Positions 1 to 64,000 of a DNA stretch of 64,000 nucleotides are shown one piece after another (within the stretch, counting starts at the first letter, position 1; each line of letters begins with the position of its first letter). Source of the stretch: Methanolobus psychrophilus R15 (lineage in GTDB: Archaea; Halobacteriota; Methanosarcinia; Methanosarcinales; Methanosarcinaceae); the NCBI GenBank assembly GCA_000306725.1, contig CP003083.1:2592042-2656041 (forward strand), written 5' to 3'. Both the position numbers and the translations under genes were made by a program. The notes beneath the pieces were generated by a model. It saw nothing but the letters and a program-made list of their open reading frames with translations, did no database searches and was not told the DNA's origin.

Positions 1-1
1 T

Positions 2-526
2 ATCATCGCCCAGGCTGAGCACGATCCCAATGCAGTTTCCGTTCTGGTGACAACTTCGGCGCAACTTGCGGAAGATGTATATAAAGAAGTACTGGAGCAA
101 GCCGCAAGGACCACGAGGTCGGAAATAGTGAAAAGCTCCCTGGAAAATGCTGCAATTCTCCTCGCTGGATCTCTTGACGCATGTATCACCTTTTCGAACG
201 ATTTTGCGCCTGAGCACCTGGAGATAATGGTTTATGAGCCGGATTCTGTACTTGAGATGATAGAGAACGCAGGCTCCATATTCGTGGGCAACTATGCTCC
301 GGTACCCGTGGGCGACTACGCCTCGGGCACCAATCACGTGCTGCCGACAGCGGGCTATGCGAAGATATACTCCGGGCTCAACATCGCTCATTTCATGAAG
401 TGTGCAAGTATACAGAAAATCAGCAAGCAGGGGCTTGAAACTCTTAAGGACGCAGTCATCTCGATAGCTGAAAAAGAAGGTCTTACTGGTCATGCAGATT
501 CGATAAGAACTCGGTTCAGTAACTAA
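2..526 (+). CDS. hisD: Histidinol dehydrogenase, C-terminal part
   Basis: Catalyses the last two steps of histidine biosynthesis, the NAD-dependent four-electron oxidation of L-histidinol to histidine; a zinc enzyme. The frame is open from the left edge, so the N-terminus lies outside the window. The visible part begins with the family stretch AQAEHDPNA and includes the conserved FAPEHLEI, the [21 protein letters not shown] region that carries the catalytic His, and a [12 protein letters not shown] ending, all standard for the C-terminal half of HisD. A run of ten T residues follows the stop. No other his gene is visible downstream. The identification is secure. Confidence 0.95.
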
Positions 527-531
527 CAATC

Positions 532-541
532 TTTTTTTTTT
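532..541 (+). terminator. Poly-T terminator after hisD
   Basis: Ten consecutive T residues start six bases after the hisD stop codon. A T-rich run directly behind a gene, without a required hairpin, is the usual archaeal transcription stop. Inferred from sequence only. Confidence 0.5.
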
Positions 542-629
542 GCGTCATAAATCGATAATTATTTAATAGGTGAGCACATACACTAATTTAGTAAGTCTAT
601 CGGTTTAAGACTTAATGTGAGGGAGTTCC

Positions 630-1028
630 ATGAAGATCAGAGTTGTAAGTTCGCGAGAGGAGATACCAGATCTGAATACAAATGAAAAGGTAATCCATCT
701 AGCTTTCAGACCATCTAACAAAGACATATTTTCCCTGGTGCAGACCTGCCCTAAAGTAGAAGTGATACAGATACCGAGCTCTTACAGGCGCACGGTTTCC
801 AAATCAATTGAGATGTTCCTGGAAATGCAGAATATCAAACTCATTGAAGGGGATGTATGGGGTCACCGGAAGGATATAAATGAATACTACAGCGTATCTC
901 CGGCACTGCTTGACAAGGTCAAGGAGCTCAAATCCGAGGGTATGTCCGATGAAGAGATCGTGAATAAACTTGAACGTGAGGGCAAGCTTAATCGTGACAT
1001 GCTTTTCTATATCCTGAGCAAAAAGTAA
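630..1028 (+). CDS. DUF1699-type methanogen protein
   Basis: A 132-residue soluble protein without a signal peptide or membrane segment. It opens with MKIRVVSSREEI, contains LAFRPSNKDIF, a YRRTVSKSIEMFLEMQ helix and GDVWGHRKDINEYY, and ends in a helix-turn-helix-like stretch (SEGMSDEEIVNKLEREGKL) that could bind nucleic acid. From memory it matches the DUF1699 family of methanogens, whose function is not known. It has its own leader (SD gagg at 619-622, seven bases before ATG) and stands alone between hisD and the convergent gpgS. Family assignment is moderately sure; no function is claimed. Confidence 0.75.
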   Translation: MKIRVVSSREEIPDLNTNEKVIHLAFRPSNKDIFSLVQTCPKVEVIQIPSSYRRTVSKSIEMFLEMQNIKLIEGDVWGHRKDINEYYSVSPALLDKVKELKSEGMSDEEIVNKLEREGKLNRDMLFYILSKK

Positions 1029-1110
1029 CCCTATGCTCGCAATTGGTGGAGTATCGTGGGATACTGCACACAATATTATTTTCGTATTCTTTTTTTATAT
1101 TCCTACTTTT

Positions 1111-2334
1111 TCAGGGCCGGTTTGACCTGATATCATTAAGATCTGCCTGTACTGCCTCCATTAATTGCTCCCTCAGGTCCGGTATTGCAGACAGGGCACG
1201 TGCCCAGTCCGGAAGAAGAGCACCGGAAGGGTTTTTCAGGTAATGCATCCCGGCAATCATAAGCACTTCGGCAAAGGTCTCTACATGTCTTTCCTCCAGA
1301 TGCCTGCTGTATTCAAGCCCGTTACAGACTGCATCGGCATGATATTGCCTTATGAGGTCCTGCGCCGAACGCCTGTATTTCACCTGTATGCCTCTAAGGA
1401 AAGAAGTCGATACCTGGGTGCTTGTGGTCTCGTTCACCACACGCAGGAATGTTATCATAATATCGTTCACCATTTTTGATAGTCCTTCGCTGGCGTCGGC
1501 TCCCAGTTCCTTGTGCTTATGGTCATAAAAGCCAAGGTCAGTCTGGCACACTCTTTTCAGTGACGTGTTCCTGTAAATCTCAGCCAGCAGGCCAACTTCC
1601 AATCCCCAGTCGGAAGGGATCCTGATGTTAAGGGCAAGGTCCCTTGTAAATGCAAATTCGCCGGAGAGAGTATATCTGAAAGCCTGCATGTACTCCAGGA
1701 TATCGGACTCATACTGCACGTCCCTCATAAGCGTATCAAGCAGCGGTCGTACGAAAAGCCTGTATACGCGTCCGTGCATGGTCCTCTTTTCAAGATTGAT
1801 CCTGGCATAATAACCTTTATTGAAATAGAAATTGAGCTGGGGATGAACTATGGGGTAAAGCAGTTTTGCTACAAATTCCTTGTTGTAGTTGATGATGTCC
1901 GCATCATGAAGCACTATGGCATATGAATGAAGACTTGCTATACCTATTGCTATCCATGCATCCTTCCCTTTTCCTGAGAAACCGCTGATGTCAAGTTCAT
2001 TCTCTTTCATCTTTTCAATTACTGAGCTTATGCGGGTCCCATTACACCAGACCACTACATGGTCCAGCTCAAGGCGCTCGAAAAAATCGACAACGATGGC
2101 ATATTGTTTCCTGTCTTCTGCTGCAAGCGCAATAACAACATTGTGTATGAAAGTGCATTTGTTCATTTCATCCATAATGCGGAGCAGTGGAGGGTTCTCT
2201 ATTTCACTATACAGCATCGGCAATACTACGACAGCGGGCCGGACGAAGGAGAGTTCATGAAGGTGCTGCAACATTCTGTCGGTATCGCTGTAGAAATTGT
2301 GTATGGTTGTTATCTTCTCCTGAAAAAAGTCCAT
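1111..2334 (-). CDS. gpgS: Glucosyl-3-phosphoglycerate synthase (GT81)
   Basis: Predicted to transfer glucose from NDP-glucose to 3-phosphoglycerate, the first step to the compatible solute glucosylglycerate. The 407-residue protein has the GT-A fold pattern: an N-terminal nucleotide-binding half with VVVLPMLYSEIENP, a GKGKDAWIAIGIA stretch and the metal-binding HDADI (DxD) motif near residue 145, then RMDIRIPSDWGLEVGLLAEIYRN-like acceptor sequence (here NIRIPSDWGLEVGL). GpgS was characterised in Methanococcoides burtonii. The phosphatase GpgP that normally follows is not adjacent here. A related mannosyl enzyme is the alternative. Confidence 0.8.
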   Translation of the reverse strand: MDFFQEKITTIHNFYSDTDRMLQHLHELSFVRPAVVVLPMLYSEIENPPLLRIMDEMNKCTFIHNVVIALAAEDRKQYAIVVDFFERLELDHVVVWCNGTRISSVIEKMKENELDISGFSGKGKDAWIAIGIASLHSYAIVLHDADIINYNKEFVAKLLYPIVHPQLNFYFNKGYYARINLEKRTMHGRVYRLFVRPLLDTLMRDVQYESDILEYMQAFRYTLSGEFAFTRDLALNIRIPSDWGLEVGLLAEIYRNTSLKRVCQTDLGFYDHKHKELGADASEGLSKMVNDIMITFLRVVNETTSTQVSTSFLRGIQVKYRRSAQDLIRQYHADAVCNGLEYSRHLEERHVETFAEVLMIAGMHYLKNPSGALLPDWARALSAIPDLREQLMEAVQADLNDIRSNRP

Positions 2335-2436
2335 CTTTGCCCACTTCCTCTTAAACTGCTAATGAATTGCAAATAACAATTACACTTTAAAGAAGATAAA
2401 ATGTGCCTTTTTATCTTGCATTTAACGGGAAAATGA

Positions 2437-2446
2437 ATATATACTT
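2437..2446 (+). promoter_or_regulatory. TATA box for cobA-hemD-ahbC
   Basis: An AATATATACT stretch lies 47-56 bases upstream of the cobA start, in the only gap of the cluster long enough for a promoter before cobA. Position and composition fit an archaeal TATA box; no BRE was assessed quantitatively. Confidence 0.45.
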
Positions 2447-2492
2447 AACGGATTCATTAGAACCAAAGTAAGACAGACAGGATTTCGCTAAC

Positions 2493-3254
2493 ATGACCAT
2501 AAATGGAAAAGTGTATCTGGTGGGCTCAGGGCCCGGCGACCCGGAGCTTTTGACGCTGAAAGCACGAAGGTTAATAGATTCTGCCGATGTAGTTGTCTAT
2601 GATCAGCTCCCGGGAAAGATGATCCTTGATTCCATTCCTGCAGGCACGGAGAAGATAGACGCAGGGAAACATGCGGGTGATCATACCCTCAAGCAGGATG
2701 AGATCAATAATGTTATTATTAAAAAGGCCAGGGAGGGTAAGAATGTCGTCCGCCTTAAAGGGGGAGACCCTTACATGTTCGGGCGCGGTGGAGAGGAAGC
2801 CCAGGAACTGATCGAGGCAGGGATAGGGTTTGAGATAGTCCCCGGGATAACTTCCGCAATAGCTGTGCCTGCATATGCCGGCATACCTGTGACCCACAGG
2901 GACCATGCTTCCATGGTCACATTCATCACCGGGCACGAAGACCCCACCAAGGACGAGAGCGCCCTGGATTGGGAAACCCTTGCAAAATTCGACGGCACTA
3001 TAGTGGTATTCATGGGTGTCAAGATGCTTGAGAGAAACGTCAGCGAACTCATAAAGAACGGTAAGGACCCGCAGACCCCTGTTGCGCTTATTGAGAGAGG
3101 TACCCGTCCCGACCAGCGTGTGACCATTGGTGTCCTTGAGAACATCGCATCCATAGCGAAGGAAAAGAATGTAAAGGCGCCTGCTATCACTGTCATTGGC
3201 ACTGTAGTAAAGCTTCACGATGAGCTCGGTGAACAGATCCTTTCGGACTGGTGA
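2493..3254 (+). CDS. cobA: Uroporphyrinogen-III C-methyltransferase
   Basis: SUMT transfers two methyl groups from S-adenosylmethionine to uroporphyrinogen III, giving precorrin-2, the branch point to siroheme, cobamides, F430 and, in archaea, heme. The 253-residue protein has the GSGPGDPELLTLKA N-terminal motif, the VRLKGGDPYMFGRGGEE motif near residues 88-105 and GIPVTHRD, which together define the family. It is a stand-alone SUMT without the CysG dehydrogenase domain. Its stop overlaps the start region of hemD, indicating one transcript; the product of HemD is the substrate of CobA. Confidence 0.93.
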   Translation: MTINGKVYLVGSGPGDPELLTLKARRLIDSADVVVYDQLPGKMILDSIPAGTEKIDAGKHAGDHTLKQDEINNVIIKKAREGKNVVRLKGGDPYMFGRGGEEAQELIEAGIGFEIVPGITSAIAVPAYAGIPVTHRDHASMVTFITGHEDPTKDESALDWETLAKFDGTIVVFMGVKMLERNVSELIKNGKDPQTPVALIERGTRPDQRVTIGVLENIASIAKEKNVKAPAITVIGTVVKLHDELGEQILSDW

Positions 3255-3268
3255 CTGGAGGATTTTCA

Positions 3269-4066
3269 ATGGCTGATAATACTAAAAAGCCGGTAATTAC
3301 CATCATGCGGCCTGAGAGGTACATCAAGGAATCCGTGGAGATGGCCAGGTCCATGGGTTTTGACACGTTCACAGTACCCATGGTAGAGATAACCGATATG
3401 AAAGACGAGTTCTTTGATGGTTTTGTGGAAAGGGTACTTGACGGCAGGGCTGATTATGTAATTTTCACAAGTGCTAATGGGATAGATTTCACCATAAGCA
3501 AGATACCACCTGAGTCCAGGAAGGGCTTTATAGATGCTCTCAACAGGACAAAGGTCATTGCCATCGGTCCTACCACCCGCAAGGCACTTGAGAAGACAGG
3601 TGTCAATGTTATGGGGATGCCGGGAGTTTATAGTTCAGAAGGTATTGTTGATTACCTTCGTGACGATGTGACCGGTCGGGTAGTTGATACTGCCAGGAGC
3701 TTTTACGGCTCGGAGCATCTTGTTGAAGGCCTGCGTAGCTGCGGGGCCGTTGTCAACCAAACACAAGTCTATACTCTGGAAAAGCCGGCGGGGAACGAGC
3801 AGGATAAGCTTATTGATGCCACTATCAAAGGTGAGATCGCAGCTTTTGCCTTCACAAGTTCCATGATGGTACATAATTTCTTTGAACATTCACGTTCAAG
3901 AGCTTCCGAGGAGCAGGTGGTCAACGCATTGAACAATGTCATTGTTGCAGCAATAGGCGGTCCCACAGCACAGACCCTCAGTGGGTATGGGGTAAAGGTG
4001 TCTGTCATTCCTGAAAAATTCGTTTTCGAGGAAGTACTCAAGTCGATCAAGGACCACCTCCCATAA
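3269..4066 (+). CDS. hemD: Uroporphyrinogen-III synthase
   Basis: Cyclises hydroxymethylbilane to uroporphyrinogen III with inversion of ring D. The protein of about 265 residues shows the bilobed HemD pattern: VITIMRPERY at the start, YVIFTSANGIDF near residue 67, VIAIGPTTRKALEKTGV in the middle and AAIGGPTAQTLSGYGVKV near the end. The family is poorly conserved in sequence and is recognised mainly by these elements and by its neighbour cobA. ATG at 3269 is preferred because an SD (ggagg) ends eight bases before it; an upstream GTG at 3251 is in frame but lacks one. Confidence 0.88.
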   Translation: MADNTKKPVITIMRPERYIKESVEMARSMGFDTFTVPMVEITDMKDEFFDGFVERVLDGRADYVIFTSANGIDFTISKIPPESRKGFIDALNRTKVIAIGPTTRKALEKTGVNVMGMPGVYSSEGIVDYLRDDVTGRVVDTARSFYGSEHLVEGLRSCGAVVNQTQVYTLEKPAGNEQDKLIDATIKGEIAAFAFTSSMMVHNFFEHSRSRASEEQVVNALNNVIVAAIGGPTAQTLSGYGVKVSVIPEKFVFEEVLKSIKDHLP

Positions 4067-4200
4067 AGAGAGGTGCCCTTTTATCCTCAGTTAACTTCCT
4101 TTGTACATATACGAACCACAGATGTAATATACTATTGTCATATAGTCTGGTCAATCGCGGACACAGATCCATTTCTGTCCTTTATTCAGGAGCATTCATC

Positions 4201-5403
4201 ATGATAGGTATTTCAAAATTGTATTGCAGGACCGTAGAGCCTTCTGATGCGCTGCGTTACGGACGCGACTCGAAGAGACTTCCCTCGCATCTGCTCCAGT
4301 TCTCAAAGGACAAGAAACCGGTAGTTGTCTGGAATGTCACCCAGCGCTGTAACCTTTGTTGTGTTCATTGCTATGCTCATTCAAAGGATATCAATTACGA
4401 CAATGAGCTCACCACTCAACAGGGAAAGGAACTCATAGATGACCTCGCAGAGTTCGGTACTCCTGTCATACTGTTCTCCGGAGGAGAGCCTCTGATGAGA
4501 AAGGACCTGCCGGAGCTGGCGGCATATGCAACCTCCAGGGGCATCCGCGCTGTCATATCCACCAACGGCACCCTTATCACAGAGAAAATGGCAAAGACAC
4601 TCAAAGATATAGGCCTTTCCTATGTGGGAATTTCCCTTGACGGGATGAGAGAGACCAATGACCGTTTCAGGGGTATGGATGGGGCTTTTGACAAAGCTTT
4701 GCAGGCTGTGCGCAATTGCCAGAAAGAAAATATAAAGGTGGGTTTGCGTTTTACCATCAACAAGCATAATGTACAGGATATACCTGCCATCCTCGATCTG
4801 CTGGAAGAAGAGAACATTCCTCGTATCTGTTTCTATCATCTAGTGTACTCCGGACGCGGCTCCGGGATGAGGGATGAGGACCTGTCACTTGAAGAGACTC
4901 GCCAGACAGTGGATTTGCTGATGGACAGGACAAAGGAGCTTCATGACAAAGGCAAAATGGTGGAAGTGCTCACTGTTGACAACCACTGCGACGGTCCATA
5001 CATCTACCTGCGCCTGCTGAAAGATGATCCGGAGCGTGCGGCAGAGGTCCTGGAACTCCTGCAGATGAACCGGGGTAACTCCACCGGCATAGGCTTTGGA
5101 TGCGTTTCATGGGACGGTTCTGTCCACCCCGACCAGTTCTGGAGGCATTACAGCTTTGGTAATGTAAAGGAGCGCAGGTTCAGTGAGATATGGAAAGACA
5201 CGTCCGATGCTCTTATGGCAGGCCTGAAGGAACGCAAACCCCTGATAAAGGCAAATGCTGACAGATGTGCTAAATGCAAGTGGTTCGACGTGTGCAATGG
5301 CAATTTCCGTGTGCGTGCGGAAGCAGTGTTCAATAATGTATGGGCCGACGACCCGGCATGTTACCTGACAGAAGAGGAAATAGGATACAGTAACGACGTC
5401 TGA
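4201..5403 (+). CDS. ahbC: Radical SAM 12,18-didecarboxysiroheme deacetylase
   Basis: Predicted AhbC, which removes the acetate side chains of 12,18-didecarboxysiroheme to give Fe-coproporphyrin in the siroheme-dependent heme pathway. The radical SAM motif C50-x3-C54-x2-C57 follows VVVWNVTQR, and the C-terminal part has SPASM-type cysteines (CVSWDG, CAKCKWFDVC, a last C near the end) for auxiliary clusters. Start at ATG 4201 with SD caggag nine bases upstream; an in-frame start at 4135 has none. Its place after cobA and hemD supports the heme role over other SPASM enzymes; AhbD is the main alternative. AhbA/B are not in the window. Confidence 0.82.
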   Translation: MIGISKLYCRTVEPSDALRYGRDSKRLPSHLLQFSKDKKPVVVWNVTQRCNLCCVHCYAHSKDINYDNELTTQQGKELIDDLAEFGTPVILFSGGEPLMRKDLPELAAYATSRGIRAVISTNGTLITEKMAKTLKDIGLSYVGISLDGMRETNDRFRGMDGAFDKALQAVRNCQKENIKVGLRFTINKHNVQDIPAILDLLEEENIPRICFYHLVYSGRGSGMRDEDLSLEETRQTVDLLMDRTKELHDKGKMVEVLTVDNHCDGPYIYLRLLKDDPERAAEVLELLQMNRGNSTGIGFGCVSWDGSVHPDQFWRHYSFGNVKERRFSEIWKDTSDALMAGLKERKPLIKANADRCAKCKWFDVCNGNFRVRAEAVFNNVWADDPACYLTEEEIGYSNDV

Positions 5404-5431
5404 TTATCCCATTTCCTGTCTGTGGTTACTG

Positions 5432-5626
5432 TTACATATGAGGCGCCATATAGCTGATGTAGACGTAAGCCAAGAGGGCTGCAGTCATAGTAAGTAAAGT
5501 CAGTTTTATTGCAAGTGCTACGAGCATTAGTATCGCCTTCCTGTTTTTTAGATCGTTGGTATTCACGATCGATTGAGAACTTTTCCTGCCCGTGTATAAA
5601 AAATATGTGGCGATGGACTGCCACAT
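5432..5626 (-). CDS. Small single-span membrane protein, uncertain
   Basis: A 64-codon frame just downstream of the superoxide reductase gene on the same strand, 16 bases after its stop. The C-terminal half (about residues 33-59, AILMLVALAIKLTLLTMTAA and on) is a clear single hydrophobic span; the N-terminal half is polar. No good SD precedes the ATG at 5626; an internal start with aggaagg upstream would leave only the membrane segment. It may be a real small membrane protein cotranscribed with the reductase. No family recognised. Confidence 0.35.
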   Translation of the reverse strand: MWQSIATYFLYTGRKSSQSIVNTNDLKNRKAILMLVALAIKLTLLTMTAALLAYVYISYMAPHM

Positions 5627-5642
5627 TATGGGTTATATGTGT

Positions 5643-5993
5643 TCATACTTCGATGCAGTTCTGCCATACTCCGTGTATGTTGCAGTATTCAAGTGCGCAG
5701 AAAGCTTTGAAGTTATCAATTCCCTTTACATGGAATGTGGCAACCGGATCAGCATAGACCGGCTCGAAGCTCATGCGGCCAAAGTCGATGGTGTGGCCTT
5801 CTTTTGTGATGCCGTAAAGCTCGACCCATTCAATGTGATGCTCGGCTGTATTGGGATGCGGAACTTCTTTTCCCACGGTGACCTTCACAAAATCATTTTT
5901 GTCTTTTCCATGCCCTCTGATTATCTCTATCTCAGGCACGTGCTTTTCTTTTCCTTCCGCTTCTCTTCCTTTAAGTATATCTCCGAAATTCAT
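5643..5993 (-). CDS. sor: Superoxide reductase (one-iron type)
   Basis: Reduces superoxide to hydrogen peroxide in the cytoplasm of anaerobes without releasing oxygen. All ligands of the catalytic Fe(His)4(Cys) centre can be placed: E16 and H18 (EKHVP), H46 and H52 (PHPNTAEHHIEW), C104 and H107 (CNIHGVW). The 116-residue length and lack of an N-terminal desulforedoxin domain make it the neelaredoxin type. A gaggt SD precedes the ATG. It is preceded by a structured leader of about 150 bases. A peroxiredoxin gene at 11.1 kb could remove the peroxide formed. Confidence 0.92.
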   Translation of the reverse strand: MNFGDILKGREAEGKEKHVPEIEIIRGHGKDKNDFVKVTVGKEVPHPNTAEHHIEWVELYGITKEGHTIDFGRMSFEPVYADPVATFHVKGIDNFKAFCALEYCNIHGVWQNCIEV

Positions 5994-6045
5994 GTTTTTA
6001 ACCTCTTTTTGCTGTTCTTAGTTTTGCATATGTTCATTCTTCCTG

Positions 6046-6135
6046 GGCAGGCGGAGTGTAAACTCTTGAGCCAAGGTCCCCGTCTGCCTACAGGGGACTG
6101 TTGCCATGGGAAAATGACACTCTCCCCGAATGCCG
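6046..6135 (-). promoter_or_regulatory. Structured leader RNA of superoxide reductase gene
   Basis: On the minus strand, about 50 bases ahead of the sor start, nested complementary segments form a compact fold. GAGTGT pairs with ACACTC as an outer helix, flanked by GGCA/TGCC; inside, GTCCCC pairs with GGGGAC around an 11-base loop, extended by a CCATGG/CTTGG helix with one mismatch. A TATA-like ggtataaatg (plus-strand reading 6170-6179) would start transcription just before it. It does not match a riboswitch class I can recall. Orientation is inferred from the gene it precedes. Confidence 0.4.
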
Positions 6136-6510
6136 AGTGCTTCAGTCAGTATGCCTGACATATGGTACTGGTATAAATGTAAATATGGATGTTTTAGTTA
6201 TATTCTATATACTACCTGGCATCCATGTCCGATAAAATCGGAATCCCGAGCACTCCCTGATTAAATGGGATAGATTTGTATAAAGTATTTTCGGTAAGTT
6301 GTTCTATAATGCACTTTCCTGTTGACCGCACATTCTGCGCGGAGTTGCAGGTGTTCTATCTTTTCTCAACCGGATGTTATATCAGATAAGGCTCACTTTA
6401 TTTTCCAGTCATTTGCAATAAAAGGGCGCATGCAACCAGATATATTTAAATAATCTTAGACCACTGTAAGATAAAAAATGTAATCACTATATAATGTTTA
6501 TCGGAGAGTT
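6136..6510. other. Intergenic region between sor and valS
   Basis: No gene is seen. It holds a TATA-like element for the divergent sor gene near 6170, a perfect six-base hairpin TCCGAT-aaa-ATCGGA at 6228-6242, and at 6441-6450 a TATATTTAAA box that fits the valS promoter. The rest is AT-rich without open frames of note. Confidence 0.5.
6441..6450 (+). promoter_or_regulatory. TATA box for valS
   Basis: TATATTTAAA centred about 65 bases upstream of the valS ATG predicts a transcription start near 6470 and a leader of about 40 bases with an SD (cggag, ending eight bases before the start codon). Confidence 0.5.
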
Positions 6511-9105
6511 ATGATGACGGTCCCAAAAGAATACATCCCGCATGAAGTTGAGCCAAAGTGGAAAGCAACGTGGGATATGTCCATGTACCATTTTGACTGG
6601 AACGACAGTACAAGACCACAATATATTATCGATACCCCTCCTCCTTATCCCACCGGTAACTTCCACATAGGAAACTCACTCAACTGGTGCTATATCGACT
6701 TTGTCGCACGCTACAAGAGAATGTGCGGTTACAATGTCATGTTCCCTCAGGGATGGGACTGCCACGGGTTGCCCACCGAGGTAAAGGTGGAAGAGATCCA
6801 CGGCATTACGAAGAATGAGGTACCGAGGGAACAGTTCAGGCAGATGTGTCGTGATCTCACTCTTGGGAACATCGGGAAGATGCGGGCCACCCTGATGAAC
6901 CTGGGATTTTCAGTGGACTGGAGCAATGAGTTCGTAACAATGGAGCCTGCGTATTATTCCAAGACCCAGCGCTCCTTCCGGAAGATGTATGACATGGGAC
7001 GCGTCTATCAGTCGGAGCATCCTGTGAACTGGTGCCCCAGATGTGAAACCGCTATTGCCTTCGCTGAAGTGGAGTATGATGCAAGGGACACAAAACTCAA
7101 TTTCCTTAATTTTGACCAGCTCAAGATAGCAACAACAAGGCCCGAGCTGCTTGCGGCATGTGTGGCTGTTGCTATCAATCCGGATGATGAGCGCTACAAT
7201 TCTCATGTAGGCTCAAACGTGAAAGTCCCTCTATTTTGCCATGAGGTTCCTGTGATCAGCGATATCCAGGTGGACCCCTCCTTTGGTACTGGCGTTGTCA
7301 TGATATGTACGTTCGGTGACAAGCAGGACGTGCGCTGGTGGGTGGAACACCAGCTTCCGCTGCGTAAGGCTATTGACAAGAACGGCCGCATGACTGCTAT
7401 CGCAGGCAAGTATGAAGGACTGAGTATCCCTGAGTGCAAAGCTGCCATTATCGAGGACCTGAAAGCACAGGGTCATCTGTATGAACAGAAGACCCTCGAC
7501 CAGAACGTAGGCATGTGCTGGCGCTGTGATACTCCGATCGAGATCCTCTCTGAAAGGCAGTGGTTCGTGAAAATAGATACTGACGCAGTGGCAAAGGCAG
7601 CGGATGAGATCAGCTGGCTTCCCGAGTACATGAAGGTCAGGCTTGACAACTGGATAAACACCATGGAATGGGACTGGTGCATCTCCCGCCAGAGGCTGTT
7701 CGCAACTCCTATACCTGTCTGGTACTGTAAGGAGTGCGGCGAGGTCATGGTTGCAAAGGAGGAATGGATGCCCATAGACCCCACCAGGCAGCAGCCTCCT
7801 GAGGCTTGCAGCTGCGGTTGTACGGTGTTCGAACCTGAGGAGGATGTGCTGGATACCTGGATGGACTCATCCATTACCGCGCTTCATGTTTCCGGCTGGC
7901 TCTCCGAGCACGACCTGAAACTTCCGGCACAGCTGCGCCCACAGGGTCATGATATCATCCGTACATGGGCTTTCTATACGATACTGAGATCAATGGCACT
8001 CACCGGGAAGAGGCCGTGGGACTCCATACTTATCAATGGCATGGTGCTGGGTGAGGACGGACACAAGATGAGCAAATCCCTGGGTAATGTTATCTCGCCT
8101 GAGGAAGTTATCAAAGAGTACAGCGCAGACTCATTCCGGCAATGGGCGGCTGTGGGCGGCTCCCCGGGCTCGGACGTTATGTTCCGCTGGAAAGATGTCG
8201 TAGCAGCTTCCAGGTTCTTTACGAAGGTGTGGAGCATCTACAGGTTCTCAATGTCCCATCTTGAGGATTACGAACACGCAGAAGTGGATGTATCCGGACT
8301 GGAAGTTATAGACAGGTGGCTGTTGAGCCATCTTAACCGTCTTATCATGTCCGTGACACAGAGCATGGAGACATACCAGTTCGATGAGGCTTTCAAGGCA
8401 ATACGCGGCTTCTCATGGGATATACTTGCGGACAACTATCTTGAGCTCATCAAGTCCCGTCTTTATGGGGACGATGGCAGAGGCAAGCAGGCTGCAAAGT
8501 ACACCTTGTTCGTTACTATGGACACGCTCACAAGGCTGCTCGCACCTTTTGCTCCTTTCTTTGCGGAAGAAATGTTCTCAAACATAGGTGAGGGGAGCAT
8601 ACATGTCCAGTCATGGCCACAGGCAAAGGAAAACCTTGTCGATGTCGATGTCGAGAACTCCGGTGAGTTCATCAAGGACGTTGCAAGTGCTATCAGGCGA
8701 TACAAGTCTGAAAAAGGGATGGCATTGAACGCCCGCCTGGAAAAGATCGAGCTGTATGGCGTGGATATGGATATCACTGATATTATAGGTGTGACAAATT
8801 CCCCGGTAGAGGTCATCGCCGGCAAACCGGACTTTGAACATGTGCCTGTGAATGTTAAGCCCAACATGGGAAAAATAGGCCCTGTATTCAGAGGAAAGGC
8901 AAAGGCTATTATCGATGCCCTGCTTGAAGAGAATCCTAAAAAGATTGCTGACGATATTTCAAAGGGAAAGATATCCGTTTCCGTCAACGGAGAGATCATA
9001 GAACTTGAGGCGGATTTCGTTGAGGTTGAAAAGGAAGTTGTTTCAGCAGGCAGGTCGGTGGATGTTCTCGATGTCAGCGGAATGCCCGTTGTTATCGTAA
9101 GGTAA
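6511..9105 (+). CDS. valS: Valyl-tRNA synthetase
   Basis: Charges tRNA-Val with valine; class Ia synthetase of 864 residues, normal for archaea. HIGN at residues 52-55 is the HIGH signature and KMSKS is at 519-523. The zinc-ribbon segments NWCPRCETA and MCWRCDTP, the editing (CP1) domain from about residue 190 with [14 protein letters not shown], and [18 protein letters not shown] identify ValRS rather than IleRS or LeuRS. The C-terminal third is the anticodon-binding helical domain. Two adjacent ATG codons are possible starts; both have the SD cggag. Transcribed alone. Confidence 0.92.
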
Positions 9106-9203
9106 TTTATGTACGGGGGATAGGGTGCGTTCCCCGCGCAATCTTTAAAGCCCCTCTGCCTAAATCAAGATTGGACATGCTTGTCTGTGTAATGGGTGAT
9201 CAG

Positions 9204-9686
9204 TTGAAAGTCAGATCCAGGATACAAATAAGGAAATCAGATAAGATCAAATTGCTGAAGGAATTAAAAGATTCTTTCGGCGATGTGGTCGACAGTTTCT
9301 CCGAAAAGAAGTTCGAAACAGCTACTGCTGATGACCTGCCTATTGTGATAATCGAAGGCAAATTGCTCCTGTTCAAGGTGGGCGATATTTACTTCCCGAC
9401 CGTAAGGGGAGTACTTGAGCTTGGCCTGAGGAAGAACATAGTCAAGGTAGATGCCGGAGCTATCCGCTTTGTTGTCAACGGGGCTGATGTGATGTGCCCG
9501 GGAATAGTTTCCACAGACCCTGATATCCAGGCTGGCGACCCTGTGATGATTGTAGAGGAAACACACAACAAGCCACTTGCCATAGGCATTGCTATAATGT
9601 CCGGCGCTGAAATGAAGGCAAGTTCAGGCAAGGCGATAAAATCTGTCCATTATGTGGGCGACAAGCTCTGGAACCTTGACATCTGA
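9204..9686 (+). CDS. PUA-domain RNA-binding protein
   Basis: A soluble protein of about 160 residues. The C-terminal half (PTVRGVLELGLRKNIVKVDAGAIRFVVNGADVMCPGIV and on, in segments) is a PUA domain, with the usual VDxGA and GADVMxPGI motifs; the N-terminal part KVRSRIQIRKSDKIKLLKEL is the pre-PUA region of archaeal MCT-1/Tma20-like proteins, which act on ribosomes or tRNA. TTG at 9204 with SD ggtgat six bases upstream is the best start and gives the typical KVRSR N-terminus; in-frame starts at 9171, 9177 and 9192 exist, and a TATA-like ctttaaag at 9143-9150 would make 9177 nearly leaderless. Confidence 0.75.
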   Translation: MKVRSRIQIRKSDKIKLLKELKDSFGDVVDSFSEKKFETATADDLPIVIIEGKLLLFKVGDIYFPTVRGVLELGLRKNIVKVDAGAIRFVVNGADVMCPGIVSTDPDIQAGDPVMIVEETHNKPLAIGIAIMSGAEMKASSGKAIKSVHYVGDKLWNLDI

Positions 9687-9871
9687 AAGAAATGATTAAT
9701 ATATCATGAAATGATGTATAAATGTAAGTATAATTGTCAGATAACCCGGGAATGACATGTAAATGCGGAGCTAACCTCCTGCTTTGGACTGAACAGAATT
9801 CCGGTAACAATTTAAGTAGTATCGATATTATTAATATAGCAGCAATGTTATTGAATACATGAGGGCTCATT

Positions 9872-10252
9872 ATGGCAAAGATCATGAACAAGTTGTTTGG
9901 TGGCACGAGCAAAACCACAACAGTTGAGGATGAATATACGGAACTTGACCTTACAAAGTACGAAGAAGTGCTGGACGAGGAACCTGCAGAGACATACGTA
10001 AGGGTAGCTGAACTGACCAACCTTAACGAGTTGACTGCCCTGAAAAAGGAGATATATAGCGGCAATATCGTGATGATCGATATCTCTAACATAAAAGCTG
10101 ATAAACTCATGCTTGACCGCGCATTAAAGGATCTCAAGGATGTTGTCATCGATGTTCACGGCGATATCGCGGGAATAAAGGATGACCAGGTGCTTGTGAC
10201 GCCTACCGGCATCAAGATCGACAGATCGAAGATCCTTGGTGGAAGGTATTGA
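9872..10252 (+). CDS. sepF: Archaeal SepF cell division protein
   Basis: Membrane anchor for FtsZ in archaea with FtsZ-based division. The 126-residue protein has an N-terminal amphipathic helix (MAKIMNKLFGG) for membrane binding, an acidic linker, and a SepF core from about residue 42 with YVRVAELTNLNEL, GNIVMIDISNI and DVVIDVHGDIAGIKDDQVLVTPTG in segments. Its stop overlaps the start of zpr1, so the two are cotranslated. Upstream TATA-like sequence (ttattaatatag) lies around 9826-9838. Confidence 0.88.
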   Translation: MAKIMNKLFGGTSKTTTVEDEYTELDLTKYEEVLDEEPAETYVRVAELTNLNELTALKKEIYSGNIVMIDISNIKADKLMLDRALKDLKDVVIDVHGDIAGIKDDQVLVTPTGIKIDRSKILGGRY

Positions 10253-10887
10253 GTGAAAAGGCCCCCTGCCATAGCTTTGTGACCCGGACTTCGTGTCCCC
10301 TCTGTCATGAGGATCTTATCATCAACTGGCAGGGTGATGATATTCCTTATTTTGGGGAGGTCATGCATATCACCTCCAGGTGTGAATGCGGTTTCAGGTT
10401 CTCTGATACGCTTATCCTTACACAGCGTGCCCCCATGCGGTATGAGCTGGAACTGGAAAGCCAGGATGACCTGAACAGCAGGGTCGTACGTTCCACCTCC
10501 GGGACCATACGCATACCTGAGCTTGGTATTGATGTGGAGCCCGGCTCTATCTCCGAATCTTATGTGACCAATGTGGAAGGTGTCCTTGACAGAATACTGA
10601 ATGTAGTCATGACTGCGACCAAGTGGCATGTAGAAGAGCCTGAAAAGCATTCATTGGGGCTTGATATCCAGCAGGCCTTAAGGGATGCTATAGATGGCCA
10701 CAGGAAACTCACACTGGTCATAGAGGACCCTATGGGAAACAGCGCCATAATATCCGAAAGGGCAAAGTCAAAACAGCTGACTCCTGAAGAGGCGGAAAAT
10801 CTTAAGACTGGAATGATCGTTTTTGATACATCTACTTCTGAGATGGAGGTCGATGCATGTGATCAGGATCATTCAATAACCGATTGA
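10249..10887 (+). CDS. ZPR1 zinc-finger protein
   Basis: Archaeal ZPR1-family protein of 212 residues. In eukaryotes ZPR1 is a chaperone for elongation factor eEF1A; the archaeal role is inferred to be similar. A four-cysteine zinc finger is at the N-terminus (SCPLCHEDL at 14-22 and RCECGFR near 44), followed by the ZPR1 beta domain with RVVRSTSGTIRIPELGIDVEPG, VEGVLDRI and the C-terminal TLVIEDPMGNS. Starts at TTG 10249, overlapping the sepF stop by four bases with ggaagg upstream. Only one zinc-finger/ZPR1 unit is present, the archaeal arrangement. Confidence 0.88.
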   Translation: MSEKAPCHSFVTRTSCPLCHEDLIINWQGDDIPYFGEVMHITSRCECGFRFSDTLILTQRAPMRYELELESQDDLNSRVVRSTSGTIRIPELGIDVEPGSISESYVTNVEGVLDRILNVVMTATKWHVEEPEKHSLGLDIQQALRDAIDGHRKLTLVIEDPMGNSAIISERAKSKQLTPEEAENLKTGMIVFDTSTSEMEVDACDQDHSITD

Positions 10888-11060
10888 TTCGTCCTTTTAT
10901 CTTTTTTTCCAGATGCGTTGCTATTCTCTCTGAGATCTTAATTGGTTTTCTTTTTATCCTTTCTATCCTTTCATGGCATTTTGCCATGGCTTCCGAAACT
11001 TTATATATATTGTAATCCGATATTAACAATCACACATTTAAAACACAGTGGGGATACATC

Positions 11061-11816
11061 TTGCCAGAGGAATGCTGCCAGAATGTTACCATGCCTCTTA
11101 TAGGGGATGATGCGCCGTCCTTTACAGCCCGGACTACCTTGGGTGTCGTAAATTTCCCGGATGATTACAGGGGGAAATGGATTGTGTTCTTCAGTCATCC
11201 CGGTGATTTCACTCCGGTCTGTACCACGGAGTTCATACGTTTTTCTTCCATGCAGCAGGAATTCAGGAAGCTTAACACTGAATTACTTGGCCTTTCTATT
11301 GACAGTAACAGTTCCCATATAGCGTGGCTTGGGGCCATAAGGGACAAGATCGAGTATAAGGGCATGAAGGATGTAGATATTATGTTCCCGGTCATTGAGG
11401 ATCTAAGCATGGATGTTGCACGCAGGTATGGCATGATACACCCCAACGCGCGTTATTCTCCGGAAGAGATCCTTGAAAGGTTCGAGCGCTCAGGTGGAAA
11501 GCTCAAATTGCAGGAATTCAGTACAGAAACTGTACGTGCGACCTTTATCATTGATCCGCAGGCAAAGATCCGTGCCATGCTTCACTATCCCTTCTCTACC
11601 GGCAGGAATATGGATGAGATCAAAAGGATAATCCTGGCTCTCCAGAAATCGGATAGCGAGCATGTTTATACGCCGGAGGGCTGGCATCCCGGTGATGATG
11701 TGATAGTCCCGAATCCCACTACCTGGACTGATGCAAAGGACCGGGAAACTGACGAGGACAGCGGCCTGATGTGTTCCGGCTGGTTCCTCTGCATGAGGAA
11801 GGACCACAAGAGATAG
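11061..11816 (+). CDS. Peroxiredoxin, Prx6/thermophilic archaeal type
   Basis: Thiol peroxidase reducing hydrogen peroxide and organic peroxides. The peroxidatic cysteine sits in FTPVCTTEF (C54 from the TTG start, C44 from ATG 11091), with FFSHPGDF before it; the large C-terminal extension characteristic of the Prx6 branch ends in MCSGWFLCMRK, whose two cysteines are resolving candidates. TTG 11061 has a ggggat SD seven bases upstream; ATG 11091 has a poorly spaced one. A TATA-like ctttatatata lies near 11000. The N-terminal extension from TTG contains ECC, which would add two cysteines if translated. Confidence 0.9.
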   Translation: MPEECCQNVTMPLIGDDAPSFTARTTLGVVNFPDDYRGKWIVFFSHPGDFTPVCTTEFIRFSSMQQEFRKLNTELLGLSIDSNSSHIAWLGAIRDKIEYKGMKDVDIMFPVIEDLSMDVARRYGMIHPNARYSPEEILERFERSGGKLKLQEFSTETVRATFIIDPQAKIRAMLHYPFSTGRNMDEIKRIILALQKSDSEHVYTPEGWHPGDDVIVPNPTTWTDAKDRETDEDSGLMCSGWFLCMRKDHKR

Positions 11817-12013
11817 CTCTTTTTCAGCAGCATATATGTTCTTATCTTAATTTTAGTGAGAGGTTTCAATCTTACTGGTAATTTCTGGCGTACTCCGGCA
11901 GCGACTCCCGCAGGCTACTTGCAGTGGAGTCTCAAAGGAAATGCCTATAAGCAATGTACTTATTTAATTATCCAAAATCAAGCGGAAATGAAAGTAGAAA
12001 TAAAGGTGACCAT

Positions 12014-13447
12014 ATGGCAGAACAAGAGAAAGATGCTGCACTTCCTCAAAAAGAGAGTTTCAGTGAATGGTATAACGACCTCCTCCAGAAAGGGGAGATC
12101 ATGGATGTACGTTACCCTGTTAAAGGGCTTTACGTGTGGTATCCTTTTGGTTTCAATATTCGGAGAAATGTTTACGGCATTATTCGTGAGCTTCTTGACA
12201 AAGACCACCAGGAAACGCTTTTTCCTCTGCTGATACCAGAGAACGAGTTCATGAAAGAGGCTGAGCATATCAAAGGGTTCGAAGATGAGGTTTACTGGGT
12301 CACCCATGGAGGCACAACTCCTCTGGATGTGAAACTCGCACTTCGCCCGACGAGTGAGACAGCTATCTATCCAATGTACAAGATGTGGATTCGCTCCCAT
12401 GCTGACCTGCCTCTCAAGCTCTATCAGGTAGTGAACACTTTCAGGTATGAGACCAAGCATACACGTCCGCTGATAAGGTTACGTGAGATTACATCATTCA
12501 AGGAAGCACACACAGTACATGCCACATGGGAAGATGCTGCAGCCCAGGTCGATGAAGCTATCCGCATCTACACTGAGTTCTATCGCAGGCTTGCTATTCC
12601 CGTACTGCCTTCCAAACGGCCTGATTGGGACAAGTTCCCCGGGGCTGACTATACCATAGCTACAGATGCGCTCATGCCGGACGGCAAGACCCTTCAGGTT
12701 GGTACTGCGCATCATCTTGGGGCTAACTTTGCAAAGACTTTTGATATCACCTATGAAGATGTGAATGGTGAGCAGGTCTATGCCCATCAGACCTGCTATG
12801 GGATCTCCGAGCGTTCTATTGCTGCGCTGATATCCATCCACGGGGACAATAAGGGACTTGTCATTCCTCCCGAGGTCGCTCCGGTACAGGCTGTCATCAT
12901 TCCGATTATATTCAAGGAATCATCCGATGTCCTTCAGGCATGTGAGAATGTCAGGGGAATACTTGAGAAAGCAGGCATCCGGGTGAAAATGGATGCAAGT
13001 GAGAACCGTCCGGGTGCCAAGTATTATAAATGGGAAATGAAAGGTGTTCCTGTGAGGATCGAACTTGGCCCGCGGGACCTCAAGAACAACTCCGCTATGC
13101 TCGTGCGCCGTGACACCGGCGAAAAACAGCAGGTTCCTCTCGATAACATTGAGAATGAAGTCCTTTCAGTGTTCAGTGCGGTCCAGGCCGATCTATATGG
13201 GAAGGCAAAGAAGGAACTGGAAGGGCGCATATTTGATTGCCGGACTCCTGCAGAAGTAAAGGAGAATATCACAAAGGGTATTGCAAAAGTCTTCTGGTGC
13301 GGCAATAAAGAGTGCGGCCTGCGGCTTGAGGATGAGATCGGCGCGGGTATCCTGGGCATCCCTACGGGACAGGCTGCATGCCAGGGTAAATGTATTACCT
13401 GCGATGCTGATGCAAATACGCAGGTGTATGTGGCAAGGACATACTGA
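12014..13447 (+). CDS. proS: Prolyl-tRNA synthetase, archaeal type
   Basis: Class II synthetase for tRNA-Pro. The 477-residue protein begins [14 protein letters not shown] with SD ggtgac just upstream of ATG 12014. Motif 2 ([28 protein letters not shown] in segments), the TSET motif [18 protein letters not shown]-like [13 protein letters not shown] and motif 3 are seen, then the anticodon-binding domain (PVQAVIIPI) and the C-terminal zinc-binding domain with CGNKECG and CQGKCITC, typical of the archaeal/eukaryotic form without the bacterial editing insertion. Stands alone upstream of the cobT-like gene. Confidence 0.93.
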
Positions 13448-13507
13448 GATTCAAGGAAATCTGGGAAAATATGATATATACCCTCTAAAATACGTTAGGT
13501 GATAATT

Positions 13508-14584
13508 ATGGATGCTCTATCGCCCGAGAATGCCAGGTTGCCTGAAAGGCCGCTGTTTGTCTGTGTGCTTGGAAACACCGAGACCGCTTACATTGAAGGG
13601 CTTTCAGCTGCAGGGAAAACTGCAAAGCTGACTGATTACACTCCTGCAGGAGATGCAGAGGTCCTGCATAAGGGTACGATCATCGACATACCGATACTGC
13701 CGATGACGCCTCCTTATGATACTCCCACTCCTGCCCTCATAACTAGAGCAGCTCTGACCCTGACAGGTGTGCCTTTAATGATCGTGAACGCCGGTCTGAA
13801 GGTATTTCCTTCAAAAGAGGTTCCGCTCGTTGACCTGGGGGGGATGCCGGGCTCTGATATAAGGGGTCCCGTGGCAGTGAAGAATGTAGATGAGGTTTTC
13901 AGGAACGCATTTAAACTGGGACAGGAACTTGCCCTCAGGCATGATCTTGTAGTGATAGGGGAGAGCATTCCTGCCGGCACGACCACCGCAAACGCCGTGT
14001 TGCAGTCCCTCGGGTATGATGGGGATGTGAGCAGCAGTTCCAGCTCCAATCCTCTTACACTGAAGAGGGAAGTTGTCGCAGCCGCACTGAGTTCATCGGG
14101 CATCACACCAGGTTCCCTGCGTGATGAGCCTCTTAAGGCTGTCAGTTGCGTGGGTGATCCCATGATGGTCGCGGTAGCCGGCATCACTGCAGGTCTTGGC
14201 AGCACTTCTGTGATACTTGCAGGCGGTACTCAGATGGAATCCATATATGCGGTGATAAAGCACCTTGGATATCCGATGGAAAGTATCAATATAGTTACGA
14301 CCAGTTATGTTGTCAACGATGGGACTGCTAATTTCAGGGAGATAGCAGGCCAACTGGGTGCCAGTTTCTATGGTGTCGATCCTGAGTTTGGCAAGTCTGT
14401 TTCCCAGGGTCTTCGGCAGTATGAACTTGGTTTTGTCAAGGAGGGCGTAGGTGCGGGCGCAGCCATGTATCTTGCACTTATGTATGGCCATTCCAGGGAA
14501 GAGATCCGCTTAGAGATAGAGAATCTATGTGCAGATTTGTGTAGGCTTGGGAACCTTGACAGGATCAAATGTCAGGAGATGTGA
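13508..14584 (+). CDS. CobT-family phosphoribosyltransferase homologue
   Basis: A protein of 358 residues matching the archaeal branch of nicotinate-nucleotide-dimethylbenzimidazole phosphoribosyltransferase (TIGR00303-type), which activates the lower-ligand base for cobamide assembly. Seen: PLMIVNAGLKVFP, LGGMPGSDIRGP, HDLVVIGESIPAGTTTANAVL and SVILAGGTQMESIYAVIKHLG in segments. Start ATG 13508 has SD ggtgat six bases upstream. Methanogens carry 5-hydroxybenzimidazole cobamides and the base specificity of this branch cannot be read from sequence. It fits the corrinoid-rich metabolism of methylotrophic methanogens. Confidence 0.8.
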   Translation: MDALSPENARLPERPLFVCVLGNTETAYIEGLSAAGKTAKLTDYTPAGDAEVLHKGTIIDIPILPMTPPYDTPTPALITRAALTLTGVPLMIVNAGLKVFPSKEVPLVDLGGMPGSDIRGPVAVKNVDEVFRNAFKLGQELALRHDLVVIGESIPAGTTTANAVLQSLGYDGDVSSSSSSNPLTLKREVVAAALSSSGITPGSLRDEPLKAVSCVGDPMMVAVAGITAGLGSTSVILAGGTQMESIYAVIKHLGYPMESINIVTTSYVVNDGTANFREIAGQLGASFYGVDPEFGKSVSQGLRQYELGFVKEGVGAGAAMYLALMYGHSREEIRLEIENLCADLCRLGNLDRIKCQEM

Positions 14585-14612
14585 TTTTCCCTGCTTATCG
14601 CTTGATCGTACC

Positions 14613-14621
14613 GCTAAATAT
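14613..14621 (+). promoter_or_regulatory. TATA box for tRNA-Trp
   Basis: AAATATATC about 45 bases upstream of the tRNA 5' end in the short gap after the cobT-like gene; position fits an archaeal tRNA promoter. Confidence 0.4.
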
Positions 14622-14661
14622 ATCATCAATAAGATTTATTCAGGGGTACGAGTCAGTTTAT

Positions 14662-14856
14662 GGGGCTGTGGCCTAGCCCGGCATGGCGATGGGCTCCAGC
14701 GGATAAATGATGAACAACGGGTCTACTGAGGCTTAACCCGACGGGGTTGGCCGGTGAGGAACCGTTGGAGCACTGATGTTGCTCATACCTTAATGCTGTG
14801 TAATGCAGCAGTTCGGAGAGACCCGTCGATCGTGAGTTCAAATCTCACCAGCCCCA
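14662..14856 (+). tRNA. tRNA-Trp (CCA) with 121-base intron
   Basis: Acceptor GGGGCTG (14662-14668) pairs with CAGCCCC (14849-14855) followed by discriminator A. D-arm GCC/GGC, anticodon stem ATGGG with CCCGT (14822-14826), T-arm GTGAG-TTCAAAT-CTCAC. The anticodon CCA is at 14696-14698. An intron at 14700-14820 lies between positions 37 and 38: CTCC (14694-14697) pairs with GGAG (14815-14818), leaving three-base bulges AGC and AGA, the bulge-helix-bulge substrate of the archaeal splicing endonuclease. The spliced RNA is 74 bases; the 3' CCA is not encoded. Confidence 0.96.
14700..14820 (+). ncRNA. Box C/D guide RNA within tRNA-Trp intron
   Basis: The intron has box C ATGATGA (14707-14713), box D' CTGA (14726-14729), a C'-like GTGAGGA (14754-14760) and box D CTGA (14773-14776). 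The sequence before D' (ACGGGTCT) is complementary to AGACCCGT across the splice junction and by the fifth-nucleotide rule selects C39. The sequence before D (TGGAGC) is complementary to GCTCCA and selects C34 of the anticodon. This is the arrangement described for Haloferax tRNA-Trp, which methylates C34 and U39; here position 39 is C. Confidence 0.88.
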
Positions 14857-14941
14857 TTCTCAGTTTTTCTGTTTCATGGCGTACCTTGTGTATTCATGTG
14901 CCTAAAATTATATAAGCAGAGAGTAATATTATATATTCAGG

Positions 14942-14985
14942 ATCACATCAATCTTTTCGCGTAAAGTGAACTTAAATGATGTGAT
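14942..14985. repeat. Nine-base inverted repeat upstream of REC-PAS gene
   Basis: ATCACATCA (14942-14950) and TGATGTGAT (14977-14985) are perfect reverse complements 26 bases apart, just upstream of an AT-rich TATA-like stretch (catatttatatt, from 14992) of the response regulator gene. It could be an operator or an RNA stem; nothing in the sequence decides between them. Confidence 0.4.
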
Positions 14986-15071
14986 TACCACCATATTTAT
15001 ATTGACATGCATATATTAAACAGGGATATGCAGTAATAATCTATGTACAGTGAAAATGGAGCATAAGGTGC

Positions 15072-15836
15072 ATGCAGAATAAGGACAAAGTACTCATAGT
15101 TGATGATGAGCAGGCAATTGTTGAACTGATGGGGCTTTACCTGAGGTCTGAGTATGACGTGATAAGCGCATACAACGGCCAGGAAGCTCTTGAGAGGATC
15201 AAGGCTGACAAACCCGATATAGTTCTCCTGGACGTAATGATGCCTGACATGAATGGGTACGAGGTCTGCAGACGTCTGAAAACTTCAGTGGAAACGCAAT
15301 TCCTTCCAGTCATAATGGTCACGGCCCTTTCGGGCAAGGATGATCGTATAAAAGGTATTGAAGTGGGTGCCGATGAATTCCTGGGCAAGCCTGTTAACCG
15401 GCTGGAACTGGTCACTCGCGTCAGGTCCCTGTTGCGCATCAAACATCTGCAGGACAAGATCCTTGCTGAGAGGAATGATGCTCTGAACTATCTCGATGCT
15501 GCAGGTTTTATTGTAATTGTCATAGATACGGAACTGAGAGTCAATCTCATTAACAGGAAAGGCAATGAGACATTAGGATATGGGGAATTTGAGCTTATAG
15601 GGCAGGATTTCGTAAAGGTTGTTGTCAGGGAAGATATGATTGCTGACGTCAGGGCTTCCCTGGAGGCTGCTCTCACCGGAACATCAAAACTGCCGGATTA
15701 TTGGGAGATCCCGGTAGTGCGCAAGGATGGCAGGCACATCACAGTGCGCTGGTATGATACTCTTCTTAATGGCAGTGACGGTGCGGTAACAGGTTTGATT
15801 TGCTCCGGAGAAGACCTTAGTATATTTGATGAGTGA
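15072..15836 (+). CDS. Response regulator, REC plus PAS domain
   Basis: A 254-residue cytoplasmic signalling protein. Residues 1-125 are a receiver domain with acidic pair D11-D12, phosphoacceptor D54 ([13 protein letters not shown]) and the conserved Lys in FLGKPVN; a helical linker with RIKHLQDKILAERNDALNYL follows; residues about 138-254 form a PAS domain (GFIVIVIDTELRVNLINRKG, GYGEFELIGQDF, IPVVRKDGRHI in segments). There is no kinase or DNA-binding domain, so output must be through protein contact or the PAS ligand. ATG 15072 follows an aaggtg SD at close spacing. Closely resembles the receiver of the regulator at 54.4 kb. Confidence 0.88.
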   Translation: MQNKDKVLIVDDEQAIVELMGLYLRSEYDVISAYNGQEALERIKADKPDIVLLDVMMPDMNGYEVCRRLKTSVETQFLPVIMVTALSGKDDRIKGIEVGADEFLGKPVNRLELVTRVRSLLRIKHLQDKILAERNDALNYLDAAGFIVIVIDTELRVNLINRKGNETLGYGEFELIGQDFVKVVVREDMIADVRASLEAALTGTSKLPDYWEIPVVRKDGRHITVRWYDTLLNGSDGAVTGLICSGEDLSIFDE

Positions 15837-15978
15837 CATTCACCGGGATGTGGTCTTTACTGCCAGTCCTAGGATCCAGATTTGACATTGTTTCTATTAT
15901 CCTCTTTTTTCTTTAACGAAGCAAGCCAGCTTATTTTCCTGTAAGAAAGTTTATATCATATCAGGTGGGTACTAGTCC

Positions 15979-16056
15979 TGTTTCATTGTCGGGATGTGTC
16001 CCGTGGGAATGTGGCTTTTGAAGCTGAACCGTGAAACAAAGAAATGAAACAAGGTG
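15979..16056 (+). promoter_or_regulatory. Structured leader of rpl15e
   Basis: TGTTTCATT (15979-15987) and AATGAAACA (16043-16051) are perfect complements that enclose two small hairpins, CGGG-atgtgt-CCCG and GCTT-ttg-AAGC. The closing stem ends directly against the SD aggtga (16052-16057) of rpl15e, so folding could control ribosome access. This resembles autoregulatory leaders of ribosomal protein genes in design; a specific ligand or protein cannot be named. Confidence 0.45.
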
Positions 16057-16063
16057 AACGTAT

Positions 16064-16654
16064 TTGTCCAAATCATTTTACAGCTATATCAGAGATGCAT
16101 GGAAGGACCCTGACACCACTTACGTCAGTGGGCTCAGATGGGAAAGGCTCCAGGAATGGAGGAAAGAGGGCTCTGTCACAAAGGTAAGACGCCCCACCCG
16201 TATCGACCGTGCACGCTCCCTTGGTTACAAGGCAAAGCAGGGCATAGTGGTTGCCCGTGTACAGGTGCGCAGGGGAAGCCTCAGGAGATCCAGGTATGTG
16301 CGCGGAAGACGTACCCACAACATGGGTAAGAATAAGATAACTGCCGGAAAGAGCATCCAGAGGATTGCTGAAGAGCGCGCAGGCAGGAAGTTCCCTAACA
16401 TGGAAGTACTGAACTCCTACTGGGTAGGCGAAGACGGTAAGCTCAAGTGGTACGAAGTCATTCTTGTAGACCCGAGCCACCCTGTTATCAAGAGTGACAG
16501 CAACCTTAACTGGATATGCAACAACACCCACAAGGGACGTGCCCCGCGCGGCAAGACCAGTGCAGGCCGCAAGGGCAGAGGTATGATGACCCGTGGCAAT
16601 GGTACCGAGAAGACCAGGCCAAGCATAAGGTCACACCAGAACAGGGGCAAGTGA
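16064..16654 (+). CDS. rpl15e: Ribosomal protein L15e
   Basis: Large-subunit protein shared by archaea and eukaryotes. The 196-residue basic protein begins [14 protein letters not shown] from TTG 16064 with SD aggtga, and has [30 protein letters not shown] and the C-terminal [19 protein letters not shown] stretch in segments, all standard. First gene of the archaeal exosome superoperon here; its stop overlaps the next start by four bases. The structured leader is described separately. Confidence 0.95.
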
Positions 16655-17103
16655 TCCATTATATTGACTTGCGTGCGATAGCGCATTCCACTGAAGATCC
16701 GGCCAGGGTCCGCAAGGCCCTGGATTTCTTTTTACTGCCTTCTCCTGAAGGGGAAAGCCGCAATACCGATGATATTGTGGAAGTAATTGATGCTGAAGGC
16801 CATTATGGCAATCGCATGACCATCTTCAGTGCGCATATCCCGCGCAAACAGGACCTGAAAGCATTGGCCGTTTTTATCAGGCAGCATATGTCTCCTGATG
16901 ATGTCATACTACTGAAGAGCGAGATGCCGGATCGTCTTGATGATGATCAGGTATTCCATCTAAGACTTGACAAGCAGGCAGCTTTTGAGGGAGAGGTAAA
17001 ACTGACATCTTCATCGGATGCTATAACTGTCAGGGTCAAAATAGAGACTTACCCCAAGAACAGGCAGAAAGCCGGCGTGATCGTGGAGGAGTTGTTTGGC
17101 TGA
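16651..17103 (+). CDS. COG1325-type RNA-binding protein
   Basis: A 150-residue protein starting at GTG 16651 inside the rpl15e stop, with SD aggggc. The sequence [38 protein letters not shown] and [21 protein letters not shown] in segments matches the archaeal COG1325 family, a predicted exosome-associated or RNA-binding protein related to ribosomal L5 folds. Its conserved place between rpl15e and the RNase P genes supports an RNA role. The biochemical activity is not known to me. Confidence 0.75.
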
Positions 17104-17833
17104 TCCCGGCTTCTACGACCTGAATGTCCACTGTGTTCATGAAAGTGGCAATACTCTTGAAGAGATTGTTGCCGTGGCCAGGCGGCTAGGGTATAGTGGC
17201 ATAGCCATCACAAATCCTGATAGTGTCAAGCAGGTAGTTCCATCTGCCATTTTGGACGGGTTTGAGGTCATTAGCGGGGTCGAGATAAGGACTGACAACG
17301 CTTCGAAGTTACATGGAATCGTCAGCAAGTTTCGGGACCGGGTTGATATCCTCGTAGTCTCCGGAGGCAGTGAGAGCATCAACAGGGCAGCCGTGGAGAA
17401 TCCCGGTGTGGACTTGCTGGTAAACATCAGTATTGCACAGGATAATGGTTTCAACCAGGTGCTTGCAAAGGCAGCCGGCGAGAACCGTGTGGCTATTTCC
17501 TTTGACATCGGGGACCTCATTCACTTCAGGGGTGGCAGCAGGGTGCAGGCACTGATCAACTACAGGAAGAACCTGCAGCTTATAAGGAAATATGATGTCC
17601 CTTTTCTTCTATCAAGCAATGCCCGATCATGTTTTGACATGCGTGCTCCCAGGGAAATGGCTGCACTTGCTGCATTGTTTGGAATGTCTGTGGAAGAGTC
17701 AATGGCTGGACTCACAACAATCCCGCATTCTATTATAGCAAGGAATCGTCCTCCTGTGGGGTATATAAGTGAGGGTGTACAATTGGTCTACAAGGATGCA
17801 AATTCCGGAAGCATAGGCGAGGGTGACTGCTGA
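17096..17833 (+). CDS. rnp3: RNase P protein component 3 (Rpp30)
   Basis: TIM-barrel subunit of archaeal RNase P, homologue of Rpp30, which stabilises the catalytic RNA core together with Pop5. The 245-residue protein starts at TTG 17096, eight bases inside the previous gene with SD ggagg. Typical features are FYDLNVH at the start, GYSGIAITN, GVEI, VSGGSESINRAAVEN and the FLLSSNARSCFDMRAPREMAAL region in segments. Its obligate partner Pop5 is encoded next door with a one-base overlap. Confidence 0.92.
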   Translation: MADPGFYDLNVHCVHESGNTLEEIVAVARRLGYSGIAITNPDSVKQVVPSAILDGFEVISGVEIRTDNASKLHGIVSKFRDRVDILVVSGGSESINRAAVENPGVDLLVNISIAQDNGFNQVLAKAAGENRVAISFDIGDLIHFRGGSRVQALINYRKNLQLIRKYDVPFLLSSNARSCFDMRAPREMAALAALFGMSVEESMAGLTTIPHSIIARNRPPVGYISEGVQLVYKDANSGSIGEGDC

Positions 17834-18207
17834 TGAAGCTCCTGCCCCCTACACTACGTGCAAGGAGCCGCTATCTGGCCATTGAGGTCATCTCGCAGGA
17901 ACCTGTAAGAAGAGAAGACTTGATAAGGGAGTTGTTTTCCTCAGCAGGCTCTTTGCTTGGTGATGTGGGTTCAAGTGAGTGTGCCATCAGGCTGCTTGCC
18001 TTTGAGGATTCAAAAGGGGTGGTTCGCTGCTCTTATGACCGGACGGGCAATGTACGCGCTGTGCTTGCATCCATTACTGATGTGAAAGGTACAAAAGTCA
18101 TCCTCCATGTTCTCGGAGTATCGGGAACTGTTATGGGGGCAACAAAAAAGTATTTAGCGGGTGTGGATGTATTTAACCCGAAGGAACAGTCACATATAAA
18201 TGAGTAG
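17833..18207 (+). CDS. rnp2: RNase P protein component 2 (Pop5)
   Basis: Pop5-like subunit of RNase P. The 124-residue protein begins MKLLPPTLRARSRYLAIEV, a hallmark of the family, and carries the ferredoxin-like core with GVVRCSYDRTGNVRAVLASI and GTKVILHVLGVSGT in segments. The start ATG shares a base with the rnp3 stop (TGATG), so translation is probably coupled, matching the 1:1 complex of the two proteins. Confidence 0.93.
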   Translation: MKLLPPTLRARSRYLAIEVISQEPVRREDLIRELFSSAGSLLGDVGSSECAIRLLAFEDSKGVVRCSYDRTGNVRAVLASITDVKGTKVILHVLGVSGTVMGATKKYLAGVDVFNPKEQSHINE

Positions 18208-18277
18208 AATACATATTTCAAGTAGAAACTAGAAGGTACTGTTACTATTTTAAGTTAATAGAGGAGATGAGATTAAT

Positions 18278-19066
18278 ATGCAAATGACACCACAGATGGG
18301 TTACGACCGTGCCATTACTGTTTTTAGTCCGGATGGACGTCTTTTCCAGGTAGAGTATGCGAGAGAGGCCGTCAAGAGGGGTACGACTGCAGCCGGTGTA
18401 AAAGCAAACGACGGGGTAGTGTTGCTTGTTGACAAGAGGATCACAAGCAGGCTGATAGAAGCGGAATCAATAGAGAAGATCTTCCAGATCGATAATCATA
18501 TTGGTGCTGCCACCTCAGGCCTGGTTGCAGATGCCCGGGCACTCGTGGACAGGGCAAGGGTCGAGTCCCAGATAAACCGTGTATCATATGATGAACCAAT
18601 AGGTGTGGAGGTATTATCCAAGAAGATATGCGACCACAAGCAATCCTACACCCAGTATGGCGGTGTACGCCCCTATGGTACAGCCCTTCTTATTGCAGGT
18701 GTCGACGATTCCAGGCCACGCCTGTTCGAAACAGATCCAAGCGGAGCGTTGCTTGAATACAAGGCAACTGCCATCGGTGCTGGTAGGAACACATTTATGG
18801 AGATCTTTGAGGCAGACTACAGGGACGACATGGGTATGGACGCAGCTGTTATGCTTGGAATGAAGGCGCTTTACAGGTCCACTGAAGGAAAAGTAGATGC
18901 TGCAACGCTTGAAGTAGGTCTTGTCACACTCAAGGACAGGCAGTTCAGAAAGCTTACCGAGGAAGAGGTTGGAACATACGTACAGAGGATTCGTGATGAA
19001 CTGAAGGATGACTCCAAGGACGAAGGCGAGAAAGCCGGAGACCAGGGAGAAGGGACAACAGAGTAA
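18278..19066 (+). CDS. psmA: Proteasome alpha subunit
   Basis: Forms the outer heptameric rings of the 20S proteasome that gate substrate entry and bind PAN-type ATPases. Seen: [22 protein letters not shown], the alpha-subunit N-terminal signature [18 protein letters not shown] in segments, VDKRITSRL and [19 protein letters not shown] strong SD (gaggagatga) precedes ATG 18278. The C-terminal tail of about 20 residues is acidic ([17 protein letters not shown]) as in other proteins of this operon. The beta subunit is not in the window. Confidence 0.95.
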
Positions 19067-19102
19067 TCTGAAAAATTCTAAAAGTGACCGGAGTGAACAA
19101 AT

Positions 19103-19795
19103 ATGGTATCTCTTGATGAATCTGTGATAGCAAGGCTCAAGAAAGGCAAGCACCAGTTCGAAGTGTTTGTAGATCCTGACACCGCACTTGCATTTAGAAG
19201 GGGCGAAAAGATCAATATCGAAGATATAGTTGCTGTTGAATCTGTTTTCTCTGATGCCAATCAAGGGGACCATATATCCGAATCCGATCTTGAGAGTGCT
19301 TTTGGTACTACTGATGTAATGGAAGTAGCCAGGAATATAATCCTCCATGGCGAACTTCAGCTTACCAAGGAACAACGCAAGCACATGCTTGAAGATAAGA
19401 CCCGGCAGATAGTCACTGTCATTGCGCAGAATGCCATCAATCCCCAGACGATGACGCCTCATCCCCGCAACAGGATCGAGAAAGCTATGGAAGAGGCAAA
19501 GGTCCATATCGATCTTTACAAAAGTGTGGATGAGCAGGTCAACATTGTGATGAAGGCCATCCGTCCGATAATACCTATAAGGTTTGAGGAGATCAACATT
19601 GCAGTGAAGGTCCCGGCAGAATACGCCGCAAAGTCCTATGGGGAAATTTCAAAGTTTGGCGTTCTTGTGAAGAATGAATGGCAGAGCGATGGTTCCTGGG
19701 TTGCTGTCATAAAGATGCCGGCAGGGATGCAGAATGATTTCTACGGACTGGTAAACCACCTGACAAAAGGGGACGCCGAAACAAAAATTCTATGA
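19103..19795 (+). CDS. SBDS-family ribosome maturation protein
   Basis: Archaeal Sdo1/SBDS, which in eukaryotes releases the anti-association factor eIF6 from new 60S subunits with an EFL1 GTPase. The 230-residue protein has the three SBDS domains: N-terminal VIARLKKGKHQFEVFVDPDTAL in segments, a helical middle ILHGELQLTKEQRKHMLE with RQIVTVIAQNAINPQT, and a C-terminal ferredoxin-like domain IRPIIPIRFEEINIAVKVPA. Standard member of the exosome superoperon, 37 bases after psmA with SD ccggagtg. Confidence 0.94.
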   Translation: MVSLDESVIARLKKGKHQFEVFVDPDTALAFRRGEKINIEDIVAVESVFSDANQGDHISESDLESAFGTTDVMEVARNIILHGELQLTKEQRKHMLEDKTRQIVTVIAQNAINPQTMTPHPRNRIEKAMEEAKVHIDLYKSVDEQVNIVMKAIRPIIPIRFEEINIAVKVPAEYAAKSYGEISKFGVLVKNEWQSDGSWVAVIKMPAGMQNDFYGLVNHLTKGDAETKIL

Positions 19796-19804
19796 GGATA
19801 TATA

Positions 19805-20608
19805 ATGGAACGTGAAATTGTAATACCTGGCCAGTTTTTGTCAGAGAATACGGCTGATGCAGGGTCCGGCACTTATGTAAGGGATGGTAAGGTCTATTCT
19901 CTTCTTTATGGTGTCAGAAATGCCAAAAACCGGATATCTGTGATTCCTTTTTCCGGGAAGTATATACCCACGTCTAAGGACTTTGTCATTGGCACTGTAA
20001 TTGATGTAACACCATCAAACTGGATATTCAACATAGGTTCGCCATATGACGGCCTGCTGCATGCTTCGGAATACCCCCGGCGCGTGGACTCTTCCCAGAT
20101 GGCTGCGATAATGGATGTCGGAGATTCCGCACTGTTGCGAGTGCAGGACGTGAGTCCTGCCATGAAGGTCGAACTGTCCATGCGGGAGAGAGGATTGCGT
20201 CCACTCAAGATAGGGCGTCTGATAGAGGTTGTCCCTGCAAAGGTCCCAAGAGTGATAGGGCATGGCGGATCGATGGTTTCCATGCTTAAGAAGGAAACCA
20301 ATTGTGAGATATTCGTAGGCCAGAACGGAAGGGTATGGATCAACGGAAAAGACAATGATATGGATCTTCTTGCTAATGCGATCCGGATGATCATGCAGCA
20401 GTCTCACATGAACGGGCTGACCGACAGGATATACCAATTCCTGAAGAGTGAAAAAGAAAATGAAAAAGGCATAGTTTCTGCAGATAACGGCTCTGTTGAA
20501 GGCCCTGTTGAAGCGGATTCTTCGGATGAGGCAAAAGAAGATCAAGGCGAGATCTCCGAGGATACTTACAGAAAAGTAGATGCGCTTCTTGAAGAAACGG
20601 ATGAATGA
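19805..20608 (+). CDS. rrp4: Exosome RNA-binding subunit Rrp4
   Basis: Cap subunit of the archaeal exosome that binds substrate RNA and guides poly(A)-rich RNA to the Rrp41/Rrp42 ring. Order: N-terminal domain (VIPGQFLSENTADAGSGTY), S1 domain near 65-140 (VIGTVIDVTPSNWIFNIGSPYDGLL), and KH domain near 150-205 (KVPRVIGHGGSMVSMLKKE). From about residue 215 an acidic low-complexity tail of some 50 residues follows, longer than the family core needs. Nine bases after the SBDS gene. Confidence 0.94.
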   Translation: MEREIVIPGQFLSENTADAGSGTYVRDGKVYSLLYGVRNAKNRISVIPFSGKYIPTSKDFVIGTVIDVTPSNWIFNIGSPYDGLLHASEYPRRVDSSQMAAIMDVGDSALLRVQDVSPAMKVELSMRERGLRPLKIGRLIEVVPAKVPRVIGHGGSMVSMLKKETNCEIFVGQNGRVWINGKDNDMDLLANAIRMIMQQSHMNGLTDRIYQFLKSEKENEKGIVSADNGSVEGPVEADSSDEAKEDQGEISEDTYRKVDALLEETDE

Positions 20609-20666
20609 TCCAGGCAGTCTTCTGTAAAATGTGACCGGCCTATAGCGTGAATATTGGAGAATTAGT

Positions 20667-21707
20667 ATGAGTGATAAACCTGAAAAGTTCATTGATGAGA
20701 ATGGTTTACGCCTCGATGGCAGGCAGATCAATGAGATGAGGCAGATGAAAATAAAGATCGGCGTGCTTTCCCGAGCGGATGGCTCCTGTTATCTTGAATG
20801 GGGTAATAACAAGATCCTGGTGGCAGTTTATGGTCCCCGGGAACTTCATCCCAGAAGGCTGCAGAAGGCCGACTCCGCCCTTATCAGATATCGATACAAC
20901 ATGGCGGCTTTCTCGGTTGAGGACCGCATACGTCCGGGCCCCAGCAGAAGGAGTATTGAAATATCAAAGGTTAGCCGGGAAGCCTTCGAACCCGTCATAA
21001 TGACACATCTGTATCCCGGTGCGGTAATTGATGTTTTTGCAGAGGTGCTTCAGGCGGATGCCGGCACAAGGACCGCTGCGATCAATGCTGCTTCCATAGC
21101 ACTTGCTGACGCAGGGATTCCCATGAAAAGCCTTGTATCCGCGTGTGCTGTCGGTAAAGTGGACGGTCAGCTTGTACTTGACCTGAACAAGGCAGAGGAC
21201 AACTACGGCCAGGCAGATCTTCCGGTAGCAATGACACAGGACGGCGAGATAACTCTGCTTCAGATGGACGGAAACCTGACCCAGGAAGAATTCAAAAGGG
21301 CGTTGGAGATGTGTAAGGAAGGCTGCAGGCAGATAATGGAGATGCAGAAAGAAGCTCTCAGGAACAAGTTTGCAGACGACCATCTGCCAATAGAAGTGCC
21401 CGACGAAGTCGTAGAAACCCTCGATGTAGCAGCCACTCTTGAAGGCGTGGTCGAGGAAAATGAGGAAGCTGAAGCAGAAGTTGATGATTCCTCAGAAGAG
21501 GCTGTTGAGGAAGATCCGGAATTGGAATCAGAGGTGGAAGCGGAAACCGGGGATGCAGATGAGTACGCTGCAGAAGAACCGGAAGAAGCAGATGCTGATG
21601 AGGAGATTCTGGAAGTGGAGGAAGAGTCTGTTGATCTCATAGGCGAGGAAGCAGGCGATGAGGATGAAGGGGTAGCCAACGAGGGAAGTGAAACTCGTGA
21701 GCAATGA
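20667..21707 (+). CDS. rrp41: Exosome catalytic subunit Rrp41 with acidic tail
   Basis: Phosphorolytic 3'-5' exoribonuclease subunit of the exosome ring. The RNase PH core occupies about residues 1-245: [28 protein letters not shown], phosphate-binding and RNA-contacting [10 protein letters not shown], and the catalytic acidic segment [10 protein letters not shown] (D178, D184). The protein then continues for about 98 residues in an Asp/Glu-rich, Ala/Val-spaced tail (roughly 249-346) with no domain. A typical Rrp41 is near 245-260 residues. Overlaps rrp42 by about eleven bases. Confidence 0.93.
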
Positions 21708-22479
21708 AATAATGTCTGTGTTGAAAAAGGATTATATCTACAACCTGATGCTTAAGGGAAAACGTGTCGATGACCGTTCATTCGATCAGGTTAGGGATAT
21801 CGCACTGGAAACAAATGTTATAGATAAAGCAGAAGGTTCTGCCTGGGTGAAATATGGCGAGACAGAAGTCCTTGTAGGTGTAAAAGTGCAGGCCGGCGCG
21901 CCATTTCCTGACTCTGCAGGAGAAGGGGTCATTATAACCAGCCTGGAACTGAATCCTCTGGCTTCTCCGGAGTTTGAGGCAGGTCCGCCAAAAGAGGGCG
22001 CCATTGAGATGGCCCGTGTGACAGACAGGGGCATTCGTGAATCAGGCGCAATTGATTTAAGTAAGTTATGTATTACGAAGGGAGAAGAGGTATGGATCAT
22101 CTTTATCGATATCCATGTTCTCAACGATGCTGGCAATATCCAGGATGCTTCCTCCCTCGGCGCAATTGCGGCTCTCATGACTACGACTATCCCTGCTGAA
22201 CGCAATGGGAAAGGAGAGGATATGGCGATGCCTATGAGAGATACGCCTCTGGCAATCACATTGGTGAACATCGGCGGCTCTCTGATGGTCGATCCCGGAA
22301 GGGACGAGGAAACAGTCTGTGACACAAAGATCACTATCGTCTCAAACCAGGATGGTTCAATATCCGGTATGCAGAAAAGCGGTGATGGAGCGTTGACAGA
22401 GGAACAGGCACTCAAGGCTGTAGAGATGGCATGTGAAAAGGCAGCTGAGCTGCGTAAAGTTCATCTGTCGAATATATGA
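21697..22479 (+). CDS. rrp42: Exosome subunit Rrp42
   Basis: Inactive RNase PH-like partner that completes the Rrp41-Rrp42 hexameric ring and its active sites. Family sequence: [61 protein letters not shown] and the [21 protein letters not shown] ending, in segments. Start GTG 21697 has gaggg 11 bases upstream and lies inside the rrp41 reading frame; GTG 21688 and ATG 21712 are alternatives. Confidence 0.93.
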
Positions 22480-22527
22480 TGTTCACACTTCAACTTAACT
22501 CATATTTAACTCAAGGAGATTAGACTC

Positions 22528-22815
22528 ATGGCAAAAAAATATACTAAGAAAGGGCGCGTGACCAGATCCGCAGGCAGGTTTGGTGTACGATACGGTAGAA
22601 AGGACCGCAAGTTAGTTGCGGATATTGAAGAGAAGATGCGTATGCCTCATGTATGTGTAAGGTGTGCACGTCCGACTGTAAGCAGGGTTTGCACAGGTAT
22701 ATGGAAATGCTCCAAATGTGACTATACATTTGCCGGCGGTACCTACATACCACAGACCAGCGTTGGGAAAACCGTTTCACGCCTTGTCAGGAAAGCCACT
22801 GAACAATTAGCTTAA
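22528..22815 (+). CDS. rpl37ae: Ribosomal protein L37Ae
   Basis: Zinc-ribbon large-subunit protein, 95 residues. Starts [23 protein letters not shown] with SD aaggag; the C4 zinc motif is C-V-R-C (about 43-46) and C-S-K-C (about 58-61), followed by FAGGTYIP. Common neighbour of exosome genes in euryarchaea and followed nine bases later by rpoP. Confidence 0.95.
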
Positions 22816-22824
22816 AAGGTTAAC

Positions 22825-22962
22825 ATGGATTACAAGTGTACGCGCTGCAAACGAAATGTTGAGATCGACTACGAATATACCGGCATCCGCTGCCCCTACT
22901 GTGGGCACAGGATACTTGTAAAAGAGCGGCCGACAACTATCAAGCGCATCAAAGCAGAGTAG
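22825..22962 (+). CDS. rpoP: RNA polymerase subunit P
   Basis: A 45-residue subunit, homologue of eukaryotic Rpb12/Rpc10, found by reading the gap after rpl37ae. It begins [20 protein letters not shown] and contains CTRC and CPYCGHRIL, the zinc-ribbon ligands, ending in [13 protein letters not shown] before a TAG stop. SD aaaggt precedes the ATG. It anchors subunits D, L and N in the polymerase core. Confidence 0.95.
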
Positions 22963-22968
22963 AAGTAG

Positions 22969-23436
22969 ATGCTAATCACTTCTTCTCGTAAACCTTCCGC
23001 CAGTACGCGTACTTTATGTAAGTTTCTGGCGGCTTTTTTTGGCAGTGATTACTTTAATCGTGGTAAGATGGGCATGGTGGAGGTCCTTGAGAGTTCTCAC
23101 GGCTCTCCGCTTCTTATCGTAGGAGAGTACCATGGAAATCCCGGCAATGTAAGCATATATGATCCGGAAGGATTTTGCGCACTTTCAGCCCATATTACTC
23201 TGGTAGCATCGTCCACTCCTTATACACGTTCTCGTAGTGCAGTGCCGGTTGTAGTTGGAGAGGGAAGCCTCGCATCAGCTTTATCAGGTATGCTGATGCT
23301 GGATAACGTAAAAATGTCTCCGGGCTCTCTGGCAGTCATAGTGTCAGAAGATAAGATGGATTTCATCGAAAATGATACCCTGCTTTTCACCCTGAAGGTC
23401 AGGAGCTATCGGATATATGAGGGTGATTCTCCCTGA
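22969..23436 (+). CDS. Brix-domain ribosome biogenesis protein
   Basis: Archaeal Imp4-like protein of 155 residues made up of a Brix domain, which binds pre-rRNA. Seen: MLITSSRKPSASTRTLCKFLAAFFG (start, in segments), the SRxPS and TRxL signature of the domain, and a C-terminal FTLKVRSYRIYEG. Six bases after rpoP. Its stop TGA overlaps the predicted CTG start of pcc1. The likely role is small-subunit rRNA processing, inferred from the eukaryotic Imp4 relatives. Confidence 0.88.
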   Translation: MLITSSRKPSASTRTLCKFLAAFFGSDYFNRGKMGMVEVLESSHGSPLLIVGEYHGNPGNVSIYDPEGFCALSAHITLVASSTPYTRSRSAVPVVVGEGSLASALSGMLMLDNVKMSPGSLAVIVSEDKMDFIENDTLLFTLKVRSYRIYEGDSP

Positions 23437-23681
23437 GACTGGTTGTCGAATCAGTATTTGAAACCGCTGATGCTTATGAGATCTTCAGGTCTCTGGAACC
23501 GGAGCTTGAAACTCCTGTTACAGAAAGGTCCTGGATAGATGTAAGGACTGAGGGGTCCTGCCTGTACCTGAGCATAAAGGCAGATGATATTGTCTCTATG
23601 CGTTCATCACTGAACACCTGGTTACGTCTGATACAGGTGGCTTACGAAGTGGCTTCAGTGAAGGACGCAGTCCCTTCTTAA
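23433..23681 (+). CDS. pcc1: KEOPS subunit Pcc1, CTG start
   Basis: An 82-residue protein read from CTG 23433, which overlaps the Brix stop (CTGA) and has SD gagggtgat at ideal spacing. The sequence begins (M)RLVVESVFETADAYEIFRSL and contains SCLYLSIKADDIVSMRSSLNTWLRLIQVAYEV in segments, the Pcc1 pattern with the conserved D-x-x-x-x-R-x-x-x-N-x-x-L/W-R. Pcc1 dimerises Kae1 in the complex that makes t6A37 in tRNA. No ATG, GTG or TTG in frame precedes the family N-terminus, so the start would be CTG. Pcc1 is a normal member of this operon. Confidence 0.85.
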   Translation: MRLVVESVFETADAYEIFRSLEPELETPVTERSWIDVRTEGSCLYLSIKADDIVSMRSSLNTWLRLIQVAYEVASVKDAVPS

Positions 23682-23791
23682 GCTCTTTACACTTTAATTA
23701 AAAAACGAATTAGCGTGCCTGTTTTTTTAGGGGTATCTGTATAGAAACATTAAAATCACTTTAGGTTTATTGGTATGCCAGGTGAAACCAA

Positions 23792-24145
23792 ATGAGTACG
23801 CAAATACCCCCACAGATACAGAATCAGCTGGCGCAGTTACAACAAGTCCAGCAGCAGGCACAATCGCTTGCAATGCAGAAGGCACAGATGGAATCTCTGC
23901 AGAACGAATCTCAGATGGCGCTTGAAGAGCTTGAGAAACTCTCAGAAGATGCTGTAATTTACAGGACGGTCGGGGAACTTCAGATCAAGACTGGCAAACA
24001 GGAAACACTTGTCCAGCTTAAAGATAAAGTGGAAACACTCTCCCTGAGACTTCAGTCTATCTCCAGGCAGGAAGAACGTATCTCTAAACGTTTTACGCAA
24101 CTTCAGGAACAACTTGAACAATCCATGGGGAAACAGGCACAATAA
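23792..24145 (+). CDS. pfdB: Prefoldin beta subunit
   Basis: Jellyfish-shaped chaperone subunit that delivers unfolded proteins to the group II thermosome. The 117-residue protein is two long coiled coils (about 5-50 and 70-115) around a beta hairpin (EDAVIYRTVGELQIK), exactly the four-beta-strand prefoldin beta design. Preceded by its own gap of 110 bases with T-runs and a TATA-like ctttaggttta region, so it may be separately transcribed. Confidence 0.93.
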   Translation: MSTQIPPQIQNQLAQLQQVQQQAQSLAMQKAQMESLQNESQMALEELEKLSEDAVIYRTVGELQIKTGKQETLVQLKDKVETLSLRLQSISRQEERISKRFTQLQEQLEQSMGKQAQ

Positions 24146-24201
24146 GACCTATTCCCTGCTGGCGTAACCCGGATCGATCTTAGTGATGATCAGAGGTGTT
24201 C

Positions 24202-25194
24202 ATGCAAGTTGAAGAACTGGAGTTTTACAACAGACTTCTGGATTACCAGAATATTCTTTATTTGTGTCATCGTAATGCCGATCCAGACGCAGTGAGCAGT
24301 GCTTTTGCTCTTTCAGAGGCAATAGGCGGGACTATAGGGCTTGTGGATGGCTGCAACAGGGTTGCTTCTCTTTTGATAGACAGACTAAAAATCAAGGTAG
24401 TGGAAAAGCCGGATCCTTCTGAGTATGATATCACGCTTGTGGTGGACACATCCACCATTTCCCAGCTGAATGATATCAAACTGGGAAAATATTGCGTTAT
24501 CGATCATCATGCTACTACCGCACTCATCGAGAATGCTGACTTTTACCTGCACAGGCACGCTACATCCACAGCCGAAATGGTGTTTGGCATCCTTAAGATA
24601 ATGGGGGCGCCCATCATGCGCAGAACCGCCCTGGGCCTGATAACCGGTATCATTACCGACACGGGCCATTTCAAGCATGCGACCTCTGAAACTTTCAGAG
24701 CGGTGTCTGAGATCGTAGCTACAAGCGGAGTGGAATATGCAGAAGTCCTTGAGATGATGGCCACAACCCCGCAGGATATATCGATGCGCATAGCTATGCT
24801 CAAGTGTGCCACAAGAGCTAATATTGAGCGTGTGGATGACTGGCTGATAGTCGATTCACATGTGAACTCTTTTGGAGGGGCAGCTTCCTCAATGTTCCTT
24901 AACATAGGGGCTGATATTGCCCTTATAGGCACTTCAAGGGAAAATAACGTAAGGGTCAGTGGAAGAGCCAAACGTGAGGCAGTGAGTGCCGGTATCAACC
25001 TTGGGAAAATAATGGAGGATATCAGCGTCAATTACCCGGGTACAGGAGGCGGTCATGCGGGTGCTGCCGGGATAGATGTCGTTGCTGACATGGATGTCAT
25101 TGTCGAAGAATGCAAAAGCAGGATACGGGATATACTTAAAGGAAAACCCAATCCTTCCATATGTCCCGCTGTCCTGCAGGAAGACCATGAGTAA
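24202..25194 (+). CDS. DHH/DHHA1 phosphoesterase
   Basis: A 330-residue phosphoesterase of the DHH superfamily (RecJ/NrnA-like). Catalytic metal ligands: HRNADPD near residue 27-33, LVVDTST near 85, and the DHH of VIDHHAT near 102; then a linker and a DHHA1 domain with NVRVSGRA and the GTGGGHAGAAG substrate-binding loop. Likely a nanoRNase or cyclic/oligonucleotide phosphodiesterase. ATG 24202 follows SD gaggtg. Its place after exosome and prefoldin genes is common in Methanosarcinales and fits RNA turnover, but the substrate is not determined. Confidence 0.88.
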   Translation: MQVEELEFYNRLLDYQNILYLCHRNADPDAVSSAFALSEAIGGTIGLVDGCNRVASLLIDRLKIKVVEKPDPSEYDITLVVDTSTISQLNDIKLGKYCVIDHHATTALIENADFYLHRHATSTAEMVFGILKIMGAPIMRRTALGLITGIITDTGHFKHATSETFRAVSEIVATSGVEYAEVLEMMATTPQDISMRIAMLKCATRANIERVDDWLIVDSHVNSFGGAASSMFLNIGADIALIGTSRENNVRVSGRAKREAVSAGINLGKIMEDISVNYPGTGGGHAGAAGIDVVADMDVIVEECKSRIRDILKGKPNPSICPAVLQEDHE

Positions 25195-25212
25195 AAATGA
25201 AATGGCGATAGA

Positions 25213-26517
25213 ATGAAAGAGTACTGGAACCCCTGGATTGAAAGAATGCCTGTTTCCGAGCTGGAAAAGATACAGGAAAAAAAGTTAAGCGACCTGGTGA
25301 ACTACGTTTACCGGCATTCAGTCTTTTACAGGAAACGCTTTGATGAAGCGGGCGTAAGACCTGACGACATCAAGACCCTGGAAGACCTGAAAAAGCTCCC
25401 CTTCACTTACAAGAGCGACCTGAGGGACACTTATCCCACGGGCATGTTCTGTGTGCCTAACGAACAGCTTGTACGCTTCCATGTATCTTCCGGGACAACA
25501 GGAAAGCCAACTGTTGTCGGCTACACTCAGAACGACATTGATGTGTGGACCACATCCCTTGCAAGGGCGATGACATCCATTGGTGTGGGAAGGGGCGATA
25601 TAGTGCAGGTAGGCTATGGATACGGCCTGTTCACAGGCGGCCTTGGAGCCCATTATGGCGCAGAGGAAGTAGGAGCAACCGTGCTTCCTGTCAGCTCGGG
25701 CAACACTGAAAGGCAGATCGAGCTGATGCAGGACCTTGGATCGACAGTTATAGCCTGTACTCCATCGTATTTCCTGTTCATGAACGAGGTATCCAACACC
25801 GCGGGTGTCAGCATAAAGAATGATACTAATATGCGGGTCGGTATCTTCGGTGCAGAGCCCTGGACCGAAGAAATGAGAACGAGGATCGAGGAGTCCACAG
25901 GGATAAAGGCATATGACATATATGGTACCTCGGAGCTCAGCGGCCCCCTCTTTACCGAGTGCATGTACCAGGATGGTATACACATATGGGCAGATCAGTT
26001 CCTTATCGAAGTCATAAACCCTGCAACAGGTGAGCAGTTACCCGACGGAGAACGCGGGGAGCTTGTCATCACGACGCTTGCCAAGGAAGCCCTGCCTCTT
26101 ATCAGGTACCGGATAGGTGACATCACCGTCATCAACAGGGAAGAATGCAAGTGTGGAAGGACCCATCCGCGTATAATGCGCGTACTGGGCCGTGTCGATG
26201 ACATGCTTATCATCAGGGGCATTAACGTGTTCCCGGGCCAGATAGAGGCTGTTCTCATGAAGATCCCTCAAGTTGGGGAGCATTTCATGATCGTGGTGGA
26301 CCGGGTCAATGAACTTGACGTCATGAAGGTCCAGATAGAGATGACCGATGAGGCTTTCAGCGACAAGGTCAATGATATCATGGCCCTCGAATCGAAAGTG
26401 TCATCCTCCCTGAAGCATGTGCTCAATATTGCTGTAAAGGTCGAGCTTGTGGAGAAAGGCAGCCTTCCGCGCTCTATGGGTAAGGCAAAGAGGGTTATCG
26501 ACAACAGGAAATTATAA
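25213..26517 (+). CDS. paaK: Phenylacetate-CoA ligase family protein
   Basis: AMP-forming aryl-acid CoA ligase, 434 residues. Seen: the nucleotide-binding SSGTTGKPT near residue 94, YGYGLFTGGLGAHYGAE, YGTSELSGP near 237, ERGELVITTL, and the hinge ILGR/VLGRVDDMLIIRG leading to the small C-terminal domain. In methanogens such ligases activate phenylacetate or related aryl acids for reductive carboxylation by indolepyruvate:ferredoxin oxidoreductase, giving aromatic amino acids. Located next to an ACT-domain regulator gene. Confidence 0.88.
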   Translation: MKEYWNPWIERMPVSELEKIQEKKLSDLVNYVYRHSVFYRKRFDEAGVRPDDIKTLEDLKKLPFTYKSDLRDTYPTGMFCVPNEQLVRFHVSSGTTGKPTVVGYTQNDIDVWTTSLARAMTSIGVGRGDIVQVGYGYGLFTGGLGAHYGAEEVGATVLPVSSGNTERQIELMQDLGSTVIACTPSYFLFMNEVSNTAGVSIKNDTNMRVGIFGAEPWTEEMRTRIEESTGIKAYDIYGTSELSGPLFTECMYQDGIHIWADQFLIEVINPATGEQLPDGERGELVITTLAKEALPLIRYRIGDITVINREECKCGRTHPRIMRVLGRVDDMLIIRGINVFPGQIEAVLMKIPQVGEHFMIVVDRVNELDVMKVQIEMTDEAFSDKVNDIMALESKVSSSLKHVLNIAVKVELVEKGSLPRSMGKAKRVIDNRKL

Positions 26518-26558
26518 GCTTAGTAACGACATAATCTTGATTTGTAATAGGTGGTTCA

Positions 26559-26996
26559 ATGGAAGATAAGATCATAAAGCAAATTTCCCTGTTCGCTGAG
26601 AACAAACCGGGCCGTCTTGCAAATATCGCCAGTAACTTTCGCAAGTCTGGGATCAATATAAGGGCGTTCACAATAGCAGAAGCAGGAGATTTCGGCATCA
26701 TCAGAATGGTTGTTGACAGGCCGGACGATGCCCATGAAGTGCTTCATAGTGCCGGCTTCACGGTATCTGAGACCAATGTCCTGGGCGTTGAGATGGAAGA
26801 TGTTCCCGGAGGGCTTGGAAAGATAGCTGACGTGCTGGGCGAGAAGAACATTAACATCGACTACGCATATGCTTTTGTCACAAAGACGGAGAAGGCACTG
26901 CTCATCCTGAGAGTCAATGATATCGAGGGAGCTATCCTTGTTCTGAAGGAAGAAGGCATCAAGCTCATAGATATGGCGGATATCCAGCAGATTTGA
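26559..26996 (+). CDS. Tandem ACT-domain protein
   Basis: A 145-residue protein of two ACT domains: first QISLFAENKPGRLANIASNFRKSGINIRAF (in segments, about 7-65), second GVEMEDVPGGLGKIADVLGEKNINIDYAYAF (about 75-140). ACT pairs bind amino acids; stand-alone tandem forms such as this are common beside paaK-like aryl-CoA ligases, and the G/N-rich first loops fit ligand binding at the dimer interface. It probably senses an aromatic or branched amino acid. T-rich sequence after the stop may end the transcript. Confidence 0.85.
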   Translation: MEDKIIKQISLFAENKPGRLANIASNFRKSGINIRAFTIAEAGDFGIIRMVVDRPDDAHEVLHSAGFTVSETNVLGVEMEDVPGGLGKIADVLGEKNINIDYAYAFVTKTEKALLILRVNDIEGAILVLKEEGIKLIDMADIQQI

Positions 26997-27070
26997 TCTG
27001 CGCATATCCTTCCCTTTTTTGTGCTCAGTGACCACCATTATTTTATATTTCTTACTGTTATTTCCTTCAA

Positions 27071-27418
27071 ATGAATGCCGGTATGCCTGCGGGTCCAGTA
27101 GATAAGCCTAAAAGCAAACTTGGAGGCTCCCACACGACTATCATAGGAGAGCGTCAGGGAAAGAAACTTGTGGCTTTGATAAGCCGACACCCTGAGATCA
27201 AGAAAATAATCCCTTCAGTGATAACTGTAAAGGGCAAAGCACCTTCAGGCGGTGTTATTACCGGTAAGATTCAGCGTCCTGATGAACGGGGGAATCTGAG
27301 AATGCTCATATCCTATGGTACATCCTTTCAGGAGTTGCGTATCGTCACCACCGTGGGCAACTTGCTGGAGGGTGAGCGGATAATGAATGAACTGAACGCA
27401 ATGCTCAGGGACGAATAA
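27071..27418 (+). CDS. DUF2103-like predicted metal-binding protein
   Basis: A 115-residue soluble protein beginning MNAGMPAGPVDKPKSKLGGSH. The GGSHTTII segment near residue 19, the HPEIKKIIPSVI stretch and the C-terminal FQELRIVTTVGNLLEGERIM resemble, from memory, the archaeal/cyanobacterial DUF2103 family, said to bind metal. A KH-like RNA-binding fold is an alternative reading. It is 16 bases upstream of mmp12 and probably shares its transcript. Function is unknown. Confidence 0.55.
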   Translation: MNAGMPAGPVDKPKSKLGGSHTTIIGERQGKKLVALISRHPEIKKIIPSVITVKGKAPSGGVITGKIQRPDERGNLRMLISYGTSFQELRIVTTVGNLLEGERIMNELNAMLRDE

Positions 27419-27434
27419 TCTAGAGGTTCTTATC

Positions 27435-28412
27435 ATGTTTATCGGAGTAGATCATGGCACAACTGCAATGCGTTTTGCATCGAACGGCACGGGAAATGCC
27501 CAAGTGATCAGGCTGGAAGTTCCAAGACAGGACATCGCTGTGATGAGTGAAACACAAGTGATATCCCTGATAGAGGAAAACTTTGGTGTGAAGAGCAATG
27601 AGATCAAAATGATTGCTGTTACTTATTCTATGGGCGACAGCATCACATCCATTGAGAATATCCGTCATGTGCAGAACCGTGGTGTCAGAAGTCTTGAAGG
27701 TGCAGGCAAGAAGACCGGGGGAGGCAGCCGCGTGTTCGATGCCATACGGAATTCTGGCATTCCTGCTATCGTCATACCTGGGATACATGATAAAAGCCGT
27801 ACTGATCCCCGCCTTAACGTCTTCTCCCATTCAACAAGCCCGGAGAAAATAGGCATAGCTTATCATGCTTTCTGCATGGGCTTTGACAATTTCGTTCTAT
27901 CGGACATAAGTTCCAATACTGTCACCCTCGGAGTTGCAGGTGGTAGGGTCATCGGGGCTATCGATGCATGTATCTTCGCTCCGGGTCTTATCCATGGCCC
28001 TCTTGATGTGCAGGCGCTAAGGGATGTGGATGCTGGCAAGATCAGCGCCAATGATGCTTTCACCAGAGCAGGCGTACTCAGGCACACTCCCTTCTCAGAT
28101 CGGCACGAACTGTTAAAAGCAGCACTTAACGGTGATTCTGAAGCTCTTCTGGCGCTGGATACGATCGCTTTGTTCGCAGCCATGGAAGTCTCCTGCATGC
28201 AGATCCTTTTGAAGGACTATGGTGCTGTAGGGGAGGTGGTCCTTGAAGGCTCAGTTGGTGAGATCCCTCGTGTGGTTGAAAAGATAAATGCTCATCTGGG
28301 GATAAAATGCCATGTGCTTGACAGGTGGAGCGCTGCCATAGGGTGCGCTGAGATTGCACGTGACATTGCCGAAGGCTCTGATAACATACTGGGGATCCCG
28401 GTGAACTTCTAA
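27435..28412 (+). CDS. Methanogenesis marker protein 12
   Basis: ASKHA-type protein of 325 residues found throughout methanogens (TIGR03281 type). MFIGVDHGTTAMRF at the start is the phosphate-1 motif of the sugar kinase/Hsp70 fold; ISSNTVTLGVAGGRVIGAIDAC and VVLEGSVGEIPRVV are the later ATP-binding elements. The GAGKKTGGGSRVFDAIRNSGIPAIVIPGIH region is typical of the marker. Its role in methanogenesis is not established. SD gaggt is at 27422-27426. Confidence 0.88.
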   Translation: MFIGVDHGTTAMRFASNGTGNAQVIRLEVPRQDIAVMSETQVISLIEENFGVKSNEIKMIAVTYSMGDSITSIENIRHVQNRGVRSLEGAGKKTGGGSRVFDAIRNSGIPAIVIPGIHDKSRTDPRLNVFSHSTSPEKIGIAYHAFCMGFDNFVLSDISSNTVTLGVAGGRVIGAIDACIFAPGLIHGPLDVQALRDVDAGKISANDAFTRAGVLRHTPFSDRHELLKAALNGDSEALLALDTIALFAAMEVSCMQILLKDYGAVGEVVLEGSVGEIPRVVEKINAHLGIKCHVLDRWSAAIGCAEIARDIAEGSDNILGIPVNF

Positions 28413-28475
28413 GCTGTACCGGTTGATTTATGTGGGATATTTGAAACATCAAACCTTGATACTGAACACTGAATT

Positions 28476-30008
28476 TTAGAATCTCACACACTTGCATTTA
28501 ACGTATATCGCGCAAACGCCCTTGACCTGCATCTTGTTATCGATCATCCTTTCCAGTTCCTTTGAGGCTGCAGTTTCTCCCAGGTCCTTGACGCTTGTAT
28601 CTATGTCAAACGTCTCAAGTTCAGGGACAAGTGCACGGACAGCTTCTTTTATGTCAGGTGTCGGCTGCCCTCCTGTCATGGCTGCGACATCATTCTGAAG
28701 CACCAGGACAAGAACATCTGACCTGTGAGCCACTGCGTTTATCAGTCCCACAATTCCTGAATGCGCAAGCCCGAAATCTCCGATGACTGCAATTCCCTTC
28801 TTAGTGAAACCGCAGGCTGTGGAGATAGCTCCTCCAAGTGAGAACCCGGTGTCAACGGCTCCCAGGGGCTCCGGGGCCGTGCGTATGGAACATCCCATGT
28901 CCCCTGCAACCATTACTTCAAGCCTGCGCAGTATATTGTAAAGGGGCATGTAAGGACAATCGCTGCATATAGGCTTTGGCCCTCTTTCCGCTATTGTCTG
29001 GATGGATGTATATTCCTTTACGTGCACTCTGTCCAGATTCTCCAGTGCAAACCCGATGTGTTCCCTGTCCACAAGCCCGTATGGAAGATGCCCTGTCTCC
29101 TTTCCTGACACATTGCCAAGTATCCTGATGTGGGATTCTATGAAAGCCTCGCTCTCCTCTGCAACAAGGATATTTTCGTGCTTCTTCACAAAATCTGTTA
29201 CCAGTTCATAGGGAAAAGGTGATACCACGCCAAGCGCAAGATGTGAAACCTCTGTCCACCTCTCGTCTTCTGACAGGAAGTCATCAACGATTGCAGATGG
29301 GGTGCCGGAAGATATGATCCCTATGGGCCCTCTGACAGATACCCTGTTCAAGTGGCCCTTTTCTGCCTCATCGCTGAGGAGTGGGTAAGACTCCAGATGG
29401 AATCGCTGGTGTTTGCCGTGCATTGTGAGCTTCCACATGGACGGGTCAAAGAGCTTTACCTGGCTGCCGGAAGAGCGGGCTATTCTCCTGATATTGCCTT
29501 CACTTTTCTCAAGCCTGTCCGTGACCCTGACTATTACGGGTGTGCTTGCCTGCTCTGATATCTCAAAGGCCCGGGTAAGACATTCATAGGTACTTTCAGG
29601 GCCTGACGGGTCAAACACTGCAACTTCGGCTATCTTCCCGTACCACCTGGAGTCCTGCTCGTTCTGGGACCCCAAAGCTGCGGGGTCATCACCGGCAAGG
29701 ATGACCACACCGGCACCAATTGTGTGCGTGGCTGCTGTTATAAGGGGGTCTGCCAGGAGGTTCATACCAACATGCTTGACGAGCACGAGTGACCTGCAAC
29801 CGGAGACTGATGCTCCAAGTGCGGTTTCCATTGCCGATTTCTCGCTGGTGAACCATTGAAAATCGTAAGTGTTATCATTTTCCTGTATGAACTTTTCAGC
29901 AACAGCAGTAATTGGGAAACCAGCCACAGCTGTTATTCGCTTTACATCACTGTCAATCGATGCAAAATACAGCGCATAGAGTCCGGTAGTATGTATTGTG
30001 TTCTGCAT
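28476..30008 (-). CDS. IorA-like thiamine-pyrophosphate enzyme, no ferredoxin domain
   Basis: A 510-residue protein related to the alpha subunit of indolepyruvate:ferredoxin oxidoreductase. The N-terminal pyrimidine-binding half includes AVAGFPITAVAEKF and the catalytic-type WFTSEKSAMETALGAS; the middle has CSDCPYMPLYNILRR; the TPP-binding half has VAGDMGCSIRTAPEPLGAVDTG and the GDF...QND TPP/Mg motif. Unlike classic IorA (over 600 residues) it ends without the C-terminal pair of 4Fe-4S motifs, and no iorB is adjacent. It lies 10 bases after mmp11 and is probably cotranscribed with it. Substrate unknown. Confidence 0.75.
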   Translation of the reverse strand: MQNTIHTTGLYALYFASIDSDVKRITAVAGFPITAVAEKFIQENDNTYDFQWFTSEKSAMETALGASVSGCRSLVLVKHVGMNLLADPLITAATHTIGAGVVILAGDDPAALGSQNEQDSRWYGKIAEVAVFDPSGPESTYECLTRAFEISEQASTPVIVRVTDRLEKSEGNIRRIARSSGSQVKLFDPSMWKLTMHGKHQRFHLESYPLLSDEAEKGHLNRVSVRGPIGIISSGTPSAIVDDFLSEDERWTEVSHLALGVVSPFPYELVTDFVKKHENILVAEESEAFIESHIRILGNVSGKETGHLPYGLVDREHIGFALENLDRVHVKEYTSIQTIAERGPKPICSDCPYMPLYNILRRLEVMVAGDMGCSIRTAPEPLGAVDTGFSLGGAISTACGFTKKGIAVIGDFGLAHSGIVGLINAVAHRSDVLVLVLQNDVAAMTGGQPTPDIKEAVRALVPELETFDIDTSVKDLGETAASKELERMIDNKMQVKGVCAIYVKCKCVRF

Positions 30009-30018
30009 GTTGTTCGTG

Positions 30019-30939
30019 TTACTGGTTCACATCAATTTTGGTGTCTGGGCGGACAGACTCATCGGGCCGGGCAACCCATGCCAGTGCAGCCAGTGCACCG
30101 ATGATACCGTTGCCATCTATCCAAACCTCAACATCATGTTCCTTTGCATACTGGAGGGCGTATCCCCTGCTGAGCTCGCCTGAGCGGCATTTCGTGCTGT
30201 ACTCCTGAACTCCGGTGGCATCGAAATCAGAAAGCACGACCATGCCCGTATCTTTTGAGACGCTGTATTTTATGAGTGCTGTCCTGATGCTCTGCAGCAA
30301 TTCTTCCTTCGAAGCCTCGCTGACACAGGCGAATTCCAGTACCGTGGAAACGCAGTTCTGGGTCCTGGCGGCCACCGGGAAGAGTTGCACAAGGGAGTGT
30401 GATAGGTATATGGATTCCACGCAGTCAAGTTCTTTTGCAATATTATGGGTCAGGGTCCAGGTGGCTCCCTTTTCCTTGGTGTCGGTGTCATCTATGCCGA
30501 TGATGACTCTCTCCCTTCTGGGTACTACAATGATACCCTTTGCGGCGCGTCCTCCGCCGGATTCGGTGCACTCGTAACGCAGAACTCCCTCGGCAAAGGC
30601 TCTGCATTTGGTTGCACCGACCCCTCCGCCGCCAAGTCCTGCATAAGTTATGGATACTTCGTCGCCTTCAACAAGCACTGACTCGATGCCTGCCGCGAAC
30701 CTGGAAGCCTTGAGTTCAAGATGTGATGTGCCTGTCTTCACAAGGTACCGTATCATGTTCCCGATGGACCTTGTATTCAGGATAAGGGGTGAGTGTGAAT
30801 AATGGAACTTCGACCAGGCGGCACCGCCGTAGCAGTTGGTATGCTCGATGATCTCCGCATATTCATTGTTTTTGTCGCATACTGCATATATCCCTTTATA
30901 CGGGATAGTGTATGGATCTTTAAGTTCGATATCTTTCAT
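30019..30939 (-). CDS. Methanogenesis marker protein 11
   Basis: A 306-residue protein of a family restricted to methanogens (TIGR03280 type). It has a TiaS-like nucleotide-binding signature, VIIGIDDTDTKEKGATW, near residues 145-160, a glycine-rich ITYAGLGGGGVGAT before it, and EVWIDGNGIIGALAALAWV at the end. The similarity to tRNA-Ile2 agmatinylcytidine synthetase suggests an ATP-dependent reaction, but the substrate is unknown. It follows radC after a 76-base gap and is directly followed by the IorA-like gene. Confidence 0.82.
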   Translation of the reverse strand: MKDIELKDPYTIPYKGIYAVCDKNNEYAEIIEHTNCYGGAAWSKFHYSHSPLILNTRSIGNMIRYLVKTGTSHLELKASRFAAGIESVLVEGDEVSITYAGLGGGGVGATKCRAFAEGVLRYECTESGGGRAAKGIIVVPRRERVIIGIDDTDTKEKGATWTLTHNIAKELDCVESIYLSHSLVQLFPVAARTQNCVSTVLEFACVSEASKEELLQSIRTALIKYSVSKDTGMVVLSDFDATGVQEYSTKCRSGELSRGYALQYAKEHDVEVWIDGNGIIGALAALAWVARPDESVRPDTKIDVNQ

Positions 30940-31015
30940 TTGCGTGTTAATTGCAGGTCAATAGTTTAAATGTTTTGTTTGTAGGTGTGTTTGACTCTCT
31001 GTTTTACAATCTTAT

Positions 31016-31705
31016 CTACCGTACATACCCCTCATCCTTCAGGCTCACGTACCTCCCTTCACCGATAACCACATGGTCCAGCACATCTATGCCCAGCAGT
31101 TTGCCACCCTCTATGAGTTTTTCGGTAACTGCGATGTCCTCCCTGCTTGGTGTCGGATCACCGGACGGGTGATTATGTGAGAGTATGACCGAGGCGCATG
31201 ACTCCATAAGTGCGGCTTTGAAGACCTCTCTTGGGTGGACGATGTTAGCGTTCAGGCTGCCGATGGAAATGACCTCCTCCCGAAGCACCTGGTTCTTCGT
31301 GTCAAGAAGCAGGGCTACAAGTCGTTCTCTTTTCTGCTCCCTCATTTTCGGATAGAGCAGCGAGTACACGTCCGCAGGGGACCGGATCTTCCTCCGGGGC
31401 TCGTCAGTGAATCCTTCAAGCTTGCGGGCAAGCTCGAAAACCGCTGCTATCTGGGCTGCCTTTGCATTACCTATACCGTGGATCTCTGTGAGCTTGCTTA
31501 TGTTGGCCTGGCTCAGTTGTTTAATGCTGTACTCTGAAAATATGCGGCTGCAGAGGTTGACAATGTTCTCTTTCTGCGTGCCTGTTCTGAGGATGATTGC
31601 CAGCAGCTCTGCGTTTGAAAGTGCTTCCGGGCCGTATTTGAGCAACCGTTCCCGGGGTCTCTCGTCCTCGGGCATGTCGCGGATACATATTTTGTACTGG
31701 TTCAT
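31016..31705 (-). CDS. radC: RadC-family JAB/MPN protein
   Basis: A 229-residue RadC protein. The N-terminal UPF0758 helix-hairpin-helix part (LLKYGPEALSNAELLAIILRTG, IHGIGNAKAAQI in segments) precedes the JAMM metalloprotease-like domain with ILSHNHPSGDPTPSREDIAVT (His-x-His...Asp zinc ligands). The name comes from an old DNA-repair link that was not upheld; the molecular function is uncertain. A bacterial-type gene also found in Methanosarcina relatives. First gene of a possible radC-mmp11-IorA-like transcript. Confidence 0.92.
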   Translation of the reverse strand: MNQYKICIRDMPEDERPRERLLKYGPEALSNAELLAIILRTGTQKENIVNLCSRIFSEYSIKQLSQANISKLTEIHGIGNAKAAQIAAVFELARKLEGFTDEPRRKIRSPADVYSLLYPKMREQKRERLVALLLDTKNQVLREEVISIGSLNANIVHPREVFKAALMESCASVILSHNHPSGDPTPSREDIAVTEKLIEGGKLLGIDVLDHVVIGEGRYVSLKDEGYVR

Positions 31706-31834
31706 GGGAAGCAGGAGAATTTTCCTGTTTATAAATTTTTCTAAATTGATTTATTATAAATTAATATGATCCTAAAATAGTTTAAAAATGCTTTTCGCCG
31801 TGTACTTATATTATAAATGCTCATAATCTTTCCC

Positions 31835-32674
31835 ATGAAAGTCATTTGTGTGTCAGGCTACAAGAACACAGGCAAGACGATGCTTGTCACCCGCCTTGTA
31901 GAGGCGCTATCAAAAAAAGGCCAGGTGGGCACAGTCAAACTGATGTTCCATCATCGCTTCAACCCTGCAGGCACCGATACGGGAAAACACTTCGATGCAG
32001 GCGCAGGTGCTGTTGCTGCTATCACGGACTCCGAGCTTGTGACAATAAAGCGTGATCCTACATTGGAAAAGGCCCTTGACTCGCTGGCCGACAGTGGCAT
32101 GGACTTCGCTGTTGTCGAAGGCGCAAAGACCAGCTCCCTTCCCAAGATCTTCCTCGGGGATGCGGCTCAGGGTGAGGACATTGAAAACGTAGTTGCAAGT
32201 CTCCCTGAGAAGTCCGACTGGGACATTGAAAGCCTTGTGAAGCTTGTCCAGGAGCAGGAAGACTGGGTAACTCTGTTTTCTCTTGTTAGGAAAATAAAGA
32301 GCAATCCTGATATCAGATTCTCAGGCGGTATCGCAACTTTTACGGGTATTGTCCGCGAAGTAACAGGTAATACTCATACGGAAGCCCTTGAGTTTGAGAA
32401 ATATCCTGATGTTGCGGAGCGTGCCATGGAGAAGATATGCACCGAAATGAAGCAGAGGGAAGGTGTCATCGATATCCTGATGCATCACAGGACCGGTCTT
32501 ATAAAAGCCGGTGAGGATATAGTCTACATTGTCGTTGCGGCAGGTCACAGAAAAGAACTTTTCGTGACTCTGGTGGATGCCCTGGAGCGCCTGAAAGACG
32601 AAGTCCCCATCTGGAAAAAGGAGCTTACGCTGGAAGGTGATTTCTGGGTTCATGACAAAAGCAGTGATGAGTAA
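31835..32674 (+). CDS. moaE: MobB-MoaE fusion protein, molybdopterin biosynthesis
   Basis: Two domains in about 279 residues. Residues 1-150 are MobB-like with Walker A GYKNTGKT at 7-14 and VVEGAKT, a GTPase-type adaptor of guanine-dinucleotide attachment; residues about 165-279 are MoaE, large subunit of molybdopterin synthase, with GGIATFTGIVREVTG, the LEFEKYPDVAERAMEKI helix, HHRTGLIKAGEDIVYIVVAAGHR and the catalytic-Lys region PIWKKEL. Serves Mo/W enzymes such as the Fmd complex in this window. Start ATG 31835 gives the usual MobB N-terminus. Confidence 0.88.
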   Translation: MKVICVSGYKNTGKTMLVTRLVEALSKKGQVGTVKLMFHHRFNPAGTDTGKHFDAGAGAVAAITDSELVTIKRDPTLEKALDSLADSGMDFAVVEGAKTSSLPKIFLGDAAQGEDIENVVASLPEKSDWDIESLVKLVQEQEDWVTLFSLVRKIKSNPDIRFSGGIATFTGIVREVTGNTHTEALEFEKYPDVAERAMEKICTEMKQREGVIDILMHHRTGLIKAGEDIVYIVVAAGHRKELFVTLVDALERLKDEVPIWKKELTLEGDFWVHDKSSDE

Positions 32675-32761
32675 ATATCGGTGGATGCATTCTGGTAATG
32701 CATACTGTGAAGGCATTCTGGTGAAGGGCAGGCTTATTTAGGGTCCTGTCTAATCATTTAT

Positions 32762-33172
32762 TCATCTGTTCTTCAGCCCCATCTGCCTGTCGATCTCTTC
32801 TGCTATTTCCTCAAGCTCATCAAATATCCGATCTGAATCCTTTCTCATTTCCCTGACTGCTGCTTTCAGGCTCCCGCCCCTCAGGTAAAGTGCCCTTCTT
32901 TCCCTGTAAAGCAATCCTGTGCTGATAAGGTTCCTTAAGTGGTGGTTGACTCTTGAAGGTGTGACCTCAAGGTCTTCAGCTATCTTTTCAGACGATATTC
33001 TCTCTTCATTCATAGCAAGCTGCTTTAGCAGGTCTATCACGATCTGAGTGGCGATGTTCTCGGTATCCCTGCCTGAGGATAAACCAAAACTGTTACATAA
33101 CCAGTTTATATCATGCTCGAGTTTTTTTTCCCTTGGTTTTTCAAGGCCGATGAGTATGATCTGTTGTGGCAT
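32762..33172 (-). CDS. Winged-helix transcriptional regulator
   Basis: A protein of about 136 residues with a short N-terminal extension, a winged helix-turn-helix near residues 52-100 (SSEKIAEDLEVTPSRVNHHLRNLISTGLLYRERRALYL in segments) and a helical, charged C-terminus (MRKDSDRIFDELEEIAEEIDRQMG) likely for dimerisation. ArsR/MarR-like. It is divergent from groES with about 170 bases between the starts, so control of groESL is a plausible role, as Phr-type regulators do for heat-shock genes; this is inference from position only. Confidence 0.78.
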   Translation of the reverse strand: MPQQIILIGLEKPREKKLEHDINWLCNSFGLSSGRDTENIATQIVIDLLKQLAMNEERISSEKIAEDLEVTPSRVNHHLRNLISTGLLYRERRALYLRGGSLKAAVREMRKDSDRIFDELEEIAEEIDRQMGLKNR

Positions 33173-33266
33173 GAATATCACTATCTATTTGATGAATAAA
33201 TACTTTTCTGCTTCAAGTAGAAATCATTTGAATAAAAAATAAATAAATCAATTTTAGCTGAAAACA

Positions 33267-33276
33267 TTTAAATATA
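33267..33276 (+). promoter_or_regulatory. TATA box for groES-groEL
   Basis: TTTAAATATA 65-74 bases upstream of the groES ATG predicts transcription from about 33300, leaving a 40-base leader with SD ggagg at 33327-33331. An AT-rich stretch just upstream lies between it and the divergent regulator gene. Confidence 0.5.
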
Positions 33277-33340
33277 CGTTTTGTTATATAGTCGTATTGT
33301 AAGCCGGATATTGCCGGGTAACTTTGGAGGATAATCCATT

Positions 33341-35268
<1,928 letters not shown>

Positions 35269-35437
35269 TCGCTCCTTCTTTATCTTTAATAATGGAGGTG
35301 TTGTGCAGAGTTCAAAGTTAGGGATGAAGGACTTTGGTCAGCTCAGGTTTTGTTACTCGGGTTCACCAGGATCAATTTATGCGTTCACTTCTGCAACCGG
35401 AGAATAAAGTTTCGTGGGTGATGGGGGTTACAGTTTC

Positions 35438-35445
35438 ATATATAA
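35438..35445 (+). promoter_or_regulatory. TATA box for DEAD-box helicase gene
   Basis: ATATATAA about 100 bases upstream of the helicase ATG predicts a start of transcription near 35470 and a leader of about 70 bases that begins just before the hairpin at 35481-35504. Confidence 0.45.
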
Positions 35446-35480
35446 TGGGCCCTCTGTAGGTCTATCTATTATCGCTTATT

Positions 35481-35504
35481 AACAGGCCATTCACCTGGCC
35501 TGTT
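35481..35504 (+). promoter_or_regulatory. 5'-leader hairpin of DEAD-box helicase gene
   Basis: AACAGGCCA (35481-35489) and TGGCCTGTT (35496-35504) are perfect nine-base complements around a TTCACC loop. It would sit near the 5' end of the helicase mRNA. The deaD mRNA of Methanococcoides burtonii is reported to have a long cold-regulated leader, so a thermosensitive role is plausible. A T-run follows, so it could alternatively act as an attenuator. Confidence 0.5.
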
Positions 35505-35540
35505 TTGCAATAAATACACATTATAATTTCGAGGAATGAA

Positions 35541-36767
35541 ATGTTATTCAAAGACCTAAATCTTATAGACCCGCTTCAAAGGGCCCTTACTAAAGAAGGC
35601 TATATAGAGCCGACTCCCATTCAGGTACAGTCCATACCTCAACTGCTCAAGGGAAAAGATCTCATAGGCATTGCCCAGACAGGTACAGGCAAAACTGCCG
35701 CCTTTGTGCTGCCTATACTTCAAAGGATGCACGAAAAGCACAAGCATACGACTCCGGGATTTCCCAGGGTGCTTGTGCTTGCACCTACAAGAGAACTTGC
35801 TGCGCAGATCGGTGACAGTTTTGCCGCATACGGTCATTTCCTGCATTTCAAGCACACAGTCGTATTTGGCGGCGTAAGTCAGGTACCGCAGTTCAAGAGT
35901 ATCACAAAGGGCGTGGATATATTAGTGGCCACTCCGGGAAGGCTGCTTGACCTGATGGACCAGGGTATTGTCAAGCTCAGCGGTGTCGAGTTCTTTGTTC
36001 TAGACGAGGCTGACAGGATGCTTGATATGGGATTCATCAAGGATGTCAACCGGATCGTATCGATGCTGCCTCACAAGCGCCAGTCGCTCTTCTTCTCGGC
36101 TACCATGTCTCCTCAGATAAGCGAGCTTACTAGGAGGCTTCTGACAGACCCTGTGCGTGTTGAGGTGACTCCTCAGGCAACGACTGTGGAACGTATAGAG
36201 CAGAAGGTCTTTTTCGTGGACCAGGAAAATAAGGATGCTCTTCTCTTGAGTCTTCTCCAGCAGGATCACCTGAACTGCGTACTGGTGTTCACCCGCACAA
36301 AGCACAGGGCGAACAAGGTGGCACAAACGCTTAACAAGAACCGTGTGGGTGCTGATGCTATTCATGGTAACAAATCGCAGGCCCATCGTACCCGGGTGAT
36401 GGAGAGTTTCAGGGCCGGAGAACTTCAGGTGCTGGTAGCGACCGATATCGCAGCACGAGGCATCGATATTGAGGACATATCCCACGTTATAAATTATGAC
36501 TTGCCCAACGAACCTGAGAGCTATGTGCATAGAATAGGGCGTACGGCGCGGGCAGGAGCAGAGGGAACGGCATATTCCTTCTGTGCGGCGGATGAACGCA
36601 GTTTCCTTCGCAGTATTGAAAAGCTCACAAGGCTGGAAATAGATGTAATGAGGCACCGCTATCATTCACAGCGGGCGCAGGATGCAGTGGGTGAAGAGGC
36701 AAAGCCGGCTCCTAGAAAGCCGCGTGCTCCTCCAAGAAGGCCGGGGCACGGCACCCATAAACGATAG
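35541..36767 (+). CDS. deaD: DEAD-box RNA helicase
   Basis: ATP-dependent RNA helicase of 408 residues, RhlE/DeaD-like. Motifs in order: Q motif PTPIQ, motif I AQTGTGKT, Ia PTRELAAQ, Ib TPGRLLDLM, II DEAD, III SAT, then helicase-C with V and VI including VATDIAARGIDI and HRIGRTARAG. A short basic C-terminus (RKPRAPPRRPGHGTHKR) adds RNA affinity. Expected to unwind structured mRNA and rRNA, and in related methanogens is induced by cold. SD cgagga precedes the ATG. Confidence 0.95.
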   Translation: MLFKDLNLIDPLQRALTKEGYIEPTPIQVQSIPQLLKGKDLIGIAQTGTGKTAAFVLPILQRMHEKHKHTTPGFPRVLVLAPTRELAAQIGDSFAAYGHFLHFKHTVVFGGVSQVPQFKSITKGVDILVATPGRLLDLMDQGIVKLSGVEFFVLDEADRMLDMGFIKDVNRIVSMLPHKRQSLFFSATMSPQISELTRRLLTDPVRVEVTPQATTVERIEQKVFFVDQENKDALLLSLLQQDHLNCVLVFTRTKHRANKVAQTLNKNRVGADAIHGNKSQAHRTRVMESFRAGELQVLVATDIAARGIDIEDISHVINYDLPNEPESYVHRIGRTARAGAEGTAYSFCAADERSFLRSIEKLTRLEIDVMRHRYHSQRAQDAVGEEAKPAPRKPRAPPRRPGHGTHKR

Positions 36768-36777
36768 ATCCGACATT

Positions 36778-36802
36778 AGCCGGGTCCGGCTCTTATTTTT
36801 TT
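36778..36802 (+). terminator. Hairpin plus poly-T terminator after helicase gene
   Basis: AGCCGG (36778-36783) and CCGGCT (36786-36791) form a perfect GC-rich hairpin nine bases beyond the stop, followed by TTATTTTTTT to 36802. This looks like a bacterial intrinsic terminator and also satisfies the archaeal T-run rule. Confidence 0.6.
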
Positions 36803-36924
36803 GGGCGGCGGGAATAAGGGCAGGTGGGGATAACATTTGCTTGACAGGCACCAAAGGATGCCTGGTGCATGCAGATTAAATTATTAAGGGAGAAAACTGC
36901 AATACTAATATGGGAGATGATATC

Positions 36925-39582
36925 ATGGATCTGAATCGTTTCACTCAGAAGGCCCAGGAGGCCGTTCAGGATTCAACAACGATTGCTGCGAGGTACAGAA
37001 ACCAGCAGATAGATTGCGAACACCTGTTGCTTGCGATGCTCGAGCAGACGGGGGGACTTGTGCCTACCTTGCTCAAGAATCTGGATGCAGACCTCGACCG
37101 GGTGACGCAAAATGTGGAGTTACATCTGGAAGGACTGCCTCAGGTATCGGGTCCTGGTGGCGAGCAGGTCTACATGACACAGACCCTGCGGCGTGTGCTT
37201 GATTCTGCCTTACGGGAAGCGGGCAAGATGAAGGACGAGTATGTCAGCGTCGAGCATCTCCTGCTTGCAATAGCCGGTGAGAGCAGTTGCTCGAGCAGTA
37301 AAGTGCTTTCCTCAGAGGGCATTACAAGGGACCGGCTTCTCAATGCCATCAAGGATATAAGGGGCAATAGGAGGGTGACATCTGAGAACCCGGAGGGCAC
37401 CATGGAGCCTTTGAAGAAGTACGGTATCGATTTTACAGAGCTTGCATCCCAGGGAAAACTTGACCCTGTCATAGGCAGGGACCAGGAAATAAGGCATTCC
37501 ATAGAGATCCTTTCCCGGCGCAGAAAGAACAATCCTGTGCTTATCGGCGAGGCGGGTGTGGGTAAGACCGCTATCGTGGAGGGACTTGCCCAGCGTGTGG
37601 CAAAGAGGGATGTGCCCGAGGCTATGAAGGATAAAAGGATCATAGCTCTTGATATGGGTGCACTTGTTGCTGGTGCCAAGTTCAGGGGTGAATTTGAGGA
37701 AAGGCTCAAGGCCGTTCTTAAGGAAGTGTCCGATTCTGAAGGTCAAATCATCCTGTTCATCGATGAGATCCACACAATCGTAGGTGCGGGTGCCACGGAG
37801 GGTGCAATGGACGCCGGCAACCTGCTAAAACCCATGCTTGCCCGCGGCGAGTTGCATTGTATAGGCGCAACTACCCTGGATGAGTACCGCAAGTACATCG
37901 AGAAGGATGCTGCCCTGGAGCGCCGTTTCCTTCCGGTACTTGTGGAAGAGCCCACTGTCGAGGACACTATTTCGATACTTCGCGGCCTGAAGGAAAAGTA
38001 TGAGGTACACCACGGAGTACGCCTGAAAGACTCTGCACTGGTCGCGGCCGCTGTAATGAGCAGCCGTTATATTTCCGACAGGTTCCTGCCTGATAAGGCA
38101 ATAGACCTTGTGGACGAGGCCGCTGCCAAGAAGAGGACTGCCATCGACAGCAAGCCTGCCGAGCTCGATGAGGCTGACCGCAAGATAATGCAGCTTGAGA
38201 TCGAGCGTGAGGCGCTTAAGAAGGAAAAGGACGAGGCTTCCAAAGAGAGGCTTGAAGCCCTGGAAAAGGAGCTTGCTGATACAAGGGCAGAGTCCGATGC
38301 CATGAGGGCCAGATGGGACATGGAAAAGCAGGCCATCTCAAAATTGAATGCCCTTAAGCAGCAGATAGAGGATACCAAGGTGCAGCTTGAGCTTGCCGAG
38401 AATGACAGCAATCTGGAGCTTGCATCAAGGCTGAAGTACGGCACTCTTATCCCTCTTCAGAAGGAGTACACGCAGGAAGAGACTCGTCTGAAGGACATGC
38501 AGGGTGACATGCTCCTGAGTGAAGAGGTAGGCGAGGAGGATATTGCCGAGGTAGTGAGTCAGTGGACCCGCATACCTATAACCCGGCTGATGGAAGGCCA
38601 GCGTGAAAAGCTCATGCATTTCGAGGATAATCTGCACAACCGTATCATCGGACAGGAGGAAGCCGTCAAGGCTGTGTCTGATGCTGTAATACGCAATTAT
38701 GCCGGTATCAAGGATCCGAAGCGGCCAATTGGCAGCTTCATATTCCTGGGGCCTACGGGCGTGGGCAAGACCGAGCTTGTGAAGGCTTTGGCGGCAGAAC
38801 TGTTCAACGATGAGAATAGCATGATACGCATTGACATGTCGGAGTACATGGAAAAGCACACTGTTGCGCGCCTCATCGGGGCTCCACCCGGCTATATCGG
38901 CTATGATGAGGGCGGCCAGCTCACCGAAGCTGTGCGCAGGCGGCCTTACTCTGTGGTGTTGTTCGATGAGATAGAGAAAGCGCATCCGGATGTTTTCAAC
39001 GTCATGTTGCAGATACTGGACGACGGCAGGCTCACAGACTCTAAGGGGCGTACTGTGGACTTCAAGAATACACTGATAACGATGACTTCCAACATTTTCG
39101 GAGGCGATCTTACCCAGCTGCTGGGTGACAGCAGCGGCACTTACAGGCCTGAGCAGGGTTTCCCGCAACCGCGGAGCAGGAAGGAGGTTGACTATGCCGA
39201 GCTACAGATAAGGGCCATGCAGGAGCTTGGCAAGTATTTCAGGCCGGAGTTCCTCAACCGTATCGATGAGGTTGTTATCTTCCATACGCTCAAGCCCGAA
39301 GAACTGGCGCAGATAGTTGATATCAAGGTTGCTGACCTGCAGGAACGGCTGAAGGAGAAACGTATAACCCTCAACATCACAGAAGATGCAAAGCTCTATC
39401 TTGGCCGGGCAGGTTACAGCGAAACCTTCGGTGCAAGACCTCTTAAGCGTGTCATACAGAACGAGGTCGAGACAAAGATCGCCAAACTCATAGTTGCGGG
39501 CAAGGTGCCTGAAGGCTCCACAGTGACAGTGAATTCCGATGGCAAGAGTATATCGGTAAGTGTCATTGAAGCTGCAGGATAA
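36925..39582 (+). CDS. clpB: ATP-dependent chaperone ClpB
   Basis: Hsp100 disaggregase of 885 residues, bacterial type. N-terminal Clp repeat domain ([35 protein letters not shown]), AAA1 with Walker [17 protein letters not shown] and Walker [10 protein letters not shown], the M-domain coiled coil around residues 390-525 ([17 protein letters not shown]), AAA2 with [15 protein letters not shown] and [16 protein letters not shown], and the C-terminal [15 protein letters not shown] 36925 has SD ggag seven bases upstream; an in-frame ATG at 36910 does not. Works with DnaK/GroEL on aggregates. Confidence 0.95.
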
Positions 39583-39612
39583 GAATGGTTCCGGAGAAGA
39601 AGAGTAAGGGAT

Positions 39613-39657
39613 GGAGGGAGGATGACTCCCCCTCCTGCTCTTGTTTAAGTCTTAAAC
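39613..39657. terminator. Hairpins between convergent clpB and repeat-protein gene
   Basis: GGAGGG (39613-39618) can pair with CCCTCC (39630-39635), and GTTTAAG (39643-39649) with CTTAAAC (39651-39657). Both lie in the 85 bases between the two converging stop codons and may end transcription from either side. T-runs are weak. Confidence 0.35.
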
Positions 39658-39667
39658 CCTGACTGCA

Positions 39668-41662
39668 TTACAGCCCCAGTGCCATCCTGATAAGGACTAT
39701 CAAGCCGACAAAAAGATTAAGCACGACAAGTCCGCCTACTGCCATGGCGCCTATCTTTATCATGTTTGTATTCAGCTTTGAACCCGTATCAATGAGTGAA
39801 AGGGCTTTTTGTACTGATTCCATGGTTTCGTTTGCTTTTGTAATTGCCTCTTTTGATTCTGTCAGGTTTGCATTGAGGTTGTCAAGCAACAGGTCTATCC
39901 TTGGTTGTTCTTCTGTCCTGACTGTCCGAAGCACCGCGTTCAATTCTTCAAGAGTACCCGGCACGCCAGTGTTGAGATTGTCAAGTAGCGCGTCGATACG
40001 CGGCTGTTCTTCTGTCCTGACGACCTGGAGCATACCATGTAGTTCCTCGAGTGTCCTTGGGACCTCTGCGTTAAGGTTATCAAGCAATATGTCTATGCGC
40101 GGCTGCTCTTCAGTTCTTACGCGTTTCAGGACCCCGTGGAGTTCTTCAAGTGTCCCGGGGATAACTCCGGGAACCTCTACCCATTTATTTGCCAGTTTCT
40201 CATATTTTTTATCTAGCTTCTGGGCCTGCCTGGCGTAGAACGCCTTTTGCGCCTTCATGGAATCATAGTTGCGCTGATAGCCATCGAACTTGGTACTAAG
40301 GGATGCGGATATCCTGGCGCCGTGTGGCTGCATTGAGGAATGCATATAGGTATTGGAATTGGACGCTACAGTCCCTGTTGTGACAGCTGCGGCGGCGGAA
40401 AGGGCTCTTAGACTTACGGTGACATCCTTCGCTGCAAGGGTATCTCCTTCTTCCAATGAGCTTACAATAGCACTATTGGCCTTGGGCGCGATGGGACTGT
40501 CTTTACTGGCAGCTGATCCTATGCTTGGTCCTGCAGTTGAGCCTGATACTCCCTCGACTTTAACGATATTTCCAGCTTCACGAATGACACCAGTTTCTAA
40601 TGTGGCATCTTTCCCGATAATGGTGCCTGCATTTATGGAATCTTCCCGGACTGCTCCGATGATCACTGCTTCATCTTTTATATTTACTACAGTGGTCATG
40701 TCGTCCTTTACGTTAACGACGCTGGATTCGTCTTTTATGTTAATGACGTTGGTTATATCATCTTTGATGTTTCCTGCATTGATGGTGCTGTCGATGATAT
40801 TGCTAATATTCATGACACTGTCAAGAATATCTGATGCATAGATGTTCTCTTTTGGGACCCTGATAGAGTCTATCCCTATCCGGAAGACATTTTCCGGGTA
40901 GACGCGGATCACATCCGCCATCCGGGATGTGAGAATATCCTTTCTTGTCAGCAGTTTGTTATAGTATTGTTTGTCAACCCTGAGAGCTTCAAGCTTGTCT
41001 TTGAGAGACTCGCTCTGCTCAGTGACAGGGATCGATACTTTTGTTGTGGTCACAAAGAGCTTTTTGATCTCCTGGAGTATCTCCTCGCTAACTTCAAGGT
41101 TATCATCCAGAGATGCCAGGATATCTTCTATCATGGGCTGCTCGATCGTGTTGAAACGCTCAAGCGATTCCTTTGCGTTGTATATGCCGGTTGTCAGCAC
41201 CCCGGGCTCCTGATAGTATATGTCCTGTATCTCCTTATTGACTGCTGCAAGCCTGGCAAGAAGCTGGAACTGTTTGATTACCAGGTCCATGTTCGATACA
41301 ATGTCCCAGAAGTTAAAGCTGAAACTTGAAGGGTTGCTGACACCAAGCTCCTTAAGTTCGTTCTCTACCTTTGTTTTTTCCTGCTTCAGGGCATTAAGCC
41401 TTGATTTCTCTTCGTCCCACAGGTCTGCCTCGCTTCTTGGTGTCAGCCTGTTGATAGTCAGGAGCTCTTCCGCTTCTTTCAGAGTGGATATTAGCTGCTC
41501 TCCTAATGTCTCGATCGTTGAACCGATTACTGCAATTGCAAGTCCTGCTTCTTCTGCGGCATCGCCTGCAGATTCTGCTGCATTGCCTGCCTGATAGGCA
41601 GCTTTTCCTATGGTATATAATCCACCTGTTGCAATACCTGCAACAACATCAAACCATCCCAT
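39668..41662 (-). CDS. Unrecognised 664-residue repeat protein, C-terminal membrane anchor
   Basis: No family recognised. The N-terminus (residues 5-60) is Gly/Ala-rich and amphipathic without a signal-peptide cleavage site. Helical, charged sequence follows to about 250. Residues 298-334 hold four short NxKDDxTxV-type repeats; 370-450 is Ser/Ala-rich low complexity. Residues 502-600 are three 33-residue tandem repeats (P-x-TLEELHG-x-L...RTEEQPRID-x-LLDNLN), with a degenerate copy near 165-195. A strong hydrophobic span at about 638-660 ends the protein. The mRNA has its own promoter region upstream (about 41700-41760). The design suggests a tethered coiled-coil or scaffold protein. Function unknown. 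Confidence 0.75.
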   Translation of the reverse strand: MGWFDVVAGIATGGLYTIGKAAYQAGNAAESAGDAAEEAGLAIAVIGSTIETLGEQLISTLKEAEELLTINRLTPRSEADLWDEEKSRLNALKQEKTKVENELKELGVSNPSSFSFNFWDIVSNMDLVIKQFQLLARLAAVNKEIQDIYYQEPGVLTTGIYNAKESLERFNTIEQPMIEDILASLDDNLEVSEEILQEIKKLFVTTTKVSIPVTEQSESLKDKLEALRVDKQYYNKLLTRKDILTSRMADVIRVYPENVFRIGIDSIRVPKENIYASDILDSVMNISNIIDSTINAGNIKDDITNVINIKDESSVVNVKDDMTTVVNIKDEAVIIGAVREDSINAGTIIGKDATLETGVIREAGNIVKVEGVSGSTAGPSIGSAASKDSPIAPKANSAIVSSLEEGDTLAAKDVTVSLRALSAAAAVTTGTVASNSNTYMHSSMQPHGARISASLSTKFDGYQRNYDSMKAQKAFYARQAQKLDKKYEKLANKWVEVPGVIPGTLEELHGVLKRVRTEEQPRIDILLDNLNAEVPRTLEELHGMLQVVRTEEQPRIDALLDNLNTGVPGTLEELNAVLRTVRTEEQPRIDLLLDNLNANLTESKEAITKANETMESVQKALSLIDTGSKLNTNMIKIGAMAVGGLVVLNLFVGLIVLIRMALGL
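39863..40159 (-). repeat. Three 99-base tandem coding repeats
   Basis: Three in-frame 33-codon repeats in the gene at 39668-41662, each with the core TEEQPRID and LLDNLN. The protein units differ at about a third of positions; the sequences GGTTGTTCTTCTGTCCT and GGCTGTTCTTCTGTCCT are visible at 39902 and 40003 in the plus-strand reading, and GGCTGCTCTTCAGTTCT at 40102, a spacing of about 99 bases. Confidence 0.85.
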
Positions 41663-41892
41663 GTTTTTTCCTCCGTTGAATGTTTTATAATGTTTGTTGA
41701 ATGTGCTATTGTTATTTTATCAACTTCTGAAAATATAAACCTGTCTATTTTTAAAACAAATGATAACTTGAGGAGGATCGTCTCCTGTCTTTCTGGAAAG
41801 GTTTTTATAGACTGATGTCACAGTTGTGTATGTTTTTCACACATCCCTATTCAAAATCTGTCTGGACAATTTATACATGGAGATCGAACAAA

Positions 41893-42585
41893 ATGGAACT
41901 TAAAGAAATTAACAAATTTGGACGTGAGCTTAAAGAAATATTAAACCTGAAGACCTCTCCTGTCGCAGTCGGGCTTGCTGCTGATGAGAACGACATTCCT
42001 CAAGGCATGGAAAAGATTGGTGAATCAACCAGGCATTGCCAGATGGTGGACAATGTAAGGAGAACTGGCTCTGCATTCTATACTACTCTGGATGACCATC
42101 AGTGTAAAGGCGGGGCTGCTGTCATGGGCATGAGTGAAATGGGAGAGAAACTGAAGAACGGCGAGTTCTACTTCCACCTTAATCACTTTGGCAACATTGA
42201 AGCTGCAAGGAAGACCATGGAAAAAGTGCCTTATGTAACACCATTTTCTGTCAAGTCCATCATGTACGCTCCGCTGGAACAGGCAACATTCATACCGGAC
42301 ATTGTAGTCATAGTCACGACTCCCCGACATGTTATGGAACTGTCCCAGGCTTTACTTTACACTTCCGGCGGCAGGATAGTTTCAAGCTTTGCAGGCAAGC
42401 AGAGCCTGTGCGGTGATGGCGTTGCACTCCCATATACTACAGGGGAGGTAGGTGTGACCGTAGGTTGCAGCGGAAGTCGCAAGTACACCCAGATACAGGA
42501 TGAAGAGATGATCATCAGTATTCCTGTTGAAAAGCTTCCTGAACTGGTGAAGGCTGCAGACAAGATGTTTGGCCAGCCCTGTTAA
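41893..42585 (+). CDS. DUF169 family protein
   Basis: A 230-residue soluble protein from ATG 41893, common in methanogens and other anaerobes. Typical elements: FGRELKEILNLKTSPVAVGL, RHCQMV, the CKGGAAVMGMSE segment, FSVKSIMYAPLEQATFIPDIVVIVTTP, KQSLCGDGVALPYTTGEVGVTVGCSGSRKYTQI in segments. Cysteines at the HCQM, QCKGG, LCGDG and GCSGS positions are conserved in the family and could bind metal or heme-type cofactors. No established function. Only weak SD is seen; TATA-like tttttatag lies at 41800. Confidence 0.85.
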   Translation: MELKEINKFGRELKEILNLKTSPVAVGLAADENDIPQGMEKIGESTRHCQMVDNVRRTGSAFYTTLDDHQCKGGAAVMGMSEMGEKLKNGEFYFHLNHFGNIEAARKTMEKVPYVTPFSVKSIMYAPLEQATFIPDIVVIVTTPRHVMELSQALLYTSGGRIVSSFAGKQSLCGDGVALPYTTGEVGVTVGCSGSRKYTQIQDEEMIISIPVEKLPELVKAADKMFGQPC

Positions 42586-43075
42586 AATCTTTTTCTGCAT
42601 ATGGACAGGTATGGTTTCTTAGCCTGCCTGTCATCTTCTATCCTACTGTTATAAAGAAGTCCGTTGGAAGCTCTCTTCCGCATTCTTGATAAGCCTGATG
42701 GGCAATTGGCTTTTCTTGCTGCTCTTTTTAAATGTGGTCTCTATTCTTTTCACTTCCACCCTTTTTGGTATGTATACAAACATTGTTACAATGATATATT
42801 TATGATAATGTTAATTAATCAGTATCTATTAGCTTATAATTTATGTAGATAATTGCTTTTTCGTTTGTTCAAATTGAGGCCTATGCAAAGAGTCCTTGTA
42901 TATCTTGTTTTTTTATGGGTTTTTTTCATTTTTATGTGCCATTTGATAGCGATAAATAGCACAGGGCATGCAGGTGTTCTTTTAATGTTAATTTGGTACA
43001 ATACCAAAAACTTACATAAACTTATATATTATGAACAGTTAGTATTCTGTATATCTCTATTGTGGAGGATTTCAG
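42586..43075. other. 490-base intergenic region before cobW
   Basis: No convincing gene. Two short open frames with hydrophobic translations (from 42664 and 42853) lack SD sequences and look like chance frames in AT-rich DNA. A TATA-like TTATATATT at 43022-43030 and SD ggagg serve the cobW-type gene. Three T-runs near 42720, 42850 and 42910 may include terminators. Confidence 0.45.
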
Positions 43076-44347
43076 ATGGATGCGATTGTGATTGGTGGCT
43101 TCTTAGGTAGCGGAAAGACAACGACTGTGATCAATGTAGGTAAATCTCTGGCTGAGAGAGGTCATAGTGTAGCGATAATAGTTAACGAGGTAGGCGAGGT
43201 TGGAATTGATGGCGATATCATCTCCAAATATGGGCTGGATACCAAGGAGATAACTAACGGCTGTATCTGCTGCACGCTCAAGCTTAATATGAAAACCACG
43301 CTGACCGAACTTCGTAACTCGTATAATCCCGATTTCATTATAGTGGAGCCTTCAGGAATCGCTTTTCCAAATGTAATAAAACAGAATCTTGAACTGATGA
43401 ACTTCGGAGAATCTATAAAAGTGGCTCCTCTTGTAACTCTTATAGACGGAAGTCGTTTCAAGGATATAATGAAGTCCGTAAAGAACTATGCTGTAAGGCA
43501 GATAGAAGATGCAGAGATCCTTGTGATCAATAAAGTGGACCTGATAGACCCTATCCGTGTCCCTATACTTGAAGAATCAGTGCAGCAGTTAAATCGCAAG
43601 GCTAAAGTCCTGAAAATGTCCTCGAGAGAGGAGGATGAAGGTTTCTATGAGATGATGAAGCTGATAGCTCCTTTAGTAATAATTAGGGACGCGCCTGATC
43701 ACACTCATGCAGAAGCTACTGTAACTCCTGCAAATTCATTTTCATCTGAAATTGCACTTCCTGTGTTAAACTCCCCGGGAGGGCACACCCACTACGACAG
43801 CCGCTCTTCAGGGCTCGCATCCTATGCCAACGATTACAGGATACTGGAAGAGGATATTGGAAGCGAAAAAGCAAGATCAATAGCAATGGACATTGCAGCG
43901 GCAGTAAAATCTGCAATAATGCAGAAGAGTCCGGAGTTTGTAGGTCACATTAAGATGTTCCTGGAGTCTCCTCGCGAGACTGTAAAGATAAGTATAACTT
44001 CCTATGCCGAGGATCCTGTGCTTGATATTATAAGGACGGCATCAGGAAATGCCCCTCGTTTCAAGATATTGACTGCAGTATCGGGTATGGAGGAAGACGG
44101 GCTCATCAAGCTGGTCGATGAGAGCGTCAAGACTGTTTTTAGCAGAAACAACATGCTCTCCCAACGGTTGCATGAGCCCCACGATCATGGTCACGACCAT
44201 GATAACCACGACCACCATGACCACGATGAAAATCCTGATCACCATCAGAAACATCATCATAAACTTCCTCGGGAGCAGGAAGTGCTGGATGACATCTATG
44301 ATCACGATCTGGTAAATTCCGATAGTGAAGGTACTTGCCATCTGTAA
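43076..44347 (+). CDS. CobW/G3E-family GTPase with His-rich tail
   Basis: COG0523 P-loop GTPase, 423 residues, of the family of metal-chaperone proteins (CobW, YeiR, ZNG1). Walker A GFLGSGKTT at 8-16, the signature metal motif GCICC at 62-66, switch EPSGIAFP near 91-98, base recognition NKVD at 152-155. Residues 294-356 form the C-terminal domain. A tail from 366-396 has about 15 His in alternation with Asp (HDHGHDHDNHDHHDHDEN), a metal-binding sequence. Likely delivers Zn, Ni or Co. The next gene is a copy of its C-terminal domain, and the nickelochelatase gene follows. Confidence 0.88.
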   Translation: MDAIVIGGFLGSGKTTTVINVGKSLAERGHSVAIIVNEVGEVGIDGDIISKYGLDTKEITNGCICCTLKLNMKTTLTELRNSYNPDFIIVEPSGIAFPNVIKQNLELMNFGESIKVAPLVTLIDGSRFKDIMKSVKNYAVRQIEDAEILVINKVDLIDPIRVPILEESVQQLNRKAKVLKMSSREEDEGFYEMMKLIAPLVIIRDAPDHTHAEATVTPANSFSSEIALPVLNSPGGHTHYDSRSSGLASYANDYRILEEDIGSEKARSIAMDIAAAVKSAIMQKSPEFVGHIKMFLESPRETVKISITSYAEDPVLDIIRTASGNAPRFKILTAVSGMEEDGLIKLVDESVKTVFSRNNMLSQRLHEPHDHGHDHDNHDHHDHDENPDHHQKHHHKLPREQEVLDDIYDHDLVNSDSEGTCHL

Positions 44348-44394
44348 GTCCTTCTTCTACCTCCTTTTTTCCATATCTCTAGGATGCCCTTAAA

Positions 44395-44592
44395 ATGTTC
44401 CTGCAGACTGAAGCAGTATCAGTGAGGGTAAGTGTGACATCTTTCAGGGACGATCCCGAAGTGGAACTTATCAGCACCAATGGCGCAGAGAAAAATAAAT
44501 TCACCGTATTTGCTGCAGTCACTGATATTGCACGGGACGATCTTGCAGATATCGTAGAAGGCTCAGTATTTGCCAGGTCGGGCTTGGTATAA
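44395..44592 (+). CDS. Small stand-alone copy of CobW C-terminal domain
   Basis: A 65-residue protein that aligns without gaps to residues 294-358 of the preceding GTPase: both start MFL, share V-x-x-S/T-V/I-TS-[YF], DP and I-x-T, and end in a [LI]-x-x-[LI]V-x-x-S-V pattern. About a third of positions agree and most of the rest are conservative. SD aggatg lies 8-10 bases before the ATG. It looks like a duplicated and detached domain that may bind the same partner as the GTPase. No known family for the isolated form. Confidence 0.65.
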   Translation: MFLQTEAVSVRVSVTSFRDDPEVELISTNGAEKNKFTVFAAVTDIARDDLADIVEGSVFARSGLV

Positions 44593-44640
44593 GCGCCTAG
44601 CTTTCATCAATTCAAGAAGAAGCTGTGTGAGAACACAGCT

Positions 44641-45036
44641 TTAAAGGACTTCCTGTGCTCTCTTGAAGATGAGCTCTGCGATTAGTTCGTCACTTCCAAG
44701 GGGCTTTCCGTATACTATTGTTACATCCTTTCCATCGAGTTTGACTTTTCCCTGCTTGGTTTCAGGGTCCAGTTTAAGGATCTCCGGGATATCCTTGGTT
44801 ATGTGCACGCCGGATGCAAGGAACACCGGGACTGCAGCTATTTTTGTCACGCCGGTACCTGCAAAGGACAATAAGGCCTCTTCGACGGAAGGTGTGCTCA
44901 TTTCCATAAAACCTGACTTGACAATATATTCAGGATGCTTTTTTGCTATCATGTCAGCGATCTCAGAAACTACCTGGTTGTTGTAGGGCAGCCTGCTGCC
45001 ATGGCCTATTGTTAGGATTCCCATCTTTTCAGTCAT
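44641..45036 (-). CDS. cfbA: Sirohydrochlorin nickel/cobalt chelatase
   Basis: CbiX-small type chelatase, about 131 residues, inserting Ni(II) into sirohydrochlorin for coenzyme F430 or Co(II) for cobamides. The catalytic His residues are in [10 protein letters not shown] near the start and [12 protein letters not shown] near 80. ATG 45036 has SD aggtgat at ideal spacing; the upstream in-frame ATG has none. Short, single-domain size is the ancestral archaeal form that acts as a homodimer. Sits beside the His-rich CobW-type GTPase in converging orientation. Confidence 0.9.
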
Positions 45037-45168
45037 TTTATCACCTAATTTCAAACAAGTAATATAAAGTAAATAAAAAGTGCTACCAAAAGCGACTTTA
45101 CTTTATATTGATTCAATATAACTCTTTTGCTTTTAAGAGGAACTGTCTGATATTCTCAAGGCAACCTC

Positions 45169-45996
45169 TCATTCAATAACAATCCTCTGCTCACTGCTAT
45201 ACACATACATGTTCGGCCTTCGTACAAAAGCTACCAGCGTGATCCCTGCCTCCTTCGCAAGCTCAACAGCCTCGCGCACAGTGGCGCCCTTGCTTGCAAC
45301 AAGAGGGAATCCTGCGTTAATTGCTTTTGAGACCATTGTGGATGCAAGCCGGCCGGTGGTCACCAGCACACACTGTGAGAGGTCCGCGCCGCTTAGCAGG
45401 GCCTTGCCAACTACCTTGTCTACAGAACATGCCCTTCCGACATCCTCGCAGAAGAAGAGAACTTCCCCATGGCTGTTGCACACCATGGATGTGTGCGCTC
45501 CCCCGGTCCTGTGCCAGGCCTTTCCTTTTTCCTTGAGCTGTTCCACGGCATCCAGGATGGCGTCTTTACTAAAACGTATATCAGAGACAATATGGAAGGT
45601 AGTGTTTTTGCGATAGGAAGTGGTTCCGCATCTCTGTTGATGTGTCAGTGCTGCAAGTTCTTCTGTATCGATATCTACCTCACAGAAGATGGAGTCTGAT
45701 GTTACTCTTATGGGTCCTGTGTTTGTACCGGGTCTGATGAATCCTTCACAGACCAGAAATCCCAGAGCAAGCTCTTTAAGCTCCTGTGGGCTTGCAAAAA
45801 AAGTAGTTATGTGGACTTTGTTAACGAAAAGGTCGAACCTTTCCTCAACAATTACGTCCACATCTAAGTATTGCTTGCGTTTGTCAGTGATCTCCAGGCA
45901 CTTCATGGGGATATAAAGGAGAGAGGAAACATTTTCCTCATCCTTTTGGAAGACCTTTGTCTCCCTGTTCATATCCGAGTGCCTCTGATCGCTCAT
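45169..45996 (-). CDS. fdhD: FdhD-type sulfurtransferase
   Basis: FdhD passes sulfur from a cysteine desulfurase to the molybdenum cofactor of formate-dehydrogenase-like enzymes. The 275-residue protein has LALGFLVCEGFI near residue 70, GGAHTSMVCN and the CLVTTGRLASTMVSKA, PLVASKGATVREAVELA and ITLVAFVRRPNMYVYS C-terminal segments. At the catalytic position where family members have a CGxCG-type pair, this one reads QRCGTTSY, with one cysteine. Start ATG overlaps the fmdB stop, so the gene belongs to the fmd operon; FmdB is the probable client. Confidence 0.88.
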   Translation of the reverse strand: MSDQRHSDMNRETKVFQKDEENVSSLLYIPMKCLEITDKRKQYLDVDVIVEERFDLFVNKVHITTFFASPQELKELALGFLVCEGFIRPGTNTGPIRVTSDSIFCEVDIDTEELAALTHQQRCGTTSYRKNTTFHIVSDIRFSKDAILDAVEQLKEKGKAWHRTGGAHTSMVCNSHGEVLFFCEDVGRACSVDKVVGKALLSGADLSQCVLVTTGRLASTMVSKAINAGFPLVASKGATVREAVELAKEAGITLVAFVRRPNMYVYSSEQRIVIE

Positions 45997-47303
45997 GCCT
46001 GCTGCTTCTTTGCCTTTACTTTTTCAAAGAGCATCTTGAGTGTTTCTTCATTGCTCTTTGTTTCAGGGAACGGGGACTCTGTGAACGGCTCGAAGTGAAC
46101 CGGCACGTTGTCCAGCCTGTAGAAGGTGCCATCACATTCCATGGCATCGATGACACCGGGCAGAACCACGTCGGCTGCTGTTGTTGTGGGGCATGGTGCG
46201 ATATCCATACATATCATTGGTATATTTGCAAGATACTTCGCACTGTCCGCAGGTATGTGATTGACAAGGTCTCCGCACATCACAAATGCAGCATCGACGT
46301 CCTTTTCCCTGAGCAGGTCCACGGTAGTGGTCTCTCCGGGGTTGTACCTTGGGTATCCCTTTGTGAAGTCGATACCGAAGGGGTATCCGTAGAGGTAGGA
46401 AGCAAGCTGGTTGAATCCTGCCACGTTACAGTGGCCTCTCAAGGCGCCAAGGTTACACTTGGTGTAGTTGTTGAGTTCCTTGACCATGTTCAGGGCGATC
46501 TCGATATTCCTGTGTTTTCCGTATGATGAAGAAACACCAAGTCCTACGAAAATACCGACATACTTTGCCTCTTTCATCATCTCAACGGTCTGTTTCATCA
46601 CAGCGATAGGGATCCCTGTTATCTCTTCGACCGAGTGGTGTGGTTCCTTTCCGTTGAGGATCGTGAACATAGCGCTCAGGAGTTCGTAGTCACTGTTGGG
46701 GTTAAGCTGTATGTGCATATCCGAAGCTGCAGCTGTTGGCGTGACCCTTGGGTCGACCGTGACAATTGTCCTGTCGAATCTTCCTCTCTTTGTCCAGTAC
46801 CCTCTGGGGAAGACACCGTACCTTGACATGTGCCTCGGCATGGATTCGAGTGCATTCACTCCCCAGTAGATGATAACATCGGCCCTGTTCTTTGCCTGAC
46901 CTGCAGTGGCTCCTACACAGCCGGCTTCCTGTATGCCCATGACTGTCGGCCCGTGGCAGATGGTTGCATTTGAGTCTGCCATTCCGCCAAGATATTCGGC
47001 GATGTGCAGTCCAACTTCCTGGGCTTCGCATGATGTTTCGCTTCCAAGGAAGAAGAGTGGCTTCTTTGCATTGACCAGGATATCTGCTGCTTTATCAAGT
47101 GCTTCCTCCCAGCTTGCTTCCTTTACCTTGCCGTTTTCTCTGACTGTTGGTTTCTTAATCCGGTGTGAGCTCACGACTTCCTGGAACTTGGCGTTACCCA
47201 TCTTACATGCGTTCTGGACGTCTATCTTTCCGTCCTTGAGTTCCACCTGGATATCGTCACATGAGCCTCCGCAGACGGGGCAGATAATGTTCTTATAGAC
47301 CAT
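45993..47303 (-). CDS. fmdB: Formylmethanofuran dehydrogenase subunit B
   Basis: Catalytic subunit that reduces CO2 to formate at a Mo- or W-bis-pyranopterin site, the first step of CO2-based methanogenesis (reversed in methylotrophy). The 436-residue protein has an N-terminal 4Fe-4S site (C8, C11, C15, C33) and the metal-ligand C116 in ATICHGP; SGMEGKxR-type molybdopterin contacts run through the middle (GVNALESMPRHMSRYG, VDPRVTPTA). The ligand is Cys, not selenocysteine. Gene order F-A-C-D-B favours the molybdenum isoenzyme (fmd) over fwd; the metal itself cannot be read from sequence. Confidence 0.93.
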   Translation of the reverse strand: MVYKNIICPVCGGSCDDIQVELKDGKIDVQNACKMGNAKFQEVVSSHRIKKPTVRENGKVKEASWEEALDKAADILVNAKKPLFFLGSETSCEAQEVGLHIAEYLGGMADSNATICHGPTVMGIQEAGCVGATAGQAKNRADVIIYWGVNALESMPRHMSRYGVFPRGYWTKRGRFDRTIVTVDPRVTPTAAASDMHIQLNPNSDYELLSAMFTILNGKEPHHSVEEITGIPIAVMKQTVEMMKEAKYVGIFVGLGVSSSYGKHRNIEIALNMVKELNNYTKCNLGALRGHCNVAGFNQLASYLYGYPFGIDFTKGYPRYNPGETTTVDLLREKDVDAAFVMCGDLVNHIPADSAKYLANIPMICMDIAPCPTTTAADVVLPGVIDAMECDGTFYRLDNVPVHFEPFTESPFPETKSNEETLKMLFEKVKAKKQQA

Positions 47304-47304
47304 T

Positions 47305-47694
47305 TTATTCGCCTCCCATGTACAGCTTCAGGACAACTTCCTCGGCGCTGAGTACCTCTTCATCTGTAGGCGCAACTGTGACGGGACTTCCCTTGTAAAG
47401 CGGTGAGCCGGTAGAGAAGGTGCCTGGTTCTACCACGATGTTGGCCCAGATGGACCTTGGGATGAACACATGACCACATCTAACAGACTCTGTTACTTTT
47501 GAATAGACTGCTATGGAGTGTTTACCATCCCTGGTTGTAACCTTCACTTTCTCAGGACGCCCGAGTGCTTCATAATCCTGGGCACACATCCAGCAGACTC
47601 CACATTCTTTAGTGTAGGCGGCAGAATACTTGTCGCCTCCCTTGGCAAGCCTGCCTTCTTCTATAGTACTTCCTGTATTGAGTAATGCTTGCAT
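47305..47694 (-). CDS. fmdD: Formylmethanofuran dehydrogenase subunit D
   Basis: A 129-residue subunit that covers the pyranopterin site, related to the C-terminal domain of molybdopterin oxidoreductases. Seen: MQALLNTGSTIEEGRLAKGG, CGVCWMCAQD, VRCGHVFIPRSIWANIVVEP and GSPLYKGSPVTVAP in segments. ATG 47694 follows a gtgag SD; the open frame extends upstream into fmdC without one. One base separates its stop from fmdB. Confidence 0.93.
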   Translation of the reverse strand: MQALLNTGSTIEEGRLAKGGDKYSAAYTKECGVCWMCAQDYEALGRPEKVKVTTRDGKHSIAVYSKVTESVRCGHVFIPRSIWANIVVEPGTFSTGSPLYKGSPVTVAPTDEEVLSAEEVVLKLYMGGE

Positions 47695-47704
47695 GAAAAT
47701 CAAC

Positions 47705-48514
47705 TCACAGATCCTCGTTGTTCTGCGCGGATACGTACAGCACGCCCTTTCCCTTTTGCGGAATGGCGTAATCCCCTGCGAACTTTTTGTATTCCCCCGG
47801 ACATTCAATGTCATTGAACTTGAGGTCCGATTCCACTGCTGTCTGCATGAATCCCGGGGTGAACTTGTCGATGGTGCCTCCTATAACGAGCGTGCCACCG
47901 GTCATCTCTGCTCCCACGGTCCTGATGGCATTGCCCTTTACAGCTATAAGGCCGCCGTTCATACGGGTGCCGCAGAAGTTATCGACATTGCCGCCAACGA
48001 TGATCTCTCCTCCGCTCATGCCGCCGCCTACCTGGTTACCTGCGTTGCCATCAATGACGATGCGCCCGCCGGTCATACCATGCCAGCTTCCGCGGTATGC
48101 GGATCCGACATGGTCAAGTGCGTTCCCTGTAATATGTAGGAGGCCGCCTTTCATTTCCATTCCAGGCCAGGAGTCGGTGTTTCCTTCCACAAGGATCTCG
48201 CCGCCAATCATAGCGGCTCCTGTGTGCATACCGGTTGAACCCTTTACCTGGATCTTGCCGGCAGTCATACCTTCTCCTATGCGCTTTACTCTGATGACAT
48301 CTCCGTCGATGACGATGGTAGTGTCCTGTGCGGAGCTTCCTCCATTACCCCTGACCTCAAAAAAGTCTGAGATTGGGAATTGCTTCGGACCCTGCCATAC
48401 AAGTAACTTTCCTATATCTTGCGCGCTCTTTCCGGCAAAGTTGTCGGGTGTGACCACTTCTGCCTCCACTGTCAGGTCGAAGTTACCTGTCGGTTTAAGA
48501 ATTACTTCTGCCAT
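47705..48514 (-). CDS. fmdC: Formylmethanofuran dehydrogenase subunit C
   Basis: Beta-helical structural subunit of about 269 residues with repeated G-x-x-G-x-x-x-G units (GEGMTAGKIQVKG, GAAMIGGEILVEG, GGGMSGGEIIVGG, GAEMTGGTLVIGG), the glutamate-synthase alpha-type helix that holds FwdA and FwdB together. Starts MAEVILKPTG at 48514. Ten bases before fmdD. Confidence 0.94.
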   Translation of the reverse strand: MAEVILKPTGNFDLTVEAEVVTPDNFAGKSAQDIGKLLVWQGPKQFPISDFFEVRGNGGSSAQDTTIVIDGDVIRVKRIGEGMTAGKIQVKGSTGMHTGAAMIGGEILVEGNTDSWPGMEMKGGLLHITGNALDHVGSAYRGSWHGMTGGRIVIDGNAGNQVGGGMSGGEIIVGGNVDNFCGTRMNGGLIAVKGNAIRTVGAEMTGGTLVIGGTIDKFTPGFMQTAVESDLKFNDIECPGEYKKFAGDYAIPQKGKGVLYVSAQNNEDL

Positions 48515-48519
48515 TGGAT

Positions 48520-50277
48520 TCACACCTCTGCATCTATCTTGATGGGGGTCGGGTTTGCAAGGTACTTCTCAGGTGTCGGGTAGTTGCTGAAACCTATTGT
48601 GTAGTACTTGAACCAGTTCTTCACGTCATCTATCATTTTCTTTTCTTCTTCAGCATTCACTGTTATGTCGGTGTAGTAAGTCTTCTTCTCAGGGATTGCT
48701 ACTATCTCTCCCTTCTGGCACACTACTTCTCCGCCCTTTACAGTATATGCTGCATTCTCAAAAGCCCTGATAATGCTCTCATAATCGCTGACCTCGAGTT
48801 TTGCAGGGTTGATGTCGTAAATGGCCACATCCCCGTCAGCTCCGATGCCGAGGGTGCCCTTGCTGTGTGAAAGGCCTATGGTTCTTGCAGCGTTTGCACG
48901 GGTGACGATAGCTATTTCGTTGAGTGTCATTTCCCTGGTCTCGCTGGCCAGGCCTGCCCTGTCACTTGCCCACTTGTGGCACTCGTTCAGGGTATCCTGT
49001 CTTGCCTTGTTGGACATAAGCCAGGCGATGACCTGCGGGTACTTTATGAATGGTCCGCCGTTGGGGCTGTCGGTGGTCATGATACTCTTCCATGCATCCT
49101 TAACGTAGAGCAGTACCTCAAGTCCCATTGCCCACTGTACGCTGTGTACGGGATTGCTCTTAAGGTAGGTGAACGGCAGTACTCCTGAGCCGCACTCACA
49201 CTCGACATCAGTGTTGGACCACTTGCTTCCGGTAAGCACGTAAAGGTCGTGGATTGCAGGCCCGTCGCCGGTCATCACTGTGGCGTCACCGAACGGGACA
49301 CAGCCACTGTCCATTACGACATGTTCATGGCTGTTAACATAGTCAGTGATTCCCTTAACACCGGACTCGAAGTCTCTCCAGGATGTTCCGCCGAAAGCGT
49401 TGAACTGGCAGTGTGTAAGGTACACGGATTCGTGCCGTTTGGGATTTACCTTTGTCTCAGCCCATTCAACATTGGGGTCTTTGGGTTTGGCTTTTACACT
49501 CTTTGGGATCTTGAGGGAGTCCCTTGTGATCTCCCAGCAGCCAGGGTGCCCGAGATTGTTTGCATGCAGGTGCACGGGCATTGAAAAGCCCAGCATCTCA
49601 TTCAGTTCTGCAAGACCCTTGATGATATCTTCAGGTGTGACCTCAAAGTGAATGTTCGCCTGGTCAAGGGAATTAACATTCTCTCCCCATCCCCAGTTCT
49701 CAACACCGGCAGGATTGACACACTTTATACCATAGGTCTTGTGGGTCCTCATCATCCAGGCAATATAAGCTGCAGCCTTTTCGATGTCTCCTTCCTTCAG
49801 GTATCTCATCAGGAACCAGTTGTTGCCCAGTACCAGGTATCCACCCATATCGATCATAGGGGTAGAGCGCATTTCCTCATGGGTGTGACGGGCTTCCATC
49901 GGAGGGACAGCTGCCTCAAAGACAGTTGTATATCCCATCTTGGAGTACTCGTATCCCCCAAGATATACAGAAGGAACACTGTACCCGCATCCGGAGTGCG
50001 TAAGTGGTGTCTTCTTCTGGTAGAATTTGTAGTGGTCCTCCGGCCTCATCATCCTGCCGACGTTGACCTTGGCACCTGCTACATGTGAGTGGGAATCGAC
50101 TCCGCCGGGCATTACTGTCTTGCCGGATGCATCGATCTCCTTGGCATCCTTGAGCTCGGCTGCGGAGAGTTCTGTTACGACCTTCCCGTTCCTGATATAA
50201 ATGTCCATTCTGTCCCCTTTGATCTCATTGAGGGGATCGAAGACATGACCGTTTTTGATTGCTATAGTTCCAGCCAT
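48520..50277 (-). CDS. fmdA: Formylmethanofuran dehydrogenase subunit A
   Basis: Amidohydrolase subunit that condenses formate with methanofuran at a dinuclear zinc site at the end of a formate tunnel. The 585-residue protein has the urease-type metal motif VDSHSH (H63, H65), later ligands in HLHANNLGHPG and YLTHCQFNAFGG, and a catalytic Asp in TTDSPNGG. The N- and C-terminal beta sandwich is complete. SD ggag lies within the end of fmdF; two bases separate the genes. Confidence 0.95.
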   Translation of the reverse strand: MAGTIAIKNGHVFDPLNEIKGDRMDIYIRNGKVVTELSAAELKDAKEIDASGKTVMPGGVDSHSHVAGAKVNVGRMMRPEDHYKFYQKKTPLTHSGCGYSVPSVYLGGYEYSKMGYTTVFEAAVPPMEARHTHEEMRSTPMIDMGGYLVLGNNWFLMRYLKEGDIEKAAAYIAWMMRTHKTYGIKCVNPAGVENWGWGENVNSLDQANIHFEVTPEDIIKGLAELNEMLGFSMPVHLHANNLGHPGCWEITRDSLKIPKSVKAKPKDPNVEWAETKVNPKRHESVYLTHCQFNAFGGTSWRDFESGVKGITDYVNSHEHVVMDSGCVPFGDATVMTGDGPAIHDLYVLTGSKWSNTDVECECGSGVLPFTYLKSNPVHSVQWAMGLEVLLYVKDAWKSIMTTDSPNGGPFIKYPQVIAWLMSNKARQDTLNECHKWASDRAGLASETREMTLNEIAIVTRANAARTIGLSHSKGTLGIGADGDVAIYDINPAKLEVSDYESIIRAFENAAYTVKGGEVVCQKGEIVAIPEKKTYYTDITVNAEEEKKMIDDVKNWFKYYTIGFSNYPTPEKYLANPTPIKIDAEV

Positions 50278-50278
50278 T

Positions 50279-51301
50279 TTATACCTCCCTTACTACTAAT
50301 TTAATTGCATCGACCGGGCATATCATGGCGCAGGCACCACAGGAGCCGCAGAGTTCCTGATCGACCACATTGACAACACCGTTTCTTATCTCAAGAAGCT
50401 TCTTGCTGTCAACCTCATTAAGGTAGCCGGCACCGACGTCCGCATCAGTTGCGTTTACAGGGCAGACGATGACACAGTTACCGCATCCCAGGCATGCTCC
50501 CTCATCCGTAACAAGTTCTGATGTAAGTGTCGGCCTTGGTGCTTCCTTGTTGAGCAGTTTCTTCTCAAGGAGGGCCTTCTTCTCAACTTCAGGAACGATG
50601 GCTGTCTTTATCACTGTAATTGCATTGACGGGGCAGGCTACATCACAGGCGCCACAATAGATACATACGTCCGGGCGCTGTGCAACCTTATCAACTCTCT
50701 CGCCGGCCTCCCATTCAGGATTGAAGAGTGCATTGCATGGGCAGGTATCCACACAGGTCCTGCATGCAGTACATGTAGCCTCGTCCCTGTGCCAGGTACC
50801 CTCGAATGGTTTCTCAACAGTGATGGCATCTACAGGACATACCTCCATGCACCATCCACAGTGGACACAGCATTCATTATCGATTTGTGTCTCTCCCTCA
50901 ACACGTGCGCTGCCATCATCTGCGAGCCATTGCTTTACCTCAATGCAGGCCTGCGGGCAGATCTGCTCACAGTGACCACAGTGCACACACTTTTCTTCGT
51001 CCACAGTTGTCTCTTTGAGTGCCACGCTAATGTAACTCTTGTCATTTACCGCTTTGCCGGCCTGTCTCAGTTCAAGTGCGCCTGTCGGGCAAGTCTTGGC
51101 ACATATCCCGCACAAAATGCAGAGTTCTGATCTGTTTTCCAGGAAATCCTTGTCTATAAGCCCTCTGGCAACGGCTCCCACTGAGCCTATTACCAATGAA
51201 CCTTTAGGACATGCCATTACGCACGTTCCACAACCAATACATTTTTCGGGAATGTATACGAGTTGCTTGTCGTCTTTTACTCCAAACACTAATTCGCTCA
51301 T
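50279..51301 (-). CDS. fmdF: Formylmethanofuran dehydrogenase polyferredoxin FmdF
   Basis: Electron-transfer subunit of about 340 residues with eight CxxCxxCxxxC motifs, enough for eight 4Fe-4S clusters, from CIGCGTCVMAC near residue 21 to CGSCGACAMIC near the C-terminus. In the known Fwd complex these clusters wire the tungsten site to a shared electron pool. ATG 51301 (MSELVFGVKDDKQ) has SD ggag; the stop of a 77-codon upstream frame lies one base before the ATG. First recognised gene of the fmdFACDB-fdhD operon. Confidence 0.94.
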   Translation of the reverse strand: MSELVFGVKDDKQLVYIPEKCIGCGTCVMACPKGSLVIGSVGAVARGLIDKDFLENRSELCILCGICAKTCPTGALELRQAGKAVNDKSYISVALKETTVDEEKCVHCGHCEQICPQACIEVKQWLADDGSARVEGETQIDNECCVHCGWCMEVCPVDAITVEKPFEGTWHRDEATCTACRTCVDTCPCNALFNPEWEAGERVDKVAQRPDVCIYCGACDVACPVNAITVIKTAIVPEVEKKALLEKKLLNKEAPRPTLTSELVTDEGACLGCGNCVIVCPVNATDADVGAGYLNEVDSKKLLEIRNGVVNVVDQELCGSCGACAMICPVDAIKLVVREV

Positions 51302-51302
51302 C

Positions 51303-51536
51303 TCATTTTCTCCGTAATCCTGCCTTTTGATTCCACATGCTTTGTAAGGTTGTTTCGGTTGGTGGACACAAAGCCTCAAAATTCATGGCAGAGTCTAATA
51401 TATGCATCCACTGGAAATTCCCATAATCAAGCACAACTTCTTGCGTTTGTGGCATGAATACGCCATTTTCAGGGCAAGCCGGGTTCTTCTCAAACAGTGC
51501 TAAAGAAAGATCCTGGCTTACCTGTGTAATATTCAT
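51303..51536 (-). CDS. Possible 77-residue protein in the fmd leader
   Basis: An open frame of 77 codons that ends one base before the fmdF ATG (TGAGATG), so it could be translationally coupled to it. The product contains CPENGVFMPQ, LDYGNFQWMHILD and LCPPTETT, no domain known to me and no resemblance to FmdE. SD support is weak (ggtaatcg). It may be a true small protein, a remnant of a former gene at the fmdE position, or a chance frame in a long leader. Confidence 0.35.
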   Translation of the reverse strand: MNITQVSQDLSLALFEKNPACPENGVFMPQTQEVVLDYGNFQWMHILDSAMNFEALCPPTETTLQSMWNQKAGLRRK

Positions 51537-51560
51537 CTTCGATTACCATGTCGATAATTC

Positions 51561-51594
51561 ACAATCCTGGAAGCCTTTGGGCTCCTGGAATTGT
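51561..51594 (-). promoter_or_regulatory. Long hairpin at 5' end of fmd leader
   Basis: ACAATCCTGGAAGCC (51561-51575) and GGCTCCTGGAATTGT (51580-51594) form a 15-position stem with two mismatches and a TTTG loop. A TATA-like TTTATAAC on the minus strand (51616-51623) would start transcription close to 51593, so the hairpin would cap the fmd mRNA, followed by nearly 260 bases before fmdF. Confidence 0.5.
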
Positions 51595-51938
51595 AAATAT
51601 AGTAACACCTATTTGTTATAAAAGTATCGTTTGCATCTGCGACTGATCCGGGGGTGATATGATCAATTGCGCCAGTATTGTTTTATAATTATTTTATACC
51701 GGACTTAGACTTCCTTATATAAATTTTAGATGAAAGGTCCACGATGATTATTTATACTACTTCTAACCCCCTTTCTTATGGGGTAGTAACATGGGCTACA
51801 AGCAGGATCCAAAAGTGGTGCAGCATAACATATATGATTTTTTATATTCCGGACATGATCCGTTTGCATCTGCACCTTTCTTCAGGAAGAATGCTTGTCC
51901 TGATGGCCTCACTTATGAAAATCCAGGAGTAATGATAT

Positions 51939-52451
51939 ATGCCATTATTAAGTATAATAGGCTGCGAATTATTCAAAAAAGAGATTGCGCAAGTCCTGCT
52001 AAAAGATGGCGCAATAAAAAATCTTGTTATTGTGAACGGGGCGGATGCTGACTTTGAAAAGACGCTTGAGGGTGCAGGAGCCAGCGTTCAGGCAGTATCT
52101 GCAGATTCAATCCCGATCCCAATCAAAAAGAGTGAGGGATTCAATGTGATTCTAGCTATACAAAGCGTTTCTCTTAATGAGAAGAGTTGCAAACTTAACC
52201 GGGAGATATATGAAAAGATTCGTTTCTATGGTAATATCTCTGATGGTATCCTTCTTCTTTACGGGTACGGTGACGATGAACTAGAGTCTATGCTATCTGG
52301 TTTTAACCGCTCCAGGTTCAGTTTCATGTATGCTAAGGATTGCACGGACAAAACAGATAGCAGGGATATTGATCAGGAAGTCATGTCGGTCTATGAAAAA
52401 CTATATTCGGATATGAGGGCGGAATTGGGTCTGGCCGACCAGTTAGCTTAA
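51939..52451 (+). CDS. Short DUF1638-like protein
   Basis: A 170-residue protein from ATG 51939 with SD aggag. LLSIIGCELFKKEIAQVLLKDGAIKNLVIVNG at the start (in segments), the LLLYGYGDDELESML segment and FSFMYAKDCTDK resemble DUF1638, a family of methanogen genes that often lie near corrinoid methyltransferases and RamA. The usual YG-C-GNG motif is changed to YGYGDDE and the protein is shorter than the family, so it is divergent or truncated. Upstream, a frame from 51791 overlaps it (see findings). Confidence 0.5.
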   Translation: MPLLSIIGCELFKKEIAQVLLKDGAIKNLVIVNGADADFEKTLEGAGASVQAVSADSIPIPIKKSEGFNVILAIQSVSLNEKSCKLNREIYEKIRFYGNISDGILLLYGYGDDELESMLSGFNRSRFSFMYAKDCTDKTDSRDIDQEVMSVYEKLYSDMRAELGLADQLA

Positions 52452-52490
52452 CTCTGAAAAATAAATAAAGGAGCCTTATCGGGCTATCCT

Positions 52491-52658
52491 TTATTCTTCA
52501 ATTACATTCATGTCCTTTCCGCAACAGTTCAATGTTATGCTGCAGCCTTCAGGACATCCTTTGCATTCATCGGCGACCTCTAAAGTGATTCCGCACTCCT
52601 CACATTTTACTCTTTGTCCCTTAGTCAGGACATTACAAGACTTGACAGAAGATGCCAA
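52491..52658 (-). CDS. Desulforedoxin-like small Cys-rich protein
   Basis: A 55-residue protein on the minus strand from TTG 52658, preceded by the strong SD aggagg nine bases upstream. Sequence features: VKCEECGITLEV (CxxC, C19 and C22), DECKGCPEGCS (C32, C35, C39) and LNCCGKDM (C45, C46). Desulforedoxin has KCELCG...LVCCGEDM with the same four ligands; here an extra CxxCxxxC is inserted between them. It likely binds one iron or zinc in a rubredoxin-like site, with the three extra cysteines perhaps a second site. Convergent to the DUF1638-like gene. Confidence 0.75.
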   Translation of the reverse strand: MASSVKSCNVLTKGQRVKCEECGITLEVADECKGCPEGCSITLNCCGKDMNVIEE

Positions 52659-52877
52659 TTATCCACTCCTCCTTTACATTACTAGAGCTTTTACATTGCT
52701 CTGAGTAAGAGTTTTTGCCCATGATAAATAAAGGTATCCTGTTGTGTCCATCTTTTTCTGCACTCAGTTACTTAAAAGTACAACATCTAAATATAACATT
52801 TAAATATGATAGATACTATTAGGGGTGCATGTTAGGAATGAGGAGCGGAACTTTTCCCATGGCAGGTGTGTTCGCCC

Positions 52878-53741
52878 ATGAGCTGTGAAGGAAAAGCATA
52901 TTCACTTGGTGCAGGAACTGTCATCAATGCAATTGCGACTTGGAAAGGTGCAGCTTTTGGCATTGACCTGAAGACCTTTGCCTACGTGGAGCTCTCTCAT
53001 AATACCGATCATATAAAAGGAAATATCGACGGGATGCCGGACGGTGATACCACTCTTGTTGAAAAATGTGTCAGTTATGTACTGGATCACTTCGGGCTTG
53101 AGATGGGTGGTATTGTCAGGACCAGCAGTGAAGTACCTCTTGCAAGGGGGCTCAAAAGCAGTAGTGCAGCCGCCAATGCAGCAGTGCTGGCAACGCTGGA
53201 TGCCATCGGGGAGGAAATGGAACCTCTTGAGGCTGTAAGGCTTGGGGTCAGGGCTGCAAAGGATGCAGGCGTTACAATCACAGGAGCTTTTGATGATGCA
53301 TGTGCCTCTTTTTTTGGAGGTTTCGTTGTTACTGACAACCAGAGAACAGAACTTGTCAAACGGGAAGAAAGAGAGGCTGATGTGCTCATCTTCGCGCCTG
53401 ACAGGAAAGCTTTCAGCTCCGGTACGAACGTTGCGCGCTCAAAGCTAATAGCTCCATGGGTGGATATCGCTTATGATCTCTCTCTTGATGGGGAGTATGA
53501 AAGAGCCATGACGCTCAATGGTTTCCTTTACTGCAGTGCGCTGGGTTTTGATACTGAGCTCCTGATGCGTGCATTGGAGGCAGGTGTTAAGGGTGTAACG
53601 CTTTCAGGCACGGGCCCATCTTATGTCGCTCTTGTTGATGAGGCATCATCACATGTCCTGAGGGATGCCTGGGCAGAATGCGGGGTAAGCGGCAACGTGA
53701 TAAGTACCAGGATCAATAATAGTGGTGCAAGTAAACTTTAG
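52878..53741 (+). CDS. aroK: Shikimate kinase, archaeal GHMP type
   Basis: Phosphorylates shikimate in the chorismate pathway; archaea use a GHMP-superfamily enzyme unrelated to bacterial AroK. The protein of about 287 residues has GAGTVINAIATWKGAAFGIDL at the start, the ATP-binding LARGLKSSSAAANAAVLA motif (P-x-x-x-GL-x-SS-A) near residue 90, and the C-terminal GVTLSGTGPSYVALV motif. ATG 52878 follows SD aggtg. Chorismate mutase is the next gene. Confidence 0.93.
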   Translation: MSCEGKAYSLGAGTVINAIATWKGAAFGIDLKTFAYVELSHNTDHIKGNIDGMPDGDTTLVEKCVSYVLDHFGLEMGGIVRTSSEVPLARGLKSSSAAANAAVLATLDAIGEEMEPLEAVRLGVRAAKDAGVTITGAFDDACASFFGGFVVTDNQRTELVKREEREADVLIFAPDRKAFSSGTNVARSKLIAPWVDIAYDLSLDGEYERAMTLNGFLYCSALGFDTELLMRALEAGVKGVTLSGTGPSYVALVDEASSHVLRDAWAECGVSGNVISTRINNSGASKL

Positions 53742-53753
53742 ATGGTGAGGTAA

Positions 53754-54041
53754 ATGACTACGATTACAGAAGTACGTGAGGAAATAGCCGGTATTGACCG
53801 CGAGATAGTTGAGCTTATCCATCGACGGGTCTCTCTTGCCGAGAAAGTCCTGAGGGCTAAACAGAAGGAATGTATCCAGATCAATGACGGCACCCAGAAC
53901 CAGGTAGTACTGGAAAGAGCTACCGATGCTGCCACTGAACGCAATCTCGATACGTCCTCCATAAAAGAGATATTCCAAATTCTTATACGTATGAATATAG
54001 AACGCCAGCATGAACTAAGTGGTGAAGGAAATCTTCCTTAG
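53754..54041 (+). CDS. aroQ: Chorismate mutase, AroQ type
   Basis: Converts chorismate to prephenate for phenylalanine and tyrosine. The 95-residue all-helical protein has VREEIAGIDREIVELIHRRVSLAEKVLRAKQ (in segments), the first-helix signature with catalytic Arg and the R-x-x-LA-x-x-V motif with Lys. It lacks a fused prephenate dehydratase or dehydrogenase. Twelve bases after aroK, ten before purE. Confidence 0.93.
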   Translation: MTTITEVREEIAGIDREIVELIHRRVSLAEKVLRAKQKECIQINDGTQNQVVLERATDAATERNLDTSSIKEIFQILIRMNIERQHELSGEGNLP

Positions 54042-54050
54042 GAGTTATTC

Positions 54051-54440
54051 ATGGTAGACATAGCAGTACTAATGGGATCTGAATCAGACAGAGCCATCGC
54101 CCACAGGGTAAGCAATGTGCTTGACAATAGCAAATATAACTATGATGTGCAGGTCATATCCGCTCATCGTAATCCTGTCGAGCTTGAAGAATATATTGCT
54201 CAAAGCGATGCAAAGGTCTTCATCGCTATAGCAGGACTCTCTGCAGCTTTGCCGGGTGTCATTGCTTCCAAGACCAAGAAACCGGTAATAGGGGTTCCGG
54301 TTAGCGCAAAGATGATGGGCCTTGATGCATTGCTCTCAATAGCCCAGATGCCTCCGGGAGTTCCTGTGGCCAGCGTGGGTGTTGACAACGGTGCCAACGC
54401 AGCTCATCTTGCTATAAGGATACTGGACCTTATTCCTTAG
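54051..54440 (+). CDS. purE: Phosphoribosylaminoimidazole carboxylase, PurE-like
   Basis: Purine biosynthesis enzyme that forms 4-carboxy-AIR. The 129-residue protein has [11 protein letters not shown] near residue 7 (phosphate binding), VISAHRNP with the catalytic His near 40, [26 protein letters not shown], and [19 protein letters not shown], in segments. Its size is shorter than typical bacterial PurE (about 160), but the core motifs are complete. Overlaps the convergent regulator gene by four bases. Confidence 0.9.
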
Positions 54441-55291
54441 TCCAGCCTGTTTATTTCAAAAAGGCAACACTCATCGCCGTTTCCCATCGTCTCAACGACA
54501 TCAACTTCCAGGTCATCTCCCCTCATGTTTGCGACCCTTGAGAATATCCCTCTTGAGATCGTGCACAGGATGGGGTTTGATCTGGCTTCCTCTCTGCCCC
54601 ATGGGCAAAGATTGCCTTTTATTGTGCAGTTCTTGCTGTCCTCGCAAGTATCGACCTCAAAGTTAGCTCCGAGCTGATTTATTATCTGGCAGCAGAGGTC
54701 TCCTACCGTTTCATAGCCTGCCAGATTATTCTCGGGAGCAGTGTTCTCCATAATGGCATCTACTACCATATCGATCATCTGGTGAATGACAATGCCCTTT
54801 TGCTCAGGTGGCAGTGTTCTCAGAAGAGTCGGAATGATCTGTGTAAGTACTGAACGGATACGGTTCTGCAGGTCAAGCTTGTTCTTTTCAGCCATCAGGT
54901 CTGCATGAAGGTTCTTTATCCTTAACAGGGAATGTATCCTCGTCTGGAGTTCGAGCTTGTTGACGGGCTTTGTCAGGAACTCATCGGCTCCCGCTTCGAT
55001 ACCGTTGATCCAGTCATTCCTTCCTGAAAGTGCTGTGACCATTATAACAGGTATGAATTGTGTTGCAGGGTCAAGTTTCAGCTTTTCACATACCTGATAC
55101 CCGTTTATATCGGGCATCATAACATCAAGCAGGATAATATCAGGTCGCTGGCTTTTAACCATTTCCAGCGCTACATGTCCGTTGTCTGCGGAAATAACTT
55201 CGTATGTGTCTTCTAAATAAGCACGTAGTAATTCTATATTCATTATTTCGTCATCAACAATGAGTATTTTTGCATTCTGCCCGCCGGATAT
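54437..55291 (-). CDS. Response regulator with methanogen output domain, probable AUA start
   Basis: Receiver domain then a Cys-rich output region. To include the first strand ILIVDDE with acidic pair D13-D14, the frame must begin at ATA 55291, eight bases after the SD ggag; no ATG, GTG or TTG lies in frame between the upstream TAA at 55306-55304 and ATG 55243, which would remove part of the receiver. D56 ([14 protein letters not shown]) is the phosphoacceptor. From about residue 145 the sequence, with [22 protein letters not shown] and ECCLFEI, resembles the MetOD1-type methanogen output domain, from memory. Paralogue of the receiver at 15.1 kb; upstream neighbour encodes a KaiC-like ATPase. 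Confidence 0.8.
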
Positions 55292-55405
55292 GTCAACAAC
55301 TCCTTAACAATGTGGTGATCGAATAAACCGTAAGATACCTATACTACATATTTTGGTTTTTCTATATATATTATATATTTAATTATTTATTATGAGGCAA
55401 ACCGC

Positions 55406-56203
55406 CTAAAGTTCCACAAGTTTGCTTTTAGATCCTTTCAGCTTAATTCCTGCGGGAGTTATATCAAAAATGCTTACATCAAGAGTGATCTTAGTACTGC
55501 GCATTTTGGGTATGCTGAGGAAACGTTCGTTGTTGCCCGTGTATGGGTTCTCTTTGACGAACAATTTGATCGCTCCGTAGGTGGAATAGTCTGCAATCCT
55601 GTGTGTCATCTCATAGGCAGCTTCATCCATGATGTAGAGCGTACTGGTTTTTTGTTTTGCCAGCAGGCGGTTAAGGGTATCGAACTTGTCCCTGAACTCC
55701 TTGGCACTTAGTCCAAATGTCAGAACTCCTAGATTATCAATGACAGCAACATCTGTACCCTCAGGAATAAGCCTTACAAGGTCGATAATATCTATTTCTT
55801 CAATATTGAAATCAGCCCTGTCAAGTTTGAAATGCCTGTCAAGGCCGGTTTCTTCAATGATGTCTATTTCCTCATCGCTGTAATCTTCCAACAGTTGTGC
55901 ATCACGTGCAATTCCTCTTGTCCTCAGTTCAACGACGGGTTTTATCTGAAGAAGTCCCTTCTCTATAAATGACTCAAGACCAAGTCCTAACATTGCGGCT
56001 TGCCTAAGCAGGTCCTCCGATGTTTCTTCAGTCGCAACCATGATACATTTATTTCCGTCCATGCAGGATTTATTCAGAAAATGAAGTCCAAAGATGGTTT
56101 TACCTGCTCCCGGAGCACCTGTAACAAGTATCCCTTTGCCTTTGGGGTATCCACCCCCTATCTTTTTATCCAGGTTCTCTATCCCAGTTGGCATTCTATC
56201 CAT
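55406..56203 (-). CDS. KaiC-like RecA-superfamily ATPase
   Basis: A soluble ATPase of about 265 residues with one KaiC domain: MPTGIENLDKKIGGGYPKGKG (in segments) at the start, Walker A GAPGAGKT near residue 31-38, a catalytic-type EE in ATEETSED, Walker B VAVIDNLGVL, and a C-terminal IFDITPAGIKL. Single-domain KaiC-like proteins in archaea act in signalling, often with response regulators. ATG 56203 has a gtggt SD; a GTG nine bases upstream is possible. It lies 114 bases upstream of the response regulator on the same strand. Confidence 0.88.
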   Translation of the reverse strand: MDRMPTGIENLDKKIGGGYPKGKGILVTGAPGAGKTIFGLHFLNKSCMDGNKCIMVATEETSEDLLRQAAMLGLGLESFIEKGLLQIKPVVELRTRGIARDAQLLEDYSDEEIDIIEETGLDRHFKLDRADFNIEEIDIIDLVRLIPEGTDVAVIDNLGVLTFGLSAKEFRDKFDTLNRLLAKQKTSTLYIMDEAAYEMTHRIADYSTYGAIKLFVKENPYTGNNERFLSIPKMRSTKITLDVSIFDITPAGIKLKGSKSKLVEL

Positions 56204-56575
56204 TTGTACCACTTTATTATATGTTATTTTTATTTATAATTATTTTGTAATAATAAGTAGGTATCTTATAAATAAGTAGTGCTGGCACTTCTCTTTGGCC
56301 TATTTGCAAACAAAAGAGTGATATTATTATGTTACTTGTTTATTTGCACTCTTTTTCCGAAGACCATTTGCCTTGTAAAGGTGTTGACCGGGATTTATTT
56401 CGTACACGATGAATAAATAGGGTAGGGCGGTGGCTATTCGGGAATCAAGAATATCTTTTGATTCTATGCAATGTATAAAAACCTACAGCAGACAGTTACA
56501 GATATAAAGCCAGAGACTAATATTTCATTTGTATACTATACAGTAGTAAAGCCTTTTATGAAGTAGGAGGCTTTT
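56204..56575. other. Intergenic region upstream of kor genes
   Basis: No gene seen. An AT-rich divergent promoter region for the KaiC-like gene is at 56213-56280. A TATA-like TATAAAAA at 56474-56481 would start a kor transcript near 56505. The remainder shows no repeats or longer frames. Confidence 0.4.
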
Positions 56576-56617
56576 ATGGATTTTTCTGACCTTCAAGATG
56601 GTCTGGAAGTTAATTAA
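56576..56617 (+). CDS. Possible 13-codon leader ORF upstream of korA
   Basis: ATG GAT TTT TCT through TAA encodes MDFSDLQDGLEVN. A strong SD taggagg is centred nine bases upstream, better than that of korA itself, and the stop lies 19 bases before the korA ATG. It could be a translated leader that affects korA expression or an entry site that re-initiates at korA. The amino acids do not suggest classic attenuation. Confidence 0.35.
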   Translation: MDFSDLQDGLEVN

Positions 56618-56636
56618 AAATGGCAGGGGGATTTAA

Positions 56637-58364
56637 ATGAACTTAGACCTTACGATAAAGATAGGTGGAGCTGCAGGCCAAGGATTGGACACTATGGGCA
56701 GTGTGCTTTCCAAGAGCCTCCTCAATAGCGGATTCTATGTTTTCAGTACACAGTATTATCTTTCAAGGATAAGAGGTGGTCACAACACATTCCAGATACG
56801 GATCAGTGACTCCGAACTTGCAGCAATGGGTGAGGATGTCGACATACTTATCGCTCTTGACAGGGCTTCCATCGACAGGCATCTTGGTGAAATGTCAGAC
56901 GGGGTCGTGATAGTCGACAGGGATGTGGTTGAACTGGATAAAGAGCATGATTCCATCTTTCATGTTCCCCTGTTGAAAATAGCAAAGGATGTAGGTGGCA
57001 ACAAGATATATACTAATACCGTTGCTGCTGGCGCAGCCATTGGTCTGCTATGCCTGAGCCTTGATTCTCTTAATGGGGTACTTACATCGATCTTTAAGAA
57101 AAAAGGCCAGGAGATAATTGATAACAATCTTAAGGTAGCTAAGGCCGGTTATGATTATGTGAGGGAGAACTATCCGCATGGGTGCAAATTCAATGTATCC
57201 CTGCCGGAGGCACAGGAGAAAAGGATGCTTATTGCAGGCAATGAAGCCGCAGGTCTCGGGGCACTTGCTGCCGGCGTGCAGTTCCTGTCAGCATACCCGA
57301 TGACACCTTCCACAGGCGTGCTCAATTATGTTGCAAGTCATGCCGGCGAGTTCGGTGTGGTAGTTGAACAGGCCGAGGATGAGATAGCAGCGCTCAATAT
57401 GGCGCTTGGTGCTTCCTTTACCGGTGCGCGTTCCATGGTCACTACGGCCGGGGGCGGGTTCTGCCTGATGGTCGAGGCCCTTGGCCTTGCCGGGATAACC
57501 GAGACCCCGGTGGTCATCTTCCTGGCACAGCGCCCCGGACCTGCAACCGGTCTTCCCACAATGACAGAACAGGGCGACCTGCTGTTTGCATTGCATGCCG
57601 CACAGGGAGAGTTCCCAAGATGCATCCTTGCACCGGGTACTCCTGATGAGTGTTTTTACATGATGGCAGAAGCATTCAATATTGCAGAAAAGTATCAGAT
57701 CCCTGTTTTTGTCATGAGCGACCAGTACCTTGCTGATTCTTTGTTCACATGCAAGCGATTCGATGCTTCAAAGATCACTGTTGAGAGGCACCTGCTGTCT
57801 GATCAGGAACTGCGGACCAAACACGGAGATTACAGGCGCTATAAGTTCACTCCAGGGGGCATCTCTCCAAGGGCACTTCCCGGCCAGGAAGGGATACTTG
57901 TGTGTGCTGACAGTGATGAACATGATGAGTTCGGGCACATAGACGAGAGCCAGGAGAACCGGATAAGGATGATGGATAAGAGAATGAAGAAACTTGAGTT
58001 GCTGGCTACCGAAATGAAGCCTCCTAAGATATATGGCTCGCATGATGCGAAACTTACTCTGATTGGCTGGGGTTCCACTTACGGACCGCTGGCAGAGACG
58101 GTTGACATTCTTACTAAGGAGGGACATTCTGCTAATCTGGTTCATTTCAACTATATTTATCCAATGCCTGCAGAGAGTATACATAAGGCGCTGGCAAAGT
58201 CAAAGAAAAAGATATGTGTAGAGAATAATTATACCGGCCAGCTTGCCAGGCTGCTCCGGACAGAGGCAGGTATCGAAATGTCTGATAAGATACTGAGGTA
58301 TGACGGTCTCCCTTTCACTCCTGCATCCATAGTCGAAGCTCTTCGTGAAAAGGGGGTGATCTGA
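56637..58364 (+). CDS. korA: 2-oxoacid:ferredoxin oxidoreductase, fused gamma-alpha subunit
   Basis: Converts a 2-oxoacid (2-oxoglutarate or a related acid) and CoA to acyl-CoA, CO2 and reduced ferredoxin, or the reverse in biosynthesis. The 575-residue protein fuses the gamma domain (IKIGGAAGQGLDTMG, RIRGGHNTFQIRIS, about 1-185) to the alpha domain (AAGLGALAAGVQFLSAYPMTPSTG, VVEQAEDEIAALNMALGASFTGARSMTTAGGG-like, in segments). No ferredoxin domain, so electrons leave by external ferredoxin. SD aggggga precedes ATG 56637. Partner korB starts at the stop codon. Confidence 0.9.
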   Translation: MNLDLTIKIGGAAGQGLDTMGSVLSKSLLNSGFYVFSTQYYLSRIRGGHNTFQIRISDSELAAMGEDVDILIALDRASIDRHLGEMSDGVVIVDRDVVELDKEHDSIFHVPLLKIAKDVGGNKIYTNTVAAGAAIGLLCLSLDSLNGVLTSIFKKKGQEIIDNNLKVAKAGYDYVRENYPHGCKFNVSLPEAQEKRMLIAGNEAAGLGALAAGVQFLSAYPMTPSTGVLNYVASHAGEFGVVVEQAEDEIAALNMALGASFTGARSMVTTAGGGFCLMVEALGLAGITETPVVIFLAQRPGPATGLPTMTEQGDLLFALHAAQGEFPRCILAPGTPDECFYMMAEAFNIAEKYQIPVFVMSDQYLADSLFTCKRFDASKITVERHLLSDQELRTKHGDYRRYKFTPGGISPRALPGQEGILVCADSDEHDEFGHIDESQENRIRMMDKRMKKLELLATEMKPPKIYGSHDAKLTLIGWGSTYGPLAETVDILTKEGHSANLVHFNYIYPMPAESIHKALAKSKKKICVENNYTGQLARLLRTEAGIEMSDKILRYDGLPFTPASIVEALREKGVI

Positions 58365-59219
58365 ATGGCGAGCGTAGAGGACTACGGGGATTATGAAACC
58401 GCATGGTGCCCTGGCTGTGGTGATTTCAATATACTGAAGGCTCTTAAGGCTGCTCTTGCAAACCTTGGGAAATCTCCTTCCGAGGTGTTGATGGTTTCAG
58501 GTATCGGTCAGGCAGGCAAGCTTCCCCAGTACCTGAACTGCAACTTCTTCAATGGGCTTCACGGTCGCACCCTTCCGCCAGCTACTGCGGCAAAGCTTTC
58601 AAACCATGAGCTGACCGTGCTTGCTGTGGCAGGGGACGGGGATTGCTACGGGGAAGGAGGCAACCATCTGATCCATGCGATCAGGAGAAACCCTGACATC
58701 ACTATACTTGTGCATGATAACCAGATATACGGCCTCACCAAAGGGCAGGCCTCTCCGACCAGTGAGCGTGGCATGGTTTCCAAGATCCAAAGGGAAGGCG
58801 TTTTCAATAACCCCTTAAACCCGATAGCACTTGCTATCTCCCAGGAATGCTCTTTTGTGAGCAGGGGCTATGCAGGAGATGTGCAGCACCTCACAGAACT
58901 GCTCATCAAGGCCATCCGGCACAGGGGACTTTCGCTGGTGGAAGTGCTGCAGCCCTGTGTCACTTTCAACAAGCTGAACACTTTTAAATGGTACTCGAAC
59001 AGGGTTTACAAGATGGAAGATGGCGAGTATCCTCTTGACGACCGGGTAAAAGCCTTTGAAAGATCCCTTGAATGGGGTGACCGGATACCCCTTGGAATAT
59101 TCTATGTGAACGAAAGACCCGTTCTGGAGGACAATCACGAGGTGCTCAAGGAGGCTCCTCTTATCAGGCATAAGCCACAGACAGAAAAAGTGAACGGACT
59201 GATTGACGGCTTTATGTGA
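58365..59219 (+). CDS. korB: 2-oxoacid:ferredoxin oxidoreductase beta subunit
   Basis: TPP-binding subunit, 284 residues. WCPGCGDFNILKAL near residue 14, SGIGQAGKLPQYLNCN with the FNGLHGRTLP switch, the GDGDCYGEGGNHLIHAIRRN TPP/Mg motif (GDG...N) near 85-105, and CVTFNKLNTFKWYSNRVYKME near 200, in segments. Four cysteines (CPGCG and downstream) may hold a 4Fe-4S cluster. Two-subunit form; the substrate is not fixed by sequence, 2-oxoglutarate being the usual assignment for the fused form. Confidence 0.9.
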   Translation: MASVEDYGDYETAWCPGCGDFNILKALKAALANLGKSPSEVLMVSGIGQAGKLPQYLNCNFFNGLHGRTLPPATAAKLSNHELTVLAVAGDGDCYGEGGNHLIHAIRRNPDITILVHDNQIYGLTKGQASPTSERGMVSKIQREGVFNNPLNPIALAISQECSFVSRGYAGDVQHLTELLIKAIRHRGLSLVEVLQPCVTFNKLNTFKWYSNRVYKMEDGEYPLDDRVKAFERSLEWGDRIPLGIFYVNERPVLEDNHEVLKEAPLIRHKPQTEKVNGLIDGFM

Positions 59220-59222
59220 CCG

Positions 59223-59837
59223 TCAATTTTTATATTTTTCATGTAAGTTGTGCATACTTGCTTTGACAACGACAAGCTCTTCAAAGGAACATCTCGCACT
59301 GGCCACTATCTCGGTCTGGAAACCCTGCCCTTCCATTTTTTTCCTTACCTCGTCTATGCCTGTCAGGGACGAAATAAGCAACATGACTGTCCCTCCGGGT
59401 GCAAGGTAACTAAAGGCTTCGTTTAAGAACGACCCAATTGCGTCACGGCCATCAATGCCGCCATCAAAAGCATAGTTCAGCCACCCTGGCACTTTCTCAT
59501 TCTCGGATGTCGGCAGGTAGGGGGGGTTGAAGATAATAATATCAAAGGTATTTCCTTTGCGTAGTCCTGCAAACATGTCTGTCCTGATGACCTCTATGCC
59601 ATTGGAACGTGCACATGAGGCTGCATGAGGGTTGATCTCGGTTGCAACGAGGTTGACATCCCTGTTAGCCCTGAGGACAGCGGATACAAAGCCTGTGCCT
59701 GTACCTATCTCAAGGACTCTGGAGTCATCCTTTGTGTGCTCGACTGCTGCATCGGCAAGCAAAAAAGAATCTTCTGCCGGATCATATGAATTCTCATCCA
59801 GCTTTATCGTTGCGTTCCTGTAGCTGATACTGGCCAT
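59223..59837 (-). CDS. HemK2/PrmC-like SAM methyltransferase
   Basis: Rossmann methyltransferase of about 204 residues. SAM loop VLEIGTGTGFVSAVL near 46, acidic D/E-x-NPHA (VATEINPHAASCA), and the catalytic NPPY of IFNPPYLP near 106, which binds a glutamine side chain. In archaea HemK2 with Trm112 methylates the GGQ of release factor aRF1. The open frame continues upstream into rsmA but ATG 59837 gives the usual MASISYRN-type start. Last gene of the translation operon. Confidence 0.85.
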   Translation of the reverse strand: MASISYRNATIKLDENSYDPAEDSFLLADAAVEHTKDDSRVLEIGTGTGFVSAVLRANRDVNLVATEINPHAASCARSNGIEVIRTDMFAGLRKGNTFDIIIFNPPYLPTSENEKVPGWLNYAFDGGIDGRDAIGSFLNEAFSYLAPGGTVMLLISSLTGIDEVRKKMEGQGFQTEIVASARCSFEELVVVKASMHNLHEKYKN

Positions 59838-59838
59838 G

Positions 59839-60651
59839 CTATCCCTGTTGCCTGCGTCTGTAAAGCAGGTTTGCAAGATGTGCAAGCTCTTCAGGTTCCA
59901 GGTTCTCCGGCCTTTTGTCAAGCATTTCTGTTGGAAGCTTGCCGATGAACTCTTTTATGTCATCGATTCCAAGAAGCTGTTTGTTCCTTATTATTGAGTT
60001 GCGGATCTTCTTGCGTCTCTGGCCGAAGACAGCTGTAACGAAGTCAAGGTAATATTTCCTGTCATCAACTTTAAAGGGTGATGGTCTGGGCTTAACTCTT
60101 ACGACTGCAGAGAGCACTTCCGGAGGCGGTGAAAAAGCTCTGCGCGGAATCTCCATGATAATGGATGTATCTGCAAAATAATATGTGTTGACCGATAGCC
60201 TGCTATAATCCCCTGAGTTTGCATGGGCTACCATCCTTTGTGCGAATTCGTACTGGTACATAAGGATCCCCAGTTCGAACTCATGTCTGAAGAGCTTGAA
60301 GGTTATCTCCGATGAGATAGAATAGGGAAGGTTAGAAACTACTTTATCAAAAGGCGGGAATTCAACTTCAAGAACATCTCCTGCAATGATCTCAAGTTTG
60401 TCGTTCTCTCCGAAGCGGTCCAGAAGCACATCCACAAGAACCGGATCTCGCTCGATTGCAATAACTTTCCCGGCGCGCTTCATCAGACGTTCGGTAAGGT
60501 TGCCTATCCCGGCCCCTATCTCCAGTATGGTTTCATGGGGCCGGATATCTGCAGCATCGACGATCCTGTCGAGTATACGCTCATCCACAAGGAAATGCTG
60601 GTCGTGGTCACCGCCACGTATGCCATATTTCCTGAGAATATTGTGGACCAA
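59839..60651 (-). CDS. rsmA: Dimethyladenosine transferase RsmA/KsgA
   Basis: Dimethylates two adjacent adenosines near the 3' end of 16S rRNA. The protein of 270 residues starts at TTG 60651 (M-V-H-N-I-L-R-K-Y) with SD aaggtg; family features are HDQHFLVDERILDRIV, the SAM motif ILEIGAGIGNLTERL, VIAIERDPVLVDVL, VVSNLPYSISSEITFKL with the N-L-P-Y active site, and FSPPPEVLSAVVRVKP, in segments. Archaeal size and the operon order DUF655-rsmA-hemK2 are normal. Confidence 0.94.
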   Translation of the reverse strand: MVHNILRKYGIRGGDHDQHFLVDERILDRIVDAADIRPHETILEIGAGIGNLTERLMKRAGKVIAIERDPVLVDVLLDRFGENDKLEIIAGDVLEVEFPPFDKVVSNLPYSISSEITFKLFRHEFELGILMYQYEFAQRMVAHANSGDYSRLSVNTYYFADTSIIMEIPRRAFSPPPEVLSAVVRVKPRPSPFKVDDRKYYLDFVTAVFGQRRKKIRNSIIRNKQLLGIDDIKEFIGKLPTEMLDKRPENLEPEELAHLANLLYRRRQQG

Positions 60652-60667
60652 GAAAAGAACACCTTGC

Positions 60668-61264
60668 TTATTCTTTTGGACGTTTGGGAGGTATGGTGAA
60701 CAGCCTGTACTTAATGTTCTCATCCCTGAGTTCTTCAATTATCCTGTTGGATATGACTTTCTGGGGTGAGTGCACTCCCCCTACCCTGGTATGGAGATCC
60801 TCAAGGCTCTTGAATACGCCTTTTTTCCTTTCGTCTATGATAGCCCACATAAGCTTCTTCCCTATACCTGGCAGAAGTTCGAGCATATGCAGTCTGTTGG
60901 TGATCGGATGAGCATCGTTGAAGAACTTAACGAACCGTTCTTCATCGCTCTTCACGTTCGCTTCCAGAATGAATGGTAGTTCTAACTGGGCGCCGTGGCT
61001 GAGGTTAGTGTAGCCTATCCTGTGCTTCACATGGTCAATATCTTCCCTGTCACCCTCTCCTATATATACACGGGACTGTATAGTCGGGTTTTTACCTTCC
61101 TTTGGTACCAGTTCCATCAATACGAAGTTTTTTTCACCGATGGCCTGAACCACTGGTTTCTTCTGGTAGGATGGTCTTTTGTCCTCATTGCTTCCATAGG
61201 GCAGGTAATCAAGGACCCACGCATACTCTTCTTTTTCAGGTGGCTTTCCCTTAACTTGCATCAT
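60668..61264 (-). CDS. DUF655 helix-hairpin-helix protein
   Basis: A 198-residue nucleic-acid-binding protein of the archaeal DUF655 family. KEEYAWVLDYLPYGSNEDKRPSYQKKPVVQAIGEKNFVLMEL at the start (in segments) holds an OB-like part, and LEELLPGIGKKLMWAIIDERKKG-type sequence (LELLPGIGKKLM, near 135) is a helix-hairpin-helix motif. Predicted RNA-binding, in archaeal operons with rsmA and Rpb4. No biochemical role is established to my knowledge. Confidence 0.85.
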   Translation of the reverse strand: MMQVKGKPPEKEEYAWVLDYLPYGSNEDKRPSYQKKPVVQAIGEKNFVLMELVPKEGKNPTIQSRVYIGEGDREDIDHVKHRIGYTNLSHGAQLELPFILEANVKSDEERFVKFFNDAHPITNRLHMLELLPGIGKKLMWAIIDERKKGVFKSLEDLHTRVGGVHSPQKVISNRIIEELRDENIKYRLFTIPPKRPKE

Positions 61265-61335
61265 ATTCCCTCCGGCATACCCACTGCTGATGTTAAACTT
61301 TCTCTCTTGAAAAAAAGGATGTATCGGATATAAAT

Positions 61336-61689
61336 TTAATCCATTGCCCCTTCAACCATTTCCAGCATCTTGTCCAGTTCCGTATCACTTAAGGTGAACC
61401 TTTCTTTTGCATAGAGGGACCTGAGCTCATCCCTGGTCATTGGCATTATATCTGCTATCCTTATGGCAATATCGGGCTTCATCTTTTCCAGTGCTGTGAG
61501 CTTGTTTACAAGATCTCTTGCCTTTTCCGGAGATGTCTTTGCGAACGTATCTGCATGATTGATAGCCTTACGTAACTCGTACCCCAGCTCTTCTTCATTT
61601 TGCAGGCGCTCTTCCATTATCTGGTGCAAAATACCCTTCACTTCGGAAAGGGTCAGCAACTCTTCGCTCAGAATTTCCTTAACAATCAT
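61336..61689 (-). CDS. rpoF: RNA polymerase subunit F (Rpb4)
   Basis: Rpo4/RpoF of 117 residues, homologue of eukaryotic Rpb4, which with Rpo7 forms the stalk of archaeal RNA polymerase. The helical HRDC-like fold shows ILSEELLTLSEVKGILHQI at the start, KAINHADTFAKTSPEKA in the middle and IRIADIMPMTRDELRSLYAKER at the end, in segments. Placement between L21e and DUF655 is conserved in euryarchaea. Confidence 0.93.
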   Translation of the reverse strand: MIVKEILSEELLTLSEVKGILHQIMEERLQNEEELGYELRKAINHADTFAKTSPEKARDLVNKLTALEKMKPDIAIRIADIMPMTRDELRSLYAKERFTLSDTELDKMLEMVEGAMD

Positions 61690-61823
61690 TGATATACACT
61701 CTTTACTATTCTATCCTGTTCTCGTTGTGACATCAACTAAAATAATCCGATACATCTTCATTGTTGCCAACAAAGATATATCTGGCGTTGTGTGCAAAGA
61801 TCCAGTACAATACAGTATGTATC

Positions 61824-62117
61824 TTAGTACTTCTGTGGCTTAAGGTGCTGGGGAAGGGCTATGAGTTCCTTTGTAGCATTGCCATCCCTTATCTGGAGCC
61901 GGTATGCGCGGCCGCGCTGACCCAAAACCTTGCCGGTCCTTCCCTGGAATCTTGGGTTTGGCATTCCCTTCTGTACGCTGGGGTCGATGTCGATGTGGAC
62001 CATCTGTCCCTCTGCGAACTCCTGGATAGCCTTGCTAACAGGGGAAATTCCTCTTTCTCTTACACTCTTTTTGAGTTTGTAACGTGTACAGCATTTTTCA
62101 CCGTGTGATGTTGGCAT
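61824..62117 (-). CDS. rpl21e: Ribosomal protein L21e
   Basis: 97-residue large-subunit protein. [34 protein letters not shown] at the start (in segments), [36 protein letters not shown] and an [11 protein letters not shown]-terminus are standard for L21e. A 72-base gap separates it from pus10, and 134 bases from rpoF. Confidence 0.95.
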
Positions 62118-62189
62118 GATATTCCTCCATTGATTAACTTGATACGATCAGTTCTATTCTAGTGATAAACTTTAACCCGGAAAACGCAT

Positions 62190-63482
62190 TTATATATCCA
62201 CTTTGATTACATCGAGCTCAGTGACCCTGGCCTGTATTCCCAGCAGCCCTGTGAGGCTTGGCTGTGTCCTGCCTTCGTCACCGGATACCAGTTCTTTGAC
62301 ATATAGTCCGCCGCCACAATGCACCTGCATGATAGCGTACTCATCCGTCAATTCTGTAAGCTGCATATCGTGCACGTTTCTCTTGCGCACCAGGTCCGCT
62401 CTTCTGTGGGACACGCGCTGTGGTGTCCTCTGTGATATCTCAGCTCCGACTAGACTGTCAATGGCAGATATAAGCATTTCCTTGGAAACTGGCTCTTTGA
62501 ATGTAACTTTAAGGTTATAAACCTTATCCGCCTTTGATGCTTTAAGAGCCTCTATGACTTCCTTCTGCACCATCTGCAACCCCTGAACCTCTACCTTGCC
62601 CTGCGCAAAGGCATTGATCCTATTTTCAAGCTTAGCCACATCAAAGGAGCGTATTGGAGAGTTAAGCACTTCAACCACAAAGGGTCGTCCGGTGCCGCCC
62701 ATAAGCGCATCTATGTCTTCCCTTCCGGCGCCATGGAACGTCGTGTCACTGGCGCCTGTGACCTTTAGGATTTCCTCCCGAATAAGCTCATCCACCGATT
62801 CCGGGTACTGCTTGCCTGTAAAAGAGCACTTCTCGCATCCTCTGCCTCCGCAGTTCCTGCAGGGCCACCGAGTCTGTGGAATGCCTCTTACAAGTTTCCG
62901 GTATCTCCCCTGTATGTATATAGAACGCACCTGCAATCTGACCGTGTCTTCCGCAAGGTCAAGGGTCACAAGCACATCCGGCCTGTTGAACTCAACCTCT
63001 TTGCCGGTGCGTGCTGCTATGAGCTTCCCTACTTCCCGGTTAAGCTCGGTCTTGAGCTGCTCTGCATAGGATATCCCACACTCGCTCCAGAGTATCTCTT
63101 CGTTCTCACCCAGCAGCCCGCTGACCTTTGTCCCGACAAGGAATGTAGAATACTCGATCGTTCCTATAGCTTCTACGGCCCTGTCAGCCCAGGTGTCGAG
63201 ATTACCATACAGTCCCAGACACACCCAGCATTTACTGTCATCCTCCTTGATTCCCAGTGTCTTCCTTGCGAAAGCGCTGCTTGGGGCAAGCTGCTTGAGG
63301 AGGGTCTCATCACCCGAAGCTTTATGCAGCAGGTCCCCTTCCATGGCAAGGGCAAGCTTTACAGCCTTCCCTCTCTCTATGTTGGTAAGTCCTGTGGATA
63401 GTTTTGCGAATTGCCTGCCCATGCAGTTATCACAAATAGGTCCTTCATTGACAATTCGTTTAGCAGTTTCAAGTATGCTCAT
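62190..63482 (-). CDS. pus10: tRNA pseudouridine synthase Pus10
   Basis: Makes pseudouridine at positions 54 and/or 55 of archaeal tRNA. The 430-residue protein has an N-terminal THUMP-containing part with zinc ligands (CDNCMGRQFAKLS near 17-29; CWVCLGLYGNL near 82), the central CRNCGGRGCEKCSFTGKQYPESVDELI and FHGAGREDIDALMGGTGRPFVVEV with the catalytic Asp (D of REDID), and the PUA-like C-terminus QVHCGGGLYVKELVSGDEGRTQPSL (in segments). It directly precedes rpl21e and follows trmY, whose product acts on the same tRNA position. Confidence 0.93.
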   Translation of the reverse strand: MSILETAKRIVNEGPICDNCMGRQFAKLSTGLTNIERGKAVKLALAMEGDLLHKASGDETLLKQLAPSSAFARKTLGIKEDDSKCWVCLGLYGNLDTWADRAVEAIGTIEYSTFLVGTKVSGLLGENEEILWSECGISYAEQLKTELNREVGKLIAARTGKEVEFNRPDVLVTLDLAEDTVRLQVRSIYIQGRYRKLVRGIPQTRWPCRNCGGRGCEKCSFTGKQYPESVDELIREEILKVTGASDTTFHGAGREDIDALMGGTGRPFVVEVLNSPIRSFDVAKLENRINAFAQGKVEVQGLQMVQKEVIEALKASKADKVYNLKVTFKEPVSKEMLISAIDSLVGAEISQRTPQRVSHRRADLVRKRNVHDMQLTELTDEYAIMQVHCGGGLYVKELVSGDEGRTQPSLTGLLGIQARVTELDVIKVDI

Positions 63483-63506
63483 CCGATCACTCTCATTTTT
63501 TGTAAG

Positions 63507-64000
63507 TTATGCTTCCGTCTGGCTTTGTCCGATCCTATCCAGCTCATTGAGGATAATGATTATGCAATGATCTGAATGCAGTGACAGGGGTCCGATGGAC
63601 AAAGTCCCGGAAGATATCGTTTTGATCGCTATTTCTTCCTCTTCTGTGACTCCCATATGGTCGCCCAGTATAAATACAGCATCATCAGGAAAACTGCTGA
63701 CACTTCTCATGTCGTCTCCGGTCTCATGCAGGTAATATATGCGCCTGTCATTCTCTGCAAACTCAGCCAGCAGTTTCTCAAGCCCTCCGCGGCGTATCCA
63801 TACTCCTGGCGTGGATTGTGACTCGAATTCTGTGGCATCCTTCTCAAGTGCTTTTTTGATAAGGGAGCCGCTGCTCCTCTCATCAGGGCTGAGATACCTG
63901 AGCTGCTCACCATTGAAGCGTACGATCTTACCGGGGTCGGGATCGCCAAGCAGCACCAGATGTATGTTGACATCCCTTCTCATTCCGTGGGACAGGAAAA
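63507..64000 (-). CDS. trmY: tRNA (pseudouridine54-N1)-methyltransferase, 5' partial
   Basis: SPOUT methyltransferase that turns pseudouridine54 into N1-methylpseudouridine in tRNA. The gene enters from the right edge: the frame is open through the window end with FLSHGMRRDVNIHLVLLGDPDPGK (in segments), and family members have an N-terminal part before this LSH. The C-terminal half VFILGDHMGVTEEEE, IAIKTISSGTLSIGPLSLHSDHCIIIILNELDR carries the knot and SAM site. Adjacent pus10 makes the substrate pseudouridine, a clear functional link. Confidence 0.88.
   Translation of the reverse strand, partial: FLSHGMRRDVNIHLVLLGDPDPGKIVRFNGEQLRYLSPDERSSGSLIKKALEKDATEFESQSTPGVWIRRGGLEKLLAEFAENDRRIYYLHETGDDMRSVSSFPDDAVFILGDHMGVTEEEEIAIKTISSGTLSIGPLSLHSDHCIIIILNELDRIGQSQTEA

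Follow-up and report, generated by a model that had tools for sequence, protein, structure and literature searches.

We describe a gene of Methanolobus psychrophilus R15 whose 664-residue product carries two homologous modules, one in each half of the protein, on either side of a highly variable linker, together with a variable number of 33-residue units and a single membrane span at the extreme C-terminus. Our preferred interpretation, to which we give a probability of roughly 45%, is that the product is a stand-alone, tail-anchored rod that would face the cytoplasm and act as a membrane tether or scaffold. Its main rivals are a stalk displayed at the cell surface and a membrane protein with a part in defence. 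This is a real, well-conserved and selected gene of methanogens, beyond a chance open reading frame, and it belongs to a sizeable conserved methanogen family with a clear modular plan that is absent from the curated libraries searched. Tail-anchored coiled-coil proteins are known as a kind, and the family is not a categorically new one.

The window, the whole stretch of 64,000 nucleotides that was analyzed, is part of a single-contig genome of 3,072,769 bp, in which the gene is present in a single copy; its closest relatives are Methanolobus genomes. The reading frame is intact and starts with ATG, and every element listed for it in the initial annotation is present. It is convergent with the ClpB gene (36910-39582, plus strand) and divergent from a DUF169 gene (41815-42585, plus strand). 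An Rfam search gave no match. The features of the gene are as follows.

39668..41662, minus strand: whole gene, encoding a probable stand-alone, tail-anchored helical protein of 664 amino acids (open reading frame and translation, conservation, purifying selection)
41670..41674, minus strand: Shine-Dalgarno sequence GGAGG, 7 nt before the ATG (read from the sequence)
41730..41739, minus strand: putative TATA-like box TTTATATTTT, about 70 nt before the ATG (read from the sequence)
41453..41662, minus strand: residues 1-70, conserved Gly/Ala-rich amphipathic helices (identity, hydropathy and moment, model)
41045..41221, minus strand: residues 148-206, N-terminal copy of the EPGV...EQPxIE module (conservation and profile match)
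40901..41011, minus strand: residues 218-254, first arm of a predicted antiparallel hairpin (AlphaFold2)
40331..40891, minus strand: residues 258-444, variable linker, predicted to be disordered (conservation, pLDDT, dN/dS)
40190..40324, minus strand: residues 447-491, second arm of the predicted hairpin (AlphaFold2)
40067..40165, minus strand: residues 500-532, 33-residue unit 1, part of the C-terminal EPGV/EQPRID module copy
39968..40066, minus strand: residues 533-565, 33-residue unit 2, missing in several relatives
39869..39967, minus strand: residues 566-598, 33-residue unit 3
39689..39763, minus strand: residues 634-658, C-terminal membrane span (Kyte-Doolittle; conserved in aligned members)

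Comparison with the two closest relatives, whose proteins are 94% identical, gave an overall dN/dS of 0.11-0.16. The ratio is 0.06-0.09 for residues 1-258 and 0.03-0.07 for residues 441-664, and rises to 0.25-0.42 in the linker between them. By this measure both ends are under strong purifying selection and the linker is relaxed, a pattern that, along with the profile match between the two modules described below, supports the tether or scaffold reading. Orthologues were identified in 43 of the 112 genomes of the taxonomic family (window included), in 18 of 27 genomes of the genus and in 37 of 393 genomes sampled across the phylum; in the order to which a Methanomicrobiaceae MAG belongs, 10 of 199 genomes carry the gene. 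Among the named records are Methanolobus, Methanococcoides, Methanohalophilus, one Methanosarcina, GoM-Arc1 and Methanoculleus, as well as two MAGs of Chloroflexota and one of Candidatus Brockarchaeota. About 300 genomes were sampled from each of the phyla of the Anaerolineae and Brockarchaeota members; these contained no further clear member, only one marginal partial match (2.8e-4). Misbinning of the Chloroflexota members is unlikely given the bacterial-type genes on their contigs (PlsY and a D-Ala-D-Ala ligase-type gene on L095, a CBS/DHH-type CCA-adding enzyme on L099). Since the tree, in addition, places the two Chloroflexota proteins beside GoM-Arc1 (support 99/97), transfer of the gene between domains is likely.

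Searches of Pfam, NCBIfam, PHROGs, PADLOC and, by sequence, the PDB returned nothing significant for the window protein, in agreement with the earlier statement that it matches no known family; a match to a phage tape-measure protein or a surface scaffold was likewise absent. No curated family in the libraries searched covers it, and no paper on it came up in the literature search. Weak matches to scattered coiled-coil families were set aside. Among these, DUF948 (PF06103; best E 0.011, 5 of 28 members) and DUF1664 (PF07889; best E 0.0015, 8 of 28 members) do not match the window protein; both are also helical, coiled-coil families to which single members match weakly. DUF948 proteins have their span at the N-terminus. 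The apolipoprotein A1/A4/E profile reached E 0.0086 in 3 of 28 members, and we do not assign the protein to that family. The six weak PHROGs matches (best E 0.02) include none named as a tape measure. A phage tape-measure identity was rejected in view of chromosomal housekeeping neighbours, and this identity and an origin from a phage or mobile element were both discarded given that no relative was found among plasmids, phages and viral contigs. Neither Pfam nor NCBIfam revealed an enzyme signature in the window protein. Outside the genus, no operon partner is conserved across the loci compared. Both of these negative results support the tether or scaffold reading.

The protein has only one strong hydrophobic span (Kyte-Doolittle 19-mer maximum 2.67, start residue 640), at approximately residues 634-658 of 664, which ends 6 residues from the C-terminus and is conserved from Methanolobus to the Brockarchaeota and Chloroflexota members. 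At the other end, the conserved start MxWxDxV has no positive n-region, hydropathy in 19-mer windows peaks at 1.07 (residue 1) and 1.23 (residue 40), and no stretch resembles a signal peptide. With its only span within about 30 residues of the C-terminus, the protein shares the topology of tail-anchored proteins, which likewise have one extreme C-terminal span, no signal-like N-terminus and a predicted cytoplasmic bulk; they form a class by topology, not by descent. Because a signal peptide is absent, the bulk of the protein would be expected on the cytoplasmic side, and the persistence of this arrangement as far as Chloroflexota supports our preferred reading. The C-terminal span could also anchor an outward-facing stalk or surface protein, as likened to many archaeal surface proteins, with linker and hairpin outside the cell. 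A hypervariable polar linker combined with a C-terminal span is common in exposed proteins, and the patchy distribution of the gene fits a surface trait; the low N-terminal hydropathy peaks, the missing n-region and the location of the sole span at the very end of the chain nevertheless make such a stalk unlikely.

The amphipathic Gly/Ala-rich N-terminus that had been described is present and conserved (mean pairwise identity of residues 1-70, 0.64 in 30 members, nearly as high as in the modules), but it is only modestly hydrophobic and no hydropathy window within it reaches the level of a membrane span. AlphaFold2 predicts helices at residues 3-24 and 33-68, with low confidence, and the hydrophobic moment of the N-terminal helices is about 0.3-0.5. 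Such Ala/Gly-rich amphipathic, well-conserved helices might coat a lipid or storage body that the C-terminal span would hold near the membrane. We regard this as very doubtful, as apolipoprotein similarity is confined to the few weak matches given above and storage-body genes were not recognized nearby.

The best-conserved block of the protein is residues 148-206 (identity 0.71 in 30 members), with the consensus Y-x-EPGV...EVLERFNT-x-EQPxIEDILDS-x-DDNLE. The C-terminal half contains a second copy, at the start of the array of 33-residue units; the profiles of the two copies match each other in hhalign with 98.5% probability (3e-15). The conserved module is 50 residues long and common to both protein halves. 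In the genomes of 30 relatives, all matches to the EPGV/EQP module lie inside this gene, and no paralogue turned up among them. The segment IEQPMIEDILASLDDNL (residues 173-189), previously taken for an additional degenerate copy of the array, falls inside the N-terminal module and, far from being decayed, is part of the most conserved block and of one of two homologous modules.

The linker is the least conserved part of the protein (mean pairwise identity 0.19, length 61-215 residues in 30 members). It contains the NxKDD-like repeats (about residues 297-333) and the Ser/Ala-rich stretch (about residues 372-440) as well as the sole tandem DNA repeat found in the gene (27 bp x 1.9, 40701-40752). 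The structure prediction proposed in the initial annotation gave all-helical AlphaFold2 models, in keeping with the helical protein with one C-terminal membrane span that had been anticipated. In these models, residues 218-254 and 447-491 pair as an antiparallel hairpin with a disordered tip; pLDDT is about 80-90 over most of the first arm and mostly 23-37 in the linker. Short strands are predicted at residues 204-210 and 492-498, one beside each arm. By conservation and model, the NxKDD and Ser/Ala regions thus make up a fast-evolving linker between the two arms of a predicted hairpin. The overall shape is tentative, because mean pLDDT is 48-57, with values around 50 or lower over most of the N-terminus and the modules.

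A fold search against the PDB and viral models found nothing significant (Foldseek best E 0.15, with a low-confidence model), and VIA-align scored Z 7-9 to unrelated coiled coils; most of the structural neighbours are helical hairpins or long coiled coils. The lack of matches says little, since both models have a mean pLDDT below 60, and does not show that the fold is new. Structure-library matches are uninformative for long coiled coils. Tektin-like axonemal proteins, the chemoreceptor cytoplasmic domain and the V/A-ATPase central-stalk subunit likewise consist of two long helices folded back on each other (compared with the model at Z 7-9); they differ from the window protein in having about 10% identity, at Z scores expected of any long hairpin, and the tip is the least conserved part here. 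For the same reason we rejected the cytoplasmic hairpin of an MCP: the segment between the arms is the least conserved (0.19) rather than a highly conserved tip, and no Pfam or NCBIfam profile of the MCP signal domain matched the window protein. The all-helical models with confident arms, a disordered tip and coiled-coil neighbours support a rod-like tether or scaffold.

The three units of the C-terminal array, which lies between the predicted hairpin and the membrane span, are exactly 33 residues each and have 73-79% of residues in common. Between copies, about 60-70% of third codon positions are different, and where two codons specify the same residue their third positions agree in only 32-42% of cases. 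This divergence indicates that the units are old and held by selection on the protein, and it rules out recent slippage as their source. Repeat number in relatives, which had been suggested as a check, varies: units 1 and 2 are present in one locus (L072), units 1 and 3 in G040 (L034) and unit 1 alone in a third (L074). These subsets and the tree seem to fit loss of whole units from a three-unit ancestor better than recent growth, with separate gains possible. The proposed growth by duplication of one helical unit therefore holds for the deep duplication of the module, whereas recent changes look like deletion of units.

In other members, the stalk is lengthened by other steps: by 29 residues in Methanosarcina KYL-1 and in G278, by 22 in Methanomicrobiaceae, by 2 x 14 (28) in one Methanosarcinaceae genus and by 15 in several Methanococcoides. 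A predicted helical stretch separates the 33-residue units from the span. From the last EQP to the C-terminus there are 74-77 residues in most members and 80 in the clade of the window. The steps (33, 29, 22, 28, 15) all come to within about a quarter turn of full helical turns, which is what an uninterrupted helical stalk would need; for about five events, the agreement is only weakly better than chance and no more than suggestive.

In a Brockarchaeota MAG (L102:7860-10868) and a Methanomicrobiaceae MAG (L121:8302-11232, identical in location to L103), two overlapping open reading frames encode the protein; the break falls in the linker, where the ATG of the second frame sits at the stop codon of the first. 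The second half starts with an ATG of its own, so a pair of coupled genes is more likely than a programmed frameshift. In the tree these two loci form one group (100/100), with G133 beside it. Directly downstream, on the same strand, both have a gene of the LuxE family (acyl-protein synthetase, PF04443; Pfam 3e-8 and 1e-11), a neighbour of the split form that was not seen beside the fused form and is no relative of the protein. Such loci support two structural halves acting as partners, joined by a covalent link that appears dispensable, and they thereby support the tether or scaffold reading.

Under that reading, the C-terminal span would anchor the protein in the cell membrane, and a helical stalk with at least one EPGV/EQPRID unit would lead from there to the antiparallel hairpin, whose far tip would be the long disordered loop. 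The number of stalk units would set the distance between anchor and hairpin. The N-terminal half, which bears the same module once more and starts with the amphipathic helices, could bind a second membrane patch or a partner. A bolder version, which we consider a long shot, is a laterally exchanged archaeal membrane organizer: a two-module rod that binds membrane at both ends and links one membrane to another or to a cell structure, its reach tuned in different lineages through gain or loss of whole-turn helical units. In a divergent form its halves would be separate subunits, produced beside a LuxE-like acyl-activating enzyme. If true, two predicted membrane contacts and a length-variable rod would offer an entry into archaeal membrane organization, which is poorly known; a plain scaffold would be of moderate interest. 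The scheme predicts membrane anchoring, the hairpin, a stalk length set by unit number and association of the halves.

As stated initially, the gene is transcribed toward stress genes, being convergent with clpB. In the Methanolobus loci compared this orientation recurs, with groEL/ES and often hsp20 close by, and might suggest that the protein works at the membrane together with ClpB or the GroEL/Hsp20 cluster. We consider this highly improbable. Convergence means that the gene is not co-transcribed with clpB; neighbours differ in Methanococcoides, Methanohalophilus, Methanosarcina and members of Methanomicrobiales; and in six Methanolobus genomes clpB is present but the gene is not. Adjacency to ClpB is confined to the genus, and any meaning in it is unsupported. 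In five of the six gene-less genomes, clpB is followed by a facing gene for a TrmB-type regulator, about 100-380 bp away, and in the sixth by other genes; several gene-bearing Methanolobus have the gene between clpB and the TrmB-type regulator gene. No remnant was detected by tblastn in the six genomes. Because the gene is present or absent at one site without remnants, it appears to be gained and lost as one piece, and nothing links it to ClpB.

This behaviour would also suit a defence or conflict protein encoded by one gene and active in infected cells, with a coiled-coil sensor, a fast-evolving linker and a membrane effector end. Patchiness among close relatives, the likely cross-domain transfer and the rapid evolution of the linker are in line with it, and one member lies about 1 kb from a CRISPR array. 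On balance we find it rather unlikely: the core is under strong purifying, not diversifying, selection, the neighbours examined apart from that array are housekeeping genes, and the gene is absent from plasmids, phages and viral contigs. A known anti-phage defence protein was likewise rejected, as PADLOC gave no match for the window protein and the scattered matches, in at most 4 of 30 members, are as expected for coiled coils.

Several further observations concern the loci themselves. The CRISPR-like array (L066:4240-6549, G133) has 32 repeats (GTTTCAATCCTTGTTTTCCTGGATCTTGCTCTGCAAC) and stops about 1 kb short of the gene on its upstream side; no second case was seen. In the window, bacterial-type groES/groEL, a DEAD-box helicase and clpB lie in a row (33341-39582, plus strand). 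Many relatives have hsp20 between groEL and clpB, which the window lacks, and only part of the genus has the helicase. Many Methanolobus genomes (L136-L141, and L037, L045 and L047) have near clpB a cluster in which a TrmB-type regulator is accompanied by two exported proteins and a large RND/MMPL-like membrane protein; the window has no such cluster next to clpB. What looks like a remnant of the gene (L068:8000-8600, G275) retains about 60 N-terminal residues and the C-terminal span in different frames, with the middle missing. Finally, the copy in Methanosarcinaceae UBA9310 (L090:8001-9843) is broken in the linker by what looks like a simple frameshift, while its near relatives are intact.
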